In this document: one piece after another, positions 1 through 64,000 of the stretch
How the letters are laid out: each line of letters starts with the position of its first letter
Position numbering within the stretch: the stretch's first letter is position 1
Assembly (NCBI GenBank): GCA_016187565.1
Contig: JACPJR010000031.1
Location: forward strand, 73,796 to 137,795
Reading direction: 5' to 3'
Length of the DNA: 64,000 bases
Source: Candidatus Woesearchaeota archaeon
GTDB taxonomy: Archaea > Nanobdellota > Nanobdellia > Woesearchaeales > JACPJR01
Made by a program: the position numbers and the translations under genes
The notes under the pieces: generated by a model
What the model saw: the letters and a program-made list of their open reading frames with translations, nothing else
The model's database searches: none
Told to the model about the DNA's origin: nothing

Positions 1-458
1 GGCTCATCAAAGATAAAAAGACCTTTTGGCTTAAGTACTCGATTAACCTCAAAAAATACGTTAACAATGTCTTTACAATGATGCAGGGATCCGTAGATCA
101 CCACAAAATCGAATGTTTCTTTTGAGAAAGGGATAGCATACGCATCCCCCTGCTTTGGTGTCCAATGTTTCTTTGGAAAATGATCAAGCATTTGTGAAGA
201 AATATCAACACCATACATTTTTCTGGTTTTTTGTGAAAAAAGCTCTGTAAGTGCCCCATGACCACACATCAAGTCTAAACCCATTTTTTCTTGCGGGCGG
301 TTTATCTCTGTAAGAACTTTTTTTCGGAAATCCCTATAGCGAAGCATAAGATAGGTTTTTGTAAACTGGACTTGTGTTCGAGACCCTATATACTGATCGA
401 CATACTTCTTATCTGAAAAATGTTTTTTTTGCCGAAGAGAATCCTGTGGTAGTTTCAT
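1..458 (-). CDS. SAM-dependent class I methyltransferase, 3' end outside window
   Basis: The reading frame starts at the ATG at 458 and is still open at base 1, so the C-terminus is missing. The visible 152 residues contain a class I Rossmann methyltransferase core: motif I DLMCGHGALTE near residue 78, the acidic post-I motif GVDIS, and a motif-II-like YGSLHHC stretch followed by VNRVLKPKG. These features are typical of the UbiE/Methyltransf_11 group. It is divergent from the glycosyltransferase at 623, with about 165 bases between them. The substrate cannot be told from sequence; a sugar or lipid of the adjoining glycan locus is a plausible guess. Confidence 0.85.
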   Translation of the reverse strand, partial: MKLPQDSLRQKKHFSDKKYVDQYIGSRTQVQFTKTYLMLRYRDFRKKVLTEINRPQEKMGLDLMCGHGALTELFSQKTRKMYGVDISSQMLDHFPKKHWTPKQGDAYAIPFSKETFDFVVIYGSLHHCKDIVNVFFEVNRVLKPKGLFIFDE

Positions 459-622
459 TATGCTTGATGCTCCTTGGGACGTACCAGTGATTAGTCTTTT
501 TTATATCTCGTATTTTCGTAAAGAATGTCCTCCTTCTGTAGGTAGATAGACAAAACATTTAAGAACTTTACCCTTTTACTTCGGATTTATTGTCGTCCTT
601 TACTGGAGGGGTTATTACTACT

Positions 623-1513
623 ATGAATCTAAAAAAGCAAATTCAGTTATCTATTATAATCGTAAATTTTAAGGTAAAGGATTTAGTTCTCCAATGCCTT
701 GAATCTATTAAGAAAGAAACTTCTTTTCCTCATGAAATTATTGTTGTTGATAATGCATCATATGATGGTTCTGTTGCAGCTATTCAAGAGCGCTTTCCTC
801 AGGTAAGGATTATTCAAAACACCATTAATAGTGGATTTGCTAGAGCAAATAATCAGGGAATTAACATTGCTAAAGGTTCATACATTCTCTTACTTAACCC
901 GGATACTGAAATCCGTGATCATGCTATTGATAAAGCAGTTGCTTTTATGCAACAGCATCAGGAGATAGGAGCATTAACCGTTAAACTTATGAAACCAAAC
1001 GGACAACTTGACTTAACTTGTCGTGGAGAATTAACGCCAAAACGTGCATTTACGGTTGCCTTTTTAAAAGCTACAGGACTTCAGCGTTTTTTTCCACGGA
1101 ATAAGTCTTTGGTTTCGTACTACCTTCTTGACTTGAATCATCACTCTCCTCAATCAGTTGATAAAATTGCCGGTGCTTTTTTTTTAACGCGAGCAGATGT
1201 ATTAAACAATGTTGGCCTTCTTGATGAACGTTATTTTATGTATGGCGAGGATGTTGACCTCTGCTATCGCTTAAAAAGAAAAGGCTATAAGGTAGTCTAT
1301 TATCCCCATACGTCAGTTATCCATTATGGTGGTGAAAGTAGTAAAAAGATGAGTTATCCGATGATTAAAGAATTTTACCGTTCTATGCAGTTATATCATA
1401 ATAAGTTCTATAGGACTAACATGCTTGGTTATGCAACTCGTTCAGCAGTAATTCATTTTCTGATGTTTGTTGCACTTGCAGGAAATGTCCTGAGAAAAGA
1501 AAAACGTGTTTGA
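623..1513 (+). CDS. GT2 family glycosyltransferase (WbbL/rhamnosyltransferase-like)
   Basis: A GT-A fold inverting glycosyltransferase that probably adds a sugar from a nucleotide donor to a lipid-linked glycan at the inner face of the membrane. Visible motifs are the N-terminal LSIIIVNFKV strand, VDNASYDGS, NSGFARANNQG, the metal-binding region LLLNPDTE, and the acceptor-site motif LLDERYFMYGEDVDLCYR near residue 215. This pattern belongs to COG1216. The frame extends upstream to a TTG at 590, but GGAGGGG at 605-611 sits at normal spacing before the ATG at 623, which I take as the start (296 residues). It opens a run of glycan genes in the same direction and resembles the second GT2 at 5551. 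Confidence 0.9.
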   Translation: MNLKKQIQLSIIIVNFKVKDLVLQCLESIKKETSFPHEIIVVDNASYDGSVAAIQERFPQVRIIQNTINSGFARANNQGINIAKGSYILLLNPDTEIRDHAIDKAVAFMQQHQEIGALTVKLMKPNGQLDLTCRGELTPKRAFTVAFLKATGLQRFFPRNKSLVSYYLLDLNHHSPQSVDKIAGAFFLTRADVLNNVGLLDERYFMYGEDVDLCYRLKRKGYKVVYYPHTSVIHYGGESSKKMSYPMIKEFYRSMQLYHNKFYRTNMLGYATRSAVIHFLMFVALAGNVLRKEKRV

Positions 1514-1536
1514 AAAGATTAATGGAAGAGGTACAG

Positions 1537-2334
1537 ATGATGAGCAACAAGCCAACAAGCATTGCAACTGAGAATAAGAGAGCAGCAGCAGATAAAAAAG
1601 ATCACGCAGATATGAACAAACAGGTAGATAAAGTTATGCATAAAAACGAAGATAGAGAGATGCATAACATCATTAATGTTTTTGATGCTATGGCAAAGGT
1701 CTATGGGGTAGAGGGAAAAGATAAAGGAAATATGCGATTGCAAAATCTCAGAAGGAAAGTAGCTCATGAACTTATCTTTGACGAACTCGTGACGAAAACT
1801 AAGTCTCAATCCCATATTTTAGATGTTGGTTGCGGCAATGGTCTTCTCATGCTGAAGCTTTTGTGTCATCCCTCTGCCCGAGTTATCGGACTCGATTTCT
1901 CAAAATCCATGCTCCAAGAAGCAGATGAACGGCTTAAGGAACAGGGCTTTAAAGATCGCTATGAACTCCATGAAGGTATCTTACAAAAACTTCCTTTTGC
2001 AGACCATACCTTTGACGTCATTGTTTGTGTTGATGTTCTCCATAATCTACCTTCTGCTCATGATGTGAAGGTAAGTATTCAAGAGATGGTACGTGTCTGT
2101 AAGCCATCCGGTGCAATCATTGTTGAGTTTAAAAACAGTATGAACCCTGTGCTCTGGTATAAGTACCATGTCTACGATCAGGAAGCTTTTCCGCATAAAT
2201 GTTATTCTTATAGCACTATTCAAAACTTCTTTCATGCCCATAACTGGAAAATGGCAAAGGCAGTTCCTGTTGGATTTCCTGTTAAGCTTATTGCTCCCTT
2301 ATTGGTTGTCAAGGCAGTTGCCATGCAAAAATAA
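1537..2334 (+). CDS. SAM-dependent methyltransferase (UbiE/Methyltransf_11-like)
   Basis: A class I methyltransferase. Motif I is ILDVGCGNGLLMLKLL, followed by the acidic strand end VIGLDFSKSML, then LPFADHTFDVIVCVDVLHNL and VRVCKPSGAIIVEFKN. About 50 charged residues precede the catalytic core and look disordered. The frame can start at a TTG at 1510 overlapping the previous stop, or at ATG 1522. The ATG pair at 1537/1540 lies just after GGAAGAGGT and is preferred. The next gene starts six bases after the stop, so it is surely co-transcribed with the glycan genes. It probably modifies a sugar or lipid intermediate; the substrate is not evident. Confidence 0.85.
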   Translation: MMSNKPTSIATENKRAAADKKDHADMNKQVDKVMHKNEDREMHNIINVFDAMAKVYGVEGKDKGNMRLQNLRRKVAHELIFDELVTKTKSQSHILDVGCGNGLLMLKLLCHPSARVIGLDFSKSMLQEADERLKEQGFKDRYELHEGILQKLPFADHTFDVIVCVDVLHNLPSAHDVKVSIQEMVRVCKPSGAIIVEFKNSMNPVLWYKYHVYDQEAFPHKCYSYSTIQNFFHAHNWKMAKAVPVGFPVKLIAPLLVVKAVAMQK

Positions 2335-2340
2335 ACAAAA

Positions 2341-3360
2341 ATGAAAGCTGATGCCATTACTGAGAAAGAATGGGATTTGTACATTAAAGCTCATCCTCAA
2401 TCCTGTTTTTTCCATCAGCTCAAATGGAAAGAAGTTCTGCAGCAGACTTTTTCATACACACCATTTTATCTTAGGGCAATTAAGGATGGTACACTTACTG
2501 GTGTGCTACCACTTTTTTTAGTAAAGGATAAGGTAACAGGAACAAAGCTTCTTTCACTTCCGTTCTCAACACAAGCAGGAATGCTCTATGATGATGAAGA
2601 GGCAAAGAACAATTTACTCAAACAGGCACTTACGCTTGCTCGTCAGCATACGGTAAACTATGTTGAATTGCGTCATCTGGCAAATCCTCTTTTGCCGTGG
2701 ACTTCCCGTGCTGTTTACTATACCTTACTCCTTGAGTTGCATTCTGATCCCGAGCTTGTTTGGCGAAAATTCAACAAAAAAGTACGGAATTCAACCAGAA
2801 AGGCTATGCATGAAGGTTTGCGTGTTCAAATAGTCAATGCTCCAGTGCTTATTGAGCAATTTTATAAGGTTTTTGCGATAAATATGCGAGATCTTGGTAC
2901 TCCGGTAGATCGTTTTGTTTTTTTTGCTAATATTGTCAAGGCCTTTCCTGAGGATGTAAAAATTGTTGGTGTCTTTAAAGGAGAACAATACATTGGAGGG
3001 ATAATGCTTTTTTTCTACAAAGACACGGTAAAATCCGAATGGGCTTCTTCATTGCGGGAATATTTTCATCTCTGTCCAAATAATCTTGCGTACTGGGAAG
3101 CGATACAATACGCATGTAAACTAGGGATAAAAACTTTTGATTTTGGCAGAAGTCTTTGGAATGATGGGACTTTTAAGTTTAAGGAGCATTTTGGGGCGAA
3201 GCCTGTCCAGCTTCATTATCATTATCACGTCATAAAAGGGTCTGTTATGGATGTTACCAAGCGAAATATCAAGCGGAAGGTATTTGCAATGTTCTGGAAA
3301 CAACTGCCCCTTTCTGTTGCAAATAAACTAGGGCCGATATTTCGGGAACGATTTCCCTAG
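2341..3360 (+). CDS. FemAB-like / GNAT-fold acyltransferase of a glycan locus
   Basis: This 339-residue protein matches the pattern of FemAB-related acyltransferases (Acetyltransf_6 / peptidoglycan-bridge type): an N-terminal WDLYIKAHPQSCFFHQLKWKEVL segment, a central HLANPLL region, KKVRNSTRKAMHEGL near residue 150, and a C-terminal GNAT half with YIGGIMLFFYKDTVKSEWASS and IKTFDFGRSLWNDGTFKFKEHFG. Relatives in bacterial exosortase loci occur next to a DUF3473 polysaccharide deacetylase, exactly as here. It probably N-acylates an amino sugar or transfers an aminoacyl group during glycan assembly. It starts six bases after the preceding stop. Confidence 0.8.
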   Translation: MKADAITEKEWDLYIKAHPQSCFFHQLKWKEVLQQTFSYTPFYLRAIKDGTLTGVLPLFLVKDKVTGTKLLSLPFSTQAGMLYDDEEAKNNLLKQALTLARQHTVNYVELRHLANPLLPWTSRAVYYTLLLELHSDPELVWRKFNKKVRNSTRKAMHEGLRVQIVNAPVLIEQFYKVFAINMRDLGTPVDRFVFFANIVKAFPEDVKIVGVFKGEQYIGGIMLFFYKDTVKSEWASSLREYFHLCPNNLAYWEAIQYACKLGIKTFDFGRSLWNDGTFKFKEHFGAKPVQLHYHYHVIKGSVMDVTKRNIKRKVFAMFWKQLPLSVANKLGPIFRERFP

Positions 3361-3399
3361 AAACGAGATAATGCACGAAAAAAGAATGAACGATTACCT

Positions 3400-4218
3400 A
3401 TGAAAATAACAAATGCGCTCACCTTTGATCTTGAAGATTGGTTTCAGGTTCAAAACTTACGAATGAGAATCCCTATTCATCAATGGGATAACTATACATT
3501 ACGTGTTGAACAGAGTACTCATGAGATCCTTGACCTTCTTGATCAACACAACACAAAAGCAACCTTTTTTGTTGTTGGATGGGTTGCCGAACGTAAACCA
3601 CAGCTTATTAAAGAGATTCATCAGCGAGGCCACGAAATTGCAAGCCATGGTTATCACCATCAGTCTCTCTTTGAGTTGACACCAAAAGAGTTCAAAGAAG
3701 ATATAAAGCGATCACTTCTTCTGCTCCAGAAAATAACAGGAACACCGGTCATTGGCTATCGAGCACCTAACTACTCGCTTACTCCTGAGACGCTCTGGGC
3801 AGTTGACGAGCTTATTGCACAAGGTATTAAATATGATTGTAGTGTTCTTCCAATGTACAAACCGTATGCAAGTTTTCGTGAATCTTATCGTTATCCGTAC
3901 CTTATTAAAAAAACATTAATAGAGTTCCCTGTTTCTTTTACTCGTATTGGCCTCATCAATATCCCCTTGGGTGGTGCATACTTTCGTATACTGCCGTTGT
4001 GGGTAAGCAAACAAATTATCAATACTACGAATAAGAAAGGTCATGCAGCTGTTTTTTATTTACATCCATGGGAGGTTGATCATGGCCAGCCACGCGTTTC
4101 TATGAGTTTGTGGAGGGAATTTAGGCAGTATACAGGCTTGGCTCACACCAAAAAAAAATTGCGTGAACTCTTGAGGGAATTTACCTTTTCTTCAATGCGT
4201 GGGGTTCTTCATCTATGA
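3400..4218 (+). CDS. Polysaccharide deacetylase, NodB domain with DUF3473-type C-terminus
   Basis: A carbohydrate esterase family 4 enzyme predicted to remove N-acetyl groups from amino sugars. The NodB motifs are present: TFDLEDW near residue 8 with the catalytic Asp, ATFFVVGWVAE, the metal-binding SHGYHHQSL (two His), and GYRAPNYSLT. The C-terminal PLGGAYFRILP and FYLHPWEVD segments belong to the DUF3473 type found in bacterial exosortase (XrtA) loci. The length of 272 residues is normal for that group. It has no signal peptide, suggesting action on a lipid-linked intermediate inside the cell. The next gene overlaps its stop by four bases (ATGA). Confidence 0.9.
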   Translation: MKITNALTFDLEDWFQVQNLRMRIPIHQWDNYTLRVEQSTHEILDLLDQHNTKATFFVVGWVAERKPQLIKEIHQRGHEIASHGYHHQSLFELTPKEFKEDIKRSLLLLQKITGTPVIGYRAPNYSLTPETLWAVDELIAQGIKYDCSVLPMYKPYASFRESYRYPYLIKKTLIEFPVSFTRIGLINIPLGGAYFRILPLWVSKQIINTTNKKGHAAVFYLHPWEVDHGQPRVSMSLWREFRQYTGLAHTKKKLRELLREFTFSSMRGVLHL

Positions 4219-5564
4219 GTAAAAAGAGCACAACAAAAACAACAGAAACAGTCAAAATGTCAGGTCAAAAGTCAGATAAAAAAACATCAAGTTATTTTCC
4301 GAATCGCTTCTTTCAGCTAGTGACTCTTTTTGTGGTTTTATTCATTCCTTTACTTCCTAAGATTCCGCTTATTCGTGTTACGAATTCACCAACGCCTGTT
4401 CGTCTTGAAGATTTTCTTCTTGTGCTTATTGTTATTTGGTGGCTTTTCACGTGTTTTACGTATAAGCCTCTACGGATGCATCTCGCAAAAACAGTAAAGG
4501 GGAAAATAGCGGTACTTGTCTCGCTTTATCTAGGGTTTATGTTGCTGACAACGGTTTACAATGCAAACCAAGAGACAATTTCATGGCTCTTTGGCATACT
4601 TTTTTTTCTTCGACAGGTTGAGTATGTCCTTATCTTCTTTATTGTTCGAAGTGTGGTACGTGACAGAGACGATCTGCTTTTCTTTGCCCGCCTCTTGGTT
4701 ATTGCAGTAATGCTTGTCAGCGTTTTAGCCATATTACAGCAACTTGGTGCTTTAGATTGGATGTTTCAGTACACGCAACGCAATGATTATACGCAGTCTG
4801 ATTACTACAAGCACGAGCTTTCGAGTACGTTTGATGGGAATTACGATCTTGGCCTGTATCTTGTTATCTCGCTGGCAATCCTTTTGAATATTATTTTTGA
4901 TCGAAAAAAATATGACATAGGCATTCCTCAGAAGCTAATAATAGTTGTTTTTTTTCTTGGTCTTTACGTTCTTATTGCTGCACAGGCATTTATGCCTTAT
5001 GTGAGTATGGCCATTGTTCTTCTGCTTTTTGGTATTTTCAGACAACATAAGCTTCTTGTGCTAGGTTTTGTTTTATTACTGGTTATCCTTCCTATATTTT
5101 ATGTATTTTATCAGCGAGAAGAACAAAAAGGAGAAGCAAGTTTCTTTTATGAACAAAAGATCCGTTTATCTGAAACACTCCGGCAACGTTTTGAAGTAAA
5201 TTGGCCAAAGGCCTATCATGCTTTCCAAAAGAATGTTTTTATTGGAAGTGGACTGTCCTCAGTAGGGTTTGGCATTGATGGTAATTATGTCCGGGTTTTG
5301 GGAGAGGGTGGTATCATTGGTTTGTTGTTATTCCTTCTTTTCCTTATTTCGCTTGCTACCACGCACGCTATGGCCTCGTTCCATCACCAAGATCCACTGC
5401 TCAAGAGCCTTTTTTTCGGCTTTTTTCTTGCAACCATTGCTGTTATGGTAAATGCTCTTTTTACTGATGCCTTTATCTCATCAAAAATTGCCTATACCTT
5501 TTGGTATCTTGCTGCGCTTGGCACCTTTTTTTTCCGAGGGAGGAATGAACATGCACTCTCGTAG
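4215..5564 (+). CDS. O-antigen ligase / Wzy-like polytopic membrane protein
   Basis: A 449-residue integral membrane protein with roughly ten to twelve hydrophobic segments after a charged 30-residue N-terminus. It has the architecture of the O-antigen ligase/polymerase family (Wzy_C): a large extracytoplasmic loop (about residues 180-220, rich in Tyr, Asp and His) and a re-entrant motif ENVFIGSGLSSVGFG-like, here FQKNVFIGSGLSSVGFG near residue 340, followed by DGNYVRVLGEGGIIGLLLF, which is characteristic of the family. It would polymerise or transfer the lipid-linked glycan outside the cell. It is translationally coupled to the deacetylase before it, and its end overlaps the next GT2 gene. 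Confidence 0.85.
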   Translation: MSKKSTTKTTETVKMSGQKSDKKTSSYFPNRFFQLVTLFVVLFIPLLPKIPLIRVTNSPTPVRLEDFLLVLIVIWWLFTCFTYKPLRMHLAKTVKGKIAVLVSLYLGFMLLTTVYNANQETISWLFGILFFLRQVEYVLIFFIVRSVVRDRDDLLFFARLLVIAVMLVSVLAILQQLGALDWMFQYTQRNDYTQSDYYKHELSSTFDGNYDLGLYLVISLAILLNIIFDRKKYDIGIPQKLIIVVFFLGLYVLIAAQAFMPYVSMAIVLLLFGIFRQHKLLVLGFVLLLVILPIFYVFYQREEQKGEASFFYEQKIRLSETLRQRFEVNWPKAYHAFQKNVFIGSGLSSVGFGIDGNYVRVLGEGGIIGLLLFLLFLISLATTHAMASFHHQDPLLKSLFFGFFLATIAVMVNALFTDAFISSKIAYTFWYLAALGTFFFRGRNEHALS

Positions 5565-6456
5565 CACTAGCATCCCGATCCTTTCAATTATTATTGTGAA
5601 TTATAATGTAAAGTACCTTTTACGTGATTGTATCTACTCTATCCTTGCTGATACTAAAAACATGAACATTGAAATTATTGTGGTTGATAACAATTCGAAG
5701 GATGATTCACTTTCCATGCTGAACCGTGAATTCCCTGACGTAATCACTATTACTAATCACCATAATGTTGGATTTGCCACTGCAAACAATCAAGCTATAC
5801 GCATGGCTAGAGGTAAGTACCTTCTGTTGCTTAATCCTGATACACGGGTCTTACCGGGTTGTTTACCCGAAATGGTTTCTTTTATGGATAAAAATTCCCC
5901 TATAGGAATGGCTGGTTGTAAAATCTTGAATATCGATGGAACATTACAGCCAGCGTGCAGAAGATCAATCCCAAATCCACGCATAGCGTTTTATAAGGTT
6001 GTAGGATTAAGTTCTCTTTTTCCGAAAAGCAAAATATTTTCACGATATAATGTTGGCTATCTTGATCCAGACGAAGGTTCAGCAGTTGAGGCTATCTCTG
6101 GCTCTTTTATGTTTGTCCGGAAAAGTGTGGTAGATGAGGTAGGTATGCTCGATGAGCGCTTTTTTATGTACGGAGAGGATTTGGATTGGTGTTATCGGTT
6201 CTTAAAAAAAGGATACGGCATCTACTATAATCCTAAGGCCCAGATAATCCATTATAAAGGTGAGAGCAGTAAAAAGAACAAGCTTTTGTACATTCGATGC
6301 TTCCATGAAGCAATGGTTCTCTTTTATCAAAAACATTACCATTCTAATGTTTTTCTGACGTCAACTATCCGACTTGTTATTCTAGCAAGCATGTATGCAA
6401 GACTTGCATTCCACAACATCTACCAACCAAAGCAGTTCCTCACCAGTCACCTCTAG
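5551..6456 (+). CDS. GT2 family glycosyltransferase, paralogue of the gene at 623
   Basis: A second COG1216-type glycosyltransferase with ILSIIIVNYNVKYLL, VDNNSKDDSL, HNVGFATANNQAI, LLLNPDTRV and LDERFFMYGEDLDWCYRFLKKGY. It is clearly homologous over its full length to the 623-1513 product, so the locus carries a duplicated transferase that may act on successive sugars. The frame extends to 5452, but GAGGGAGG at 5536-5543 is seven bases before the ATG at 5551; that start gives 301 residues and overlaps the ligase gene by 14 bases. It is the last gene of the first forward glycan operon. Confidence 0.9.
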   Translation: MHSRSTSIPILSIIIVNYNVKYLLRDCIYSILADTKNMNIEIIVVDNNSKDDSLSMLNREFPDVITITNHHNVGFATANNQAIRMARGKYLLLLNPDTRVLPGCLPEMVSFMDKNSPIGMAGCKILNIDGTLQPACRRSIPNPRIAFYKVVGLSSLFPKSKIFSRYNVGYLDPDEGSAVEAISGSFMFVRKSVVDEVGMLDERFFMYGEDLDWCYRFLKKGYGIYYNPKAQIIHYKGESSKKNKLLYIRCFHEAMVLFYQKHYHSNVFLTSTIRLVILASMYARLAFHNIYQPKQFLTSHL

Positions 6457-6465
6457 CTAAAAAAC

Positions 6466-7863
6466 TCATTCAGCGAATCCAATAATTTTGCCCTGGAGAT
6501 CAATGCTTGTAAGGTCGAGAAGAATTTCCTCGTCAATTTTTACCTTATTGTTGTGAAACAAAAGATCAGAGCCAACATCCTCTGACCAGATCTTTACGGT
6601 TAGAATAATATCTCGATTAATTGGATTTTGTTTCTCATACACTTCTCCACTGTCTGTAATGACAACCATCTTTGCAGGTCGTATATCTTTGTTTATGATT
6701 TCTGCAGTTACTCTTTTCTCATTGTTAAGTTCTTTATCCCCTATATTGATGCTTTCTGCAACCCAAGGAGCAACATTGTACACACCTAAGAGAATTTCTT
6801 TTTCGACTAGTTTTTTGGATTGTGGATGAATAGTAACAACCTTTCCGCTGAGGTCGATTTGTTGCGTGATAATATGAAGCGTTGATCCAAGCTTCAATCG
6901 TTCGTCAAGAAAATAGAGATCATTTCCGATCTTTCGTGTTTGGAGTGCAACCGTCATAAAGACGTTTTTGTTGACGCCAGGCAGCGGAGAGGTCTCGAAA
7001 TCAATAATGCGTGCAATCTCTTCTCCAAGATAACTGGTCATGACATCATTAGTTTCAATTGCTTTGATAACTTCCAAAGGAACATTCGTTATTCTAATAT
7101 CAACAATTGTTTTATTACTGAGATTTCTTCGTTGATCGTTTACTGCAAGTACTTCTCCTTCGAGTACTACATTTTGAAGATTAAGAAAGATCGGAGCTTT
7201 TGCTTTGATCGGGCTATTCTTAAAAAAGAGTTCTCCATTCACATCTTCCACAAGTATTTTTGCGTCAATAATAACATCACCCTCTTCGTCCCCTTCAAAG
7301 GTGGTAAAATCAAAAATCTCTGCAAGGGTTTGCCCTTTGTTGTTTTTTTCAATGCCAGCATTAGCGAGTGCTTCGGTGATGCGGATAGGCTGGTTCCGAG
7401 CAATGAAGGTTACATAGGTTAATACCGCATTTCTTTTAATAGATGACTCCTCAACGAGATCTATCTTGGAGATAAGTCCATCAAGCGTTAGTTGTTCTGT
7501 CTTGATTTGTATGGTGCCTCCTACTCTGAGCTCTCCACTTTTAAAAAAGAGTTTGTCATCTTTTTCCTCTACCCTAAGCTTTGCACGAATTAATGCCTTA
7601 TGTTCAATATTTGATGTTGCATAATGATAAACATCAGTGAGGTTTGCAAGCATTACGCCTCTTACATATTCAGCATCTCCAATGGAGATCTGTTGTGCTA
7701 GCCAGCTTGGCATTGCTTTGGTTTCAAATTCTACATACACCCATTGGGCTTCCTTCCCAAAGAAAGCGAATTTTATGACAACAGCAAGAACAAAGACAAG
7801 GAAGAGGATCACGAAAATATCAAATATATTAAATTTTGTTGTTGTTCTTGTTTGCTCCTGCAT
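6466..7863 (-). CDS. Membrane-anchored protein with four DUF4330-like repeats
   Basis: The protein has a short cytoplasmic N-terminus, one membrane segment (FNIFDIFVILFLVFVLAVVIKF, beginning near residue 11, split here only as a description) and a long extracytoplasmic part. That part can be divided by eye into four repeats of about 105 residues. Each holds a [VL]xVEDxxxxLFF-type strand, a KVGxxIxL-type strand and an LxGxIxxI-type strand. The pattern resembles the DUF4330 family, which has a similar N-terminal helix but usually one domain. I chose ATG 7863 because the frame above it (to GTG 7920) would place hydrophobic and basic residues before the anchor. Function unknown. It is convergent with the GT2 gene and divergent from 7937. 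Confidence 0.65.
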   Translation of the reverse strand: MQEQTRTTTKFNIFDIFVILFLVFVLAVVIKFAFFGKEAQWVYVEFETKAMPSWLAQQISIGDAEYVRGVMLANLTDVYHYATSNIEHKALIRAKLRVEEKDDKLFFKSGELRVGGTIQIKTEQLTLDGLISKIDLVEESSIKRNAVLTYVTFIARNQPIRITEALANAGIEKNNKGQTLAEIFDFTTFEGDEEGDVIIDAKILVEDVNGELFFKNSPIKAKAPIFLNLQNVVLEGEVLAVNDQRRNLSNKTIVDIRITNVPLEVIKAIETNDVMTSYLGEEIARIIDFETSPLPGVNKNVFMTVALQTRKIGNDLYFLDERLKLGSTLHIITQQIDLSGKVVTIHPQSKKLVEKEILLGVYNVAPWVAESINIGDKELNNEKRVTAEIINKDIRPAKMVVITDSGEVYEKQNPINRDIILTVKIWSEDVGSDLLFHNNKVKIDEEILLDLTSIDLQGKIIGFAE

Positions 7864-7936
7864 ATAGGCGAGGAATCTGTTAGGGTATTTATGTATTGCG
7901 AAAATAATATAAATTAACACGGGTCTCTAGTTGACC

Positions 7937-9475
7937 ATGTACTACTCTAAAGTCGTTTCTCTTCTGGAGATGGTCCTTGTCGTCTTTGGTGTAAGCATGC
8001 TTTTCCTCGTTATTTTTCTTCCTCATCAGAATCAAATGCCGCAACACGTAGATTCTTGGATCCTGCTGAGCAGCGTTAGACAGATCATCCAGGGAGAATG
8101 GGTAAGCAATCGAGAGCCATTTACTGATACGGTTTCTTCATATCCAAAAGGATCGTATGTATATGTTGCTCTTATAACGATGTTGACGGGGTTAGATGAA
8201 CTTCAGGTGGAACAGCTCCTTCCGGGAGTGATTTTTGTTGTTATTGGGCTTCTTCAGTATGCACTTGCTTTACGGCTTTTTCAAAATCGCATTATTGCCG
8301 TGCTCTCGCTCTTTTTTACCCTTTTGGTTATCAGTAATATGGCAATGCTGGGGCCATTTTATCTGGTACCTATAAGCTTCGGTGTTGTTTTGTTTCTCCT
8401 TTTTTTGTACCTTCTTGCTGCAGATCGTCTTTTGTTAGCATTGTTCGTTTACTTTTCCATTGCACTTACGCATCTCAGCACAGCAATTCTTGCAACCATT
8501 GTTTTGCTCTTTTACTTTCTCTTAACCCACCACCGAAAGCACATACTTTACTTATTTTTCTTTTTTCTTATTGCGTTATTTGGGTTTTTGAGTCTGCGTA
8601 TTACTGCCTTCTCGCAACTATTTTCAGGACAATTTTTTGCATTGTTTTTCCAGCAGGTCTCTGTTTTTTTTACCTATCTTTTTATTTACCCACTTGAGAA
8701 ACCCTTTATTAATTTTTCAATACAATTAACCTCTATTTTTTTCTTTTTCATTGCTGTTGGGCTCTTTTTTATTTGTGTTGCTGAAAAAAAAGCATTAAAA
8801 ATCATTATTCCCTTGATAACCTTGTTAGCATTGGATTTATACCTCTTTTGGTCTACTGAAACAGGATATATTCTTCCTTATCGACGCGTACTTTTTGCAT
8901 TGTTTCTCTTCATGCCACTTTTTGTATCCTATGGCTTGTTTAAAGTGGTTGACCTTGTTTCTCGAACTTTTCTTCTGATTACACCAAATACATTGACAAG
9001 AATTATACACTACTCTCGTATCCTTTTTGTTCCTCTCCTGCTTATCTTGGTTCCTAAGGCTATTTCTATCAACATGAATGCACATCCTTCGATGATTTGG
9101 GTTGGACCAGAGGAACATGAGTTGTTTAAAACCTTTGGTGAGCAGTACCCCGGCTCCTATGTTTTGACTGATCATCTTGAAGCGTTTTCCTTGCCTTATT
9201 ATAACCTTAAGCCAATTATGATTAGTCCTTTCCATGTTGGTGATAGCAGCAGTTTCAATACCCTTTTTTTTCCCTATATTAACCGGGATGGTGACACTAT
9301 TGCGTCAGTATTTGCCAAAAACACGAGCTACAATTTTGTTTATTATTATGATATCTTTCATGCGTCTCAATTTTTTCCTGTCGCGGAGTACAGTAATCTG
9401 TACATTTATCAGTACAACCGGAGTATAGGTAATATCACGCCTCCACAGAAGCCAGAAACTACTACCCTGAACTGA
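7937..9475 (+). CDS. Polytopic membrane protein, probable GT-C type glycosyltransferase
   Basis: A 512-residue protein with about ten to eleven transmembrane segments. After the first segment comes an extracytoplasmic loop with HVDSWILLSSVRQII and EPFTDTVSSYPKGSY; an acidic residue in the first loop and a following Ser/Tyr-rich loop are usual in GT-C glycosyltransferases that use polyprenyl-phosphate sugars. The C-terminal 120 residues (from VGPEEHELFKTF) look like a soluble extracellular domain. I do not recognise a specific family. ATG 7937 is used rather than TTG 7931. It is divergent from the DUF4330-like gene with 73 bases between them, and leads into the phosphotransferase gene. Confidence 0.6.
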   Translation: MYYSKVVSLLEMVLVVFGVSMLFLVIFLPHQNQMPQHVDSWILLSSVRQIIQGEWVSNREPFTDTVSSYPKGSYVYVALITMLTGLDELQVEQLLPGVIFVVIGLLQYALALRLFQNRIIAVLSLFFTLLVISNMAMLGPFYLVPISFGVVLFLLFLYLLAADRLLLALFVYFSIALTHLSTAILATIVLLFYFLLTHHRKHILYLFFFFLIALFGFLSLRITAFSQLFSGQFFALFFQQVSVFFTYLFIYPLEKPFINFSIQLTSIFFFFIAVGLFFICVAEKKALKIIIPLITLLALDLYLFWSTETGYILPYRRVLFALFLFMPLFVSYGLFKVVDLVSRTFLLITPNTLTRIIHYSRILFVPLLLILVPKAISINMNAHPSMIWVGPEEHELFKTFGEQYPGSYVLTDHLEAFSLPYYNLKPIMISPFHVGDSSSFNTLFFPYINRDGDTIASVFAKNTSYNFVYYYDIFHASQFFPVAEYSNLYIYQYNRSIGNITPPQKPETTTLN

Positions 9476-9562
9476 AAACAGCACAGAAAATATTCCGCCT
9501 CACTGATGCTTCAGCCATTGCATTGACTTCCTCTTCTTACCATCATTTTATTTAGCGTTATC

Positions 9563-9570
9563 TTTAAATA
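9563..9570 (+). promoter_or_regulatory. TATA-like box, leaderless promoter of the phosphotransferase gene
   Basis: TTTAAATA centred about 26 bases before the ATG at 9593, with no Shine-Dalgarno sequence between them. The spacing places the transcription start at or next to the start codon. Confidence 0.6.
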
Positions 9571-9592
9571 GATTACCTCTTTCTCTCAATTC

Positions 9593-10894
9593 ATGGGGGA
9601 GAAATACCTTTATTATCTGAAGCTCATTTTGGGAGATCTGATTCTGGTTAACCTTACCTTCTTTATCTTTACCGTACTAAAGCCCTTTCAAGAGTTCTCT
9701 TTAGCATTTCCCTATCCATATTTCCTTTTTGCAGCAATGGTAACCGTTGTGTATAGTATTGCTTTGCTCGATCTCTTCACGTACAAACGGTATAGTTCCT
9801 TTGCCATTCTCACTAAGACCAGCCGAAGTGGAGTTCTTGCTCTATTACTGATGGCTACTATTGCTTATTTTGATTGGACATTTCGTTTGCCGAGACTTCT
9901 GCTTGTTTTGCTTTTTTTGGTGAATACGTTTTTTTTAATTCTTTGGCATATGGCAATACGACCAGAAAGAGAGCAAAATCAGCGTGCTATTCTGCTGGGT
10001 CATCTGGGGAGGAACAAGCAACTTAAGGAGTACATTCAAAAAGAGTTTCACCTTATTGGGGTACTCAGCGATAAGTCGTTCAAAGACGAAACTCTGCCCT
10101 ATCTTGGAAGAATAAAGGACCTTCCCAAGGTGATGGTATCTCACAATGTAGGAATGGTTATTATTTCCCTTGATCCTAAAGAACGTGACGTTATTATGGA
10201 TATTCTCCTTCGTTGTCAACAAAGTGAGGTAACCGTAAAAGCAGTACCAACCTTATATGACTATGTCCTTACACGAAGCTCCCCTTTTAGTCACCTTATT
10301 GATCTGAGCCTTCGTCCCATACCTACACTACATCAGCTTGCAAAGCGGTGTTTTGACCTTCTGTTTTCATGCATCGGTATCCTTTTCTCTTTACCTTTCC
10401 TAATGATCATTCCTATCATGATAAAGCTTGATTCTGAAGGACCCATTCTCTATCGCCAGAGAAGAGCAGCACAGTTTAATAGACCCTTCTATATCTACAA
10501 GTTTAGAACCATGGTAACAGGAGCAGAAAAAAAAACCGGTGTTATGATCTCTGATAATGAGCAGGATCCCCGTATTACTCGTCTTGGAAGAATTCTCCGA
10601 AAAACTCACTTGGACGAGATCCCCCAATTGTTTTTAATTTTATTCGGTCAGATGTCGGTAGTTGGTCCACGACCAGAACGGCCTGCCTTAAATGAAAAAT
10701 TTGAAAAAGAGATCAATGGATGGACACGACGGGTATATGTAAAGCCAGGCTTAACAGGATTGGCCCAAATCAATGATGTCACTGGGCTAACACCAGCAGA
10801 AAAAATAAAATATGATCTCTATTATATTAATCATCAGTCTTTCATGCTTGATCTTGAGATTGTTTTTATCCAGATCTTAAAATTGCTACGTTAA
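9593..10894 (+). CDS. Polyprenyl glycosylphosphotransferase (WbaP/EpsE-type sugar transferase)
   Basis: Initiates glycan assembly by moving a sugar-1-phosphate from a nucleotide sugar to a polyprenyl phosphate. The order is four N-terminal membrane segments (to about residue 125), a Rossmann-like domain (AILLGHLGRNKQLKEY onward), one membrane-embedded helix (LLFSCIGILFSLPFLMIIP, near 255) and the conserved catalytic domain. That domain shows GPILYRQRRAAQ, FYIYKFRTM, DPRITRLGRILRKTHLDEIPQL, MSVVGPRPERP and PGLTGLAQIN. The length of 433 residues is normal for a full-length bacterial-type enzyme. It starts leaderless behind the TATA box at 9563. The next gene follows after ten bases. Confidence 0.93.
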   Translation: MGEKYLYYLKLILGDLILVNLTFFIFTVLKPFQEFSLAFPYPYFLFAAMVTVVYSIALLDLFTYKRYSSFAILTKTSRSGVLALLLMATIAYFDWTFRLPRLLLVLLFLVNTFFLILWHMAIRPEREQNQRAILLGHLGRNKQLKEYIQKEFHLIGVLSDKSFKDETLPYLGRIKDLPKVMVSHNVGMVIISLDPKERDVIMDILLRCQQSEVTVKAVPTLYDYVLTRSSPFSHLIDLSLRPIPTLHQLAKRCFDLLFSCIGILFSLPFLMIIPIMIKLDSEGPILYRQRRAAQFNRPFYIYKFRTMVTGAEKKTGVMISDNEQDPRITRLGRILRKTHLDEIPQLFLILFGQMSVVGPRPERPALNEKFEKEINGWTRRVYVKPGLTGLAQINDVTGLTPAEKIKYDLYYINHQSFMLDLEIVFIQILKLLR

Positions 10895-10904
10895 TACCGT
10901 TACG

Positions 10905-11318
10905 ATGAACCCTCAGATAACACTTCAACAGGTAAAGCCTAAAGGCATAGCACTTCACGTCGTGCTATTTACCCTCATTAGTTTAGTTCTTGGATTGCTC
11001 ATTAAAATAGCCTATCCTTCCTTTAGTTGGTGGCATGTTTTTCGGGCATCATTAGCTTTCATCTATGCAACGCTTCTTCCGGGTTATGTTTTTGTTTATT
11101 GTTATTTGTCATACCATAACCTTCGATGGCCAGAACGTTTTGGATTAAGCTTTGCTATAAGTATGGTCATTATTATTTTTCTGTTTATGTTTACCAGTCA
11201 GCTTCTTCGCATTCCGTTTGTTTCCTGGATAAGCATTGTTTTACTTTTTGGTGTTATGATCATTATGTTTTTGTTCAGAAAGAAAAGTACTTCGTTAGTG
11301 GAAGCCGCGGCGAAATAG
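10905..11318 (+). CDS. Small membrane protein, DUF1616-like N-terminal module
   Basis: A 137-residue protein with four hydrophobic segments. The stretch LAFIYATLLPGYVFVYCYL, followed by LRWPERFGLSFAISMVIII, matches the LPGY...ER..LS..S pattern at the start of archaeal DUF1616 membrane proteins, which are much longer. This one is therefore only the membrane module. It follows the phosphotransferase by ten bases and probably belongs to the glycan operon. Its biochemical role is unknown. Confidence 0.6.
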   Translation: MNPQITLQQVKPKGIALHVVLFTLISLVLGLLIKIAYPSFSWWHVFRASLAFIYATLLPGYVFVYCYLSYHNLRWPERFGLSFAISMVIIIFLFMFTSQLLRIPFVSWISIVLLFGVMIIMFLFRKKSTSLVEAAAK

Positions 11319-11362
11319 TATAGCTAAGCTCGAATGAAACACTGAAAGGATATCGTAAATCG

Positions 11363-11854
11363 TTATTTCCTAGCACTTTTGAGCCCGTTTACTGGAGAAT
11401 AGACCTCACGGAAAACCTCTTGGAGAAGAGCAACATAGACAACAAGTGTTGTACCCAAAACATCAGCAAGGATATCCTGCCATTCAACCATCCTTCCTGG
11501 AATAAAAGACTGAAGTGTTTCATCCAGGAATCCAAAGAGTAATCCAAAGAGGATCACCATGACAAAGCTGTAGCGTGCATACCTTGTTTTTTGAAGTAAT
11601 CTGAACAGCAAGTAACCAAGAATGAAATACTCAACAAGGTGTTTGAGGTAGCTGTTAAACGGATTCTCATTATCAAGATTGTAGACCTTAAAACTGATAA
11701 CCTCTTGTGAAACTTCTGTTATTTTCTGGTCAAAACCTTGCTCTTTACTCGCATCTAAAAGTGGACTCACCGAAGAAAGATAGAGGATAAACACACAATA
11801 GGTTATTACCGGAAGAATATACCATCCAAAAAATCGTGAGGTCTTCATGCTCAT
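11363..11854 (-). CDS. VanZ-like membrane protein
   Basis: The VanZ signature is clear: an N-terminal helix ending in LYLSSVSP, a central EYFILGYLLFRLL helix, and FGLLFGFLDETLQSFIPGR followed by VEWQDILADVLGT near the C-terminus. VanZ proteins are small four-helix membrane proteins; in bacteria some accompany exosortase loci and some lower teicoplanin binding, but no catalytic activity is established. The frame continues to ATG 11941; I prefer ATG 11854 because the family starts at that point and an AT-rich TATA-like stretch (about 11870-11882) lies at leaderless distance. It converges on the DUF1616-like gene. Confidence 0.75.
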   Translation of the reverse strand: MSMKTSRFFGWYILPVITYCVFILYLSSVSPLLDASKEQGFDQKITEVSQEVISFKVYNLDNENPFNSYLKHLVEYFILGYLLFRLLQKTRYARYSFVMVILFGLLFGFLDETLQSFIPGRMVEWQDILADVLGTTLVVYVALLQEVFREVYSPVNGLKSARK

Positions 11855-12076
11855 AAGAATTACGTGGGTATTAATAAATTTGCGTAATCTCATTCGGCAT
11901 TTAAGATGGACAACAAATTCGTTTCTACTTCCCAATAACATTCTTTTCGTCCTAAACTAGCCTAACAAAACCAAAAAGTATTTAAATAACATACTACTAC
12001 AGACTCTTGTATTTCCATACACGCTCATCCATATGACTTCAAATCTTATCCATATTAATAAAAAAGGTGGTATCTA

Positions 12077-13429
12077 ATGAAGTTAAAGACGCGACGATTA
12101 AAGAGGCAAAATCTGTTCAGTTTATTCTTGACATTGAGTATTATATTTATGTTGTTGCTTTCTGGACCAGTTTCTGGTATCCAAGTAGGTGTAACGAATA
12201 TCAGTGATACCACGCCAAATGAGAGCTCAGCGGTTACATTTCAAGTCTATGTTGATTTAACCTATCAAGGAGAAAATGTTCCTATTGAGAACATGACGGT
12301 AGCCTTAACTAATATCGGTGGGTTAACCAACTATACCTGTACCTTCAACACTGCAGGAACAAATCTCAGTGCGTGTTCTGGATTAACCATTACCAAACTT
12401 AATCAAGTCAACTATGGTTATGGGTACATGTGGGGATATGGTTATGGGTATATCTATAGTACTGGGCAAACAGTTTCAGGAAATACATCCTTTGGATATG
12501 GGTATGGATATGGGTATCTCGAGGGGTATGGTTATGATAATAGCAATGGTTCAGAACTCTTTTACAATGTTTCGTGGACAACCCCCTCGGTAAGTAGCAA
12601 TACAAATTATACTGTTTCCTTTACTGCTGAAACAACTAACGCTGTTGTCCAATATTTAAATTCAACAGCAGCAACCCTCCAAGTTCAGGATGTTGCAGAT
12701 AGCACCAGTCCGAGCGGTGGTAGTGGTGGTAGTGGTGGTGGTGGAACAACAACTGATGAGGTTACTGAATACAAGGAATCAAAAGCCTGGAACAAAGTCA
12801 CCGTTGGTACCGAAACCACGATGACTATCGTTGATGAAAAGATTGGTGTGAGAAAGATCCTCTTCACGCTCAACAGAGATGTGAGCGATGTTACCATGGA
12901 TGTCATTGCTTATTCAGATAGACCAACGAAGATTCCGGCCTTTGCAGGAGGAACGATCTTCCAGTATTTAGAGATCGTTACCAATCTTGTTGAGGGCGAC
13001 GTCAGTTCAGCAACTATTGACTTTAGAGTAACTAAGGCATGGTTATCCTTAAATAACATTGGTTATGATGATGTTGCGCTCTATCGTTACAAGGGTGACT
13101 GGACAGAGCTTCCAACAACCAAAGCAAGCGATGATGCAACCTATGTTTATTACTCAGCAACATCCCCTGGGTTCAGCTACTTTGCCATTGGTCAGAAGGT
13201 TGTTGCAGTACCACCAACTGAAACTGAGCCTGAAACCGGACCTGAGACAGGACCTGAAGAACAGCCTGAAACTGAGACCGGGCCTACAACAGAGCCTGAA
13301 ACCGGACCTGAAGGAGAAAAGGAATCACGAAGCTTGGCATGGCTCTGGTGGATGATAGTGATTGTGCTCGTTGTTGCTGGAGGAGCATACTACTATTTCA
13401 CCTACTACCGGCCAAAGTCAAAAGCATAA
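12077..13429 (+). CDS. Cell-surface protein with Tyr-Gly-rich segment and PGF-pre-PGF domain
   Basis: A secreted, membrane-anchored protein of 450 residues. A signal peptide (about residues 13-34) leads into a beta-rich domain interrupted by a Tyr/Gly-rich stretch (about 112-158, GYGYG repeats), a Gly/Ser linker (about 215-227), and a PGF-pre-PGF domain (about 232-378: SKAWNKVTVG, FTLNRDVSDVTMDVIAY, YLEIVTNL, FRVTKAWL, VALYRYKGDWTELPT, SPGFSYFAIG). A Thr/Glu/Pro/Gly repeat stalk (380-418) precedes a C-terminal helix and RPKSKA tail. The PGF-pre-PGF domain normally precedes a PGF-CTERM sorting signal; here the C-terminus has no PGF motif, so it may simply stay inserted. GGTGGT before ATG 12077 supports the start. 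Confidence 0.85.
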   Translation: MKLKTRRLKRQNLFSLFLTLSIIFMLLLSGPVSGIQVGVTNISDTTPNESSAVTFQVYVDLTYQGENVPIENMTVALTNIGGLTNYTCTFNTAGTNLSACSGLTITKLNQVNYGYGYMWGYGYGYIYSTGQTVSGNTSFGYGYGYGYLEGYGYDNSNGSELFYNVSWTTPSVSSNTNYTVSFTAETTNAVVQYLNSTAATLQVQDVADSTSPSGGSGGSGGGGTTTDEVTEYKESKAWNKVTVGTETTMTIVDEKIGVRKILFTLNRDVSDVTMDVIAYSDRPTKIPAFAGGTIFQYLEIVTNLVEGDVSSATIDFRVTKAWLSLNNIGYDDVALYRYKGDWTELPTTKASDDATYVYYSATSPGFSYFAIGQKVVAVPPTETEPETGPETGPEEQPETETGPTTEPETGPEGEKESRSLAWLWWMIVIVLVVAGGAYYYFTYYRPKSKA

Positions 13430-13470
13430 GCTTTTGCCTTTTTTACTTTTTTATATTTTATTTTAACCTT
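13430..13470 (+). terminator. T-rich archaeal-type terminator
   Basis: Several runs of T (including T6 and longer T-dominated stretches) directly follow the stop of the surface-protein gene, as expected for intrinsic termination in archaea. Confidence 0.55.
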
Positions 13471-13534
13471 TAAGTCACTTATTTTTCAGTCGTAAGTTTG
13501 TTGTACATTTGTAGTTGTAAAAAGAGGTAAGATC

Positions 13535-14020
13535 ATGCAGCGTCGCCGTAAAGCCCAAGTAGCGATGGAGTTCTTAATGACCTATGGTTGGGCAATTCTC
13601 ATTGTTTTAACCGCTATTGCTGCACTCTCCTATTTTGGTGTTCTTGATCTTTCACGATTTTTGCCAGAGCGATGTAACTTCCCTGTTGGCTTGGACTGTC
13701 TTGATAAGCCAGCCCTTGACACGAGTAATGGCGTAATGAAACTAGCGTTAAAGAATAACCTTGGTTTTGATATAGAAATTCAGAACGATATTGATGGAAC
13801 CGATGATTGTAATACAGTGGCCAGTGCTAATCTTACTATTGATGGTGTTCCAAAAACTCTTCCTTTGAATGTAACAAATAATGATCAGTTTATCATGAAT
13901 ATTGATTGTGGTGACATTAGTGAAGGGCCTTTTCGAACAGATATTACCTTCACATACAACAATTATGAGACGGGTTTAACCCATAAAATCGCTGGCAGTA
14001 TCCGTGGCAATGCTAATTGA
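13535..14020 (+). CDS. Archaeal pilin-like protein with class III signal peptide
   Basis: The N-terminus has a basic MQRRRK leader, then AQVAMEFLMTYGWAILIVL, the conserved class III (type IV pilin-like) signal typical of many DPANN genomes. A prepilin peptidase would cut after the basic leader and the hydrophobic helix would then pack into a filament or anchor the protein. The mature part (about 130 residues) has Cys near residues 47, 54 and in DDC and NIDCGD contexts, plus several possible Asn glycosylation sites (NLT, NVT). The start at 13535 follows AAGAGGTAAG at normal spacing. A second protein of this kind is at 42164. Confidence 0.85.
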   Translation: MQRRRKAQVAMEFLMTYGWAILIVLTAIAALSYFGVLDLSRFLPERCNFPVGLDCLDKPALDTSNGVMKLALKNNLGFDIEIQNDIDGTDDCNTVASANLTIDGVPKTLPLNVTNNDQFIMNIDCGDISEGPFRTDITFTYNNYETGLTHKIAGSIRGNAN

Positions 14021-14062
14021 TTTTCGTTAGTTTGGCTATGCTGCAACACGAAATTCCGTATC

Positions 14063-15181
14063 TTAAAATTCATCAAGAACACTTTGTATCTCTTGAACCG
14101 TTTCTTCCCATGAAAATCGTTCTCCGACAGTTTTGCGTGCATTTTCCCCTACTTTATTTCTCAGCTGCTCATCATCCAGCAGCCAGTTTAATTTAAGGGA
14201 TAAGACAAACGGATTCTTTTTTGGGAAAAAGCATCCATTTTCCTTCTCGATAATGTACTCTTTCATATTACCAATAGGAGTGACAAGCACCGGAAGCCCA
14301 CAGGCCATAGCTTCCATGGTTGCCAATGATGAGGTCTCTGTTAATGAAGGGAGTACATAGATGTCCATAGCTTGGAGATATGGTACAACCTTATTTTGAC
14401 TACCAACAAAGAGGATATCTGCTCTTTTGCTGGATATTTCTTCATATTCTTTGATCCCAGAACCAACAATCAAAAGCTTTACGTCCTTACGCTTGGTTCT
14501 CAGTCGAACAAACGCTCGATAGAGGGTAATAAGATCCTTTTCTCGGCCAATCCTTCCTGAAAACCCTATCACCTTGTAGCTTGGATCAATCCCTATCTTT
14601 TGTTTTGCCATTGCTTTGTCTGTTGTGGGTTTGAATTTATTCGTGTCTGTTCCAAGTTGGATGATGACCTTTTTTGTTTCAATCTTCTCATGCATGAATA
14701 ATTCAGAAACTTCAAGCGAAGGAACGAGTAAAAGGTCACACTTTCTGTACAGATTTCTTGCAAGGGCCTTTGCAAAGATTCTGATCAAGAATTTAAATTT
14801 GCCAACGCTTTTCGTAAACAATTCCCATTCAATTGAATGAATGTAGGAGATGACTGGTACTTTTGCATAATGTGCTGCATTGATCGCAGCGATACCTATA
14901 GGCCCTAATGTCTGGTTAAAAACTATATCGGCCTTTGTCACATACGCCTTTACTGTTTTCTGGGGGATCTTTGTCAAAGGAATGTCTGAAACCGCAAAAG
15001 GAGAGAGGGGAATTCTCACGATAGTTACGTTTTCTATGTCTTTTTTTTCTCCAGGAAAGTCAGGAACAATAAGGGTAATATCGTATTTTTCCTTTAACCG
15101 TGGAACCATCTCTGAGAGAAATCGGGCAATGCCATCCCAGCGTGGTAAAAAACAGTCTGATGTTATTAACAGCTTTTTCAT
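14063..15181 (-). CDS. GT4 family glycosyltransferase
   Basis: A GT-B fold retaining glycosyltransferase (372 residues). The N-terminal KLLITSDCFLPRWDGIARFLSEM is the usual acceptor-side start. The C-terminal nucleotide-sugar domain begins at KVIGFSGRIGREKDLITLYRAF and contains LLIVGSG, the E-x7-E motif in TETSSLATMEAMACGLPVL, and a final W-x-x-x-V motif. It probably extends the surface glycan or a glycolipid. It is followed, in the same direction, after a 49-base gap upstream, by the PIG-L deacetylase gene, a pairing that suggests glycolipid or N-acetyl-sugar processing. Confidence 0.9.
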   Translation of the reverse strand: MKKLLITSDCFLPRWDGIARFLSEMVPRLKEKYDITLIVPDFPGEKKDIENVTIVRIPLSPFAVSDIPLTKIPQKTVKAYVTKADIVFNQTLGPIGIAAINAAHYAKVPVISYIHSIEWELFTKSVGKFKFLIRIFAKALARNLYRKCDLLLVPSLEVSELFMHEKIETKKVIIQLGTDTNKFKPTTDKAMAKQKIGIDPSYKVIGFSGRIGREKDLITLYRAFVRLRTKRKDVKLLIVGSGIKEYEEISSKRADILFVGSQNKVVPYLQAMDIYVLPSLTETSSLATMEAMACGLPVLVTPIGNMKEYIIEKENGCFFPKKNPFVLSLKLNWLLDDEQLRNKVGENARKTVGERFSWEETVQEIQSVLDEF

Positions 15182-15230
15182 GGTTTCTCTTGCCTGCTGC
15201 TTTATGAGGGATTATTCTTCACATCACTTG

Positions 15231-15869
15231 TTACTTTATTTTATAAAATACCTCAGCATATTTTGCATGATGTCGTAATCCATTGATAATTGCTTGGAGA
15301 TAAACCTTCCAGAGGAGACTGATCATGGTCATTTTTTGGCTTTTATGGCGTGCGAAAGAATCGAGTTTAAGTGAAAAAGTATCTGAGATATCAACCACCA
15401 GCTTTGGAAGGTCTCGTTCCTTGAAGTTAAAGAGATTCCATACATTAAAGCTATACACCTCACAGTCTATCTTTTGTGTTATTTCGAGCACGGTTTCATA
15501 AACTACACGATGATCAGGATGAGGATCATCAAGAGAATGAGTAAAGATCTTTTTGGGTTGCTTCTCTGCAATAATAGCTTCCATCTGTTCTTTGATCCCT
15601 TTCTCTTGAATTTCTTCGCGAAAATGTCCTTCTTTTAAACCAAAAAAGAAGATATCCTTCCCGCCCAGAACTTTGTCAGATGCATGTGCCTCTTTTATTC
15701 GCATCTCAGCCGTAATCTCACCCTTCAACCAAGGATGGCTTTGCTCACCATAGGAAAAGATATAGGTGTACACCTCATACCCTTGCCTGGCATATTTTGC
15801 TAATGTTCCCCCAGCTCCGAGAATTTGGTCGTCGTTATGGGCACAAAACGTGATAATTGTATCTGCCAT
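15231..15869 (-). CDS. PIG-L/LmbE family deacetylase
   Basis: A zinc-dependent N-acetyl-sugar deacetylase family protein of 212 residues. The usual N-terminal AHPDDE motif appears as AHNDDQ: the metal-binding His and Asp and the catalytic Asp are kept, while Pro and the final Glu are replaced. The second motif DPHPDHRVVYE supplies the remaining His ligand. Substrates in this family are GlcNAc-linked lipids or thiols. The start is ATG 15869 because a TATA-like box at 15891-15900 on this strand is about 26 bases away; a TTG four codons upstream is less likely. It lies directly upstream of the GT4 gene on the same strand. Confidence 0.85.
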   Translation of the reverse strand: MADTIITFCAHNDDQILGAGGTLAKYARQGYEVYTYIFSYGEQSHPWLKGEITAEMRIKEAHASDKVLGGKDIFFFGLKEGHFREEIQEKGIKEQMEAIIAEKQPKKIFTHSLDDPHPDHRVVYETVLEITQKIDCEVYSFNVWNLFNFKERDLPKLVVDISDTFSLKLDSFARHKSQKMTMISLLWKVYLQAIINGLRHHAKYAEVFYKIK

Positions 15870-15890
15870 ACACTCTTTCAAGAACAGGTT

Positions 15891-15900
15891 ATTAATATAG
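15891..15900 (-). promoter_or_regulatory. TATA-like box of the PIG-L deacetylase gene
   Basis: CTATATTAAT on the minus strand, centred about 26 bases before ATG 15869. It stands back to back with the forward box at 15919. Confidence 0.5.
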
Positions 15901-15918
15901 TTTGCCTCAAATCGAACG

Positions 15919-15927
15919 TTTTATATA
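15919..15927 (+). promoter_or_regulatory. TATA-like box of the ectodomain-protein gene
   Basis: TTTTATATA centred about 27 bases before ATG 15950. The mRNA is probably leaderless. Confidence 0.55.
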
Positions 15928-15949
15928 GGAGTTCAGCTTATAATTCTGT

Positions 15950-17140
15950 ATGGATTATTGCCGGCTGAAAAAGAGGAAAGTATGGTATTGTTTAGTGACT
16001 TTTGCATGTTTGTTTGCTCTGGTTTTTTTCTTGCCATCAGCACGAGCAATAACCTTAACTGTTGAACCAAAAGCGCTCTCATTTCAGGATGCGTATCTTG
16101 GGGGATATTCTTCAAAGACCATTATCATTACCTCTGATAGTGAGCAGATAGTCGATGTTAATAGTAGTGTCAGCGGGCAAGCCAAAGACTGGATAACTAT
16201 TGAACCAAAAACCGATCTTAGTGTTCGAAAAGATTCCCCGGTTATTTTTGATGTTGTTTTAACCCCTCCTCAGGATGTTTCTCCCGGGAGTTATGATGCA
16301 CAGTTGACTATTTTTTTCTCCAGTCGGTATCTTCCAACGATTAGTGTCGAAAGAGAGACGTATCATACCATTGCCATCCGTATTCAGCTTTCTGCAACCG
16401 AGCATGAGGGTTTTGTCGTAGAAAATGTTACGGTGTTTGACACTGAAGTTGGCAGACCACTTGACCTTGCTCTTGTTCTGGCTAACGAAGGAAACCTTGA
16501 AGCTAATCCTGTAGTAACGATCAAAGTAAAGGATGGTGAGAGGGTTGTGGCAGTGAATGATTATACGACAAGCATTCCACCCTTGAACAAGAAACGCCTC
16601 AATCTTGCATTTCCTTTTGAATCTCCCCCAGGAAAATACATAACCGAACTCCTGTTCTTAGCGAACCATACCCTTGTACAACAAGAATCTCGATCGTTTG
16701 AGGTATTTTCCCAAGGAACGCTTCTGAAGAAAGGAAATCTTCTTGCCGTAGATGTTAATGAGCAAAATACTGTTGGAAATCCTATTACTATTGCAGGGTA
16801 TTTTAAAAATAATGGAGAAACCTCGCTTAATGGGATACTTCGAGCAACGATTTATCGTGATAATGTGGAAGTATTTACTCTTGAGAGTGAGGAGTTTTAT
16901 GTGCCTCTCGGAGATACAAAGACCGTTCATTTAATGTATACGCCCCAACAGGTAGGAACCTATCGTGTTGTGACTCAAGTGTACTATGAAGATACGGTAA
17001 CTGATGAACAACAAGCTACCTTTAATGTTGTTGAGGAAGTCGTACCCTTAGGAATGAGTGCCATGGTTCTTGTTATCTCTTTTATTTTGGTATTATTTAC
17101 CTTACGTATAGTGTCCAAAAAACACGTAGAACATGAATAA
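15950..17140 (+). CDS. Membrane-anchored extracellular protein with Ig-like beta domains
   Basis: A 396-residue protein with an N-terminal signal peptide (cytoplasmic MDYCRLKKRK, hydrophobic helix to about residue 31, ending SARA), an extracellular part of about 330 residues and a C-terminal helix (MSAMVLVISFILVLFTL). The ectodomain looks like three beta-sandwich units of about 100 residues; FDVVLTPPQDVSPGSYDAQL and LALVLANEGNLEANP are typical of NPCBM/CARDB-like or COG1470-like domains. No catalytic motif is visible. The next, very small membrane gene overlaps its stop, and a rhomboid protease follows, which could have this protein as a substrate (guess). Confidence 0.7.
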   Translation: MDYCRLKKRKVWYCLVTFACLFALVFFLPSARAITLTVEPKALSFQDAYLGGYSSKTIIITSDSEQIVDVNSSVSGQAKDWITIEPKTDLSVRKDSPVIFDVVLTPPQDVSPGSYDAQLTIFFSSRYLPTISVERETYHTIAIRIQLSATEHEGFVVENVTVFDTEVGRPLDLALVLANEGNLEANPVVTIKVKDGERVVAVNDYTTSIPPLNKKRLNLAFPFESPPGKYITELLFLANHTLVQQESRSFEVFSQGTLLKKGNLLAVDVNEQNTVGNPITIAGYFKNNGETSLNGILRATIYRDNVEVFTLESEEFYVPLGDTKTVHLMYTPQQVGTYRVVTQVYYEDTVTDEQQATFNVVEEVVPLGMSAMVLVISFILVLFTLRIVSKKHVEHE

Positions 17141-17273
17141 TCCTTTACTCTTCCTTGGTGTCAGTATGACAAGTATCGTGCTGATTATTTTTCTTCTGAT
17201 ATATATTCTCTTCAAAAAAAAACGTATGAGACGATTTGTCCTCAGAAACGAAGAACTGGAAAAGTTTTTTTGA
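17133..17273 (+). CDS. 46-residue single-span membrane microprotein
   Basis: An ATG inside the last codons of the preceding gene opens 46 residues: MNNPLLFLGVSM, one hydrophobic helix (to LLIYILF) and a strongly basic tail KKKRMRRFVLRNEELEKFF. The overlap suggests translational coupling, and the hydrophobic-then-positive layout is what a real inner-membrane microprotein would show. The next gene starts 15 bases later. No family is recognised. It is too short to rule out chance from this sequence alone. Confidence 0.55.
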   Translation: MNNPLLFLGVSMTSIVLIIFLLIYILFKKKRMRRFVLRNEELEKFF

Positions 17274-17288
17274 ATTTCCAAACAAAAC

Positions 17289-17885
17289 ATGAGAAAAGCA
17301 GTCATTGTTGTTATTACGGTATTTATTATTGTCATAAGCTCACTTGTTTATCTCCTGATTCCTAATTCTGTAAATACGCTTGCATTTTCCGGAGAGGCAT
17401 TTCTGCGTGGAGAACTCTACCGTTTGGTTACCTTCCCTTTCTCTCACGAAAATCTCTTTCATTTGGTCGAGAACATTGTTGCCTTGAGTGTTATTGCCTT
17501 ACTTGCCTATGAGCTTCATTTTCATGGTTTTGACTTTCTTCTTGTGTTTTTTGGTGCTGGCCTTCTTCTTGCGTTTGCTGATCTTCTTTTTTTTCCGGCG
17601 ATCATCCTTGCAGGCACATCGTTAGGAATATACGCAGTGCTTGGTACATTGGTGCTGAAGGGAGATAAGTTCCTGCCAAAAAAACTTATGATCCCCTTGT
17701 TAATATTTTCAATTTTTTCGAAACTTTTATATGATCTTTACACTTGTCAGAGTTGTATTACCCAAGAAACAGTGAATCAAGCATTGTTTCATTTTTTTGG
17801 ATTTGGCACAGGAATGATCATTTGTGTTATGATCAAAGGAATGAAGGAGCGGAAAGTGGCATTTTTATATAGTGATGATGATTAG
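17289..17885 (+). CDS. Rhomboid-family intramembrane serine protease
   Basis: A 198-residue protein with about six membrane helices and the rhomboid layout. GELYRLVTFPFSHENLFHLVEN (residues 41-62) corresponds to the family's L1/TM2 region with the H-x3-N motif (His58, Asn62). AGTSLGIYAVLG holds the probable catalytic Ser111 in a GTSLG version of GxSG, and LFHFFGFGTGM holds the partner His168. The catalytic dyad is therefore intact although the motif is atypical. Rhomboids cut transmembrane segments of other proteins near the outer face. Neighbours are single-span membrane proteins, which are plausible substrates. Confidence 0.75.
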   Translation: MRKAVIVVITVFIIVISSLVYLLIPNSVNTLAFSGEAFLRGELYRLVTFPFSHENLFHLVENIVALSVIALLAYELHFHGFDFLLVFFGAGLLLAFADLLFFPAIILAGTSLGIYAVLGTLVLKGDKFLPKKLMIPLLIFSIFSKLLYDLYTCQSCITQETVNQALFHFFGFGTGMIICVMIKGMKERKVAFLYSDDD

Positions 17886-17902
17886 TCCTCTGAGGTGAAA
17901 TT

Positions 17903-18640
17903 ATGGAACAGATCAAAACTGGCGTTCAAGGCATGGATGAACTTTTAGGAAATGAAGGATTTCCTAAAGGAAGAACGATTCTTGTTTCGGGTAATAGTGG
18001 AGCAGGAAAGACTATCTTTGGTTGTCAATTTTTGATGGAAGGTTTGCGGAATAATGAACCCGCGGTTATGATTACGCTTGAGCAAAGTAAGCACAAGCTG
18101 ATTGAGGATATGAAAACAATTGGTATTGATTTAGCTCAGATGGAACGTTTGGGGAAATTAACACTTATTGGTGGCTCATTAGGAAAAGTAAGACTTTTTA
18201 AAGAGAGAACTCGCGCAGAGATGAATGATATTATTGGAGAAATTGAAGAAGTTACCACTAAAGCAAAAGCACAGCGTGTTGTTCTTGATTCTGTCAACCT
18301 CTTTACCATGCTCTGTGAAGAAGAAATTGAACGACGTAAAGCCCTCTCGGCTTTAGTTTCTATTCTTGATAAGATCGGGTGTACGACCATTTTTACCTGT
18401 GAAGTAAAAGAGGGTCACAAAGGAGTAAGCTGGCATGGTTTTGAGGAGTTTGTTGTTGATGGTGTTGTCATGCTCTATCGGTTACCCTTTGGTAATATCT
18501 ATGAACGTGGCGTGTCTGTGCTGAAGATGCGTGGTATTAATCATTCCAATAAAGTCAGCTATCTCCAGATCACCAATACCGGCATACAGGTGTATCCTGA
18601 TAGAGAACCAATGCATGAAGTATTGGGTGGACGGTTGTAA
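17903..18640 (+). CDS. Single-domain KaiC-like RecA-superfamily ATPase
   Basis: 245 residues with one KaiC domain: the opening IKTGVQGMDELLGNEGFPKGRTILVSG, Walker A GNSGAGKT (residues 30-37), the catalytic Glu region TLEQSKHKL, Walker B QRVVLDSVNLF (near 120-131) and the C-terminal VLKMRGINHSNKVSYLQIT strands. Archaeal proteins of this type serve in signalling or in motility and membrane-associated processes; the exact partner is unknown. The start is supported by GAGGTG before ATG 17903. It sits 18 bases after the rhomboid gene and directly before two MacB-type permeases that have no ABC ATPase of their own nearby. Confidence 0.85.
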   Translation: MEQIKTGVQGMDELLGNEGFPKGRTILVSGNSGAGKTIFGCQFLMEGLRNNEPAVMITLEQSKHKLIEDMKTIGIDLAQMERLGKLTLIGGSLGKVRLFKERTRAEMNDIIGEIEEVTTKAKAQRVVLDSVNLFTMLCEEEIERRKALSALVSILDKIGCTTIFTCEVKEGHKGVSWHGFEEFVVDGVVMLYRLPFGNIYERGVSVLKMRGINHSNKVSYLQITNTGIQVYPDREPMHEVLGGRL

Positions 18641-18703
18641 TTGGATTATTATTATTTTGGAACGTTTTTATGTGTCGTTCTGTTTTCCTCTTCGTGATTT
18701 GCC

Positions 18704-19921
18704 ATGATTACAGAATACCTCTGGTTAAGCTTTGAAAATCTGAGACATAAACGATTGCGTAGCTGGCTAACAATGATAGGCATTGTTATCGGTATTGCTG
18801 CAATTGTTTCTTTGATTGGGTTAGGTGAGGGATTACGAGCAGCAATTATGGCCCAATTTAATATTGCTGGCGCTGATGTATTACGGGTTAGTGCATCCTC
18901 TTCTGCAGGTCCGCCTGGCTTTAGTGTTGTCAATCCACTCACTGAAAGTGATTTGCATCGAATTAAGAATGTTAATAGTGTTGAAGCGGCTGTTGGTAGA
19001 ATCTTTCAGAGCGTTACCATGACGTCGAATGGGCAATCAGTAGCAGGTATGATGTTGAGTATGCCTGCTGGAAAAGATCGTACCGTTATGGAAGAGATCT
19101 TTAATTTTGAAGCAGACAAAGGAAGATTATTGAAGGATGGAGATCGAAATGCTGTCGTTTTAGGAGCTCATTTTTTTGAAGAGGAGCATTTTGATAAACA
19201 ACTTCGTGTGGGAGAGAAAATAACGATTGATGGAACTTCCTTCACGATTATTGGATTTCTCGAAGAGAAGGGAAGCTTTTTTATCGATGCTTCAATTATT
19301 GCTAATGAGGAAGTCATGCGATCTCGGTATAACCGTTCAGACGAGTATGATTTTATTGGAGTAAAAGTAGCACCAGGAAGCGATGTCAATAAACTTACTG
19401 AAGATATAGAATATGTCATGCGTCAGCAGCGAAAGGTGAAGAAGGGTGAAGAAGACTTTAGTGTAGAATCACCTCAGGCCATTATTAAAAGTCTGAACAA
19501 TACACTTCTTGGTATTCAGATCTTTGTGTATATTATTGCTGGTATCTCTCTTCTTGTTGGTGGTATCGGCATAACAAATGCAATGTACACAGCCGTGCTT
19601 GAACGCACCAAAGAGATTGGTATTATGAAAGCAGTTGGTGCTAAAAATAGTACTATCTTTACTTTGTTTTTTCTTGAAGCTGGTTTCCTCGGCTCTTTTG
19701 GTGGCTTCGTTGGTGCATCACTCGGTACGCTTATGGCCTATGGAGCTGCAAGTATTAGTCGTGTAGCCTTGGGTACTGATCTGATAAGCGCACATGTGGA
19801 ACCATGGCTTTTTATCGGCGCACTGTTATTTTCTTTTCTGATTGGTACCCTTGCAGGAATCCTTCCTGCCCTGCAGGCAGCACATAAAAATCCAGTGGAT
19901 AGCTTACGGTATGCAAAATGA
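18704..19921 (+). CDS. MacB/FtsX-type ABC transporter permease (first of pair)
   Basis: 405 residues with the MacB permease layout. An N-terminal helix (LRSWLTMIGIVIGIAAIVSLIGLGEGL) is followed by a large extracytoplasmic MacB_PCD domain (about 45-260), then three C-terminal helices with GGIGITNAMYTAVLERTKEIGIMKAVGAKNSTI, the coupling-loop signature. The end GTLAGILPALQAAHKNPVDSLRYAK is also diagnostic. Such permeases work with a LolD-type ATPase to move lipids, peptides or lipoproteins by mechanotransmission. None is encoded in the window next to them. The stop overlaps the start of the second permease by four bases, so the pair probably forms a heterodimer. Confidence 0.9.
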   Translation: MITEYLWLSFENLRHKRLRSWLTMIGIVIGIAAIVSLIGLGEGLRAAIMAQFNIAGADVLRVSASSSAGPPGFSVVNPLTESDLHRIKNVNSVEAAVGRIFQSVTMTSNGQSVAGMMLSMPAGKDRTVMEEIFNFEADKGRLLKDGDRNAVVLGAHFFEEEHFDKQLRVGEKITIDGTSFTIIGFLEEKGSFFIDASIIANEEVMRSRYNRSDEYDFIGVKVAPGSDVNKLTEDIEYVMRQQRKVKKGEEDFSVESPQAIIKSLNNTLLGIQIFVYIIAGISLLVGGIGITNAMYTAVLERTKEIGIMKAVGAKNSTIFTLFFLEAGFLGSFGGFVGASLGTLMAYGAASISRVALGTDLISAHVEPWLFIGALLFSFLIGTLAGILPALQAAHKNPVDSLRYAK

Positions 19922-21132
19922 TCAAAGAACTCTCTGCCTATGTTTTGAACAATCTTTGGCATCGTAAATTACGGAGCTTTTTAACGATTGTTTCTATCCT
20001 CATAGGTATTACCGCTATCTTTGCCTTGGTAAGCTTTGGTCAAGGATTACGAACGTATATGGACCAGACCTTTAAGGAGCTGGGTTCTGATAAATTGGTT
20101 CTCCAGGCAAAAGGATTTGGTCCACCTGGATCAGGAACAGCTACCTTTAGCCAAAAAGATCTCAATTTCGTAGAGGGCATTAACGGCATTGATGAAGTAT
20201 CCGCTATGATGATTGAAAACACCATTGTTCAGTTTACTCAAGGTGAAAAACCACGCTATGTGTATGTTATGGGCATGCCCACTGATGAACGCAGCGATCT
20301 TATTGAAGAACTTTTTACTGTGCAGGTTGAACGTGGCAGAGAACTACGCAGGAATGATAAGTTTAAGGCTGTTGTTGGATACAATTACCAGTTTCCTGAG
20401 AAGGTATTCAAAAAACAGGTAGAACTCGGTGATACGCTTACCATTAATAATGTGGAGGTAGAGGTCGTTGGATTTTATGGAACTGTTGGAAATCCTGAAG
20501 ACGATCGTAATATCTATGTCTCGTGGGAGACAGCAGAAGACATTTTTGATGTAAAGGATGAATACAATTGGGTTATCATGCGGACTGCGCCAGGACAAGT
20601 TCCGAGAGATCTAGCAACAAAGGTACAGGACAAACTCATGAATTATCGAGGTGTTAAAGAAGGAGAGGAAGATTTCTTTGTTGAGACCTTTGAGGATATT
20701 GTGGCAACCTTTGGGAATGTCATTTTGGTCCTCAATGTTATTTTATTTCTGATTGCATTAATCTCCGTTGTTGTTGCAGGGGTCAATATTATGAATACGA
20801 TGTACACCGCTGTTCTTGAACGTACTAAAGAAATTGGTATTATGAAAGCAGTTGGCGCTCAGCGAGGAATGATTTTGTTCTTGTTTGTGATGGAGTCAGG
20901 TGTTTTGGGATTACTTGGTGGAATATTTGGCATTTTTTTTGGTTATTTAATTTCACGTTTTGGTGCCTCTATAGCAGTTTATTATGGTCTTAGTTTTTTA
21001 CAGCCTGCATTTCCACTCTGGCTTACCCTTGGCTGTTTACTGTTTTCTTTCTTAGTGGGAGCTATTGCCGGACTTATGCCTGCTTTGCGAGCATCAAACC
21101 TCAATCCTGTTGATGCCTTGAGATATGAGTAA
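19918..21132 (+). CDS. MacB/FtsX-type ABC transporter permease (second of pair)
   Basis: 404 residues, homologous to the preceding gene over its whole length: LRSFLTIVSILIGITAIFALVSFGQGLRTYM, a MacB_PCD domain with GFGPPGSGTATFSQKDL, the coupling signature AGVNIMNTMYTAVLERTKEIGIMKAVGAQRGMI, and the end AGLMPALRASNLNPVDALRYE. It starts inside the stop of the first permease (ATGA overlap), so they are co-translated. The two copies have diverged considerably in the extracellular domain, consistent with heterodimer formation. Transported substrate unknown. Confidence 0.9.
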   Translation: MIKELSAYVLNNLWHRKLRSFLTIVSILIGITAIFALVSFGQGLRTYMDQTFKELGSDKLVLQAKGFGPPGSGTATFSQKDLNFVEGINGIDEVSAMMIENTIVQFTQGEKPRYVYVMGMPTDERSDLIEELFTVQVERGRELRRNDKFKAVVGYNYQFPEKVFKKQVELGDTLTINNVEVEVVGFYGTVGNPEDDRNIYVSWETAEDIFDVKDEYNWVIMRTAPGQVPRDLATKVQDKLMNYRGVKEGEEDFFVETFEDIVATFGNVILVLNVILFLIALISVVVAGVNIMNTMYTAVLERTKEIGIMKAVGAQRGMILFLFVMESGVLGLLGGIFGIFFGYLISRFGASIAVYYGLSFLQPAFPLWLTLGCLLFSFLVGAIAGLMPALRASNLNPVDALRYE

Positions 21133-21209
21133 TAATAGAGCATGCAAAGCCTAAAACTAAGAAAGGTTTTTATATCTCACGTCGTCTCCTTTGTGGTGAG
21201 GAATTGAGT

Positions 21210-22001
21210 ATGAGAAGAGTTATGACGTTTGATACCGGGGAAATGACGTATCACCTTGAGATTACTTCTGCTCATCCCTCTATTCTCACGGCGGGAAATC
21301 CTGGGCGTATACGAAAAATAGCTCGTTATTTAGACAGCCCAGAGCTCATCGAGAGCGACCGGGGATTAACCGTACATGGTAGATATAGGTCTCTACCGAT
21401 TACTGCGTTTTCTACGGGTATGGGTCCTGCGAGTGTCTCTATTACAATGCCAGAGGTTATTGAAGCCTGCGATGCTGACTCTATGGTTATTTTGCGACTG
21501 GGTACCGCAGGAGGACTTCAACCCTATCTTAATATTGGAGACTTTGTGATTACGACTACGGTTCAGCGAGCGGAGAGTACGAGTGATAAAATTATGGGGC
21601 CAGGGTATGAGGCCGTAGCAAGTCAAGACCTAACAGATACTCTTCTTACAGTTGCTCGTTCGGTGAAAGCAGACTTTCAACAAGTGTATGCCGGTAAAAC
21701 TCGTGTAACCGATGATATCTATTGGGATGCACGTGCAAGCAAAACAAGAGATCCAGATGGTGCTCTAGCGGTTTCTATGGAAGCGAGTGTTATTTTTGCT
21801 TTGCGAGACTGGTATAATCAACATGATGGCCGAAATATTCGCGCAGGAGAATTATTGGTTATCAGTGATAATGTGATGGCCTCTACTCCTCATGTTGATG
21901 GAACTGAATTTTTGAAGCGAAAAGAAACTGTTGAGGACGCTCAGATACGGGTTGGACTAGAGACCTTATTACGACTTTATACTGCAAGGGTTAATTGTTA
22001 A
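21210..22001 (+). CDS. Uridine phosphorylase / PNP-family nucleoside phosphorylase
   Basis: A 263-residue member of the nucleoside phosphorylase family (PNP_UDP_1), which splits nucleosides with phosphate. Motifs are AGNPGRIRKIARYLD, the phosphate-binding GMGPASVSITMPEVIEA and RLGTAGGLQPYLNIGDFVI, and VSMEASVIFAL, which contains the Met-Glu pair that binds ribose. Sequence type is closest to uridine phosphorylase, but specificity cannot be fixed by eye. GGTGAGG at 21195-21201 is eight bases before ATG 21210 and decides that start over TTG 21204. A TTTTTATAT box lies near 21165-21176. Confidence 0.85.
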   Translation: MRRVMTFDTGEMTYHLEITSAHPSILTAGNPGRIRKIARYLDSPELIESDRGLTVHGRYRSLPITAFSTGMGPASVSITMPEVIEACDADSMVILRLGTAGGLQPYLNIGDFVITTTVQRAESTSDKIMGPGYEAVASQDLTDTLLTVARSVKADFQQVYAGKTRVTDDIYWDARASKTRDPDGALAVSMEASVIFALRDWYNQHDGRNIRAGELLVISDNVMASTPHVDGTEFLKRKETVEDAQIRVGLETLLRLYTARVNC

Positions 22002-22050
22002 TTTTTGTCATTTTGATTTCATGTACACTAAGATTTTAGAAATTCTTTTC

Positions 22051-22704
22051 TTAAAAACTCTTTGCAATAAATAAACCTACAGAATATGATACGCTTGCGT
22101 TATTGTCTTGCAGTACGTCAGCAGCTATGCCTGCTTGATACTGTCTTTGTTCTCTACCAAAACGTAACCGTTGAATGTTAAAGTTATGTCCGCTATTTTC
22201 CCAATTGGTAACTGCTTCGACGGTTGCCATCATTCCTCGTTTTCCTTCAGGTGGTTCATATGAAATATGTACCGTTATCTCTAGTACGGGATCGTGCCGT
22301 ATACTTCCTGTTGTCAGTATGTCAAGCAGAGCTTTTTTCCCGAACTGATGAGAATGTTCTATACCTAGTTTTGGTACAACACCCTCTTCAGAAGTAAACT
22401 GGACCTCTGCATCAAGATACCATCCTTTTATGCATTGGTATCCACCGAGAAAAGAAGTAAAATGATCCACGCTGGTTGGACTACCGTTTGTTCCATAACC
22501 TATTGTTGTTCTTTCCCGTGGAATAAAAAGTGTATTTCCCCAAGGCTCTTCGACAAGTTTAAGGTCGAGAGTTGTTGTCGCATTTCCTCCCATGCATTCC
22601 ACGCGTGTTTCAGCGTTTGCGTGTCGTGGATTTCCCTGAGTGATGCCAAAACTACTTATGGTGCTTATGCCAATAGTCGTTAAAATTCTTTGGAGGTTGT
22701 TCAT
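22051..22704 (-). CDS. Secreted beta-rich protein of unknown function
   Basis: A 217-residue protein with an apparent N-terminal signal (NLQRILTTIGISTISSFGITQG) followed by alternating hydrophobic/polar segments suggestive of beta structure, for example VVEPWGNTLFIP-like and GYQCIKGWYLDAEVQF regions; two Cys lie at CMGG and YQCI. No known family is recognised. The frame runs on to 22983 but that would overlap the divergent TrmB gene; ATG 22704 lies 28 bases from a TATA-like box at 22726-22737, which decides the start. Confidence 0.55.
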   Translation of the reverse strand: MNNLQRILTTIGISTISSFGITQGNPRHANAETRVECMGGNATTTLDLKLVEEPWGNTLFIPRERTTIGYGTNGSPTSVDHFTSFLGGYQCIKGWYLDAEVQFTSEEGVVPKLGIEHSHQFGKKALLDILTTGSIRHDPVLEITVHISYEPPEGKRGMMATVEAVTNWENSGHNFNIQRLRFGREQRQYQAGIAADVLQDNNASVSYSVGLFIAKSF

Positions 22705-22725
22705 GCGTCGAGAAATTTTTGCATC

Positions 22726-22737
22726 TTTATTAATATT
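22726..22737 (-). promoter_or_regulatory. TATA-like box of the secreted-protein gene
   Basis: AATATTAATAAA on the minus strand, centred about 28 bases before ATG 22704; it supports the shortened start of that gene. Confidence 0.45.
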
Positions 22738-22767
22738 CTTCCCCCCTACATACGGTAAAAGATAAAA

Positions 22768-22780
22768 GTTTTTAAATAAT
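22768..22780 (+). promoter_or_regulatory. TATA-like box of the TrmB-family gene
   Basis: GTTTTTAAATAAT upstream of the TrmB-like gene, about 26 bases before ATG 22799. Since the regulator is divergent from the secreted-protein gene, this short region is a likely site of regulation of both. Confidence 0.5.
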
Positions 22781-22798
22781 CGTTGCATGTCTTTGCTA

Positions 22799-23581
22799 AT
22801 GATTGCTCCCATTGAAACAACACTCCAAGCTATTGGCTTAACCAAAGGAGAACGAAAAGTGTATCTTGCCCTCCTTACTCTTGGATCAACCACTACTGGA
22901 CCGTTGATTAAATCCTCAGGAATCTCTGGCTCTAAGATGTATGAGGTCCTTGATCGTCTTATGAAAAAAGGGCTCGTGAGCACGGTTCTTTTAAATGGTG
23001 TTCATCGTTATGAAGCAACAAGCCCTGAACGACTTCTAGATTATCTTGAAGAAAGAGTAAAGTCCATTCAAGAAGAGAAATTACAGGTACAACGTATTGT
23101 CCCTGCATTATTGCTCCAGTCAAAACAAGCTCGGTCAAGTACCGTAAAAGTGTTTATGGGCTTTGAAGGCCTTAAAACAGCAAATGAAGATATTCTCCAT
23201 TCCTTGAACAAAGGTGAAGAATGGCTGGATATGGGTTTAACTGAGCAGCCGAAAATATGGGAGATCTATTTTAATAAAAAACAACATGAACGTGCAGCCA
23301 AGGGCATTGTCTATAAACTCTTACTTAATGAACACTATTCCAGCCTGTACGAGCAGCGGAAGCATTTGGCACGAACAGAGATTCGTTTCTTACCAAAGTC
23401 ATTTGCCATGCCCACAGCCATTCAGATTTATCGTAATAGAACTATTATCATGATCCTTCTCCAAGAACAACCACTTGCTATTCTTATGGAAAGTGATGCT
23501 ATTGCCATGAGTTTTCGCAAGTATTTCTCCCTTCTCTGGAGGATTGCTCGAGAACCAAAAAAGAAGATATCAATGAAATAA
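22799..23581 (+). CDS. TrmB-family transcriptional regulator
   Basis: A 260-residue archaeal transcription factor. The N-terminal winged helix (LQAIGLTKGERKVYLALLTLGSTTTGPLIKSSGISGSKMYEVLDRL) is a clear TrmB HTH, followed by a helical linker (ERVKSIQEEKLQVQRIV) and a C-terminal effector domain with STVKVFMGFEGLKTANEDIL. TrmB proteins control sugar uptake and metabolism by binding DNA at promoters and responding to sugars. ATG 22799 gives a start in register with relatives and with the TATA box at 22768; ATG 22787 is an alternative. The divergent neighbour encodes a secreted protein, a possible target. Confidence 0.85.
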   Translation: MIAPIETTLQAIGLTKGERKVYLALLTLGSTTTGPLIKSSGISGSKMYEVLDRLMKKGLVSTVLLNGVHRYEATSPERLLDYLEERVKSIQEEKLQVQRIVPALLLQSKQARSSTVKVFMGFEGLKTANEDILHSLNKGEEWLDMGLTEQPKIWEIYFNKKQHERAAKGIVYKLLLNEHYSSLYEQRKHLARTEIRFLPKSFAMPTAIQIYRNRTIIMILLQEQPLAILMESDAIAMSFRKYFSLLWRIAREPKKKISMK

Positions 23582-23715
23582 GCAATCAACAGGTTACTAG
23601 TTATTAACTTCAATTTAATAGTTATCTTTTATTTTGGTTTTTTGATCTATAGGACAAGCTACCACAAAGTTTAAATAAAGAACAAGGACTCTGTTTCCTG
23701 GAAAAGGGTGAACCA

Positions 23716-25434
23716 ATGGTTGGGTATGAATTATTGGCAAGTATTGCAAACCAAACAGATGAACATGAATTCTACACGCCAGTCCCTAAAAACTATAAAC
23801 CGGGCAAGACAAAATATATTGTTACTATGGGTACGGTTATCTCTGGCCTTGGGAAGGGTATTTTTGGTTCCTCGCTCGCAAAACTCTTACAGTTCCGTGG
23901 CTTATCGGTTACGCAAATAAAAATTGAGGGCTATCTCAATATTGACTCAGGTACCTTAAATCCCTTTCGCCATGGAGAGGTCTTTGTTCTTGATGATGGT
24001 ATGGAATGCGATATGGATTTGGGGACGTATGAGCGATTTCTTAATCAACAGTTAACAAAGGATAATTTCCTCACGAATGGACAGATCTTACGCAAAGTCC
24101 TTGATAAAGAGCGACAGGGAAACTATTTAGGAAGAGACGTCCAGTTCTTGCCTCATGTTACTGGAGAAATCAAAAATCATCTGAGAGAATTAGCAGTAAA
24201 AACAAATGTTGATGTTATTCTCGTTGAGATTGGCGGAACTGTTGGAGAAATTGAAAATGCTCACTATATTGAAGCCATGCGCCAATTAGCCTATGAAGAG
24301 GGTAAAGAGAATGTTTGCTTTGCTGCCTTAACCTATGTTCTCCAACCAGGCACATTGCGGGAACAAAAGAGCAAAGCAGCACAACTTGGTATTAAGGCAC
24401 TTCTTGAATCTGGCATTCAACCTGATATCATTGCCTGTCGATGTGAGCAACCCGTCAGCGAGAAAGTCAGGGAGAAGATCAGTATTCATTCAAATGTTCC
24501 TATGGAACGGGTAATTAGCTGTCATGATGTCAAGAATATCTATAGTATCCCCCTTTTACTCAAGGATGCACAACTTGATGATTCGGTTATGGAAATCTTA
24601 CAATTACGGCCACGCATTTCCTCTGCAAAACAGCAGAAGATGATTCAGGAATGGGTCAATTTTATTGAGCGACGTGAGGCTGCTACTCAGGAAGTTGTTG
24701 TGGGAATTACCGGGAAGTATACAGGACTACGGGATAGTTATGCAAGTATCATTGAGGCATTGTACCATGCAGGCACAGAACATGACGTTAAGGTTCGTAT
24801 CCAATGGATTGAAACAACAGAAATAGAAGATGGCACGTTGAAAGTAGATAATGTATTGGCCGATGTTGATGGTATTATTGTTCCAGGAGGGTTTGGTGCA
24901 CGCGGTGCAGAAGGTAAAATCCTTTGTGTTCAATATGCACGAGAAAATAACCTCCCGTACTTAGGGTTATGTTATGGTTTTCAGATGGCAGTTATTGAAT
25001 ATGCACGCCATATCTGTGGGCTTAAACATGCACATTCTACTGAAATCGATCCCAAGACAAAAGAGCCTGTTATTGATGTTTTGCCTGAACAAAAGAAAAT
25101 TGAAGGTTTAGGGGGGAATATGCGTCTTGGTGGCCAAGATGTTGAATTAAAAGAAGGGACAAAGGCCTATGAACTCTATGGACAGAAGAAACTTATTCGG
25201 GAGAGATTCAGACACCGCTATGAGGTTGATCCAGACTACATTTCCCTTCTTGAGCAACGTGGCATGGTTTTTTCAGGAAAAGCACCAAAGTATCCTATCA
25301 TGCAGATCCTTGAAATTCCGACGCATCCATTTTTTGTTGGTACTCAGTATCATCCTGAATTTACCTCACGACCCTTGAGTCCACATCCCTTATTCTCAGG
25401 ATTTGTGGCTGCACTTAAAGCCAAGAAGCAGTAA
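23716..25434 (+). CDS. pyrG: CTP synthase
   Basis: Makes CTP from UTP, ATP and glutamine. The N-terminal amidoligase domain shows KYIVTMGTVISGLGKGIFGSSLAKLL (P-loop), NIDSGTLNPFRHGEVFVLDDG and EIGGTVGEIEN. The C-terminal glutaminase has VPGGFGARG, the nucleophile Cys in LGLCYGFQ, and HPEF with the catalytic His-Glu. At 572 residues it is longer than usual because about 32 residues precede the P-loop domain; the canonical DPYxNxD/GHYERF elements read EGYLNID and GTYERF, so it is a divergent member. AGGGTGA before ATG 23716 and a TATA-like GTTTAAATAAA at 23669-23679 support the start. Confidence 0.93.
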   Translation: MVGYELLASIANQTDEHEFYTPVPKNYKPGKTKYIVTMGTVISGLGKGIFGSSLAKLLQFRGLSVTQIKIEGYLNIDSGTLNPFRHGEVFVLDDGMECDMDLGTYERFLNQQLTKDNFLTNGQILRKVLDKERQGNYLGRDVQFLPHVTGEIKNHLRELAVKTNVDVILVEIGGTVGEIENAHYIEAMRQLAYEEGKENVCFAALTYVLQPGTLREQKSKAAQLGIKALLESGIQPDIIACRCEQPVSEKVREKISIHSNVPMERVISCHDVKNIYSIPLLLKDAQLDDSVMEILQLRPRISSAKQQKMIQEWVNFIERREAATQEVVVGITGKYTGLRDSYASIIEALYHAGTEHDVKVRIQWIETTEIEDGTLKVDNVLADVDGIIVPGGFGARGAEGKILCVQYARENNLPYLGLCYGFQMAVIEYARHICGLKHAHSTEIDPKTKEPVIDVLPEQKKIEGLGGNMRLGGQDVELKEGTKAYELYGQKKLIRERFRHRYEVDPDYISLLEQRGMVFSGKAPKYPIMQILEIPTHPFFVGTQYHPEFTSRPLSPHPLFSGFVAALKAKKQ

Positions 25435-25493
25435 GTTTTTTGCTGTTTTATGCTTCAGCACAGGGTGCTGATAGATACTATACTTATTCTTAT

Positions 25494-26270
25494 CTAAGAA
25501 ACATCAACGGTAAAGCTATTCGTTGCTGAAGTAAAGCTCTGTACCTTGCCGCTTAACTGGAGGGTATTCTTATTTGCAGCAACCTTTGATTCAAGGTTCC
25601 CTTCATACCCTTTGATCGTTACTTCTTCGTTCTCTAAGGACAGTTTCATCTTTGCATTGAACATCAGTTCGCCAGATGCAATGCCTTGTAATTCTGCTAA
25701 ACGTACCTTATCAATGAGCATAGTTCCATCGCCAATGCGGATAGTAATATCTTTGGTGTTTTTCCAGTTAATATTTAACCCTTGACTGGAGGTTTCTCGT
25801 ACTTCTCCTTTTAAAAAGATCTGAGATCCAGACCAGATAAGATCACCAGTAAAGCCTTTGAGCATCATTCGATCATTAATGGTATATTGCAAATCAACCT
25901 GAGGATTCTCTAAAGAGATCTGCTCTGCAAGAATTTGGATGTCTTTATCGAGTAAGGGAATCTTATACGAAGCCATACTTAATGATCCACTAACCCCAAT
26001 AAGGCTCTCTTTGCTTATATTGCCGGTTGATGCTGTTTGTGCGTCGAGCTCGCCAAGCGTACTTTCTTTGTTATCACTTGCCTTTTCTTGCCCTTCTCCA
26101 TTGTTACGGACAACCTCTCCAGTCAATGCTGCCTGTCCTCGTGCAGTAATGAAGGCATAACTCGCCCACCCCACGAGGAGTATCAGAAGCAATGCAACAA
26201 CAATAGTGATAATGGTTCTTTTATTATCAGGACTCTTACTTCCATAGCTGATATCTTCCTGAGTCTGCAT
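25494..26270 (-). CDS. Membrane-anchored extracellular protein, unknown
   Basis: 258 residues: a polar N-terminus, one membrane helix (TIITIVVALLLILLVGWASYAFI, beginning near residue 19), a low-complexity acidic linker with GEGQEKASDNKEST, and a C-terminal half made of repeated beta-strand units (LMFNAKMKLSLENEEVTIKGY, TLQLSGKVQSFTSATNSFTVDV). The strand pattern recalls LEA-14/NDR1 or adhesin-like beta proteins but I cannot assign a family. It is convergent with CTP synthase and divergent from the helical protein at 26496. Confidence 0.6.
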   Translation of the reverse strand: MQTQEDISYGSKSPDNKRTIITIVVALLLILLVGWASYAFITARGQAALTGEVVRNNGEGQEKASDNKESTLGELDAQTASTGNISKESLIGVSGSLSMASYKIPLLDKDIQILAEQISLENPQVDLQYTINDRMMLKGFTGDLIWSGSQIFLKGEVRETSSQGLNINWKNTKDITIRIGDGTMLIDKVRLAELQGIASGELMFNAKMKLSLENEEVTIKGYEGNLESKVAANKNTLQLSGKVQSFTSATNSFTVDVS

Positions 26271-26495
26271 ACGGTCACCTTTTGTTTGTCCCAGTCATCA
26301 TTAACGAGAGACATAACTTGGGTTTTTTTGAGTTATATAAACTTTTGGGTTTTACCATCGTCTTTCAGGATTTTCTCCGTCATAAAAAGATGGAAAGATT
26401 TAAATAATACCCTATTCCATAGCTCTCCAGAAGTGATTATTTTTCCTTAGGAATGGACTATTGAATAAGGTTATAAAAGGAGCGCAGGTGATTTT

Positions 26496-27554
26496 ATGGA
26501 AATTTATAAGTTCACTGGAATCTTACGCTTTAGAAATCTTCTTTGGGCCTCATTGATGGAGCGTGGAAATCTTAACCATATCTACGGTGATGAACGAAAA
26601 ACACTTCATCTTGTTCGAAAAGAGATTCCTAGAGCATTTCAAGAACTCCATAATCTTGTAGAAGGAAGCAAGCTTAATAGGAGGGCAACTAAACTGGCTG
26701 CAGATGAGATTAATACCATCCATGAGCTCTTTGTCGAATTAGCCTTAAACGAAGATACAGGATTCAGGAAACTCTTTGTGTTGTTACAACGGCTTCATAA
26801 GACCTTTGCTGAGGCAGAAGTGAGAATAAGGCGTTTACCTTCAACCCATCCACTCCACCATCAACTCCTTACAGAACTTCATGCTGCCCGACAGGTTGTC
26901 CATGAGAACTTTGTTAAACTTATGGATTCTGTTGATAAGGAACTTCGTGACGAGTATAAAGATCTTCTCAACATAATAAATGACATTCATAAACTTGACC
27001 ATAATACGCTCATGACAAAGGTAAGATCTCTTATCAAAACAGACGAGGTTGATGTTCTTCAGCAGGTGATTAATCGAAGGCGCTTAAGTGTTTTGCGTCA
27101 AGAATTGAGTCGTGCATTTCGAGAGATTAGTAATTTAGAAAGAGAATGTGCAAGCGTTCTCAGAACACTTGATACTCTTTCAAAAAAAGGTATCCATGAA
27201 AAAGAGGTGGAAAGTGAGCATCGACGGTATACCTTGAGTCTCCATGAAATAAGAGACAATGCAGAAAAATTAGCACGTGATGATGCACGAAAAGCTTTTT
27301 TTACCCAGTATGAACTGGTGAAGATGGACATCCTCTTTTTTCTCTTGGTTGATAATCATTTGAAGAAGCTTCATCAGGAAAATGAGGAGTTTGTTAGGGC
27401 AGGACATGAGCCAGCGTCAATGCTTGCTGAACTTGAGGTCTATCTCAAGAGTCCCAAGGGAAAAATGGATACAGCTGCTCATAGTATTGCTACCATTCTT
27501 CGTAATCTGGTAAGGGATGCAGAACATGACCTGGATCTTGCAAAAGCGGCATAA
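26496..27554 (+). CDS. All-alpha protein of unknown function
   Basis: A 352-residue protein with no signal peptide or membrane segment, almost entirely helical in composition with heptad-like Leu spacing (for example ELHNLVEGSKLNRRATKLAADEINTIHELF and RRLSVLRQELSRAFREISNLERECASVLRTLDTL). It is rich in Arg, Lys, Glu and His. No family recognised; the fold could be a helical bundle or coiled coil. The start at 26496 is supported by AGGTGA 7-8 bases upstream, and a TATA-like TTTAAATAATA at 26400 precedes it. Confidence 0.65.
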   Translation: MEIYKFTGILRFRNLLWASLMERGNLNHIYGDERKTLHLVRKEIPRAFQELHNLVEGSKLNRRATKLAADEINTIHELFVELALNEDTGFRKLFVLLQRLHKTFAEAEVRIRRLPSTHPLHHQLLTELHAARQVVHENFVKLMDSVDKELRDEYKDLLNIINDIHKLDHNTLMTKVRSLIKTDEVDVLQQVINRRRLSVLRQELSRAFREISNLERECASVLRTLDTLSKKGIHEKEVESEHRRYTLSLHEIRDNAEKLARDDARKAFFTQYELVKMDILFFLLVDNHLKKLHQENEEFVRAGHEPASMLAELEVYLKSPKGKMDTAAHSIATILRNLVRDAEHDLDLAKAA

Positions 27555-27586
27555 GCGTGATGTCTCTTTTGTTTGTTTTTAGCAGC

Positions 27587-27988
27587 TTACTCTTTGCTTC
27601 CTTTTTGTTTCATCTTTTTCGTGATGTCAATATTACTATGACATTTGGCACACTGAAAGCGTATGGTCTCAACACCTTCGATTTTTTTGCGCTTAAACGG
27701 AACTTCTATTTCTCCCTTGTGGCCACAGGAGGGACAGGTATAGATGCAACTACAGGTTAAACTTTCCTCATATGCTTTTTGCTCTACGGTATAGTTACAC
27801 GCTGGACATTGGTATTCCTTTGCTCGTATTTTGACTGAACCTTTTGCACCCACTGGCTTGCCCATGAGTGCTTTACTACACTTTGGACATAATTTACGGT
27901 GAGCCCATGCGACAATATTACCTGTTCCTACACTTCTTCGGGTAAAGTACACCATTTCATCCATAGATGTTGGTTCCTGTAGTTTCAT
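27587..27988 (-). CDS. Multi-zinc-ribbon protein
   Basis: 133 residues with paired CxxC knuckles: CPKC near residue 37, CPAC near 67, CSC near 85, CPSCGHKG near 92 and CAKC near 118. These make two or more rubredoxin-like zinc ribbons, as seen in archaeal translation or transcription accessory proteins and in small nucleic-acid-binding proteins. No wider family is recognised. AAGGTGAT precedes ATG 27988, so the GTG at 27997 and ATG 27994 are rejected. The membrane microprotein gene at 28007 lies just upstream in the same direction. Confidence 0.7.
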   Translation of the reverse strand: MKLQEPTSMDEMVYFTRRSVGTGNIVAWAHRKLCPKCSKALMGKPVGAKGSVKIRAKEYQCPACNYTVEQKAYEESLTCSCIYTCPSCGHKGEIEVPFKRKKIEGVETIRFQCAKCHSNIDITKKMKQKGSKE

Positions 27989-28006
27989 GATCATCACCTT
28001 ATTTTT

Positions 28007-28279
28007 TTATTCCTTGTTTTCTTTTTCTTCAATGATATATGTTTTATAGGTTGATTGGTTTGTTATATTGGTTTTATTGGGTTCTGGGAGCCAGTCCTGT
28101 TTAATAGCCATACCGATAAGATCTTTCGTATTTCCTCCAAGATGCCATAGCCATGCGCCAAATGCCCCTAAAAATGTTTTTTGATCATAAGGATTACGCA
28201 TACTCAGTTCAAGACTCGTATAGATAATAATACCACCTATGAACAGAAATAGCAGAATGATAACGAGCACTTTTCCCAT
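28007..28279 (-). CDS. Small single-span membrane protein
   Basis: A 90-residue protein with one N-terminal hydrophobic helix (GKVLVIILLFLFIGGIIIYTSL) and a polar tail with several Asn (PNKTNITNQSTY), which would carry glycans if it is exposed outside. GGTGA lies just before ATG 28279; the TTG at 28300 is less likely. It stands 18 bases before the zinc-ribbon gene and is probably co-transcribed with it. Family unknown. Confidence 0.6.
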   Translation of the reverse strand: MGKVLVIILLFLFIGGIIIYTSLELSMRNPYDQKTFLGAFGAWLWHLGGNTKDLIGMAIKQDWLPEPNKTNITNQSTYKTYIIEEKENKE

Positions 28280-28388
28280 GTTTTCACCAATTCTACGCAA
28301 AGGGTTATTCTATATAAATCTTCTCAAATCGTTGGAAAGAATGGTTTTCTTTTTACCTCATTTTTACCCAACTTTCCTCTCAATTGCT

Positions 28389-28487
28389 TTAAAATATGAC
28401 ACGCAGAATAATCATAACTACGGTAATGAAGAGAAGGAAAATAGTTACTATTTCAAGAAAACCCATGTGTTCTTCCCAGGTGAGCAT
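28389..28487 (-). CDS. 32-residue membrane microprotein (tentative)
   Basis: In the roughly 300-base gap 28280-28587 a minus-strand ATG at 28487, six bases after a GAGG, opens 32 codons. They encode a short polar start (MLTWEEHMGFL) and one hydrophobic helix ending in LRVIF. The Shine-Dalgarno-like site and single-helix composition argue for a real gene, but the length makes chance possible. Nothing else is visible in this gap apart from the promoter at 28560. Confidence 0.4.
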   Translation of the reverse strand: MLTWEEHMGFLEIVTIFLLFITVVMIILRVIF

Positions 28488-28559
28488 TTTTTCCTCTGTG
28501 TTTTTTAGTTTTTATCACGAAACATGGTAAACAGACCGTTTTCGGCGGATTTTGTCAAG

Positions 28560-28568
28560 ATTTATAAA
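28560..28568 (+). promoter_or_regulatory. TATA-like box, leaderless promoter
   Basis: ATTTATAAA centred about 25 bases before ATG 28588 of the methyltransferase gene, with no Shine-Dalgarno between. Confidence 0.5.
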
Positions 28569-28587
28569 TCTGTAGGTTTCTTTTATA

Positions 28588-29088
28588 ATGATGGCAGGTA
28601 TTGATTATCGGTGGTTGCATCAGGGTTATACGGCATTGCATGCACAGGAACAGTTGCATAAAGTCCAAATTATCAAGAACATGATTCTCCATGATCACTT
28701 GCTTCATCCGCATACCAGACTTTTGGATGTTGGTTGTGGTACTGGTTTTTATCTTCCGTTGTTTCCTTGCATAGTTATTGGTATAGATCCATGTAGTGAA
28801 ATGCTCCAGCATTGTCCAGTTTCTCATGTTGTCGGAAGAGCTGAGGCATTGCCCTTTGCTGATAATGCCTTTGACCTCGTGATCTCAGTAACTGCAGTCC
28901 ATCATTTTGATGATCCTCTCAAGGCTTTTACCGAGATAAACCGTGTTGCAAAAACCGGAATTTTCATCAGTATCCTGAGGGCATCTCCACGATATGATGC
29001 GCTTGTTCGTGATCTTGTTTCTGTTTTTCAGATCAAAGAAGAGATCAAAGAAGACCATGATGTTATTTTTAATGTAAGGAAACGGTGA
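28588..29088 (+). CDS. Small SAM-dependent methyltransferase
   Basis: A 166-residue class I methyltransferase: motif I LLDVGCGTGFYLPLFP near residue 45, VIGIDPCSEMLQHC, then AEALPFADNAFDLVISVTAVHHFDDP and EINRVAKTGIFISIL. It is a compact UbiE-like (Methyltransf_11) core without extra domains. The next gene, a flavin-reductase-like protein, follows after only four bases, so they form a two-gene operon. The start is leaderless behind the TATA box at 28560. Substrate unknown. Confidence 0.85.
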   Translation: MMAGIDYRWLHQGYTALHAQEQLHKVQIIKNMILHDHLLHPHTRLLDVGCGTGFYLPLFPCIVIGIDPCSEMLQHCPVSHVVGRAEALPFADNAFDLVISVTAVHHFDDPLKAFTEINRVAKTGIFISILRASPRYDALVRDLVSVFQIKEEIKEDHDVIFNVRKR

Positions 29089-29092
29089 GTAT

Positions 29093-29578
29093 ATGTTTGC
29101 ATTTACTAATCCACGTCAGGTTGTGTTGGTTACCAGTCGAGGAAGTCTTGAGAGAAAAGCAACAGCATCTCATGATACTATTGCAACAGTAGAATGGCAC
29201 ATGCCCTGTTCTTTCGAACCTTTTCATTATGCCATTGCTCTCAAAAAAACCACACTCTCAGTTACCCTTATTCAGCAGAGCAATGTCTTTGTTGTCCATT
29301 TCATTCCCGGATCATTCAGCGAGCATGCACTGTTTTGTGGTCGTCATTCAGGATTGCATGTCGACAAATTTGCTCATTGTGGATTTACTAAGAAAGAGGC
29401 AGAGAAGATTGATTGTCCTTGTATTCAGGAGGCATTAGCGTATCTTGAGTGTGAAGTTCTTCAGTCTTTTAATCTTGGAGAATGTGTTGTTTTTATTGGT
29501 AAAGTCCTGAAAGCCGTTACTCTGAAAGAGGGTAAGCGTTTGTTTCATGTTCGTGGGGATGTTTTTGCCGAGTTGTAA
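29093..29578 (+). CDS. Flavin-reductase-like domain protein
   Basis: A 161-residue protein with the split-barrel flavin-reductase-like fold: PRQVVLVTSRG at the N-terminus, TVEWHMPCSFEPFHYAIALKK (the FMN-binding region), FVVHFIPGSFSEHALFCGRHSG, and the second half KIDCPCIQEALAYLECEV with LGECVVFIGKV. Such proteins bind FMN and reduce flavins or act as flavoredoxins. It begins four bases after the methyltransferase stop, with GGTGAG before its ATG, indicating co-expression; the link between the two activities is not known. Confidence 0.75.
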   Translation: MFAFTNPRQVVLVTSRGSLERKATASHDTIATVEWHMPCSFEPFHYAIALKKTTLSVTLIQQSNVFVVHFIPGSFSEHALFCGRHSGLHVDKFAHCGFTKKEAEKIDCPCIQEALAYLECEVLQSFNLGECVVFIGKVLKAVTLKEGKRLFHVRGDVFAEL

Positions 29579-29622
29579 GATCCGGTGTGGGGTAATAAAA
29601 TCATATTCTTTTTATCTGTTGC

Positions 29623-30018
29623 TCAAATGATAACATCTTTTTTTATTTTTTCATATGCCTTATAAAAACATGCTTTTGCAAGTGATACTGCATCATTTAC
29701 TTCAGTTATTTTTGGATTGTATCCATAATAATTCACATTGTGCCTCAATGTCCTCAGGTTATTAACAAGACCAATCGGCCTGTCTGTAGTAATATTGAGC
29801 GAGGTTATTTCTTTTATTGGTTGAATGTGATCTTCTGATTGAATCCCTTTACCTACGAGAATTGCATCACCAAGCATTCTGAAACATTCATAGATATTTC
29901 TGGTAATGGTGGTGGCTGAAACTTCATTAATATCTAAGGTAAGCGTATAATCCATTGTTTTTTTCGCGGATTCAAGAATACTTAACGCATTTTTTTTATC
30001 TGGTCGCTTGTATGTCAC
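29623..30018 (-). CDS. HEPN-domain protein, probable toxin of HEPN/MNT pair
   Basis: 131 residues, all helical, of the HEPN type. Known HEPN toxins are RNases with an R-x4-6-H motif that the partner MNT blocks by adding AMP. Here the corresponding place reads LRTLRHNVNYYGY (Arg89, Arg92, His93, Tyr97): the Arg is present, but the canonical His position looks like Tyr, as in some HEPN groups. The ATG overlaps the stop of the MNT gene by four bases (30015-30018), so the two are translated together. Most likely a toxin-antitoxin module, with the catalytic status uncertain. Confidence 0.75.
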   Translation of the reverse strand: MTYKRPDKKNALSILESAKKTMDYTLTLDINEVSATTITRNIYECFRMLGDAILVGKGIQSEDHIQPIKEITSLNITTDRPIGLVNNLRTLRHNVNYYGYNPKITEVNDAVSLAKACFYKAYEKIKKDVII

Positions 30019-30596
30019 ACTCTAGCCTCCAAAAACCCATACAACACTATCCCATTGACAAGATTTGCAAATAAGTTGATGTCAATTTTATTTCTAGAAA
30101 ATTTTAGAATGTTAACGTTAACATTCTTTCTATACCCAAATTGCTGGATGGTACCTATTTTAATGACGGTTGGCTCTTCATTATCCAATGTTTCTACTGC
30201 AATGTCTATATCTGACTGGTCAGTGTCGTCTCCTTTCCGGTAACTCCCAAAAAGGGCTATTGAAACGGGATTTTCAAATAAAGAAAGAATTGCTTCGATT
30301 ATTCCTGCCTCATAAATGAGTTCTAAGTTGTACGCTATTTTTTTTGTCATGTTGTAGGGATGTTGTTGATCGCAGGTTATGCGCCAAATATTTCCAAGTT
30401 TGTTAATCTTTAGAAACCCTTCTGTTGCAAGCTGGCGTACCACGGTATTTGCCGTTGTTTTTGAAATATTTACTCTTTTTGTTAAGTCGTTAAGGCTCAC
30501 TTCTTTTGTTGGATAAGAGAAAAACCAGTAAAGAGTCTTCTTGTATGCTTCGTTTAATTCTATGAGTTCTGTTTTTTTGAATTTTACCGGTTTCAT
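30015..30596 (-). CDS. HTH-nucleotidyltransferase fusion (MNT antitoxin with winged helix)
   Basis: 193 residues in two parts. Residues 12-75 form a winged-helix DNA-binding domain (VSLNDLTKRVNISKTTANTVVRQLATEGFLKI). Residues about 95-193 form a minimal nucleotidyltransferase with GSYRKGDDTDQSDIDI: Gly117-Ser118 and Asp129/Asp131 are the usual catalytic motif. MNT antitoxins typically lack a DNA-binding domain, so the fusion suggests that this protein also controls its own operon. An AT-rich TATA-like box (GTTTATATAG at 30618-30627 on this strand) lies 26 bases from ATG 30596 and is surrounded by repeats (see the operator entry). Confidence 0.8.
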   Translation of the reverse strand: MKPVKFKKTELIELNEAYKKTLYWFFSYPTKEVSLNDLTKRVNISKTTANTVVRQLATEGFLKINKLGNIWRITCDQQHPYNMTKKIAYNLELIYEAGIIEAILSLFENPVSIALFGSYRKGDDTDQSDIDIAVETLDNEEPTVIKIGTIQQFGYRKNVNVNILKFSRNKIDINLFANLVNGIVLYGFLEARV

Positions 30597-30678
30597 GGCT
30601 ACTGGTTTTCTTTGAAACTATATAAACTTTTCTGAAACCGATCGGTTTTTTAAAAGATCAATAGGTTTTCTTTGAAAC
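30587..30678 (-). promoter_or_regulatory. Promoter with repeated operator-like sites for the HEPN/MNT operon
   Basis: Around the TATA-like box at 30618-30627 (minus strand) are two exact copies of the 15-mer GGTTTTCTTTGAAAC (plus strand), at 30604-30618 and 30664-30678, exactly 60 bases apart. Between them is a perfect 14-bp palindrome AAACCGATCGGTTT at 30635-30648. A shorter ACCGGTTTC lies over the start codon (30586-30594). All share the GGTTT/AAACC core. A helix-turn-helix protein binding this array would block the promoter. Confidence 0.6.
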
Positions 30679-30847
30679 CAGTAACGCTGAAAATTGACGA
30701 GAACTGCCTATATCCTTTCCTTGATAATGATGAAAAGCACTTGTTTGTGTTCGTTACTTTTTAGTAACCAAGAACAAAAGGTTTAAATAGTGTTTTTCTC
30801 CTCCTTTTCTCCATGGATTTAATGGTTTAGTGTTTAAGGAGTTAATG

Positions 30848-31660
30848 ATGATAGAAGCAATAGACCCTCATTTGGCGGAGAAGGTTGGCAAACTTGCCCA
30901 ATCCTTAAAGCAGAATGGCTTGGCTGCCAACATGGAAGAAGCTACAGATATGGCAAAGCGAATCCTCCTCAAGGATGAATCAGGAGAAAAACGATCAGCT
31001 TCTGCAACTCGTGCATTATTTGAAGAACCATTGTTTGCAAGAGATCAGGACATAGATCATCAGGTACCTGAAAAAAGCGATGGAGAGCTACCTGAAAGTA
31101 AAAAGATAGAAACGCATGAAAACTCTCAGGACCCTGAGCTTCTCACTGAGCCCGATAATACAGCACAGACAACACTTGTGCAGGAATTTCCTTCTTCAGA
31201 TGCGTTGGAGACTACTCCCTTACCTCCTGAGGATCTCCTTACGCAGGAAGGCTCTTTGCATGTTGAGGAAGAAGTTGTTACCTCTGATGATAATAGTTCT
31301 CTTGAATCAGAAGAATATCCCTTACTCTCTGCTGTGTCAGACATTGAAGAGCATGAAGGAACCCAATTAACCTTGGATCCTCTTGAGGGGATTGATCGTA
31401 TTGATCCCTCCCAAAAGGCAAGCTCAGTACACAATGCTGTAAGCGAGGACATTCCTTCTTCTGAAAATACTTCGAAGGAAATATCTCCCCAGGAAAAATT
31501 ACAAGATCCAATGCCTGAAGACCTTAAACCAGCGGACTTTGAGATTCCTGACGATGACACTACTTCAACACAACATCCTGAAGAAAAACCTGTCGAAGAA
31601 AAATCATCAGAAAAATGGTCGTGGAGTTTAAAAAGATTCTTTGGCTTTGGTAAGAAATAA
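30848..31660 (+). CDS. Acidic, largely disordered protein with amphipathic C-terminal tail
   Basis: A 270-residue protein. Residues 1-40 are a predicted helix pair (PHLAEKVGKLAQSLKQNGLAANMEEATDMAKRIL). Residues about 50-250 are a low-complexity acidic stretch rich in Glu, Asp, Ser, Pro and Thr. The last 17 residues (SEKWSWSLKRFFGFGKK) are basic and aromatic and could sit on a membrane surface or bind a partner. AAGGAGTT at 30836-30842 gives good spacing to ATG 30848; a TATA-like GTTTAAATAG is at 30781. No family recognised. It follows the divergent toxin-antitoxin operon. Confidence 0.6.
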   Translation: MIEAIDPHLAEKVGKLAQSLKQNGLAANMEEATDMAKRILLKDESGEKRSASATRALFEEPLFARDQDIDHQVPEKSDGELPESKKIETHENSQDPELLTEPDNTAQTTLVQEFPSSDALETTPLPPEDLLTQEGSLHVEEEVVTSDDNSSLESEEYPLLSAVSDIEEHEGTQLTLDPLEGIDRIDPSQKASSVHNAVSEDIPSSENTSKEISPQEKLQDPMPEDLKPADFEIPDDDTTSTQHPEEKPVEEKSSEKWSWSLKRFFGFGKK

Positions 31661-31688
31661 TAACGTTATTCTAAATAGTTCTCAAAAC

Positions 31689-32765
31689 TTATTGTGGATG
31701 AAGTGTTCTGTATGCTACAGTGTCTAAGATATCATTTGCATGTAACAAGAATCCTACGAATCGCTCAAATCCGATTCCATATCCTCCTCTTACTGTCGGC
31801 TTTGCCTGCTCTAACATCGTAAAGTAATCTGGAAATTGAACTACTGGATCAACCAACCCTGTTGTATGTTCTGAATCTTGTTCCTTTGTTTCTTCTGCTT
31901 GTTCTTTCAGATATTTTGCAATTTTTGATTCTCTGAGATGTTGTTTTATCATTTCTCCATTTTCTTCTCTTACTGCTCCTCCTATTGTCTCGCCTAATCT
32001 CGGCATAAGCAAATCTACGTTGTAAACTCTTTCTCCATTTGGTGTTCTTTTCATGTTAAAGAACTTGATTGATGCAGGATAATGGGTCACGAAAGTAGGA
32101 ATGTTATCAAAATGTCTTAGAATTGCTTGTTCTTCTCCCGCTTCTAAATCTTCTCCAAACTCATATTCTCTCCCTACTTGTTTCAGTAATGCCAATGCTT
32201 CATCATAGCGTATTCTCTCAAACCGTCTTAGAATTACTCTTCTTAAATAATCTGTATCTCCACCAAGCATTTTAACACTCGGGAAACACTGTTCAACTAC
32301 TTTTTGAGTTGCATATTTTATTACTTCTGTTTCCTCTTCGATAATACTATCTAAGACTTGATCTGGTGTACTCTGTTCGTATGGTTTTTCAGCTTCGACA
32401 AGAGTAAACTCTGATAATCTCCTCCCTTCTGCTTCAGGATCAGTATAGTTTTCTTCTCGAAAACTATTATTGATGGTGAAAAATCCTCTTCGTAAACCAA
32501 GAACCAAGTTCTCCAATTGAATTTGCGAACTTTGTGATAGGTGTGCGAGTTTTCCATAATAGTTTAGTCTGAAGGAAGCATACGGATTTTCACATGATCC
32601 TGCAATATTTACTAATGTTGCCGTTGTTACTTCTCTGTATCCCTTATACTTTAGGATTTCCCTTAATCCGTCTAAAGCAACTTCGCGCACATGGGTTAGT
32701 GCATCAAATCTCTCTCTACTGAAATCTCCTAATCCTGTTCGTAAAATCTCATGTCGTTTTTCCAT
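31689..32765 (-). CDS. Archaeal asparagine-synthetase-like protein related to Asp/Asn-tRNA synthetases
   Basis: 358 residues forming a class II synthetase catalytic core without the N-terminal anticodon-binding domain. Motif 2 reads FREENYTDPEAEGRRLSEFTLVEAE (near residue 102) and motif 3 GYGIGFERFVGFLL (near 330). This is the layout of archaeal AspRS/AsnRS paralogues that make free asparagine from aspartate and ammonia with ATP rather than charging tRNA. The ATG at 32765 is the natural start. It is divergent from a tandem Lrp/AsnC regulator, with a 174-base shared promoter region holding a repeat at 32798. Confidence 0.85.
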   Translation of the reverse strand: MEKRHEILRTGLGDFSRERFDALTHVREVALDGLREILKYKGYREVTTATLVNIAGSCENPYASFRLNYYGKLAHLSQSSQIQLENLVLGLRRGFFTINNSFREENYTDPEAEGRRLSEFTLVEAEKPYEQSTPDQVLDSIIEEETEVIKYATQKVVEQCFPSVKMLGGDTDYLRRVILRRFERIRYDEALALLKQVGREYEFGEDLEAGEEQAILRHFDNIPTFVTHYPASIKFFNMKRTPNGERVYNVDLLMPRLGETIGGAVREENGEMIKQHLRESKIAKYLKEQAEETKEQDSEHTTGLVDPVVQFPDYFTMLEQAKPTVRGGYGIGFERFVGFLLHANDILDTVAYRTLHPQ

Positions 32766-32797
32766 GTTTACTCATTCGTGCTTTACTAAGATTTCTC

Positions 32798-32817
32798 TTT
32801 GTAAGATATTTGTAAGA
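32798..32817. promoter_or_regulatory. Direct repeat in the divergent asparagine-synthetase/Lrp promoter
   Basis: TTTGTAAGA occurs at 32798-32806 and again at 32809-32817, one helical turn apart, between the two divergent genes and within the probable leader of the synthetase gene. It is a candidate binding site for the Lrp-type regulator. Confidence 0.4.
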
Positions 32818-32904
32818 GATTCTACTCTCCTATTCTACTCATAAAAAGTAGTGACAGTTATGATTAATATAAAATTTGTTTTTAATATTTTTACAAAAAC
32901 AAAA

Positions 32905-32914
32905 TATTTATATA
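32905..32914 (+). promoter_or_regulatory. TATA-like box of the tandem Lrp gene
   Basis: TATTTATATA centred about 29 bases before ATG 32939, with no Shine-Dalgarno; supports a leaderless start. Confidence 0.5.
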
Positions 32915-32938
32915 ATAATAGTTAGTTATCATAGAATA

Positions 32939-33925
32939 ATGACCCTTGATGTAAAGGACTGGAAGATTTTGGCAACACTTTCCAAAAATTGTAGAATCTC
33001 ATTGACACAAATAGCTAAAGTTGTAAGAGTCTCACGCGAAGTTGCAGATTATAGAGTAAAAAAGCTGATAAAAACTGGCGTCATAAAATCGTTCTGTGTA
33101 GATGTTGATCTTCACGTATTAGGATATACAAAGCATGTTATTTATTTAGAACTCAAAAATGTGGACAAAGAGAAAGAGGAAACAATTTTCACATTTCTGA
33201 AGAATCATACATTTATTAGTTGGATTGTAACTTCTACAGGAAAATGGAGCGTTATTTTTGACCTTCATGCGAAGAGCACGCAGCACCTTAGCCAATTAAT
33301 CAAAGAGTTGAAGCAGGAATTTGGTATCTATTTTGGTGAACATGAAATAGTTACTTTGGAACACTATCATTATTTTCATTCTAAATTTTTCACAAAAAAA
33401 GAAATATTTAAAGAGAAAAAACAAGAAGAAAGGGATCCAAGAGAAGGAAACCCTAAAGAAGGAAATCTTGATGCCATTGATTTATCTCTTCTGAGAATTT
33501 TGAGAAATAATGCTCGTGCCGATTACGTGATGCTCTCCAGAAAAGTCAGACTTACTCCTGAGGCAATAAGTAAACGGATAAAGAGACTGAAAAAGTATGG
33601 TATTATAAGGCAGTGTTATATCTTTCCAGATTTAACAAAACTGGGATTTCAGCATTATAATATTCAAATAACCCTAGAGAACATCAGAAACGACAAGGAA
33701 ATCAGCATAATCCATTATTTAGAGAATCATCCATCTGTTTCCTATATCTACAAACCAATTTCGTTATGGGATATTGAGTTCGGGGTCTTTGTAAAAACCC
33801 CAGGAGAACTGCGAGATTTTATGTTACAGTTGCGAACACGTTATCCAGAACATATCCGTGTTAAAGATGTTGCGCTCTTCTATGAGGAACTCCTTCCTAA
33901 CTATTTACCAGAAGGAGTTTTTTAA
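32939..33925 (+). CDS. Tandem (duplicated) Lrp/AsnC-family transcriptional regulator
   Basis: 328 residues made of two Lrp/AsnC units in one chain. The first HTH is DVKDWKILATLSKNCRISLTQIAKVVRVSREVADYRVKKL followed by an effector (RAM-like) part to about residue 155. A charged linker (FKEKKQEERDPREGNPKEG) follows. The second HTH is LSLLRILRNNARADYVMLSRKVRLTPEAISKRIKRLKKYG, again with an effector part. Lrp proteins sense amino acids and bind DNA at promoters. Its divergent neighbour makes asparagine, so it probably controls that gene. ATG 32939 has a leaderless promoter; the frame above it is not used. Confidence 0.85.
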   Translation: MTLDVKDWKILATLSKNCRISLTQIAKVVRVSREVADYRVKKLIKTGVIKSFCVDVDLHVLGYTKHVIYLELKNVDKEKEETIFTFLKNHTFISWIVTSTGKWSVIFDLHAKSTQHLSQLIKELKQEFGIYFGEHEIVTLEHYHYFHSKFFTKKEIFKEKKQEERDPREGNPKEGNLDAIDLSLLRILRNNARADYVMLSRKVRLTPEAISKRIKRLKKYGIIRQCYIFPDLTKLGFQHYNIQITLENIRNDKEISIIHYLENHPSVSYIYKPISLWDIEFGVFVKTPGELRDFMLQLRTRYPEHIRVKDVALFYEELLPNYLPEGVF

Positions 33926-34010
33926 GTGTCTTATTGTATATTACGGATTTTTATCGGGTCTCTGGCATTTATTATCCCGGAAATAAACCTCTTCGTATCT
34001 AAGTCGTGCT

Positions 34011-36506
34011 TTAACTGTTCTGCTCTGCACCTTCGGAAATAACTTTACTTACATGCTCGTTCTTTTCAATACGGATAACATGGTCTACAAAACTTTCGAT
34101 CTTTGACTCGTGACTGACAAGGATTGTTTGCTTGACATTCAATTCTGCAAGAACATCTCGTACTTTATCAAGCTGCTCTGAGGAGAATCCATCAGTTGGC
34201 TCATCTAAAATAATGATATCCTTTGTTTTAATCGTGCTCACCACATCATTAATGACCTTCGTAAGACTTAAACGGTATGCTAAGGAAAGGCTTGTTTTTT
34301 CTCCACCAGAAAGACTGAGCATGTCTGTCTCATAGCCATTTTGCTCAACAAGCGGGGTAAAATGCTCATCAAGACGCACGCTCAAAATATTGTCTTCAAT
34401 TAATAATGAAAACCACGATTGAAAGAGCTCATTAAATTCCTTATGAATATGAACCATGATATGTTGTTCCATGGTTTGCATGAGTGGTAAGAAATAATCT
34501 TCTAGCCACTGATGTAACTGTCCAAGCCTTATGCTTTCTTTTTTTTTCTGTTGTTTCTCACGAATGTCATTCTCCAGAATCATGAGAATCTTTTGTATCC
34601 CCTCTTGTTCCTTTTCAAGAGAAACTTTTTGTAGTTCTTGCTTGTGACATTTTTCACGACAGGCTTCTTGTTCTTGACGTATGTTTACATACATCTCCTC
34701 ACATTTTTCCAATCCTTTGATCAACGGAGCATAGCTTTCCAGTTCTTCCTGAATGATCATCATCTCTTTTTGAAGGGTAGATTCACGCAAAGCAAACGTT
34801 GCATGCATCTTTTCCTTTTCCTTTATTATTTTCATAAGATGTTCTCTTTCTCGCTGTTTGAAGGCATACGTTCGTGCAACCGTGAGTTCTAGTTTTGTTT
34901 TTATAAGGATTAATTCTTCTTGTTGTAATGCCCCTGTATTTTTTTCCTTGTCTCTGTTGATTATTTTTTCTTGTAGCTCTTTTAGCTCTTCAAGCTGTTC
35001 TCTATCATGAAGAATCTTCTCAGTAAATTGCTTTCCATAAAGCGCTATTGCCTTCAAACTAGCAAGTTCTTTCTCTTTCTCAATGAATTCAGTAATTTTT
35101 TCTTGGAGAAGTGTATAGGCATTCTCGAATTTTGCATGCATGTCTTTTTCTTTGACGAGTAATTGCTGATGTTCATCGATCATGATATCCTGTTGTTGTA
35201 CCATTTTTTTCTTATGCGATTCTGCGACGGATTGAAGACAGGTGGGGCATGTTTCCATACGCGTTATCCGTACTTTCAGTGATGCTGCCTGTCGGATATA
35301 TGCCTCTAAGGTTTGCATTTTTTGTTGACATTCCTTGAGTTCCTGCTCGTGCATTTTTTTTTGTTGTTCCACTGTTGATCTTTCCGAGAGGGATGCATGG
35401 AGCGCTGTTATCTTTTCTTCGTTTTCCTGAGATTGTTTGACAACCTTTACTTTTTCGAGAATCTCCTGTTCTTTTTTTATTATTTCATTTGCCAGATTCT
35501 TCAGTTTTTCTCTATTTTTAGCAATCTCTTCTCGCATCTCCTGCATTTTTTTTATTTGTCTTTCGATTTCCTGTTCAAGTATATCTTCTTTTTTTTCTGG
35601 TTCTTGTTCTTCGGTTAACTCTGCGAGCTGTTTCTTGAGAATGCTGATTTCTTCAGTTATTTTCTGTTGTTGGATGATGAGCGCATTTGTTTCTGCCTGT
35701 TTTGCATGCTGTTCTGCTTTTCGTGCAGCACTTTTTTGTTTGAGCGTTGCATATCTTTCTCGTTCCTTTTCCAGATGTTGAAGTCCTTCGTTGTATTTTT
35801 GGAGATCATGCTTCTGCTTGTTAAGCAGCGGTTCTAACTCATCTAGGTTTTTGCGAACAATTCTTTCCTCATCGATTTTACTTTTTTTCTGTTGCTCTTT
35901 TTCAGGAAGATCTTTGATAAATGCTTCTAACCGTAAACGATGTTGTTTGTTATCCCTTAGATAGATTTGAGCATTTTCTCTGATACGTTGATAACGGTCA
36001 ATGCCAAATATCTTTCTCAGCGTATCTAAGCGAGCATCTTTTTCATCAAGGAGAATTCGTTTCATTTCTTCCTGTGGTGTATAGACGGTGTACCTATAGA
36101 TCAGCCCTTTTTTTGTAAGCATCTCTTTAGGATAACCTAACCATTCCAAAATTTTTGCCTTGAGTTCAACTGGTGTTCCTTCCATTTTTTGATTGTCGAC
36201 AATGATATAGCCGCTTTCCTGTTTGATACTCTCTTTTGCTCGTTTGAGGCTTCGCTTGATGATGATGTTTTTTCCTTCAGATGAGAAGGTTAAGGTGACT
36301 GAGCCTTCATTCTTGCCGTGTCGTAGTAATTCTTCTCCAGAAAGTTCACCACGTTGAATGCCAAACAGAGCGAACTCAATGGCCAGGAGAATGGTTGATT
36401 TGCCGGTTCCAATATCTCCGCTAAGCAGTACTGAACCTTCGGGAAATACAATGAACTCATGAAGATAACTACGAATGTTCTGGAGTTCCAATCGTCTGAG
36501 AATCAT
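34011..36506 (-). CDS. rad50: Rad50-like SMC-superfamily ATPase
   Basis: An 831-residue DNA repair ATPase. Residues 1-170 are the N-terminal ATPase half with Walker A GDIGTGKST (30-38) and a Q-loop region YTPQEEMKRILL. A long coiled coil follows, broken by the zinc hook CPTC (420-423). The C-terminal half has the signature LSGGEKTSLSLAYRLSL and Walker B IIILDEPTDGFSSEQ with a final HESK switch. This is Rad50 of the Mre11-Rad50 double-strand-break complex; no Mre11 gene is next to it in the window. It is leaderless (TATA-like box about 36530-36541 on this strand) and divergent from the sigma-54-activator-like gene. Confidence 0.9.
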   Translation of the reverse strand: MILRRLELQNIRSYLHEFIVFPEGSVLLSGDIGTGKSTILLAIEFALFGIQRGELSGEELLRHGKNEGSVTLTFSSEGKNIIIKRSLKRAKESIKQESGYIIVDNQKMEGTPVELKAKILEWLGYPKEMLTKKGLIYRYTVYTPQEEMKRILLDEKDARLDTLRKIFGIDRYQRIRENAQIYLRDNKQHRLRLEAFIKDLPEKEQQKKSKIDEERIVRKNLDELEPLLNKQKHDLQKYNEGLQHLEKERERYATLKQKSAARKAEQHAKQAETNALIIQQQKITEEISILKKQLAELTEEQEPEKKEDILEQEIERQIKKMQEMREEIAKNREKLKNLANEIIKKEQEILEKVKVVKQSQENEEKITALHASLSERSTVEQQKKMHEQELKECQQKMQTLEAYIRQAASLKVRITRMETCPTCLQSVAESHKKKMVQQQDIMIDEHQQLLVKEKDMHAKFENAYTLLQEKITEFIEKEKELASLKAIALYGKQFTEKILHDREQLEELKELQEKIINRDKEKNTGALQQEELILIKTKLELTVARTYAFKQREREHLMKIIKEKEKMHATFALRESTLQKEMMIIQEELESYAPLIKGLEKCEEMYVNIRQEQEACREKCHKQELQKVSLEKEQEGIQKILMILENDIREKQQKKKESIRLGQLHQWLEDYFLPLMQTMEQHIMVHIHKEFNELFQSWFSLLIEDNILSVRLDEHFTPLVEQNGYETDMLSLSGGEKTSLSLAYRLSLTKVINDVVSTIKTKDIIILDEPTDGFSSEQLDKVRDVLAELNVKQTILVSHESKIESFVDHVIRIEKNEHVSKVISEGAEQNS

Positions 36507-36568
36507 GATGAGGGTAGAATCTGAGTCTAGTTAAAAATATTGTGGTTAATGGACGATTCCGAAGATAC

Positions 36569-36579
36569 TTTTTTAAAGA
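36569..36579 (+). promoter_or_regulatory. TATA-like box of the sigma-54-activator-like gene
   Basis: TTTTTTAAAGA centred about 28 bases before ATG 36602; an archaeal-type promoter in front of a bacterial-type protein. It decides the start over GTG 36542. Confidence 0.45.
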
Positions 36580-36601
36580 AATATTACTTCCCGAGCTCAA
36601 C

Positions 36602-38008
36602 ATGACCGATCTTGCTCATTATGTGGATCCTTGTTATCGGATTGGTGGTGATCACGGTACTCATGATTATCACGGGGTCATTGTTGGTCGATCTCCTGTT
36701 ATGATTGAGTTGTTTGAACTTCTGAATCATCTTGCTGATTTGCCAACAACCGTGTTATTGCGAGGAGAAACAGGAACGGGAAAAGAGCTCTTTGCTCGAG
36801 CTTTGCATTATAATAGTGAAGGACGAAATGGATCTCATTTTGTTCCTGTCAATTGCGCAGGCATTCCTGCAGAGCTTCTTGAGAGTGAGCTCTTTGGGCA
36901 TGTTAAAGGATCATATACCGGAGCTTACCGGGATACTGAAGGTAAGTTTCAGCATGCAAGCGGAGGAACTATATTTTTAGATGAAATAGGTGATATGAAT
37001 CCAAGCCTTCAGGCAAAGATTCTTCGAGCTCTTCAGGATAAAGAGATCACCAAAGTTGGAAGCAATAGGACAGAACATGTTGATGTTCGTGTTGTTGCAG
37101 CAACTAACAGAAACCTTGAGCAGCTTGTTGAAGACGGAAAATTTCGGAAAGATCTCTACTATCGTCTCAATGTTATACCTATTGCCGTCCCCCCATTAAC
37201 TGAACGAAGAAGCGACATTCCTCTTATTGCCGAGCATCTCATTCGTACTATGAATCCAAAATACAATGCTTATATTGAAGGCCTTACTCCGGAAGCTGCA
37301 CGAGCTCTTGAACGGGCTGAATGGAAAGGAAATGTTCGGGAGATGGAAAATGTCATTGAGCGTGCCTTTATTTACCGACGAGAAGGACGCATGACTGACG
37401 CAGATCTTTTTTTCAATGGTGATATGCCTCATAGATTCGTAGCAAGTGTTGTCCAGTCACACGGAGTGCATAAGGGAGAGCCATCCCGACGCTGGTATGA
37501 AGATGGTGTCTTACCGATAATGCCAGGAAGCCTGTCAGCTTATGAGGGGGTAGTGTCACGCACGTTCATGCATTATGTACTCCAACGAAATTATGTTTAT
37601 GCTGATCGTCTCCCTGTTGGGCAAAGAACTGCTGTTGTTTTGTACCTCACCCCAGACAACCTTCACCATTTTTTTAGAAACTCTTCGAGACAAGATGAGG
37701 AGTTCCAGGGGATTGTGGCAGAGAATTCTTTTAATGACTTTGCAGAAAGACCATTCAAGGCTTTTTCGTTTATAGAGCTCTTGACCCATCCTCATGTTAT
37801 CAACTCTTTTCCACTTCTTCAGGAAGCTATTGCCCAAGCAAATGCCTATCAAATACGCGGAAAAGGAAAACGAGGATTAAGAGCTGTTTTTATTGCCGAA
37901 GCTCATGCTCATTATTTCGCACAACCACAGCAGGTTGAGGCATTACAAGCAGAAATTCGTACAGCATATCAACGATTTCAGGCATGGCATCCGAGTCGTG
38001 CGAACTGA
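36602..38008 (+). CDS. Sigma-54-activator-type AAA+ protein (enhancer-binding-protein-like)
   Basis: 468 residues. The central AAA+ domain (about 23-260) carries the full bacterial enhancer-binding-protein set: Walker A GETGTGKE (55-62), VPVNCAGIPAELLESELFGH, the sigma-54 contact loop GSYTGA (103-108, usual GAFTGA), Walker B GGTIFLDEIGD (121-131), VRVVAATNRNL, the arginine finger in FRKDLYYRLN, PPLTERRSDIPLIAEHLI, and WKGNVREMENVIERAFI. In bacteria this domain remodels RNA polymerase holding sigma-54, a factor archaea are not known to have. The C-terminal part (about 305-468) begins with a FIS-like helical segment, then an unassigned region. There is no sensor domain at the N-terminus. The promoter is archaeal in type, and Rad50 is divergent. 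Confidence 0.85.
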   Translation: MTDLAHYVDPCYRIGGDHGTHDYHGVIVGRSPVMIELFELLNHLADLPTTVLLRGETGTGKELFARALHYNSEGRNGSHFVPVNCAGIPAELLESELFGHVKGSYTGAYRDTEGKFQHASGGTIFLDEIGDMNPSLQAKILRALQDKEITKVGSNRTEHVDVRVVAATNRNLEQLVEDGKFRKDLYYRLNVIPIAVPPLTERRSDIPLIAEHLIRTMNPKYNAYIEGLTPEAARALERAEWKGNVREMENVIERAFIYRREGRMTDADLFFNGDMPHRFVASVVQSHGVHKGEPSRRWYEDGVLPIMPGSLSAYEGVVSRTFMHYVLQRNYVYADRLPVGQRTAVVLYLTPDNLHHFFRNSSRQDEEFQGIVAENSFNDFAERPFKAFSFIELLTHPHVINSFPLLQEAIAQANAYQIRGKGKRGLRAVFIAEAHAHYFAQPQQVEALQAEIRTAYQRFQAWHPSRAN

Positions 38009-38039
38009 AGCCTAAACGCTAACCACAAAAACGAAAAGT

Positions 38040-38100
38040 TATTTGAGAAAAAAAATAAAGAAAAAGGAAATCCAAAAAGAATAATAAAATAAAAAAGAAG
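38040..38100 (-). terminator. T-rich terminator behind GroEL
   Basis: On the minus strand this stretch is dominated by T runs (up to six to seven) just after the GroEL stop codon, fitting an archaeal intrinsic terminator for the groES-groEL operon. Confidence 0.5.
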
Positions 38101-38104
38101 GATC

Positions 38105-39745
<1,641 letters not shown>

Positions 39746-40009
39746 TTATTCAATTATTGCAAGAATATCCTTGCCCTTAACGATCAAATATTTTTCTCCA
39801 CTGATTTTAATTTCAGTGCCACTGTAGGATTCGTACACAACTGTATCACCAGCCTTTACAAAAACCTCATCCCCTTCGCCAACAGCAATGACTTTTCCTT
39901 CCTGAGTCTTTTCTTTGGCAGAATCTGGAATGTAGATTCCTCCCTTTGTTTTTTCCGATTCTCCTGTTGGTTTAATGAGCACTTTGTTTTTTAATGGTTT
40001 TACCTGCAT
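39746..40009 (-). CDS. groES: Co-chaperonin GroES, short form
   Basis: 87 residues: KPLKNKVLIKPTGESEKTKGGIYIPDSAKEKTQEGKVIAVGEGDEVFVKAGDTVVYESYSGTEIKI is the typical core (quoted in parts: mobile loop GESEKTKGGIYIPDSAKEK, about residues 16-34). After KVIAVGEG the usual roof hairpin of about ten residues is missing, so the dome cap would be more open than in E. coli. GGGGTGA before ATG 40009 supports the start. It precedes groEL and shares its promoter at 40138, with a roughly 107-base leader that contains a palindrome. Confidence 0.9.
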   Translation of the reverse strand: MQVKPLKNKVLIKPTGESEKTKGGIYIPDSAKEKTQEGKVIAVGEGDEVFVKAGDTVVYESYSGTEIKISGEKYLIVKGKDILAIIE

Positions 40010-40090
40010 GGTTTCACCCCGCTGTTTATCTCAATAGTACGTCGTTGAATTGTCTTTATCCTCTCCCCGTTTACCCCTACGCAGAGGAAC

Positions 40091-40107
40091 GTTGATCTTA
40101 GATCAAC
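40091..40107. promoter_or_regulatory. Palindrome in the groES leader
   Basis: GTTGATCTTAGATCAAC: two perfect 7-base arms around a 3-base centre, about ten to twenty bases downstream of the predicted transcription start of groES-groEL. A repressor bound here would block elongation or initiation. It does not match the bacterial CIRCE sequence. Confidence 0.5.
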
Positions 40108-40137
40108 AAGGTCAAGCTTAGGTAATCTCTCCTCCTA

Positions 40138-40146
40138 TATAAAGCT
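40138..40146 (-). promoter_or_regulatory. TATA-like box of the groES-groEL operon
   Basis: TTTATATAG on the minus strand, preceded by an AAAAGC element that fits the archaeal BRE. It predicts a start near 40116 and a leader of about 107 bases, unlike most genes here. Confidence 0.5.
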
Positions 40147-40213
40147 TTTGGAAAGTTTTGGCGTTGAGCCTAAAGTTTATTTTGTACTTTCAATTTACCA
40201 AAAAATCAAATCG

Positions 40214-40224
40214 GTTTATATATT
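40214..40224 (+). promoter_or_regulatory. TATA-like box of the zinc-knuckle gene
   Basis: GTTTATATATT centred 26 bases before ATG 40245; supports a leaderless start and rejects the longer frame from 40158. Confidence 0.5.
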
Positions 40225-40244
40225 CGTGGACACTAACGACCTTT

Positions 40245-40595
40245 ATGACAATCTACAAATGCCCAAAATGTCATAGGGGTTATGAAACTAAAGATTATGA
40301 CATACTTAATAGACGCTGTGGTGTCTGCTCAGTATTAATGATTCCTTCTTGCTACAAAAGGCCTGTTGAATTAAAAGAAAGAATCTCCTTTGAAGGAGAG
40401 CGTTGGCAGATAAACCAATATGACCAAGACTCAATGCATGGCTCGCGGCATGCACACAATCTTGAGACTGGTGAGAAGTTAAACTTGGATAATGGGGATG
40501 TATATGACCCAAGAATCAAGAAATCTACTAGGAAATTTAGCCAGAAAAAATTAGTGGCTTTTAAATCAAGATCCAGGTACTTTAAGACTTTATAA
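40245..40595 (+). CDS. Small zinc-knuckle protein
   Basis: 116 residues with an N-terminal treble-clef or ribbon-like zinc site: YKCPKCHRGYETKD followed by RCGVC. The rest is basic and lacks recognisable motifs (NLETGEKLNLDNGDVYDPRIKKSTRKFSQKK, shown in part: GEKLNLDNGDVYDPR). It may bind nucleic acid. It stands alone behind its own promoter at the start of an accessory stretch. Family not recognised. Confidence 0.55.
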   Translation: MTIYKCPKCHRGYETKDYDILNRRCGVCSVLMIPSCYKRPVELKERISFEGERWQINQYDQDSMHGSRHAHNLETGEKLNLDNGDVYDPRIKKSTRKFSQKKLVAFKSRSRYFKTL

Positions 40596-40658
40596 CTGCT
40601 TAATTATAAGTTTCGATAGATTAATAAAGGTCAAAACCCTTCCATAAGTAAAACCCAA

Positions 40659-40811
40659 ATGGGAAGAAAGAGGTGGCTAAGGATACAGTTGCCTCTGTTC
40701 CCTAGTCGCCTTCTAAGAGATCATCTTGCTAAAATTGAGATGTATAATTATCAGATAGCAAACTTAACAACCGACGGATTAGGTGACAAAAATGGAAAAA
40801 AACAAAAATAA
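40659..40811 (+). CDS. 50-residue basic microprotein (tentative)
   Basis: In the 196-base gap between 40595 and 40792, an ATG at 40659 opens 50 codons ending inside the start of the next gene. The product is basic with a hydrophobic middle (MGRKRWLRIQLPLFPSRLLRDHLAKIEMYN). There is no Shine-Dalgarno; an AT-rich stretch near 40616-40629 could be a TATA box at leaderless distance. Weakly supported. Confidence 0.3.
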   Translation: MGRKRWLRIQLPLFPSRLLRDHLAKIEMYNYQIANLTTDGLGDKNGKKQK

Positions 40812-40965
40812 TTTAGAAGCGAAAGAGGGTTTATTTACCACATTTTGTTTGGGTGTGGGGGCAGTAGCTGCGGCACCGAAAGCGGGGCAGAACATTAGAA
40901 GATGTTTTGATCTAATGAGTGCTCAAAATCGAATTCAAAGAAAGGTTATAAGGAAAAATCTTTAA
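40792..40965 (+). CDS. 57-residue small protein
   Basis: ATG 40792 is preceded by AGGTGA at normal spacing, which decides it over GTG 40783. The 57-residue product is polar at both ends with a small hydrophobic centre (TFCLGVGAVAAAPKAG), perhaps a peripheral or single-helix membrane protein. No family recognised. The gene at 40993 follows in the same direction. Confidence 0.45.
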   Translation: MEKNKNNLEAKEGLFTTFCLGVGAVAAAPKAGQNIRRCFDLMSAQNRIQRKVIRKNL

Positions 40966-40992
40966 GCCTTTGAAAAACATATAGGATCTACC

Positions 40993-41220
40993 ATGAGTGA
41001 TAATCCAATTATAACTGGAATTTTCATTCTTCTTTTAATTTTTACTGCATTTTACATAATCAATAAAATAAATGGTTTGAGTGATGATCCCTCTATAAAG
41101 CAAAGAATAGAAAATGCTAATGAGATAGTGATCACTTTTACTGACGTAATGCTCATAACCTTTGGCTTAGGAGTACCGATTTTCTTGACTGGTTTTTTAA
41201 TAGTTGGTTTTGTAGATTAA
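40993..41220 (+). CDS. Small two-helix membrane protein
   Basis: 75 residues with two membrane helices (IITGIFILLLIFTAFYII and DVMLITFGLGVPIFLTGFLIV) joined by a short charged loop. No conserved motif or family is recognised. It is convergent with the CBS-domain gene at 41276 and probably co-transcribed with 40792. Confidence 0.5.
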   Translation: MSDNPIITGIFILLLIFTAFYIINKINGLSDDPSIKQRIENANEIVITFTDVMLITFGLGVPIFLTGFLIVGFVD

Positions 41221-41275
41221 GTGTCTGATCAAACCCGCTCTTTAGTTTCTCTTTACGGCAACAGCAAAAATGTAT

Positions 41276-41812
41276 TTATCTTCTGCACATGCTACACACA
41301 CGGACACTATCCTGCACAGAAAGATCTCTTGCATAGCTGCCGCAGAGCTGGCAGATTCCCTCGGTTTCAGGAATCAAGGACAACTTTGTGTCTGCCTCGC
41401 GGAGCTCAAACTTCTCTACCAGAAGATCAAACAACTGCGGTTGAATACGGAGAACATCCTTAAGGGTTAAAAGACCGATCATTTTTTTGCCATCCATAAC
41501 TGGCAGGTGGCGGATATTGTGATCCTTCATCAGCAAGAGTGCTTCGTAGATGTCTTGCTCTGGTGTAATGGTAATCAACTTTGTTTCCATAAACTTTTTA
41601 ACTGCTTCTTTTGGCGAAATCTTTTTTGCCACGACCTTTCTCACAACGTCTTGTTCAGTGATAATGCCAAGGGCCTTGTGGCTGTCCTTCACCACTAAGG
41701 TGCTTACATGATGTTTGGCCATCATCTGAGCACATGCTTCAAGCGATAGCGTCTGAGCTACGACAATGGGTTTACTGGTCATCACATCGCAGACTTTATA
41801 GCCGGTTTTCAT
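41276..41812 (-). CDS. CBS-domain-pair protein with C-terminal zinc ribbon
   Basis: 178 residues: two CBS domains (about 8-60, VCDVMTSKPIVVAQTLSLEACAQMMAKHHVSTLVV; about 73-125, FMETKLITITPEQDIYEALLLMKDHNIRHLPVMDGKKMIGLL) that typically bind AMP, ATP or SAM, then a C-terminal CxxC...CxxC knuckle (CQLCG...CSMCRR). The combination is common in archaea, where such proteins act as small ligand sensors or regulators. The gene follows the hairpin-rich block 41834-42142 in the direction of transcription, with only 21 bases between them. Confidence 0.85.
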   Translation of the reverse strand: MKTGYKVCDVMTSKPIVVAQTLSLEACAQMMAKHHVSTLVVKDSHKALGIITEQDVVRKVVAKKISPKEAVKKFMETKLITITPEQDIYEALLLMKDHNIRHLPVMDGKKMIGLLTLKDVLRIQPQLFDLLVEKFELREADTKLSLIPETEGICQLCGSYARDLSVQDSVRVCSMCRR

Positions 41813-41833
41813 AGTGTAAAGTAAATTACTTTC

Positions 41834-42142
41834 GCAGCGCCACTTGAGGCGGTGCTACGGACATTTTACGTTGTAAAATGTCCTACGAGCGACTCCGGAG
41901 GAGTCATCCCTCCGCTCGTGCACGCCACGCAAACTTTACCAAAGTTTGATCAAATGGGTGTAACCTGAAGTTACACACCGCGGCCCGCGTTCTGCCAGTA
42001 TAGCCGCGTCGGAGAGCTTCATGCTCTCCCTTGCGTGTCAACTGAGCGTAACCAGTTGGGCGCTGACGCAACGGGTCCCCTCCGGGGTGTTGCGTAGGGC
42101 TGCTCGCAAGCAGCCCGTCAGCCGCCACAGTGGTGGCGTGCA
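41834..42142. ncRNA. GC-rich block of consecutive hairpins with long-range closing stem (candidate structured RNA)
   Basis: This 309-base block fills the whole gap between the pilin at 42164 and the CBS gene at 41812, both minus strand. Reading it by hand gives at least ten perfect or near-perfect stems one after another: 41834-41855, 41859-41883 (11 bp, 3-base loop), 41885-41919 (two stacked stems), 41931-41947, 41958-41976, 41979-42008, 42011-42029, 42039-42058, 42066-42095, 42097-42116, 42123-42138. TGCACGCCAC at 41919-41928 is the exact complement of 42133-42142 and could close a multi-branched domain. ACGCAA at 42066-42071 can pair with either 42031-42036 or 42090-42095. It is visibly richer in G and C than its surroundings. 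Strand unknown; it could also be a DNA-level element. Confidence 0.5.
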
Positions 42143-42163
42143 ATTTATGATCCGAATGTTCAG

Positions 42164-42625
42164 CTAATTGGCACACTTCCCTTCTAGTTTGTTGCCATCG
42201 CCGCTAAAGGTGTAGCTCCCACCGGTTTCATCATCAGTGTAGGTTACGCTGACACTATGACTAAAGGAATCTCCTGCTGCTGAACAGCCAGACCATGTAG
42301 TGTTACTACAGGTAGTACTTTGACCAGGTGCTAAGCTTGTCGAAGCACAGGTTTGGGTATTCCCACCAACAGTAAAGGCAGTAATGGTAACACTGTTTCT
42401 GAGATTATTTTTGATGGTGACATTAAAATCTTCAGCGATCTTAAAGGCAGCATATTGAGGAATAGCAATATCCGCAGTTTCCCAATACGCAGCACTTGCT
42501 CGAGAACCTGCGCTGCTTCCTATCCCAGGAATACCTCCCATTACACCAACGACAATCAGGGCAATGATAATAACAACGGCAAGAATGATAAGATACTCAG
42601 TTGCTGTCTGTGCCTTTTTCATCAT
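42164..42625 (-). CDS. Archaeal pilin-like protein with class III signal peptide
   Basis: 153 residues beginning MMKKAQTATEYLIILAVVI: a short basic leader, then the class III (type IV pilin-like) signal with the conserved Gln, Thr and Glu and a following hydrophobic helix to about residue 29. The mature part is rich in Ser, Thr, Asn and Gly, with Cys in TCAS, TTCSNTTWSGCS and EGKCAN, allowing disulphides. It is probably assembled into a pilus-like filament or kept as a surface lipoprotein-like subunit. GAGGTGGT precedes ATG 42625. The leader contains a 7-base inverted repeat ACCGTAA/TTACGGT (42668-42692). Confidence 0.8.
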   Translation of the reverse strand: MMKKAQTATEYLIILAVVIIIALIVVGVMGGIPGIGSSAGSRASAAYWETADIAIPQYAAFKIAEDFNVTIKNNLRNSVTITAFTVGGNTQTCASTSLAPGQSTTCSNTTWSGCSAAGDSFSHSVSVTYTDDETGGSYTFSGDGNKLEGKCAN

Positions 42626-42763
42626 CTAAAACCACCTCATTTTTTCACTATGATATTGATCTGAACGACCGTAACACCTAATGTTTTACGGTGCTATGGT
42701 AAGCTACAGGAATACTGTTATTTAAACGTTTCGCTTCGAAAAAATGTTTGACTTTGTAAGAGC

Positions 42764-42928
42764 AGCTTCATCCAACAGTTCTGTAACGTTCAAGTTAGCA
42801 GCTTCAAAGTCCTCTCTGTTGTCTATGATCGCCGACATTCCCCGTAAGGGACATCCCCCTTGTCGGTTGGATTCAATAATGTGATGGGACTTTGATTTGA
42901 GGCTGCTAACCTTTTTTTGGATGAAGCC
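42764..42928. mobile_element. Non-coding miniature element, copy 1 (165 bp, 9-bp target duplication)
   Basis: The element begins AGCTTCATCCAA and ends TTGGATGAAGCC (near-perfect terminal inverted repeat, one mismatch at the outer base), and is flanked by TGTAAGAGC at 42755-42763 and 42929-42937. Inside, GTTAGCAGC with TCAAAGTCC pairs with GGACTTTGA and GCTGCTAAC, and CCGACA pairs with TGTCGG, so the whole unit folds as one large hairpin. No reading frame of note. It lies in the 42626-42979 gap between the pilin promoter and the next gene. Copy 2 is at 47547. Confidence 0.8.
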
Positions 42929-42979
42929 TGTAAGAGCTAAACGTTTATAAAGAGTACGTCGATTGCTCGGTAGATAACC

Positions 42980-43318
42980 ATGACGTTAACCACCGAAGAA
43001 CCACCTGATAAGAGAAACACGGCTAGTATAGATCTTGATGCACGAATCTGCTCTCCCGAGAGACCGGACTTCGCTTTTCTTGATACACAAATTGACCTCC
43101 TTATTTCTCGCATTCCTCGCGAGCCTGGTGATGAAGGGAACACGCCACTTTATAGGAAAATATATGTTCAAGCAAGCACCAGTCAGGGAGACATCGCACG
43201 TGCATCTCTCATGGTCTTAGGAGGTCTGCTCTATACCATGACCCAATCAGTACTTCGCGTAGGAACAAACTATGTGGTTGCAACCACGGTGAAAGGGACA
43301 GGCATCAGATATCAATAA
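42980..43318 (+). CDS. Small soluble protein of unknown function
   Basis: A 112-residue protein with no signal or membrane segment. The first half is acidic; the second half (RKIYVQASTSQGDIARASLMVLGGLLYTMTQSVLRVGTNYVVATTVKG) looks like an alpha/beta domain. No family recognised. A TATA-like GTTTATAAA at about 42943-42951, only six bases past the miniature element's target duplication, probably drives it. Its end overlaps the convergent phosphoesterase gene by 14 bases. Confidence 0.5.
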   Translation: MTLTTEEPPDKRNTASIDLDARICSPERPDFAFLDTQIDLLISRIPREPGDEGNTPLYRKIYVQASTSQGDIARASLMVLGGLLYTMTQSVLRVGTNYVVATTVKGTGIRYQ

Positions 43319-43907
43319 CCTTTCCTGATTTTCCCACATTAATTACTTTTGTGTTCCCAATCATCTCCTCAATGCCCTCTGCTTCATGGACATGAGAACA
43401 GAGAACAATATCGGGTTTAAAGGCATCAATTGCTCGTCTGAGGCCATCACTTCCCGGGAAAATAGAAGTAAACTTTTCGATCTTTGTTCCTGAAGGATGA
43501 ACATGACTTACCATCACTTTTTTCGGACTTTCTTTGATGTAGTTATGGCTTTTTGCTAACAGTTCATAAATCTCTTCTTCTGACAACCTGAACAAGCCAA
43601 TATTTGCTCCTCCACACCCAAAAAAGCCAACATCATTCATGGTAATAGAGTAACCATGAAGGTTAATTGCTTTGTACACTTCGGCAAGAAAATCAACCGT
43701 TGCAACGGTTTCATGATTTCCGGGAATAAGGACAACCTTTTTTCCCTTCTGGACAAATGGTCCGACAATATGATCGGTGCTTTGCTCATGTAAGGTTAAG
43801 TCACCACAGAGGATAACTAAATCGACATTTTCCTTTTCAGCCCGTTCTGCAAGCCGTTTCGCTAATCCCGTATCTCCGTGGATATCACCAGATGCAAGGA
43901 TTTTCAT
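43305..43907 (-). CDS. Calcineurin-like metallophosphoesterase
   Basis: 200 residues with the metallophosphoesterase set: DIHGD near residue 8, CGDLT near 34, GNHET near 62 (also VILIPGNHE context), VSHVHPSG and CSHVHEAEG near the C-terminus. These residues bind two metal ions. Small archaeal proteins of this group act as phosphodiesterases or nucleotide phosphatases, but the substrate is not known. It begins five bases after the TsaC gene, in the same direction, and probably shares its mRNA. Confidence 0.85.
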   Translation of the reverse strand: MKILASGDIHGDTGLAKRLAERAEKENVDLVILCGDLTLHEQSTDHIVGPFVQKGKKVVLIPGNHETVATVDFLAEVYKAINLHGYSITMNDVGFFGCGGANIGLFRLSEEEIYELLAKSHNYIKESPKKVMVSHVHPSGTKIEKFTSIFPGSDGLRRAIDAFKPDIVLCSHVHEAEGIEEMIGNTKVINVGKSGKVIDI

Positions 43908-43911
43908 GGTC

Positions 43912-44484
43912 TTACCTCGTCCTCATTTCTACCGTAGGGGTGCTCAGGTCCACAACCGTACTTGGCTTTCCTTGCAACTCTTCTTCATAGATGATGAAGT
44001 CCATCTTTGCTTTGATCTTTGGATGAAGATCATCGAGAGAGGTCATGAAGTTGCCTCCACTTTGATTGGCAGAGGTAGTAATAATAGGTATGCCTAGTTT
44101 AGTGACAAAGGAAGTAATCCAATGTTTCGGAATACGAATCCCCAGAGTGTTTAAACCATTGTTGACTGAGGGAGCAATGGCTTCAGTATCTTTCAGGGGA
44201 AGGATTAAGGTATAAGGACCGGGGAGTTTTGCAAGCCAGGATTTCCTTTTTGTCGTTATAGAACAATGTTCTACAATCCAATCTTTAGTTGGCGGAATGA
44301 TGGAAAAAGGACGGTCGTAGCGTAATTTTGCAGCCCTGACTTTCTTTACTGCTGCTTCATGGAGCGCAGAGCATCCAATACCATAAATCGTATCCGTGGG
44401 ATAAATAAATAATGCTCCTTTACGGATACGTTCACCGAGTTCTGCATCCCGTAAAAAGACTTCTTCTTTTGTAAGGATCTCCAT
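43912..44484 (-). CDS. Threonylcarbamoyl-AMP synthase (TsaC/Sua5/YrdC domain)
   Basis: 190 residues forming a single YrdC/Sua5 domain. It makes threonylcarbamoyl-AMP from threonine, bicarbonate and ATP for the universal t6A modification of tRNAs reading ANN codons. Visible motifs are PTDTIYGIGCSA, K/R residues in AAKLRYDRPFSIIPP, PGPYTLILPL, GIRIPKHW, and TSANQSGG. It lacks the Sua5 C-terminal domain, as in TsaC. Gene order tsaC-phosphoesterase with a four-base gap suggests an operon. Confidence 0.9.
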   Translation of the reverse strand: MEILTKEEVFLRDAELGERIRKGALFIYPTDTIYGIGCSALHEAAVKKVRAAKLRYDRPFSIIPPTKDWIVEHCSITTKRKSWLAKLPGPYTLILPLKDTEAIAPSVNNGLNTLGIRIPKHWITSFVTKLGIPIITTSANQSGGNFMTSLDDLHPKIKAKMDFIIYEEELQGKPSTVVDLSTPTVEMRTR

Positions 44485-44573
44485 GGAGCAACTATAGGTT
44501 AGCTTTCTTTAAAAAGATTATGGAAAAGTGATCCTTTCAAGGTAAGAAATAAAAGAAAAAGAAAGTTACCGGA

Positions 44574-44741
44574 TTACGAGCTAAGATATCCTTGCATAAA
44601 TCCCTCTTCGCTATCCGAGATCATGTCGTCTTCACAGAAGTCAAGAACCGTATCCTCGCCATAGATGTCTGGATCATCGTCGTCATCATGGGGAAAGCGC
44701 CACACAATGGTAGCTTTTTGTGCACGGATATTGGTAATCAT
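44574..44741 (-). CDS. 55-residue acidic microprotein
   Basis: ATG 44741 overlaps the stop of the preceding microORF (ATGA) and is preceded by GAGGTG at six bases. The 55-residue product is highly acidic: RFPHDDDDDPDIYGEDTV and FCEDDMISDSEEGF. Such a protein could mimic nucleic acid or sit on a basic partner. A T-rich minus-strand terminator follows (about 44535-44560). No homologue recognised. Too short for standard gene prediction, but the signals are good. Confidence 0.6.
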   Translation of the reverse strand: MITNIRAQKATIVWRFPHDDDDDPDIYGEDTVLDFCEDDMISDSEEGFMQGYLSS

Positions 44742-44860
44742 AAGGAACACCTCGGCATAAATGCATACGTATCCTTGGTAAGGCTTTGGACCGTCAGGTG
44801 ACGGATCTGCCTGAAAAACAAGGCTTCAATGGTTGGGTGGCTGGTATCTGCATAGTTCAT
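44738..44860 (-). CDS. 40-residue microprotein with near-ideal ribosome binding site
   Basis: ATG 44860 follows GAGGAGGTGATCC, an extended match to the 3' end of 16S rRNA and the strongest Shine-Dalgarno seen in this window. The 40-residue product (MNYADTSHPTIEALFFRQI and onward) is basic/neutral with a short amphipathic helix and ends in the start codon of the acidic microprotein, so the two are translationally coupled. An 8-base complement of the Shine-Dalgarno core lies just upstream (see 44865-44900). No family recognised. Confidence 0.55.
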   Translation of the reverse strand: MNYADTSHPTIEALFFRQIRHLTVQSLTKDTYAFMPRCSL

Positions 44861-44864
44861 AAGG

Positions 44865-44912
44865 ATCACCTCCTCACGATGTTATCTCTATTGAGGTGAT
44901 GTCCATTTAAAT
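44865..44912 (-). promoter_or_regulatory. Ribosome binding site, complementary 8-mer and TATA-like box of the microprotein operon
   Basis: On the minus strand GAGGTGAT (44865-44872, Shine-Dalgarno of ATG 44860) and its exact complement ATCACCTC (44893-44900) form an inverted repeat 20 bases apart. A TATA-like ATTTAAAT lies at 44904-44911. If transcription starts upstream enough to include the complement, a hairpin would hide the ribosome site; if it starts at about 44882, as the TATA spacing suggests, the repeat would instead be a promoter-proximal protein site. Confidence 0.45.
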
Positions 44913-45067
44913 AGCTCATCCGCCTAGGTGTCCTGTGCAAAGAACCAGAATGGCTAAAGTATATGTTTAGGGGGTGTATCAAGGGCTTACAACACAGGAC
45001 AGAGCTTGTCGTGTGCGAAGATACAGGTACGAGCCTTTTTTCCAGGATTTTTGGTTTTCTTAGATTT

Positions 45068-45122
45068 ACCGGGATTCCCGGTTAAAAAAGAAATATTTAA
45101 ATACTTGCATGAATTCCCGGGA
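45068..45122 (+). promoter_or_regulatory. Promoter with two CCCGG palindromes for the GHKL/STAS pair
   Basis: ACCGGGATTCCCGGT (45068-45082) is a perfect palindrome with a single centre base; TCCCGGGA (45115-45122) is a second, 8-base one. Between them lies ATATTTAAATA (45093-45103), 28 bases before ATG 45126. The shared ATTCCCGG core (45074-45081 and 45113-45120) and the 39-base spacing suggest one operator pair straddling the TATA box, for autoregulation. Confidence 0.55.
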
Positions 45123-45125
45123 GAT

Positions 45126-46091
45126 ATGGAGATATACCTACCAAATAGTGCTTTTTTAGGAAATATTGACCCTTTTTTAAAGAACATAGTCCTCTCTGAT
45201 CCTACCCTGTTAAGGATCACCGCAAATAAAAAATGGATTTCAATACATCCTGTAGCACTCTGTATGGTGGCTGCATTAGGTCTCAATGTTAAACCTGAGG
45301 AGATTAAGTGTGAGAAACTGGAAGCGAAATCCAAACACTACTTAGAGAGAATGGGTTTATTTAAATTCCTCAAGATTAAAACAGACATCAGTATCATTGA
45401 ACACGAACCTGCCGGTAGATTTATACCTCTGACAAGGATCAATGATTCTCAAGAGCTAACGAGATTTATTACTGACATTATACCATTACTTCACTTAGAC
45501 CCGGAGCATACTGATTCAATAAAATATGTTATCAGTGAACTGATTAGGAATGTTCTTGAGCACTCAAGGTCTGAACAAGGAGCCATTGTATCAGCTCAAT
45601 ATTACAAGAAAAGCAACACCATCAGGATAGGAATTGTGGATAGAGGTGTTGGCATTAAAAAAACCATAAATAACGCTTATCCTGCAGAAACTCATCTTGA
45701 GGCTATTCGATTAGCGTTAACACCAGGTATTACAGGAACGACGCAAAGGATAGGAGGGACTGAATATAATGCTGGAGCTGGTCTTTTTTTTATTAAGTCA
45801 ATAGCACAGATAAATCGAGAGTTCTTTATCATCTATAGCGGCAATGCCATGTATAAATTATTAAAAAGTAAGCCAGAGATGAAACATGTTAAGCTTCACG
45901 GAGACCCCTTTGAAGATCGGCACTCGACAGGAGAGGATTACCCTCATTGGGAAGGGACTGTTGTTGGAGTTGATATTTCCTTGAGTAAAACTAAAGAATT
46001 TTCACTCCTTTTAGATCTCATCAGCGACGTGTATATTAAAACAATAAAAGAACGAAAAAAAGAGAGATACAGAAAACCGAGGTTTATATGA
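45126..46091 (+). CDS. GHKL-type ATPase (histidine-kinase-like / anti-sigma-kinase-like)
   Basis: 321 residues. The first 130 residues are an unassigned domain. The second part is a GHKL ATP-binding fold: N-box ISELIRNVLEHS (Glu138, Asn142), G1 box VDRGVGI (Asp172), an ATP-lid region, and G2 box YNAGAGL (214-220). There is no dimerisation/phospho-His domain and no transmembrane segment, so it is not a classic sensor kinase; it is closer to SpoIIAB/RsbW-type kinases or to standalone GHKL proteins. The stop overlaps the start of the STAS-like gene (46088), so they are co-translated. ATG 45126 has a TATA box at the correct distance; the longer frame from 45006 is not used. Confidence 0.7.
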   Translation: MEIYLPNSAFLGNIDPFLKNIVLSDPTLLRITANKKWISIHPVALCMVAALGLNVKPEEIKCEKLEAKSKHYLERMGLFKFLKIKTDISIIEHEPAGRFIPLTRINDSQELTRFITDIIPLLHLDPEHTDSIKYVISELIRNVLEHSRSEQGAIVSAQYYKKSNTIRIGIVDRGVGIKKTINNAYPAETHLEAIRLALTPGITGTTQRIGGTEYNAGAGLFFIKSIAQINREFFIIYSGNAMYKLLKSKPEMKHVKLHGDPFEDRHSTGEDYPHWEGTVVGVDISLSKTKEFSLLLDLISDVYIKTIKERKKERYRKPRFI

Positions 46092-46378
46092 TCGAAATAA
46101 AAATAATAACCGTAACTGGCTCATTTGCAGAAAATAAAGATTTGGCAAGGGATATCAGACTCACGAAGATAGTTCCAGCATTAGAAAAAGATCAAGAGAT
46201 CATAATCGATTTTGAAGGAGTAGAAGGTGCAACTCAATCCTTCATTCATGCCTTGATAAGTGAGGTAATCAGAAAATATGGTCCTGGCGTGTTAGATAAA
46301 ATCTCTTTCAAGAATTGTAATGAAATTGTGAGAAAGATAATAGGTATTGTAGTAGATTATATGCAAGAAAGCGATTGA
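46088..46378 (+). CDS. STAS-like (DUF4325) protein
   Basis: 96 residues: alpha/beta with the DUF4325 pattern QEIIIDFEGVEGATQSFIHALISEVIRKYG. STAS-type domains are anti-anti-sigma factors or ligand-binding partners in bacteria and are commonly paired with a GHKL kinase that phosphorylates a Ser; here the candidate Ser sits in TQSF. It overlaps the GHKL gene by four bases. Since archaea do not have sigma factors, the pair must have another target. Followed by convergent Orc1/Cdc6. Confidence 0.7.
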   Translation: MIEIKIITVTGSFAENKDLARDIRLTKIVPALEKDQEIIIDFEGVEGATQSFIHALISEVIRKYGPGVLDKISFKNCNEIVRKIIGIVVDYMQESD

Positions 46379-46427
46379 ATTCCCGTAACCTAGATAAAAC
46401 TGTTTCAAATGTTTTATATTTTTATTT

Positions 46428-47501
46428 TTAGAAATCCGTAAGCTTTTTCTCTTTGTTCTGATACGTGATAAAGGATGTGGTACCTTCACTTCCGCCTGAG
46501 ATGGTTTTTACTGAGATATATTTGCCATCCTCAAGTTTCTTGACTCTTCGATAAAATGTTTTATAACTCTGTGCCCCACCCTTTTCTTGGTAGGCCTTGT
46601 AGATCTCTCCGATCTTTGTTCCAGAATGTTCTTTAATAATCTCCAGAATAAAGCGAGTGTCATCCTCAAGTTGGTCAGGGTTATTAATGGAAAAATTACT
46701 GAGTTTTCCAAGAGCGCCCTGTGCGTGTTGTACTCCTACCTTTTTTGTGCTTTTATCTTCTGCAATGGTTCCTGCTTCGCGAAGCAAATAGAGTCCAGTT
46801 CGGATGTCTTCAAGAGCAACGGTTTTTTGGACAACCAGAGAAAATGCTGCGTCTTCCCAGACATTAGGATGGAATGCATATTCTAAGCGTTGTTGTAAGA
46901 TCCCTTTTGTTTCCTCTGCGGTATACGGTTCAAAAACTAAATGCTCAGGATTAAGGCGAGAAAGAATGCGATGGTCAAGTTGAGAAATAAAGCTATGATA
47001 ATTGGTAATCAGCAGTATAGATTTCCGGTAAATTTCTTCAAGAATCATGTAGAGGAAATCAAAATCCTCAACCTTGTCAATTTCATCAAAGCAAAAGACT
47101 GCAGATTGTTTGTTGATGTATTGCTTGACAACGGCAAAGAGTTCCTCTGTTTTCTTGTTATGGGTCAATCGATAGCCCATCTGTTCACACATCTCTAAAA
47201 GTATTTTATAACTGGTATTGCGCTGCCAGCAGTTGATGAACAATGGATAAATCTCGTCTGTTTCTTCATTAAGTTCCTGGAAAATATGCTTGGTTGCAAC
47301 GGTCTTCCCAATACCTGGCTTTCCGGTAATAACTATATTCCTTCCATTCCTCCGTTGGAACAAGGGCTTTATACAGGAAGCAATGGCCTGTTGTTGGTTC
47401 TCTCGGTACGGAATGGCCTTAGGCATATAGTCATAATCAAGCGCAACCGGATTCTTAAACAATGTTTGGTCTGAGGAAAGCGTATCTTTGAAGAGTGACA
47501 T
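46428..47501 (-). CDS. cdc6: Orc1/Cdc6-family replication initiator / AAA+ ATPase
   Basis: 357 residues: an N-terminal motif FKNPVALDYDYMPKAIPYRENQQQAI, Walker A TGKPGIGKT (near 59-67), Walker B FCFDEIDKV (near 135), sensor 1 LLITNYHSF, and a C-terminal winged helix (KIGEIYKAYQEKGGAQSYKTFYRRVKKLEDGKYI) that would bind origin DNA. Archaeal Orc1/Cdc6 genes are often next to an origin of replication, and a miniature element plus AT-rich repeats lie just upstream, but no recognisable origin box was seen. It is convergent with the STAS-like gene. Confidence 0.85.
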   Translation of the reverse strand: MSLFKDTLSSDQTLFKNPVALDYDYMPKAIPYRENQQQAIASCIKPLFQRRNGRNIVITGKPGIGKTVATKHIFQELNEETDEIYPLFINCWQRNTSYKILLEMCEQMGYRLTHNKKTEELFAVVKQYINKQSAVFCFDEIDKVEDFDFLYMILEEIYRKSILLITNYHSFISQLDHRILSRLNPEHLVFEPYTAEETKGILQQRLEYAFHPNVWEDAAFSLVVQKTVALEDIRTGLYLLREAGTIAEDKSTKKVGVQHAQGALGKLSNFSINNPDQLEDDTRFILEIIKEHSGTKIGEIYKAYQEKGGAQSYKTFYRRVKKLEDGKYISVKTISGGSEGTTSFITYQNKEKKLTDF

Positions 47502-47546
47502 ACCCTAAAGAAGGAATGGCATCTTTTTAATGGTTTCGATGCCCAT

Positions 47547-47712
47547 AGCTTCATCCAACAATTCGCTAACGCTCAAGTTAGCAGCTTCAAAGTCCTGTAT
47601 CTTGTGTATGACCGCCGACATTCCCCGTAAGGGACATCCCCCTTGTCGGTTGGATTCAATCATTTGATGGGACTTTGACTTGAGGCTGCTAACCCTTTTT
47701 TTGGATGAAGCT
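47547..47712. mobile_element. Non-coding miniature element, copy 2 (166 bp, 9-bp target duplication)
   Basis: Ends AGCTTCATCCAA and TTGGATGAAGCT are a perfect 12-base terminal inverted repeat, flanked by GATGCCCAT at 47538-47546 and 47713-47721. It matches copy 1 at 42764 throughout, with about 13 substitutions and one single-base indel by hand alignment; the CCGACA...TGTCGG and GTTAGCAGC...GCTGCTAAC stems are unchanged. No reading frame. It lies 46 bases upstream of Orc1/Cdc6 and 79 before the GTG start at 47791, and fills most of the gap 47502-47790. The TATA-like CATTTATATA near 47738 follows directly. Confidence 0.8.
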
Positions 47713-47790
47713 GATGCCCATACAAAATCATACAAAACATTTATATAGAAGTACGACTCCCGAGTACAGAACCGAAAAGGGGTCTGAATC

Positions 47791-49272
47791 GTGCAACCGA
47801 ATAAAGGAAACTCCTCTGCTACGCATCAAATGTTACGTGTGATGCTGGGTCTGTTTTTTCTCCTCATGCTTTCTTATCAAAGCTCTGCCCAATCCTTTAG
47901 CATAGACCACCAGGCTACCAAAAACAACATTTACCAAAATGAAACTGCTGAGTTCCTCCTCACGATAACGAATGAGGATCCAGATGCAGAAGCCTTTACC
48001 TTGTCCTTTACCAATGATCCACGATGGAGTATCCAGACTTGGCCTTTAGTAGATTATATCAGTGGTGTTACTGTTCTTGAAGGAAAAACACATCAAACAA
48101 GGGTTATGATTAGGCCAACCCAGACCATGCCTGTTGGTTTATACCTCTTGGAAGTGTTTCTGAAATCAAAAGAAACAGGCGAGGTTGTTAAAGATACTCT
48201 TGATATCAACATTAAATCACAGGAAGGGGTCATTAAAGAATATCTTCCTTCAGTAACCTTGGATATTCGTATGCCTGACAAAGTTGATCCACGTGACGAG
48301 TTCACCGTCAAGGTATTTCTTAAAAATCGTAATCCTCTTGAAATTGAGGAAATGACCATCAGTGTGGCATCACCACTTTTTACCAGAGAACGGGTTGTTT
48401 CTCTCGCACCTCTTGAGGAAAAAGAAGAGGACTTTAGTGTTGAGCTTGATCCTTTGGAAGAACCTGCAACCTATTCGCTGACATCGAAACTTACTATTCT
48501 CAGTGCAAATAGAACCTTTACGGTTGAAGGAACACCTGTTGAATTTGAGATTGGAACCTACTCTACCCTTGATAAGGATAGTGTCAAAGAAGAAGGATTT
48601 CTCTATACCCATGAAACCATTACCATTGTGAACAGGGGTAATTATGTCAAAGATGCAGTCATGAAGAAAGAAACTTTTTTTTTAAAAACCCTTTTTACGT
48701 TAGCAACTCCTGATCCTGTACGAGTAACCGAGGATGGAAAGAAATACCTCAAATGGGAGATATCTCTTCAGCCTGATGAAACTTTTATTATTGACATAAC
48801 GAATGATTATCGGCCATTGTTTTATCTGGGCATCGTCTTTATTGTTGTCGTTCTTCTGTATTTTGTGCTTCGAAGTCCTGTTGTTGTCAAAAAAGGAATA
48901 ACCAAGAAAGTACGTACTGAAGGCGGAATCTCTGAGATAAAGGTTTTGCTCCATGTCAAGAATAGAACAGGGAAAGAGGTTGAATACGTCAAAGTCATTG
49001 ACCGAGTTCCTCATCTTGTTGAGGTTGGCAAGGAAATCCAGTTAGGAACCATTCCACCAACGAGTATTAATCGACGTGGTGGAGCTAAGGGGACCCTCTT
49101 AATCTGGGAACTGGAAAGTCTTGAGCCGTATGAAGAGCGTATTATTACCTACACGATTCATTCAACCTTAAGTATTTTGGGGGGCTTTAATCTCCCTTCA
49201 GCCATCATTAAGTTTAGAAAGGGCAGAAGGCAACTCATTGTGAAATCAAATCGCTACCAGTTAAAGGGGTAA
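47791..49272 (+). CDS. Membrane protein with Ig-like ectodomain and DUF11-like second domain
   Basis: 493 residues: an N-terminal signal (LRVMLGLFFLLMLSYQSSAQ), extracellular beta domains (residues about 35-330, EFLLTITNEDPDAEAFTLSF and MPVGLYLLEVFLKSKETGE), one membrane helix (FYLGIVFIVVVLLYFVLR, about 345-362), and a C-terminal beta domain (VKNRTGKEVEYVKVIDRVP, WELESLEPYEERIITY) similar to DUF11-like units. By the helix orientation this last part would be cytoplasmic, which is unusual for such a fold. GTG 47791 after GGGGTC is the start used. No catalytic motif. Confidence 0.65.
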   Translation: MQPNKGNSSATHQMLRVMLGLFFLLMLSYQSSAQSFSIDHQATKNNIYQNETAEFLLTITNEDPDAEAFTLSFTNDPRWSIQTWPLVDYISGVTVLEGKTHQTRVMIRPTQTMPVGLYLLEVFLKSKETGEVVKDTLDINIKSQEGVIKEYLPSVTLDIRMPDKVDPRDEFTVKVFLKNRNPLEIEEMTISVASPLFTRERVVSLAPLEEKEEDFSVELDPLEEPATYSLTSKLTILSANRTFTVEGTPVEFEIGTYSTLDKDSVKEEGFLYTHETITIVNRGNYVKDAVMKKETFFLKTLFTLATPDPVRVTEDGKKYLKWEISLQPDETFIIDITNDYRPLFYLGIVFIVVVLLYFVLRSPVVVKKGITKKVRTEGGISEIKVLLHVKNRTGKEVEYVKVIDRVPHLVEVGKEIQLGTIPPTSINRRGGAKGTLLIWELESLEPYEERIITYTIHSTLSILGGFNLPSAIIKFRKGRRQLIVKSNRYQLKG

Positions 49273-49371
49273 TGAAAAGGGATAATCATAATTCGTAGCA
49301 TACATCACTGAACAGCTAACACCGGATTTCTTCAGAAGGTGTAGAAGTAAATGAGTAGAGGGGGATGGATG

Positions 49372-50544
49372 ATGGACGTACCTACCTTAACAGACCGAGA
49401 CTTTACTGACAAGCGTGTGCTGATGCGTGTTGGCTTTGACCTGCCCTTAGATGAACACGGAAACATTACCGATGATAAACGGATACAGGTATCATTACCA
49501 TCGATTAACTATGTCCTGGATCATGGTGCAAAGCAACTGGTTTTGATGTGTCATCTGGGAAGACCTAAAAACAAAGAACCTCATCTGCGGACAGATAAGG
49601 TAGCTGAACGATTACGTGAACTCTTGGATAGGGAGGTTGTCAAGGTTGATGATTGGGGTGAGCATGGTTTGCCAGACAAACGTGTCGTGTTTCTTGAAAA
49701 TTTACGATTCCATCCCGGTGAAAAGAGTAAAAATCCTGAGGAAAGAGATGCCTTTGGCAAGCAATTGGCAAGTCTGGCAGACCGCTATGTGAATGATGCC
49801 TTCTCTAATTGCCATCGTGACCATGCCTCTATGACCTCGGTCCCGAAATATATTCATGGCTGTATTGGTGCAAGTGTGGCAAAAGAAGTTCGTCTTATTG
49901 AATCGTGTTTAGAGCATCCCCAAAAACCTGTTGTTGCAGTTATTGGTGGTTTGAAGGCAGACAAGTTAAATGCCATGAAACATTTACTTGGGATTGCTGA
50001 TAAAATCGTGGTCGGAGGGGCATTGGCCTTTACGCTCTTGAAGGCATCTGGTTATGAGGTTGGTAATTCTAAAGTGGACGTTGAAGGGTTAGAGGAACTC
50101 AAGGATATTGTTGCAGAAGTAATGAATAATCCAAAGGTGCTCTTGCCTCTCGATGCAGTTGTTGCTGATAAATTCGATGCTCAAGCAAAGAGTAAGACTG
50201 TTCCTATCCAAGGTATTGAACCAGGCTGGATGGCATTAGATATTGGTCCACAGACGGTACAATTGTATCAAGAGCAGTTGAAAACCGCAAAAACTATTCT
50301 CTGGTTTGGTCCTATTGGTGTGTTTGAAATGGAGAAGTTTGCTCAGGGTACAAGGGAAATTGCGCAAACCATTGCCCAGCTGAAGGTAACCTCCATCATT
50401 GGTGGGGGTGATTCTGCCAATGCTGTACATTCTTTAGGCCTCGAGGACAAAATGACTTTGGTCTCAACCGGAGGCGGTGCTTCTCTCACCTTAGTTGAGG
50501 GCAACACCTTACCTGCTCTTGAGGTACTCAAGTATAAGGCGTAA
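49372..50544 (+). CDS. pgk: Phosphoglycerate kinase
   Basis: 390 residues, bacterial-type length. It converts 1,3-bisphosphoglycerate and ADP to 3-phosphoglycerate and ATP. Recognisable are CHLGRP, LENLRFHPGE, YVNDAFSNCHRDHASM, GGLKADKLNAM (the K..DK segment), and the C-terminal WFGPIGVFEMEKFAQGT and IGGGDSANAV/STGGGASLTLVEG. The N-terminal substrate motif normally reads VRVDFNVP; here it is MRVGFDLP, so two phosphoglycerate-binding residues differ. GAGGGGG at 49358-49364 points to ATG 49372 or 49369 rather than 49351. Confidence 0.92.
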   Translation: MDVPTLTDRDFTDKRVLMRVGFDLPLDEHGNITDDKRIQVSLPSINYVLDHGAKQLVLMCHLGRPKNKEPHLRTDKVAERLRELLDREVVKVDDWGEHGLPDKRVVFLENLRFHPGEKSKNPEERDAFGKQLASLADRYVNDAFSNCHRDHASMTSVPKYIHGCIGASVAKEVRLIESCLEHPQKPVVAVIGGLKADKLNAMKHLLGIADKIVVGGALAFTLLKASGYEVGNSKVDVEGLEELKDIVAEVMNNPKVLLPLDAVVADKFDAQAKSKTVPIQGIEPGWMALDIGPQTVQLYQEQLKTAKTILWFGPIGVFEMEKFAQGTREIAQTIAQLKVTSIIGGGDSANAVHSLGLEDKMTLVSTGGGASLTLVEGNTLPALEVLKYKA

Positions 50545-50560
50545 TCGTTGTTAGTTACAA

Positions 50561-50571
50561 TTTGAGAGCCC
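50561..50571 (+). repeat. Left arm of outer inverted repeat around the Ntn-hydrolase gene
   Basis: TTTGAGAGCCC, exact inverse complement of 52465-52475. Just after it, GGGGTGCCCGC at 50582-50592 is the exact inverse complement of GCGGGCACCCC at 51348-51358. The segment 50545-50629 also has a small hairpin GTTGC/GCAAC (50594-50607) followed by a T run. Confidence 0.6.
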
Positions 50572-50629
50572 TCGCATAAACGGGGTGCCCGCAGTTGCTT
50601 ACGCAACAGATAGTCTTTTTTTCAAAAAG

Positions 50630-51277
50630 CTAATCAATAGAAAAATTTCCCTCTGTATCCAAATAAGCTTCTTGACAACCTTCTAACTTCCCTAGATTTC
50701 TCGTTAAGGGTCTTATCTTTCTTGGAGAAACAATATAACTTGTAAATCCGCCGAAACTATCCGTATTTCTCTCAGCATCTAAAAAGTATCTTTCATATTT
50801 TGCAGATAATTGTCTTAAAAACTCTTTGTCAAATTTTTTACCTCTTCTGAATTTTTCCGTAATGTCCATAAGATTATGCGCATGCTGTATTTCATCTGCT
50901 CCCGCAAATGGCTGACCTCGTTGCGCCGCCGTAAGTGGTTGTGTAAAATGAGCAGCATAAAGTTGAGCATCAGGGATTGACGCATAGAATATTACTAAAT
51001 CTTGATCATTCCTTATCGATGGTTCATGTACCAGAGGAACAGATAGCAATTCATCAAGACTTTTTGATGCAAGTACAGAATATTCTTGTAAGTTTAATCT
51101 ACCATTAAAAGCCAAATAATCTCCGTTTGGAAGTTTTCTAAACTTTTCTGAGATTAGAGTTTTATAAGTACGCAGTTCTACTGGCAATGCAAGTTGATTT
51201 TCCTCTGCAAATCTTACTTGCAAATCTGATGCCAAAAGTGCACATTTTTTTCCTTGAAATACAGCAATTAATGTCAT
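50630..51277 (-). CDS. Proteasome-like Ntn-hydrolase (HslV/Anbu/beta-subunit type)
   Basis: 215 residues. After removal of the initiator Met the chain would start with Thr, the nucleophile of this fold: TLIAVFQGKKCALLASD. Counting that Thr as 1, Asp17 falls at the exact position of the proteasome family; SEKFRKLPNGDYLAFNGRL supplies the conserved Lys followed by the gly-rich strand, after an insertion of about ten residues. Near the C-terminus TDSFGGFTSYIVS matches the family's D-x-SGG element. So all catalytic parts are visible by pattern, although overall similarity is low. It is a small self-standing peptidase-like protein with no partner gene. It lies inside inverted repeats and next to an IS. 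Confidence 0.6.
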   Translation of the reverse strand: MTLIAVFQGKKCALLASDLQVRFAEENQLALPVELRTYKTLISEKFRKLPNGDYLAFNGRLNLQEYSVLASKSLDELLSVPLVHEPSIRNDQDLVIFYASIPDAQLYAAHFTQPLTAAQRGQPFAGADEIQHAHNLMDITEKFRRGKKFDKEFLRQLSAKYERYFLDAERNTDSFGGFTSYIVSPRKIRPLTRNLGKLEGCQEAYLDTEGNFSID

Positions 51278-51347
51278 AATAAGAGAATATAGAGTAGCTT
51301 TTTAAAACTTTCTCTATGTAACTACTGAATAATTAATAATAAGATTA

Positions 51348-51358
51348 GCGGGCACCCC
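51348..51358 (-). repeat. Right arm of inner inverted repeat, Ntn-hydrolase island
   Basis: GCGGGCACCCC, exact inverse complement of 50582-50592. The IS at 51360 inserted right beside it, using part of it (GCACCCCT) as its target site. Confidence 0.6.
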
Positions 51359-51359
51359 T

Positions 51360-52418
51360 GGTAATGTCTTAATTAAAGATACATATAAATACTAGTTCTA
51401 TCATTATTTGTATTCGGTGATTTTTATGAAAAAGAGGCGTAAATTAGATGTAGCATGCCCAAACGAGGCATGCAACCTTTTTGGTAAAAAAGGCATGAAA
51501 AACATAGTAAAAAGAGGCAGAAAGAAAAACGGCAACCTAAACTACACATGCACATTCTGCGGTAGAACATTCGTTAGAACAGTTGGAACAATTTTCTATA
51601 GAAGCAGAATCAAACGAAAAGAAGCAAAGCAAATTGCTAATTTACTTGTTGAGAAAAATGGCATACGAAGTGTAGGAAGAGTCATAGAAAGGAATAGAAA
51701 TACAATTCTCAGATTTACTGACCGTCTGGCTGATAAATGCAAACAAGTGAATGAGTTTTTGCTCAAAGATGTTAAACTCAGTCCAATAGAAATTGATGAA
51801 CTGTGGACGTTCATCAAAAAAAACAAAAAAAAGTTGAAGAAAAAGACTATCCAAACTATCAACAAGGAGATTGCTATGCTTATATCGCAATCAAAAGAGA
51901 AACAAATTTACACCTAGCCCACGCCGTCGGTAAAAGAATAGACTTGATTGCTGAGCATATCGTCTGGAAATTAAGTACCATTTTGCAACTGCCCACTTTT
52001 ACGTACAAATTAGAGGTTTATACTGACGGAAATAAGCAGTACATTACAGCACTGCTTACTCATTTCAGAAAGGACTGCATGCTGTACGGACAGCTTGTCA
52101 AAAAGAAGAAAAACAAACGCTTTGTGTACAAGTTCAAAAAGAAAATCTTTGGTAATCCTAATTACAACGATATTGATACGGTCAATATCGAAAGTTACAA
52201 TAGCATTCTCAGAGAACGGATTGGTTGTTTGGTGAGAAGAACAAAATGCTTCTCAAAACAGAGAAGCAAGTTTGAGAAACGCTTAGATATCTTTCAAGCG
52301 TACAATAACACAATGAAAGAAGATAATGATGGCAAAACTCCTTGCATGAAAGAAGACTTAACTGCTAAAAAATGGCAGTGGATGGATTTTTTTATGTATC
52401 GTTAACTAACCCACTCCC
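51360..52418 (+). mobile_element. Complete IS1-family insertion sequence
   Basis: A 1059-bp element bounded by the 8-bp direct repeat GCACCCCT (51352-51359 and 52419-52426). The ends form an imperfect inverted repeat, GGTAATG... on the left and GGGAGTG... on the complement of the right, with 12 matches in the first 17 positions by hand. The left end looks like the GGTAATG end of IS1. The inside is a two-frame transposase with an A8C slippery run. It interrupts the GGGCACCCC arm of the inverted repeat around the Ntn-hydrolase gene, so it arrived later than that structure. Confidence 0.85.
51426..52405 (+). CDS. IS1-family transposase, InsA and InsB' frames joined by -1 frameshift
   Basis: The first frame (51426-51917, 163 residues) holds an N-terminal zinc finger (ACPNEACNLFG...YTCTFCGRTF) and an HTH region, then IDELWTF with the first catalytic Asp. 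The second frame, open to 52405, is shifted by -1 and continues with KKVEEKDY, the second Asp in VYTDGNKQY and the Glu in IESYNSILRERIGCLVRR followed by TKCFSKQRS. These match IS1. The two frames overlap at 51803-51917. A8CA8G (51816-51833) is the slippery site; IS1 uses a similar A6C. The Asp, Asp and Glu are all present, so the element could still be active. GGTGA before ATG 51426 supports the start. Confidence 0.85.
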
Positions 52419-52464
52419 GCACCCCTAAACTATTGTCTGCTCTGCAGAATTGGATAAGAAGCTC

Positions 52465-52475
52465 GGGCTCTCAAA
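52465..52475 (-). repeat. Right arm of outer inverted repeat around the Ntn-hydrolase gene and IS
   Basis: GGGCTCTCAAA, exact inverse complement of 50561-50571. No gene is seen between the IS end (52418) and 52573; the stretch includes a hairpin-free AT-rich part. Confidence 0.6.
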
Positions 52476-52572
52476 CTCTGATTTTTTGCCTCGGCATCGT
52501 TGCACTAAAAATCAACCACTCCAAGTATTCGTGGGCAACTAACAGCGATGCATATGATAAGAGAGATTAATC

Positions 52573-53496
52573 TTATATCATATTATGTTTTTCATAGAAT
52601 TCTATTGCCCTTTTCATTGTTTCTTCAAAACTAACTTGTGGCTTCCAACCCAGTTTATGTCTTATTTTAGAAGAATCAAAATACCTATGTTTAAAGCTAA
52701 AATTGATTGAAGATGGAGATAAAAGAGGTTTTTTACCAAAAGTAAATAGTATATTTTCCATTAAGCCAAATCCTATATTGCATGGTGGTAAAATCCAGGT
52801 TGGTAAAGTCTTTTTTATTTTTTTTGATTTAAGCATAAAAGCTATTTTATTAAACATTTCAATATAAGGAATAAACTCATTTGCAATAATGTAGTTTTCT
52901 CCTTTCTCACCTTTTTCCATTATTAACAGATGGGCAGTTATAGTATCCTCTATGGAAACAACAGCATTGCCACCAGGTGGTGCATATTTCATTTTTTCTT
53001 CTTTGATTTTTTTAACTACTTTTCCAATATGCATGCTGACATCTCCTGCTCCATAAATTGTTGTTGGAGATATGATTGAAACATTAAGTCCTTGACGAGC
53101 AAATTCTTCACATGTTTTTATAGTTAAATACTTTGAATACATATACATCACTTTTTGATATCTTTTAAAATCAAATGGAGATTCTTCATTGAGAGGAGAA
53201 TTTTTGTCATCAGGGATACCAATGCCTGCTGTGGAAGCTGTAACAACCACTTTTTTTACTTTAAGTTCTTTTGCAACTTCAAGTATATTCCTTACCCCAT
53301 CACATCCTTGCATTGCCTTAATCACATCATTTTTAGGTCTTATATCTCCATAAAAAACATTAATGTTTAGTCCGTCCAAAAATGGATGCCATTTGCCTTT
53401 ATGTATGAGAATATTGATTTCATTATCTGAATTTATCGGTTGAATTTGCTGAATACTTCTTTTTCGCAGAAAAAGACTCTCAGACTCTCTTAACAC
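52573..53496 (-). pseudogene. Truncated NAD-dependent epimerase/dehydratase (extended SDR)
   Basis: The C-terminal three-quarters are a recognisable extended SDR: KVVVTASTAGIG, the catalytic pattern YMYSK (Y-x3-K), SIISPTTIYGAGD, NYIIANEF, and the end KIRHKLGWKPQVSFEETMKRAIEFY. But the first beta-alpha-beta with the GxxGxxG dinucleotide site is missing; the frame starts at a weak GTG with unrelated residues. In addition, the usual segment after the VIH-AA strand (about 30 residues) is absent: GCD is followed directly by GVRNILEVAKEL. Both losses would destroy cofactor binding, so I consider it a decayed copy. Confidence 0.6.
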
Positions 53497-53547
53497 CCTT
53501 TCCTATAATTTTTTACGAAGTAAAATTGAAGAGTTTCAGTGTGCCCC

Positions 53548-53796
53548 TTAATTGTAGATGTTCTTGCGATGTCCTACTTTAATGATAAGAATTCTCAAAA
53601 ATCCTGTATCAACATCAAGAATTAATCTATAATCACCAACTCTGAACTTGTAACCTCTATCACCTACTAATGTTGTAACATATGCTTCTGGTCGTATTCT
53701 TATTCTCTCTAGTGCTTTGATAATTCTATCTTGAGTTAGCCGATCTAGCTTTTCTAACTGCTTTTTAGCACTATCGGAAAAAATGATTTCGTACAT
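53548..53796 (-). CDS. RelE/ParE-superfamily toxin
   Basis: 82 residues with the RelE layout: YEIIFSDSAKKQLEKLD at the start, a helix pair with RIIKALERIRIRPEAY, and the catalytic-site strands GYKFRVGDYRLILDVD and RILIIKVGHRKNIY. RelE toxins cut mRNA in the ribosomal A site. It starts directly after the antitoxin stop codon (53797), so it is translated from the same mRNA. Length and arrangement are typical for archaeal RelBE. Confidence 0.85.
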   Translation of the reverse strand: MYEIIFSDSAKKQLEKLDRLTQDRIIKALERIRIRPEAYVTTLVGDRGYKFRVGDYRLILDVDTGFLRILIIKVGHRKNIYN

Positions 53797-54015
53797 TTAA
53801 AGTCTGAGCTCCTTTTTAATTTGTTCAAGAGTATGGACTTTGCCTGCTTTAATTTCTGCTCTTGCTTCTGCAAGTTCTTTTTTTGTCGTTTCATTCATTT
53901 CCATGGTGTCTTCTATCAAATCCCATATTACTTCTTCGTAAGTCTCTCTATCAAAGAATTTCCTCTTGTTAAGCTCTTCTTGGAGCACCGGACTTATTTG
54001 AATGGTTGTTGCCAT
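53797..54015 (-). CDS. RelB-type antitoxin
   Basis: 72 residues: an N-terminal ribbon-helix-helix-like part (ATTIQISPVLQEELNKRKFFDRETYEEVIWDLIED) followed by an acidic helical tail (KKELAEARAEIKAGKVHTLEQIKKELRL) that would wrap around the toxin. It precedes the RelE gene with no spacing. Start ATG 54015 is 27 bases from the TATA-like box; a palindrome at 54021-54038 overlaps the promoter. Confidence 0.8.
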   Translation of the reverse strand: MATTIQISPVLQEELNKRKFFDRETYEEVIWDLIEDTMEMNETTKKELAEARAEIKAGKVHTLEQIKKELRL

Positions 54016-54020
54016 AGCGA

Positions 54021-54046
54021 ACTATAATCTCCTATAGTATATAAAC
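54021..54046 (-). promoter_or_regulatory. Operator palindrome and TATA box of the RelBE-type operon
   Basis: ACTATA at 54021-54026 and TATAGT at 54033-54038 form an inverted repeat with 6-base centre, directly overlapping the TATA-like GTTTATATA at 54038-54046 (minus strand). The antitoxin is probably the repressor, as in known RelB systems. Confidence 0.55.
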
Positions 54047-54096
54047 TTTTCGTGTTTCAATTTAATCTCTATGTATGCCATAGGCTACACAAGAAC

Positions 54097-54135
54097 GTAA
54101 CATTTATATATCAATTGTTACATTCTGCTGTAACA
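54097..54135 (+). promoter_or_regulatory. Promoter of the DUF4143 ATPase with GTAACA repeats
   Basis: GTAACA (54097-54102) and TGTTAC (54116-54121) are inverted around the TATA-like box TTTATATAT (54103-54111), and a third TGTAACA (54129-54135) lies at the start codon. Repeats on both sides of the promoter indicate a repressor site. Confidence 0.5.
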
Positions 54136-55421
54136 TGGAACTATCCTCATTAAACGAATGGAATCCTTGGTGGGAAAGCAAAGAATCAGTTGAAGGCTTA
54201 AAAGGCAAACACCGGCCTTATTACGATTATTTGGTTAATTCTGTTGACATTAAAGAGATAACTATCATCACCGGAGTGAGAAGGTCAGGCAAAAGCACGT
54301 TGATGTATCAGATGATTAGTAATCTCCTGAAAAAAAGTGTTGACTCTAAACAGATATTATTCGTCAATTTGGAGGATAAACGGTTGACCCATGAGTCATT
54401 AGACAGCATATACCAATGCTACAGGGAGAATATTAACCTCGATAAAAAAGCATACATCTTCCTTGACGAGGGTCATAGAAAGGAAGGATGGGAATCGTGG
54501 ATAAGAAAGAGATATGACCAAAAAGCCAATGATAAATTCATCATTTCAGGCTCATGCTCTTATCTCTTAAAAAAAGAATACTCAACATTATTAACCGGAA
54601 GAAACCTGACTTTTGAAGTATTCCCTTTAAGTTTCGAAGAATTTTTATTATTTAAAGATATAACCATTGATAAAGAAAACATTAAAAAAAATATAATACT
54701 TGAAAAAACAAAATGGGTTATTTTTAAAAATTTAAAAGAATATCTCAATCTTGGTGGGTTTCCAGAGATAGCCTTTAAGCCAGAAGATTATAAGATGAGG
54801 GTTCTTGAGCAGTACTTTGATGATATTTTATACAAGGATATTATAGACAGATATAATCTAAACTCTCAAAAAGCAAAAGACCTTGCGTTATTTTTTACAA
54901 CGAATCTTGCAGGTTTGGTTTCACTGAGAAATGTACGAAACTCTCTTAAGCTCTCATACGATACGGTTAAAGACTATCTTTCTTACTATAAAGAGGCATT
55001 TTTATTTTTTACACTGGATCATTTTTCATATTCTTTTAAAGAGCAAAAAACATTGGCTTCAAAGATTTACTGTATAGATAATGGGCTAAGAAATGCTGTC
55101 AGCTTCAAATTTTCCAAGGACGATGGAAAGCTCGTAGAGAATCTCGTTTTTGTAGAGCTTACAAGAAGAGGAAATAAGTGTTATTATTGGAAGAACAACG
55201 GTGAAGTTGATTTTATATTAAAAGCCAAAAACCAAAGCCTTGCAGCAATAAATGTGTCTTATACTGATGAGATTGATGACCGAGAAATAAAATCATTATT
55301 AGAGTTTAAGAAGAAATTCAAGAAAGCAAAAGACCTGCTTCTTTTGACCAAAGACACTGAGAAAAAAGAAAAAGGCATTGTATTTATACCATTATGGAAG
55401 TGGCTATTAACCGAAAGGTAA
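54135..55421 (+). CDS. AAA_14/DUF4143 ATPase
   Basis: 428 residues. The N-terminal AAA+ domain has Walker A GVRRSGKST (near residue 49), a Walker B-like AYIFLDEGHRKEGWE region (His-rich after the Asp-Glu pair, as in AAA_14) and FIISGSCSYLLKKEY. The second half is DUF4143: LTFEVFPLSFEEFLLF, AGLVSLRNVRNSLKLSYDTVKDYL, and the C-terminal nuclease-like piece with VENLVFVELTRRG and EVDFILK (E..D..K). Many archaeal genomes have several copies, often thought to be toxin-like or mobile. Leaderless behind the promoter above. Confidence 0.85.
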   Translation: MELSSLNEWNPWWESKESVEGLKGKHRPYYDYLVNSVDIKEITIITGVRRSGKSTLMYQMISNLLKKSVDSKQILFVNLEDKRLTHESLDSIYQCYRENINLDKKAYIFLDEGHRKEGWESWIRKRYDQKANDKFIISGSCSYLLKKEYSTLLTGRNLTFEVFPLSFEEFLLFKDITIDKENIKKNIILEKTKWVIFKNLKEYLNLGGFPEIAFKPEDYKMRVLEQYFDDILYKDIIDRYNLNSQKAKDLALFFTTNLAGLVSLRNVRNSLKLSYDTVKDYLSYYKEAFLFFTLDHFSYSFKEQKTLASKIYCIDNGLRNAVSFKFSKDDGKLVENLVFVELTRRGNKCYYWKNNGEVDFILKAKNQSLAAINVSYTDEIDDREIKSLLEFKKKFKKAKDLLLLTKDTEKKEKGIVFIPLWKWLLTER

Positions 55422-55468
55422 CCTGCTTAATAGAAAGAAATATATAGTCTGATTTATAGACTTGCTCT

Positions 55469-55654
55469 ATGAAGAGAGTTTTAACTTGGATTGAAGAAGA
55501 AAAAATAACAGTTACAATCTTTCTTTTTACGGTAGGAGTGGTCTTAAATACTCCTCCAACTCATTTTGTTTTTACCGGAATGATTATGTATGGTTCTATT
55601 TTAATAATATTATTACATTTATTGCATCGACTATACCTTAAATTTCATAAGTAA
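55469..55654 (+). CDS. Small two-helix membrane protein
   Basis: 61 residues: a short polar start (MKRVLTWIEEEK), one helix (TVTIFLFTVGVVLNT) and a second (VFTGMIMYGSILIILLHLLH). No family recognised. AAATATATAG at 55438-55447 is 26 bases before ATG 55469, so it has its own leaderless promoter. A T-rich stretch at 55716-55729 follows and probably terminates it. Confidence 0.5.
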   Translation: MKRVLTWIEEEKITVTIFLFTVGVVLNTPPTHFVFTGMIMYGSILIILLHLLHRLYLKFHK

Positions 55655-55808
55655 CTTTTTTCTTGAATACTAAAACATAGACGCCGCCAACTTTATCACT
55701 ATCAAGAGACCCCATCTTTTTTTTTCTTTACTATAGTTTCATCTTTGCTCAACCCGCAGAACTCTAATAATAAAGATTATATAGGGGTATGTTATCTAAA
55801 TTCCTCTT

Positions 55809-56045
55809 ATGAAACACATTCCCTTGTTATTGGTCTTAGGAGTGTTATTGATGGTGATGAGCGGATGTTCCACCGTGGAAAGTAATACCATTAAGAACGA
55901 CATTTCCTGTCAGTCTGATGAGGATTGTAAAACAGTGGATTGTTCTGAGTACCAAAATCAACTACCGCGGTTTTATGGGATTTGCGAATCAAATACATGC
56001 ATCTGTGGATGTGGGAATCCAGAAAACGGTACCTATTGCCGATAG
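55809..56045 (+). CDS. Cys-rich lipoprotein
   Basis: 78 residues. The lipobox MVMSGCS near residue 20 follows a hydrophobic signal (IPLLLVLGVLLM); after cleavage the lipidated Cys would anchor the protein outside. The mature 58 residues hold eight more Cys (CQSDEDCKTVDC, GICESNTCICGCGN, YC), so it is likely a small disulphide-stabilised domain. A TATA-like GATTATATA at 55775-55783 is about 29 bases upstream. Function unknown. Confidence 0.6.
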   Translation: MKHIPLLLVLGVLLMVMSGCSTVESNTIKNDISCQSDEDCKTVDCSEYQNQLPRFYGICESNTCICGCGNPENGTYCR

Positions 56046-56167
56046 AAAACGTTGATGAGAGTATAGTTTTATATAGAAAAACTATTTTCCCACTTCCAAC
56101 ACAGGAAGAGTTATTCAAGAACCTAAAAAAAAGGGGTAAGCATTGAGAATTCTGAGAAGGTGAAACT

Positions 56168-57787
56168 ATGACTCAGCAGAATGTTCAACCGATATTCATT
56201 TTACCTGAAGGAACACAACGAACACAAGGGAAGAGTGCACAGCATATGAATATTATGGCAGCCAAAGCTGTTGCCGAGACCGTCAGAACAACCTTAGGAC
56301 CAAAGGGAATGGACAAGATGCTGGTTGATAGCATGGGTGAGGTCATCATTACCAATGATGGGGTAACAATTCTCGAAGAGATGAGCATTGATCATCCCTC
56401 AGCCAAGATGATTGTTGAGATTGCAAAAACTCAAGAAAATGAGGTTGGTGATGGAACAACAACTGCCGTAGTTTTGGCAGGAGAACTTCTCAAGAAGGCT
56501 GAAGGGCTTCTGGAGATGGAAATACATCCCACGGTTATTGCAAAGGGATACCGTATTGCAGCAGACAAAGCATTAATTATCTTAAAAAATATGTGTGAAA
56601 AAGTAACGCCAACGAATACAGATCTTCTGCAAAAGATTGCGGTTACTGCAATGACCGGTAAGGGCGCAGAACAGGCAAAAGAAAAACTTGCTGATCTTGC
56701 AGTCCGTGGATGTAAAAAAGTAATGGAAGAAACTCCTGAAGGCCTGAGCATTGATATAGAAGACGTAACCATCGAGAAAAAAGTCGGTGGCAGTGTTGAA
56801 GATTCTGAACTCATTGAAGGGATTGTGCTGGACAAGGAGCGAGTACATCCGGGTATGCCAAAACGTATAGTCAACGCTAAAGTTGCATTACTTGATTCTG
56901 CGCTTGAGATCAAAAGTACTGAAGTAGACGCAAAGATTCAGATTACTGATCCTGAACAACTCCAGGCATTTATTGATCAAGAAGAACGGATCCTTAAGCG
57001 GATGGTTGATCATCTTATCGGAGCAGGCGCAACCGTTGTTTTATGCCAAAAAGGGATTGATGATATTGCCCAACATTTCCTTGCCAAGCAAGGCATCTAT
57101 GCTTGCAGAAGGGTAAAAAAATCAGATATGGAAAAATTAGCCAAAGCAACTGGAGGAGTCATTGTTACAAAGATTACTGACTTAACCAAAGATGACTTGG
57201 GTCATGCAGGAATGGTTGAAGAAAAAAAGGTAGGAGACGAAGCAATGACCTTTGTCAAGGAATGCAAGCATCCAAAGTCAGTTTCTATCTTGATCCGCGG
57301 TGGTACAGAGCATGTTATTGATGAGATTAAACGTGCTATGGAAGACGCTATTGGTGATGTTGCTGCTTCACTTCGCGACGGGAAAGTTGTCGGCGGTGCA
57401 GGGGCTCCTGAGATTGAGGTAGCACGAAACTTACGGCATTTTGCAGAATCATTGTCAGGAAGAGAACAGTTAGCGGTACTCGCATTTGCCGAAGCTATGG
57501 AAATCATTCCACGAACCTTGGCAGAAAACGCTGGTCTTGACCCCATCGATATTCTTACGGAGCTAAAATCAGCACACGATAATGGCAAGAAATGGGCTGG
57601 TGTTAATGTCTTTACCGGAAAAACCATGGATGCCTGGAAGGAAGGGGTTATTGAACCATTGAAGATTAAAGTTCAGGCAGTGAGTTCAGCAACCGAGGTA
57701 GCTACCATGATCTTACGCATTGATGACATGATTGCTGCAGGTCCCAGTGAAAAGGGCAATCAAGCACCACCACCAATGCCAGAATAA
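56168..57787 (+). CDS. thsA: Thermosome subunit (group II chaperonin)
   Basis: 539 residues with the archaeal CCT/thermosome set: [46 protein letters not shown] (ATP binding), [11 protein letters not shown], and [36 protein letters not shown], and the final [34 protein letters not shown]. It forms a double-ring folding chamber with a built-in lid. GAGAAGGTGAAAC precedes ATG 56168; a TATA-like TTTTATATAG box is near 56067-56076. It coexists with GroEL/ES at 38105. Confidence 0.96.
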
Positions 57788-57790
57788 AAG

Positions 57791-57875
57791 AGTCATAACG
57801 TTACTAAGGTGCTATGAGTGATACTATGAACACTATAATGTGAAAAGTAATCACCACGATAGTATCCTTATGACT
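57791..57875. repeat. Nested inverted repeats between convergent genes
   Basis: AGTCATAA (57791-57798) pairs with TTATGACT (57868-57875) and GATACTAT (57820-57827) with ATAGTATC (57859-57866). The unit lies between the thermosome and DedA stops and may be a bidirectional terminator or a small insertion. Confidence 0.4.
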
Positions 57876-58521
57876 GTAGCTTGTTCTTTCGTTGTTCAAT
57901 GATCTGGGTGATGATATCCTTTATCAGGGGAATGAAGGATACAAAGATAATAGCGAGAATGATGATCCCAAAATGATCCTGTACCCAGGGAATATTTCCA
58001 AAGAAATACCCTCCCATGATAAACAAGATACACCATGCCGCAGCACCAATGATGTTGTAACTCAAAAATTTTCTGTATGACATGGTCCCAATACCTGCAA
58101 CAAACGGTGCAAATGTCCTGATCACCGGAATAAACCGTGCAAGAAGTATGGTCTTTTTTCCATGTTTTTCATAAAATGCTTGTGCCCGTACCAAATGATC
58201 TTTGTTAAAGAGCAAGGATTTCTCTTTTTTGAATACTTGAGGACCAACAAATTTTCCAATATGATAGTTTACTGTATCTCCAAGAACAGCGGCAAGAAAT
58301 AAGAGGAAAATGACCCATTCGATCCTTAATGAACCGGTTGCGGCTAATGCACCCGCAGCAAAAAGTAAACTGTCTCCGGGAAGAAACGGAGTAACCACAA
58401 CACCAGTCTCAAAAAAGACAATAAGGAAGAGAATAACATAGGTAAATGCAGCATATTCATTAACAACGGTCTGTAAATATGTGTCTAAATGAAGGAGGAC
58501 ATCAAGGAAAATGAATGCCAT
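57868..58521 (-). CDS. DedA-family membrane protein
   Basis: 217 residues, about six membrane segments. The DedA (SNARE-associated) motifs are present: FETGVVVTPFLPGDSLLFAAGALAATG, the FLAAVLGDTVNYHIGKFVG segment, the FYEKHGKKTILLARFIPVIRTFAPFVAGIG motif, and a C-terminal MGGYFFGN...P. These proteins are thought to act as membrane transporters or lipid scramblases important for envelope integrity. Convergent with the thermosome. Confidence 0.9.
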   Translation of the reverse strand: MAFIFLDVLLHLDTYLQTVVNEYAAFTYVILFLIVFFETGVVVTPFLPGDSLLFAAGALAATGSLRIEWVIFLLFLAAVLGDTVNYHIGKFVGPQVFKKEKSLLFNKDHLVRAQAFYEKHGKKTILLARFIPVIRTFAPFVAGIGTMSYRKFLSYNIIGAAAWCILFIMGGYFFGNIPWVQDHFGIIILAIIFVSFIPLIKDIITQIIEQRKNKLQS

Positions 58522-58598
58522 TAATCACAGAAATAAAGCATCCTTAATAAGCTTTTTTGTAACGTATGCATGGTGTCACGAGAACCACAAAACATTTG

Positions 58599-59294
58599 TC
58601 AATTAGTCCCGGGGCGTTTCAGAGGTAAACCAAGGTCTTTTACCATGGTTTCTACTTCTGTTCGAAATCTATGGCGGTCTGCATAAAAGGGAACAATACA
58701 ACCCTGGCTGGCAAGGAAATCTCCATAGACTGATCCGGGTGATGAATGCTGGCGCTTTAGCCAGGTATCATACGGAACAACAACAATATAACCGATTTCA
58801 TCAGCATGAAAGAGATCATACATATTTGCCAATCTTAACTGATAAACCTCAGGCCGGAGAATATTCTTCACACTGTTTCGCCGTTCATGATCCTTACCCC
58901 TGGCAACGGTTGTCGACCATCGGGCAATCTTGATATCAAGCCCAACAGGCACATTATCGATAAGTACCACACGGTTAGTCGTTGGTTTTCTTTCCGAGCC
59001 ACTACGGACAACATACGCATGATCAGAAGCAGAGTAATGGACCTCATTTCCCTGATAACCGTTATGCGCAAAGGGGTCTACGAGAGTATAGCCCCGGAGA
59101 GCTAAGGGAGCCTGTGCACCACGAACCATGGCATTGAGATGGGCTTGTGCAACCAGGTCAACATACAGGTTCAATGATCGTGGTTTCCGTTGTCTTCCCA
59201 GTACCCGTTCTGCAGTCTCCCACCGAGGTTGTACTGTATGGAGTGCATCGCATAATGCTTCTATTCCCTCGGTCATTATCAATCGTTGTGGCAT
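58599..59294 (-). CDS. Unknown soluble protein, possible PD-(D/E)xK-type fold
   Basis: 231 residues without signal or membrane segment. NGYQGNEVHYSASDHAYVV is followed by VVLIDNVPVGLDIKIARWST, an arrangement of Asp and Asp-x-Lys that recalls restriction-endonuclease-like folds, but this is a weak guess. The rest gives no family. AAGGAGG lies immediately before ATG 59303 and nine bases before ATG 59294; I prefer 59294. Downstream of the M1 aminopeptidase in the same direction. Confidence 0.5.
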   Translation of the reverse strand: MPQRLIMTEGIEALCDALHTVQPRWETAERVLGRQRKPRSLNLYVDLVAQAHLNAMVRGAQAPLALRGYTLVDPFAHNGYQGNEVHYSASDHAYVVRSGSERKPTTNRVVLIDNVPVGLDIKIARWSTTVARGKDHERRNSVKNILRPEVYQLRLANMYDLFHADEIGYIVVVPYDTWLKRQHSSPGSVYGDFLASQGCIVPFYADRHRFRTEVETMVKDLGLPLKRPGTN

Positions 59295-59348
59295 GTGTAA
59301 CATCCTCCTTGGAGTGTCATCTCTCCTAATAGCTCATCAATTCAGTTT

Positions 59349-61886
59349 TCATCCATTCTTTCGTGCAAAGCTTCTTCGTGTGTTCTCCAAAAGCCGTGCA
59401 GTAACAGCCATCTCTAACCTTAACTGCTCTATCGCATCTGGCATCTCAGGCACACCCTTATCGCTAAAGAATGTTGCCACTTCCTCTGCAATCCTCTCAT
59501 CACCAAGATGTTTCATATTGCGTACCACATGGGTGAGATAGGTGGCATTATCGCCTGCAAATTTGCTCGCAATACCCTCCCAGGTATCTCTTAACCATGG
59601 CCAGACAAGCCTTTTTCCATAGGGATTGGAAGCAACAGAGACTACCGTATAGGTACTATCACGATGGCCAACTCTCTGGTCTAACGCAAATGCAAGGGTT
59701 CGCTCTAATAGTTCTGGTTGTCTAAAAAATCCAAGGGCAATGGCAAGTCTTTCCTGTTCTTTCTTATCTCCTGTATTGAGGTAAGCGTCGGTTAAGCGGG
59801 TATGGAATGCTTGATCACCATGCCATGCTGCAAGACGGTAGAATGTCGGACGGATATTTCGGTGAACCGCATCAAAAGGCCCTGCAGCCATTTCTGTAGT
59901 ACGAGCAACTACGCCTGGATGATCTGTTTTTGCCAATGCATACAGGGCAGCATTACGTAAGACACTATCATTAGGGGTTTCTCCTGCTTGCTCTTCCCAG
60001 CCCATACGTGCAAAAATAGGTTCACCAATACTACGATTTGCTTGTCGAATGTCATCAGAAAATTCATGAAGAAGAGGTTCACCACCACATAACTGTTCCA
60101 GTGACAGCAGACTTTCAAAAATGTTGATAGCAACGGTTGCATCAGTCTCATACCGATAATGCTTCAAAAACGTCAAATAGTCTCGAACCGCAATATCTCC
60201 TGTATAACAAAAATCCGCTAGGTCAGTATGAATGCTCCACCGATCTCGGGGAGAAATCCCACCAGCTTCAATGGCTTCACCAAGTAAACCCAGTTCTGTT
60301 GGTTCATACTTTACTCGGTAGTACCCTGTTCGACCAGGATTAACAAGAACATATCCTTCTGGTTTGAAAGGAAAGGTAAACGAACGACCAGAAAGTAAAC
60401 GTGAGACACTTCTTCCGGTGCTGTCAACAACATGGACAGGAATAGGCCATTGTGTTGTACCCTCATCAGTATAGGCCAGTTGCTTTTGAGAAACCCTTAA
60501 TCCATTTTCTGTTCGATGGGCACTAACGCAGGGTATGCCTGCACGACTAACCCACGCCTCTGCTAATTTCGCTACATCTTTTCTTGAGCTCAACGCACTC
60601 CAAAGATCTCGAGCATCAGTACTACCAAATTGATGTGTCTGAAGGTAAGCCTGAACACCCTGTTGAAATTTATGTTCTCCAAGGTAAGATTCGACCATAT
60701 GCAATATCATAGCAGCTTTCGCATAGGTAATATCATCGTAATGCCCCTGAAGTTCTTCAGGAGTCTGGGCAGAAACACGGATAGGATGACGGTTTGCCAA
60801 GGTATCCCGGCGCATTGCTCCAGGAATCTGGTAATTCAAAAAACGACCCCATCCACCTAATGCTGGAGCGCAGGCATCAACAGCTTTGAGAGCCATGTAA
60901 TCAGCAAAGCCCTCTTTGAGCCAGAGATCCTGCCATTCCCCCATGGTAACAAGATCACCAAACCACTGATGGGCAATTTCATGGGCAAGGAGTTTGGCAA
61001 CTTTCCTTTGGTGTTCAACCGAGTCTCTTTGAGGATCATAGAGCGCCAGTGTTTCATGAAGGGTAATAGCACCGAAGTTCTCCATACCGCACGCAAGTAA
61101 TGTAGGAACAACAATGAGGTCTAGCTTTTTAAGAGGATAAGGAACATCAAAATAGTTTTCAAAGTAGGATAATAATTGAGCACCCAAATCAAGAATAAAG
61201 CCAGTTTCACCTATCTTTCCAGGAACCGTAAAGGCACTAAGGCTTATACGTCCTGTTGTTGATCGTACGCTTGTTTCTCTTCTTTCAAGCTCTCCTGCAC
61301 CAAGGTAGAGCAAGTAGGTTGACATAGGGGGCGTTGTTCCAAAACGAACTCGTTTTCCTCCATCAGCAAGCACTTCTGTAGCAACAGGAGGTGTATTGGA
61401 GATAATAGTTTCAAGGCTTGGATCAGTAGTTTCAACCGTTAAGGTAAACTCTGCCTTAGCACCAGGTTCATCGATACAAGGAAATAAACGTCGTGCGTAG
61501 GTTGGTTCAAGATGGGTTGTATGCAAGAAGCGGTTTGCTCCCTCGCTATCTCTAGAGGGAACACGATACAGGCCATACCCTTCCTGGTAGTTACCGGTAT
61601 AATCAAGAAGAAGAGTAACACGACCGTGCAGTGTCTTGGGAAATAAAAGCGTTACGGTTTGATTTTCTGGATGAGGCTGGATTTCAGCAGCAAGCGAGCC
61701 TGAAGGCAAGTTTATTTGTGCCTGAGAAATCTGCATGTGGTCAGCGTGAAGCACAACCCTTTGGCTTGGTCTTCCAAGCGTAAGATCAAGATTAAGATAG
61801 CCTAGAAAAGAATCTCCCTGAGAAGGCTTTATCAGAAGATCATAATGATGGGGTGTTACCTGTTCAGCAATTGAAGGGATAGTCAT
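59349..61886 (-). CDS. M1-family zinc aminopeptidase (tricorn-interacting-factor-like)
   Basis: 845 residues. The N-terminal beta domain, the catalytic domain with the exopeptidase motif GMEN (267-270), HEIAH (302-306) and the third zinc ligand Glu325 (LWLKEGFADY), and a long helical C-terminal ERAP1_C-like domain are all present in order. It removes N-terminal residues from peptides, as the F2/F3 factors do downstream of the proteasome and tricorn protease. ATG 61886 follows a leader with no strong Shine-Dalgarno. It is followed by the unknown gene at 58599. Confidence 0.93.
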   Translation of the reverse strand: MTIPSIAEQVTPHHYDLLIKPSQGDSFLGYLNLDLTLGRPSQRVVLHADHMQISQAQINLPSGSLAAEIQPHPENQTVTLLFPKTLHGRVTLLLDYTGNYQEGYGLYRVPSRDSEGANRFLHTTHLEPTYARRLFPCIDEPGAKAEFTLTVETTDPSLETIISNTPPVATEVLADGGKRVRFGTTPPMSTYLLYLGAGELERRETSVRSTTGRISLSAFTVPGKIGETGFILDLGAQLLSYFENYFDVPYPLKKLDLIVVPTLLACGMENFGAITLHETLALYDPQRDSVEHQRKVAKLLAHEIAHQWFGDLVTMGEWQDLWLKEGFADYMALKAVDACAPALGGWGRFLNYQIPGAMRRDTLANRHPIRVSAQTPEELQGHYDDITYAKAAMILHMVESYLGEHKFQQGVQAYLQTHQFGSTDARDLWSALSSRKDVAKLAEAWVSRAGIPCVSAHRTENGLRVSQKQLAYTDEGTTQWPIPVHVVDSTGRSVSRLLSGRSFTFPFKPEGYVLVNPGRTGYYRVKYEPTELGLLGEAIEAGGISPRDRWSIHTDLADFCYTGDIAVRDYLTFLKHYRYETDATVAINIFESLLSLEQLCGGEPLLHEFSDDIRQANRSIGEPIFARMGWEEQAGETPNDSVLRNAALYALAKTDHPGVVARTTEMAAGPFDAVHRNIRPTFYRLAAWHGDQAFHTRLTDAYLNTGDKKEQERLAIALGFFRQPELLERTLAFALDQRVGHRDSTYTVVSVASNPYGKRLVWPWLRDTWEGIASKFAGDNATYLTHVVRNMKHLGDERIAEEVATFFSDKGVPEMPDAIEQLRLEMAVTARLLENTRRSFARKNG

Positions 61887-62112
61887 GGTAGGTTATCACT
61901 AATACATTCTGCATATTTTCTCATGCTACTAAGATAAAGTAGCCGAGAAATGTACGTATGTTATATAAAGGTTTCTCTAGATGCCACTGTTAAGTAGTCC
62001 CCGGTTTTGTCTCTTCTTGTTCTTCCTTCTTCTCGTCGAAGAACAGAAATGTTTATATAGTAGTATACAGTTTATGTCCATTCTTACACCACCACCATTG
62101 AGGAAAAAATTC

Positions 62113-62868
62113 ATGCAACAACAGCAACAACAGGTATTTTCTCTATTACTAGATCAGGATGAAGTCACTTGGCAGTCTATAATCTATGAACTGATTAAAA
62201 CAGAACAGATGGACCCCTGGGATATTGATATCTCTGAGTTAGCCAAGAAATTTCTGGTTATGCTCAAGAAGTTTAAGGAAGCAGACTTTCGCATTAGTGG
62301 TAAAGTGCTTTTAGCAGCTGCGCTTCTCCTTCGCTTGAAATCAGACAAGTTTGTCGGAGAGGATATGCAGGAACTTGATCGTTTAATTGCAGCAACCGAG
62401 CAAACCGGGGATGAGTTCTATGAAGAGCTTGAACAGGAGCAATCCATGAATGAGCCTTTAGCTGAAGAGCCACATCTCTTACCAAGGACACCACAACCAC
62501 GAAAACGAAAAGTATCAGTCTTTGACTTAGTCGAAGCGCTTGAAAAAGCCCTTGAGGTCCAACAACGAAGAACAACCCGTATTATTCCTGAAGCTCCGGT
62601 GGTAAAAGCACCTGAGAAAACGACTGATATGACCGTGATTATTAAGGATGTCTATCACCAAGTCAGGCATTATTTTTTGGTCAAACGAGTCAAACGATTA
62701 ACCTTTTCTCAACTATTACCCTCGCAAAAAAAAGAGGATAAAGTATATACCTTCATCCCACTCCTCCATCTCACCAATCAGAGAAAAATTGATTTAGAAC
62801 AGGAACAACATTTTGGTGAGATTGAAATTCTGTTGACAACACCAGAAAAAGAAGAAGTTGTTCAATAG
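62113..62868 (+). CDS. scpA: Segregation and condensation protein ScpA
   Basis: 251 residues. It begins with a Gln stretch and then the ScpA core: LDQDEVTWQSIIYELIKTEQMDPWDIDISELAKKFL, FRISGKVLLAAALLLRLKSDKF, and a C-terminal winged helix (FSQLLPSQKKEDKVYTFIPLLHLTNQRKIDLEQEQHFGEI). It is the kleisin that bridges SMC heads for chromosome organisation. No scpB or smc is in view. ATG 62113, preceded by GAGG at nine bases, is preferred; ATG 62074 is an alternative near the TATA-like TTTATATA at 62052-62059. Confidence 0.88.
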   Translation: MQQQQQQVFSLLLDQDEVTWQSIIYELIKTEQMDPWDIDISELAKKFLVMLKKFKEADFRISGKVLLAAALLLRLKSDKFVGEDMQELDRLIAATEQTGDEFYEELEQEQSMNEPLAEEPHLLPRTPQPRKRKVSVFDLVEALEKALEVQQRRTTRIIPEAPVVKAPEKTTDMTVIIKDVYHQVRHYFLVKRVKRLTFSQLLPSQKKEDKVYTFIPLLHLTNQRKIDLEQEQHFGEIEILLTTPEKEEVVQ

Positions 62869-62881
62869 TTGGAAAAAACAG

Positions 62882-64000
62882 CTATGGTTGTTGGGTGTAA
62901 TGCTCAGTAAGATGGTTACTATCCTTTGCATTCATATAACGAACAGCATCTCGTATGCCGCCTAAGGTTAACGGCACCATGCGATATATCCGCTGTATTT
63001 GACCAACAGTAATGCAAGGTTCTGATCCATCATCCCAATTATTATGTGCAGTATGCCACTGCTCTTGAGATCTTGGGTTAATCCAAACTGCATGCTGAAA
63101 CCGGTCAGCAACTCGTTGTAACCACTCTGGCTTTAACTCATAGGGCGACATCCGTGCATCTCCCACTATGAAAACCCGATGAGCAGGATCTAATCGCAAT
63201 AACCTTTCTGTTGGAAATGGTTTCTCCCTTCGTTTATCAGTATAAACCGTTTCATCAAAGCAGTTGTGAAAGTAATACGTTTTTAAGTCCTCTTTAAATC
63301 GATCGTTCATTTTAGCAAATAACTGCATGACAATACCTACATACGCATCCATCGAGTACCCACCATTATCGATCATAAGAATAACCCGTATTTTATCACG
63401 GGTATTTTTCTCGAAATAGAGCTCAACCCTTCCGGTCTTGCCTGCTTCATAAACCGTTCTTTCTATAGCAAGCTCATCTGAAATTCCCAGAGGAGCAAGC
63501 TGTCGGAGTTCCCGTAAAGCAGCTGTCATCGTATCATCGCTTACACGAGTGTTCACATCAACAGGATACGATCGTGGATCATCCAATACTCGTCGTGCAG
63601 ATAATCCTCCACCTTGTCCACCAACCCGTATACCTCCGTATCCTCTGCCGGAATGCCCATAGGGAGATATACCACCAGTTCCTATCCAATGTGCTCCGCC
63701 AGCATGTTCTGTCCGTTGTCTTTTTGCCACCTCTTGCATCCTCTCAAGAAGCTCATCGATAGCAACACTACGAAAATCAGCAGCTGCATCATTGAAACTA
63801 TTCCCCTTGGTTTGTTCTGGATCGGCTGGATCAACCCGATCTTCCAAGGTAGGATCATCTCGCTGCAAGAGTGCAGCACCATCTACGGTCCTTTTTACTT
63901 CAGTTGGCTGGCGTTGAAAAAGGTGATCGAGAAATGCATCTCGTAAAAGTTTTGGATCTAAAGGCCGCTCCGACCAATGAGGGTCATCCCGAATCTGCGC
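62882..64000 (-). CDS. CoxE-like VWA-domain protein, N-terminus beyond the window
   Basis: The frame is open without a stop up to base 64000, so the gene starts outside. The visible 372 codons hold a disordered, Gly-rich segment (GTGGISPYGHSGRGYGGIRVGGQGG) and a VWA domain with the metal site VILMIDNGGYSMDAY (D-x-G-x-S type), RVFIVGDARMSPYEL and AVWINPRSQEQW, as in CoxE-family proteins that work with MoxR-type ATPases in protein maturation. No MoxR gene is visible here. Convergent with scpA. Confidence 0.8.
   Translation of the reverse strand, partial: AQIRDDPHWSERPLDPKLLRDAFLDHLFQRQPTEVKRTVDGAALLQRDDPTLEDRVDPADPEQTKGNSFNDAAADFRSVAIDELLERMQEVAKRQRTEHAGGAHWIGTGGISPYGHSGRGYGGIRVGGQGGGLSARRVLDDPRSYPVDVNTRVSDDTMTAALRELRQLAPLGISDELAIERTVYEAGKTGRVELYFEKNTRDKIRVILMIDNGGYSMDAYVGIVMQLFAKMNDRFKEDLKTYYFHNCFDETVYTDKRREKPFPTERLLRLDPAHRVFIVGDARMSPYELKPEWLQRVADRFQHAVWINPRSQEQWHTAHNNWDDGSEPCITVGQIQRIYRMVPLTLGGIRDAVRYMNAKDSNHLTEHYTQQP

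Follow-up and report, generated by a model that had tools for sequence, protein, structure and literature searches.

INTRODUCTION

Most descriptions of inverted palindrome pairs of the REPIN kind come from bacteria that possess RAYT transposases. REPINs and BIMEs are doublets of GTAG-tagged REP sequences that go together with RAYT transposases, and these enzymes have been proposed as the movers of REPINs (PMC3116915, PMC3733652). In archaea, the transposed introns of Thermoproteales are bulge-helix-bulge introns of tRNA genes (reviewed in PMC4090602), and that review describes the mechanism by which tRNA introns move in archaea as unknown. Group I introns have been reported in archaeal rRNA genes, also in Woesearchaeota (PMC6125680).

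Here, we analyze a hairpin-dense intergenic block in a Candidatus Woesearchaeota archaeon, located between a pilin gene and a CBS-domain gene at positions 41834-42142 of a 64,000-nucleotide stretch of DNA ("the window," by which we mean this whole stretch). This block belongs to a repeat with some thirty copies dispersed between genes and is not the leader of a single gene. It is probably a mobile, hairpin-based repeat pair, made of two inverted units that we call Y, which carries a second element, module B. The papers that we searched, covering part of the literature, contained no earlier report of Y or B elements.

RESULTS

The hairpin block is a copy of a dispersed intergenic repeat

The original prediction described the block as a dense array of hairpins closed by a long-range stem and proposed it as a candidate structured element. 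Upon rechecking the coordinates and pairings, we found the array where it had been placed and the pairings as listed, including a perfect 11-bp stem (41859-41869 with 41873-41883). The block is GC-rich (local GC ~0.51-0.59 versus ~0.28-0.47 across most of its surroundings), and it contains no convincing gene; the ORFs that overlap it are small and seem to result from its composition. Its 309 nt fold at -151.4 kcal/mol, with z = -8.2 on the plus strand (none of 100 shuffles was as good) and z = -5.8 on the opposite, minus strand. Rfam returned nothing useful at gathering or at permissive thresholds, and no match reached a gathering score; the block is not a known RNA, in line with the original prediction, which did not recognize it as one. 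The predicted span holds, but similarity to other copies extends slightly beyond it, from ~41812 to 42167, and, judged by BLAST similarity and ORF ends, the repeat copy spans the gap from the start codon of the CBS gene to the stop codon of the pilin gene. The last codons of the pilin-like ORF, whose stop lies at the repeat edge (window 42164-42190), may stem from the insertion. The features of the window copy are as follows.

41812-42167, no strand: whole repeat copy (BLAST against loci of the same genome; ORF ends)
41815-41846, no strand: left outer tail (GTAAAGTAAATTACTTTCGCAGCGCCACTTGAG...), resembled in other copies of the same genome (copies compared)
41847-41927, minus strand: Y unit 1, a three-way palindrome tagged on this strand by GTAGG-hairpin-CCGT (covariance model R2, 70.7 bits; alignment A3)
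41859-41883, no strand: hairpin arm P3 of Y unit 1, which is the predicted 11-bp stem
41919-41928, no strand: inner arm of the 10-bp long-range pairing, doubling as a P1 strand of Y unit 1
41930-42058, minus strand: module B, long form, five hairpins (P1, P3, P4, P5, and P6) between the two Y units (alignment A6, consensus fold; B-less copies)
42029-42058, minus strand: head of module B, CAACTGGTTACGCTCAGTTGACACGCAAGG, comprising the P1 hairpin and a linker (model R1, 54.4 bits; pattern scan)
42058-42127, plus strand: Y unit 2, inverted relative to Y unit 1 (model R2, 64.9 bits)
42128-42167, no strand: right outer tail, ending at the stop codon of the pilin-like ORF (42164-42166)
42133-42142, no strand: outer arm of the 10-bp pairing, within the right outer tail

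When used as a BLAST query against its own genome (1.94 Mb, 35 contigs), the block yielded 34 matches on many contigs, mostly partial, and a B-less copy (locus L022) yielded 31. The copies occupy intergenic gaps at ~25 unrelated loci, which are co-directional, convergent, or divergent with respect to the flanking genes. Because all three settings occur, control of a specific gene by the block is unlikely. The hairpin array is real, yet it is not a gene-specific leader, and the earlier suggestions of a leader of the CBS gene or an RNA processed from the pilin transcript give way to the finding of the same block between unrelated genes.

The comparison of copies also bears on two of the predicted pairings. 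The long-range 10-bp stem (41919-41928 with 42133-42142) exists and is perfect, but it competes with stem P1 of Y unit 1, which covaries; by eye, the long-range stem is kept in most copies of this genome and broken in some (L010, L013). A switch had also been proposed, and TTGCGT, the partner needed by ACGCAA (42066-42071), is indeed present at both 42031-42036 and 42090-42095. This alternative pairing draws on the invariant linker of B, CACGCAAG, and is not conserved: copies with the arm GACGAAGC/GCTTCGT cannot form it, and the switch pairing is therefore probably a coincidence.

Side-by-side comparison of ~23 copies from this genome revealed a modular build, in which a single unit forms both the left and the right part of the block, in opposite orientation. 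In L019, L022, L023, and L025, the two Y units stand alone and nearly touch, with B absent, and the second copies in L013 and L021 are likewise B-less. Where B is present, it occupies two different positions, and four copies (L012, L013, L015, and L016) have a single B junction in common. From the B-less copies, the two positions of B, and the junction common to four copies, we conclude that B is an insert and that the composite is the unit that spread. We also observed that in L009, L011, L014, and L017, an extra cassette of several near-perfect hairpins (pairs GAAAATCC..GGATTTTC, GGAAATTC..GAATTTCC, and CGAAAATGC..GCATTTTCG) sits in the loop of the last hairpin of B.

Pairing in unit Y is conserved across the order

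Read in the orientation of the right part, Y has the layout GGCG..GACG-(arm)-CGTAGG-(hairpin)-CCGTC..CGCC, a three-way junction. In an alignment of 19 copies from this genome and from another family (G033), GTAGG and CCGT are invariant and the next C is nearly so, with compensatory changes in 9 of 17 pairs; the P3 arm of Y unit 1 keeps its pairing, and its sequence varies freely between copies. A UNCG tetraloop was considered for the Y arm and rejected, as the register places a TNC triloop there, with C-G as its closing pair. Covariance model R2 detected Y in 65 of the 288 genomes of the order, where the counts per genome often reach the number of candidates scored and such counts are to be read as "at least." In a sample of the phylum (351 genomes), 40 were Y-positive, all 40 from the same order.

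Over 110 copies, in an alignment that was fitted to the covariance model itself, pairing holds in 98.3% of 1858 pair cells, compared to 76.8% after shuffling and 30-55% when the partner was slid; in this alignment, slides of 1-3 columns gave 35-51%. The helices of Y display 397 two-sided versus 18 one-sided changes, with 13 of these 18 at the loop-closing pair, whereas the B head displays 19 two-sided and 8 one-sided changes. The scarcity of G-U in Y relative to the B head gave p = 9e-8 without the loop-closing pair and p = 5e-5 with it (Fisher). RNA helices normally change via G-U intermediates, and the near absence of G-U changes thus suggests that Y pairing is maintained as DNA, or through palindrome correction in replication. 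Neighboring Y units follow the order (-,+) in 29 of 29 pairs, spaced by exactly 3 nt in 14 of them and mostly by 31-48 nt in the rest; the gap in the window copy is 130 nt. No partner above threshold was found for 52 of the 110 copies.

The original prediction left open whether the structured element acts at the RNA or the DNA level and named homologs and covariation as the check. Both were found, and among the options offered, the DNA level is the best fit for the Y units, while module B looks more RNA- or intron-like elsewhere. A functional structured RNA of the CBS or pilin gene (a leader, sRNA, or riboswitch-like element) would agree with the strong fold on both strands, with the minus-strand transcription of both neighboring genes, which is the sense strand of B, and with B itself, which tolerates G-U changes as RNA does and has conserved unpaired sequence. 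We nevertheless regard such an RNA as quite improbable, given the repetition of the block at unrelated loci in every gene orientation, the lack of an Rfam match, the rarity of G-U changes in the Y pairs, and the nonconserved switch.

Module B shares its head with tRNA introns

On the minus strand, module B begins with its head and continues with four more hairpins, for a length of ~129 nt. Thirteen aligned copies of this long form share 31 consensus pairs, 18 of them with compensation. The long form recurs in several other genomes (L063, L072, L081, L083/L103, L094/L108/L119, L101/L117/L120, and L181/L183); in several other genera (L063, L072, L081, and L083), it lies at the tip of a Y arm, as it does in L012, L013, L015, and L016 of the window's genome. 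In two other genomes (L094/L108/L119/L121 and L101/L117/L120), the long B is bounded by clear terminal inverted repeats (roughly GTAAGTAAAAAGTC..GACTTTTTACTTAC; AGAAAGT..ACTTTCT), unlike the copies in the window's genome.

The 30-nt head is found in 77 of the 288 genomes of the order, with a maximum of 16 per genome (model R1). Searched as a 24-base pattern in 257 Gb from 84,980 species, it gave 33 matches, all of which are, judged by their titles, from DPANN archaea, mostly Woesearchaeota or Nanoarchaeota; the remaining hosts are one ainarchaeum, one Nanohaloarchaeota, and one titled only "archaeon." Viral contigs (IMG/VR) contained no B head.

The head of the window module is common to tRNA introns of other DPANN archaea. 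In other genomes, it lies inside tRNA genes, namely in T-loops (59/60), in anticodon loops, and in a D-loop, and ARAGORN rebuilds tRNAs from the joined flanks, with the break in the T-loop or the anticodon loop. We scanned the T-loop sites with a junction script that required a 5-bp T-stem, a 4-bp central helix between the T-loop TTCR and the 3' end of the insert, and 3-nt bulges. Eighteen loci passed, of which 17 are credible and one (L114) was counted as chance, while shuffled sequence passes at ~1% per locus. At the junction loci, purine 57 is matched by the insert base (TTCA/TGAA, TTCG/CGAA, or TTCG/CGGA). By sequence criteria, these 17 T-loop inserts with a B head are bulge-helix-bulge introns, and they are predicted to be spliced. 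For the window copy, inspection by eye revealed no bulge-helix-bulge junction at 41930/42058, and no tRNA was found in the window or in the joined flanks of its B.

Outside tRNAs, short forms of B (~76 bp) are flanked by direct repeats of 11-25 bp that derive from the ends of tRNAs or the starts of genes (L030, L032, L069, L077, L078, L080, L086, L087, L089, and L111). At L087, the short form is oriented antisense to a tRNA, which implies that some B insertion, at least, takes place at the DNA level. This bears on the reading of B as an RNA-level mobile intron of the bulge-helix-bulge type, which would enter loops by reverse splicing or ligation and for which the Y pair would be just one landing site. 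We consider that reading doubtful: as much as the T-loop junctions, the rebuilt tRNAs, and the presence of B in Y-arm loops of other genera argue for it, the direct repeats around the non-tRNA forms, the antisense insertion, and the window copy without a splice junction point the other way. Tentatively, and as a possibility somewhat short of probable, B may represent a new mobile-element family in DPANN archaea that hops into the loops of nucleic-acid hairpins, forming bulge-helix-bulge introns in tRNA genes and riding mobile Y-pair palindromes elsewhere. If true, B would be a source of archaeal tRNA introns and a handle on intron gain.

Two further arrangements were observed. At L060 (G172:C7:321575-321834), a tandem array of three ~118-bp units precedes an intact tRNase Z-like gene, each unit consisting of a B head and a copy of the start of that gene. 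A sister motif, CAGCTTCTTGCTAAGCTGGCACGCAG (L037, L039, L041, L066, and L090), has the same two-hairpin layout with a different loop and is located directly behind tRNA genes or nested next to a B head.

Search for a mobilizing enzyme

The window's genome carries IS200-type TnpA genes, whose proteins match the IS200 model and score below the RAYT cut-off; neither a RAYT above cut-off nor a TnpB was found in this genome. The ends of the resident IS200 TnpA genes match neither Y nor B, and a credible Y or B was found near none of 35 Y1 transposase loci (30 from Y-bearing genomes and 5 from the window's genome). Across the 288 genomes, and uncorrected for phylogeny and genome size, Y1 transposases co-occur with Y at an odds ratio of 4.1 (p = 2e-6) and with B at 1.7 (p = 0.07). 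Two genomes (G003 and G052) are Y-rich with no Y1 gene detected. That a Y1-type enzyme moves the Y pair is conceivable, though in our estimate slightly less than likely.

Integron attC-like recombination sites also come as hairpin arrays, and a GTTGGGC near the junction of B and Y unit 2 fits their R' core consensus, GTTRRRY. The copies are, however, dispersed singly over many contigs with no cassette arrays, and no integron integrase (IntI) over cut-off was found in this genome, where only a tyrosine recombinase matched the integrase model (92.6 and 72.6 bits versus a cut-off of 265); we find the attC reading hardly credible.

An ordinary MITE of a DDE transposon would have terminal repeats and a fixed target duplication. 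Inspection by eye of the Y pairs in this genome revealed neither a clear fixed duplication nor a perfect terminal repeat, and the conserved core is a three-way fold rather than simple ends. Such a MITE is thus unlikely, even though the outer tails of the repeat copies are loosely inverted, terminal inverted repeats are clearly present in B-containing elements from two other genomes, and a genuine MITE lies nearby. The latter is present in two window copies (42764-42928 and 47548-47711) that are 92% identical, the first of them 600 bp from the block; both carry terminal repeats GCTTCATCCAA, and their 9-bp target duplications (TGTAAGAGC and GATGCCCAT) are clean. Related stretches are found in L013 (3877-4061) and in L026, where one is fused to a partial Y unit.

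DISCUSSION

We infer that the Y pair with its B insert is a non-autonomous mobile DNA element that is recognized by its hairpins. In the proposed mechanism, the Y pair would be recognized as folded single-stranded DNA, analogous to thinking on REPINs, by an enzyme that acts in trans and most plausibly belongs to the HUH/Y1 class, and the pair would be copied into new intergenic sites. B would settle in hairpin loops, that is, at the center of the Y pair as seen here, at the tip of a Y arm, or in tRNA loops elsewhere, and after its insertion, the composite of Y pair and B would spread. Between the pilin and CBS genes, the insertion would merely serve as a spacer, leader, or promoter region. By analogy, the window copy may provide a leader, a promoter, or mRNA-stabilizing hairpins, a role that has been proposed for bacterial REPs. 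Woesearchaeota contain hairpin-dense intergenic blocks that could be mistaken for riboswitches, and the Y/B element accounts for one class of them.

Comparison with known systems sets the element apart from several of them. The archaeal group I introns are mobile introns as well, Woesearchaeota included, but those reported (PMC6125680) lie in rRNA genes and are longer, and no Rfam intron matched here. Miniature elements of the IS200/IS605 type likewise have hairpin ends, and IS200-type TnpA genes are present in the window's genome; that genome, however, lacks TnpB, and the ends of its TnpA elements are not shared by Y or B.

The likeness to REPINs and BIMEs is closer. Y shares with them the short palindrome with a GTAG/CGTC-tagged foot, the intergenic location in many copies, and the inverted doublets, which can form either a single long hairpin or a clover. 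It differs in being archaeal, in its unit, a three-way fold of ~75-90 nt with GTAG and CGTC around one arm, and in housing a second element in its center or arms. REP sequences normally flank their cognate RAYT gene; here, such a gene was looked for in vain, as was an adjacent transposase. The element works like a REPIN that carries a second element, yet we do not file it as a REPIN, because the RAYT test came out negative. The Y pair represents an order-wide archaeal counterpart of REPIN-like pairs, one that folds differently and for which no RAYT transposase was found.

Relatives of the B head, in turn, resemble archaeal bulge-helix-bulge tRNA introns: They lie in tRNA loops, their splice junctions match at T-loop sites in other genomes, and similar introns recur across different tRNAs. 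They differ from these introns in that the head is a conserved motif that also occurs outside tRNAs, and in that the long B of the window, with its five hairpins, lies within a repeat and interrupts no gene. The B insert hence connects dispersed repeats with tRNA introns, and a family that is caught both as an intron and as an insertion flanked by direct repeats makes the question of how tRNA introns transpose a testable one.
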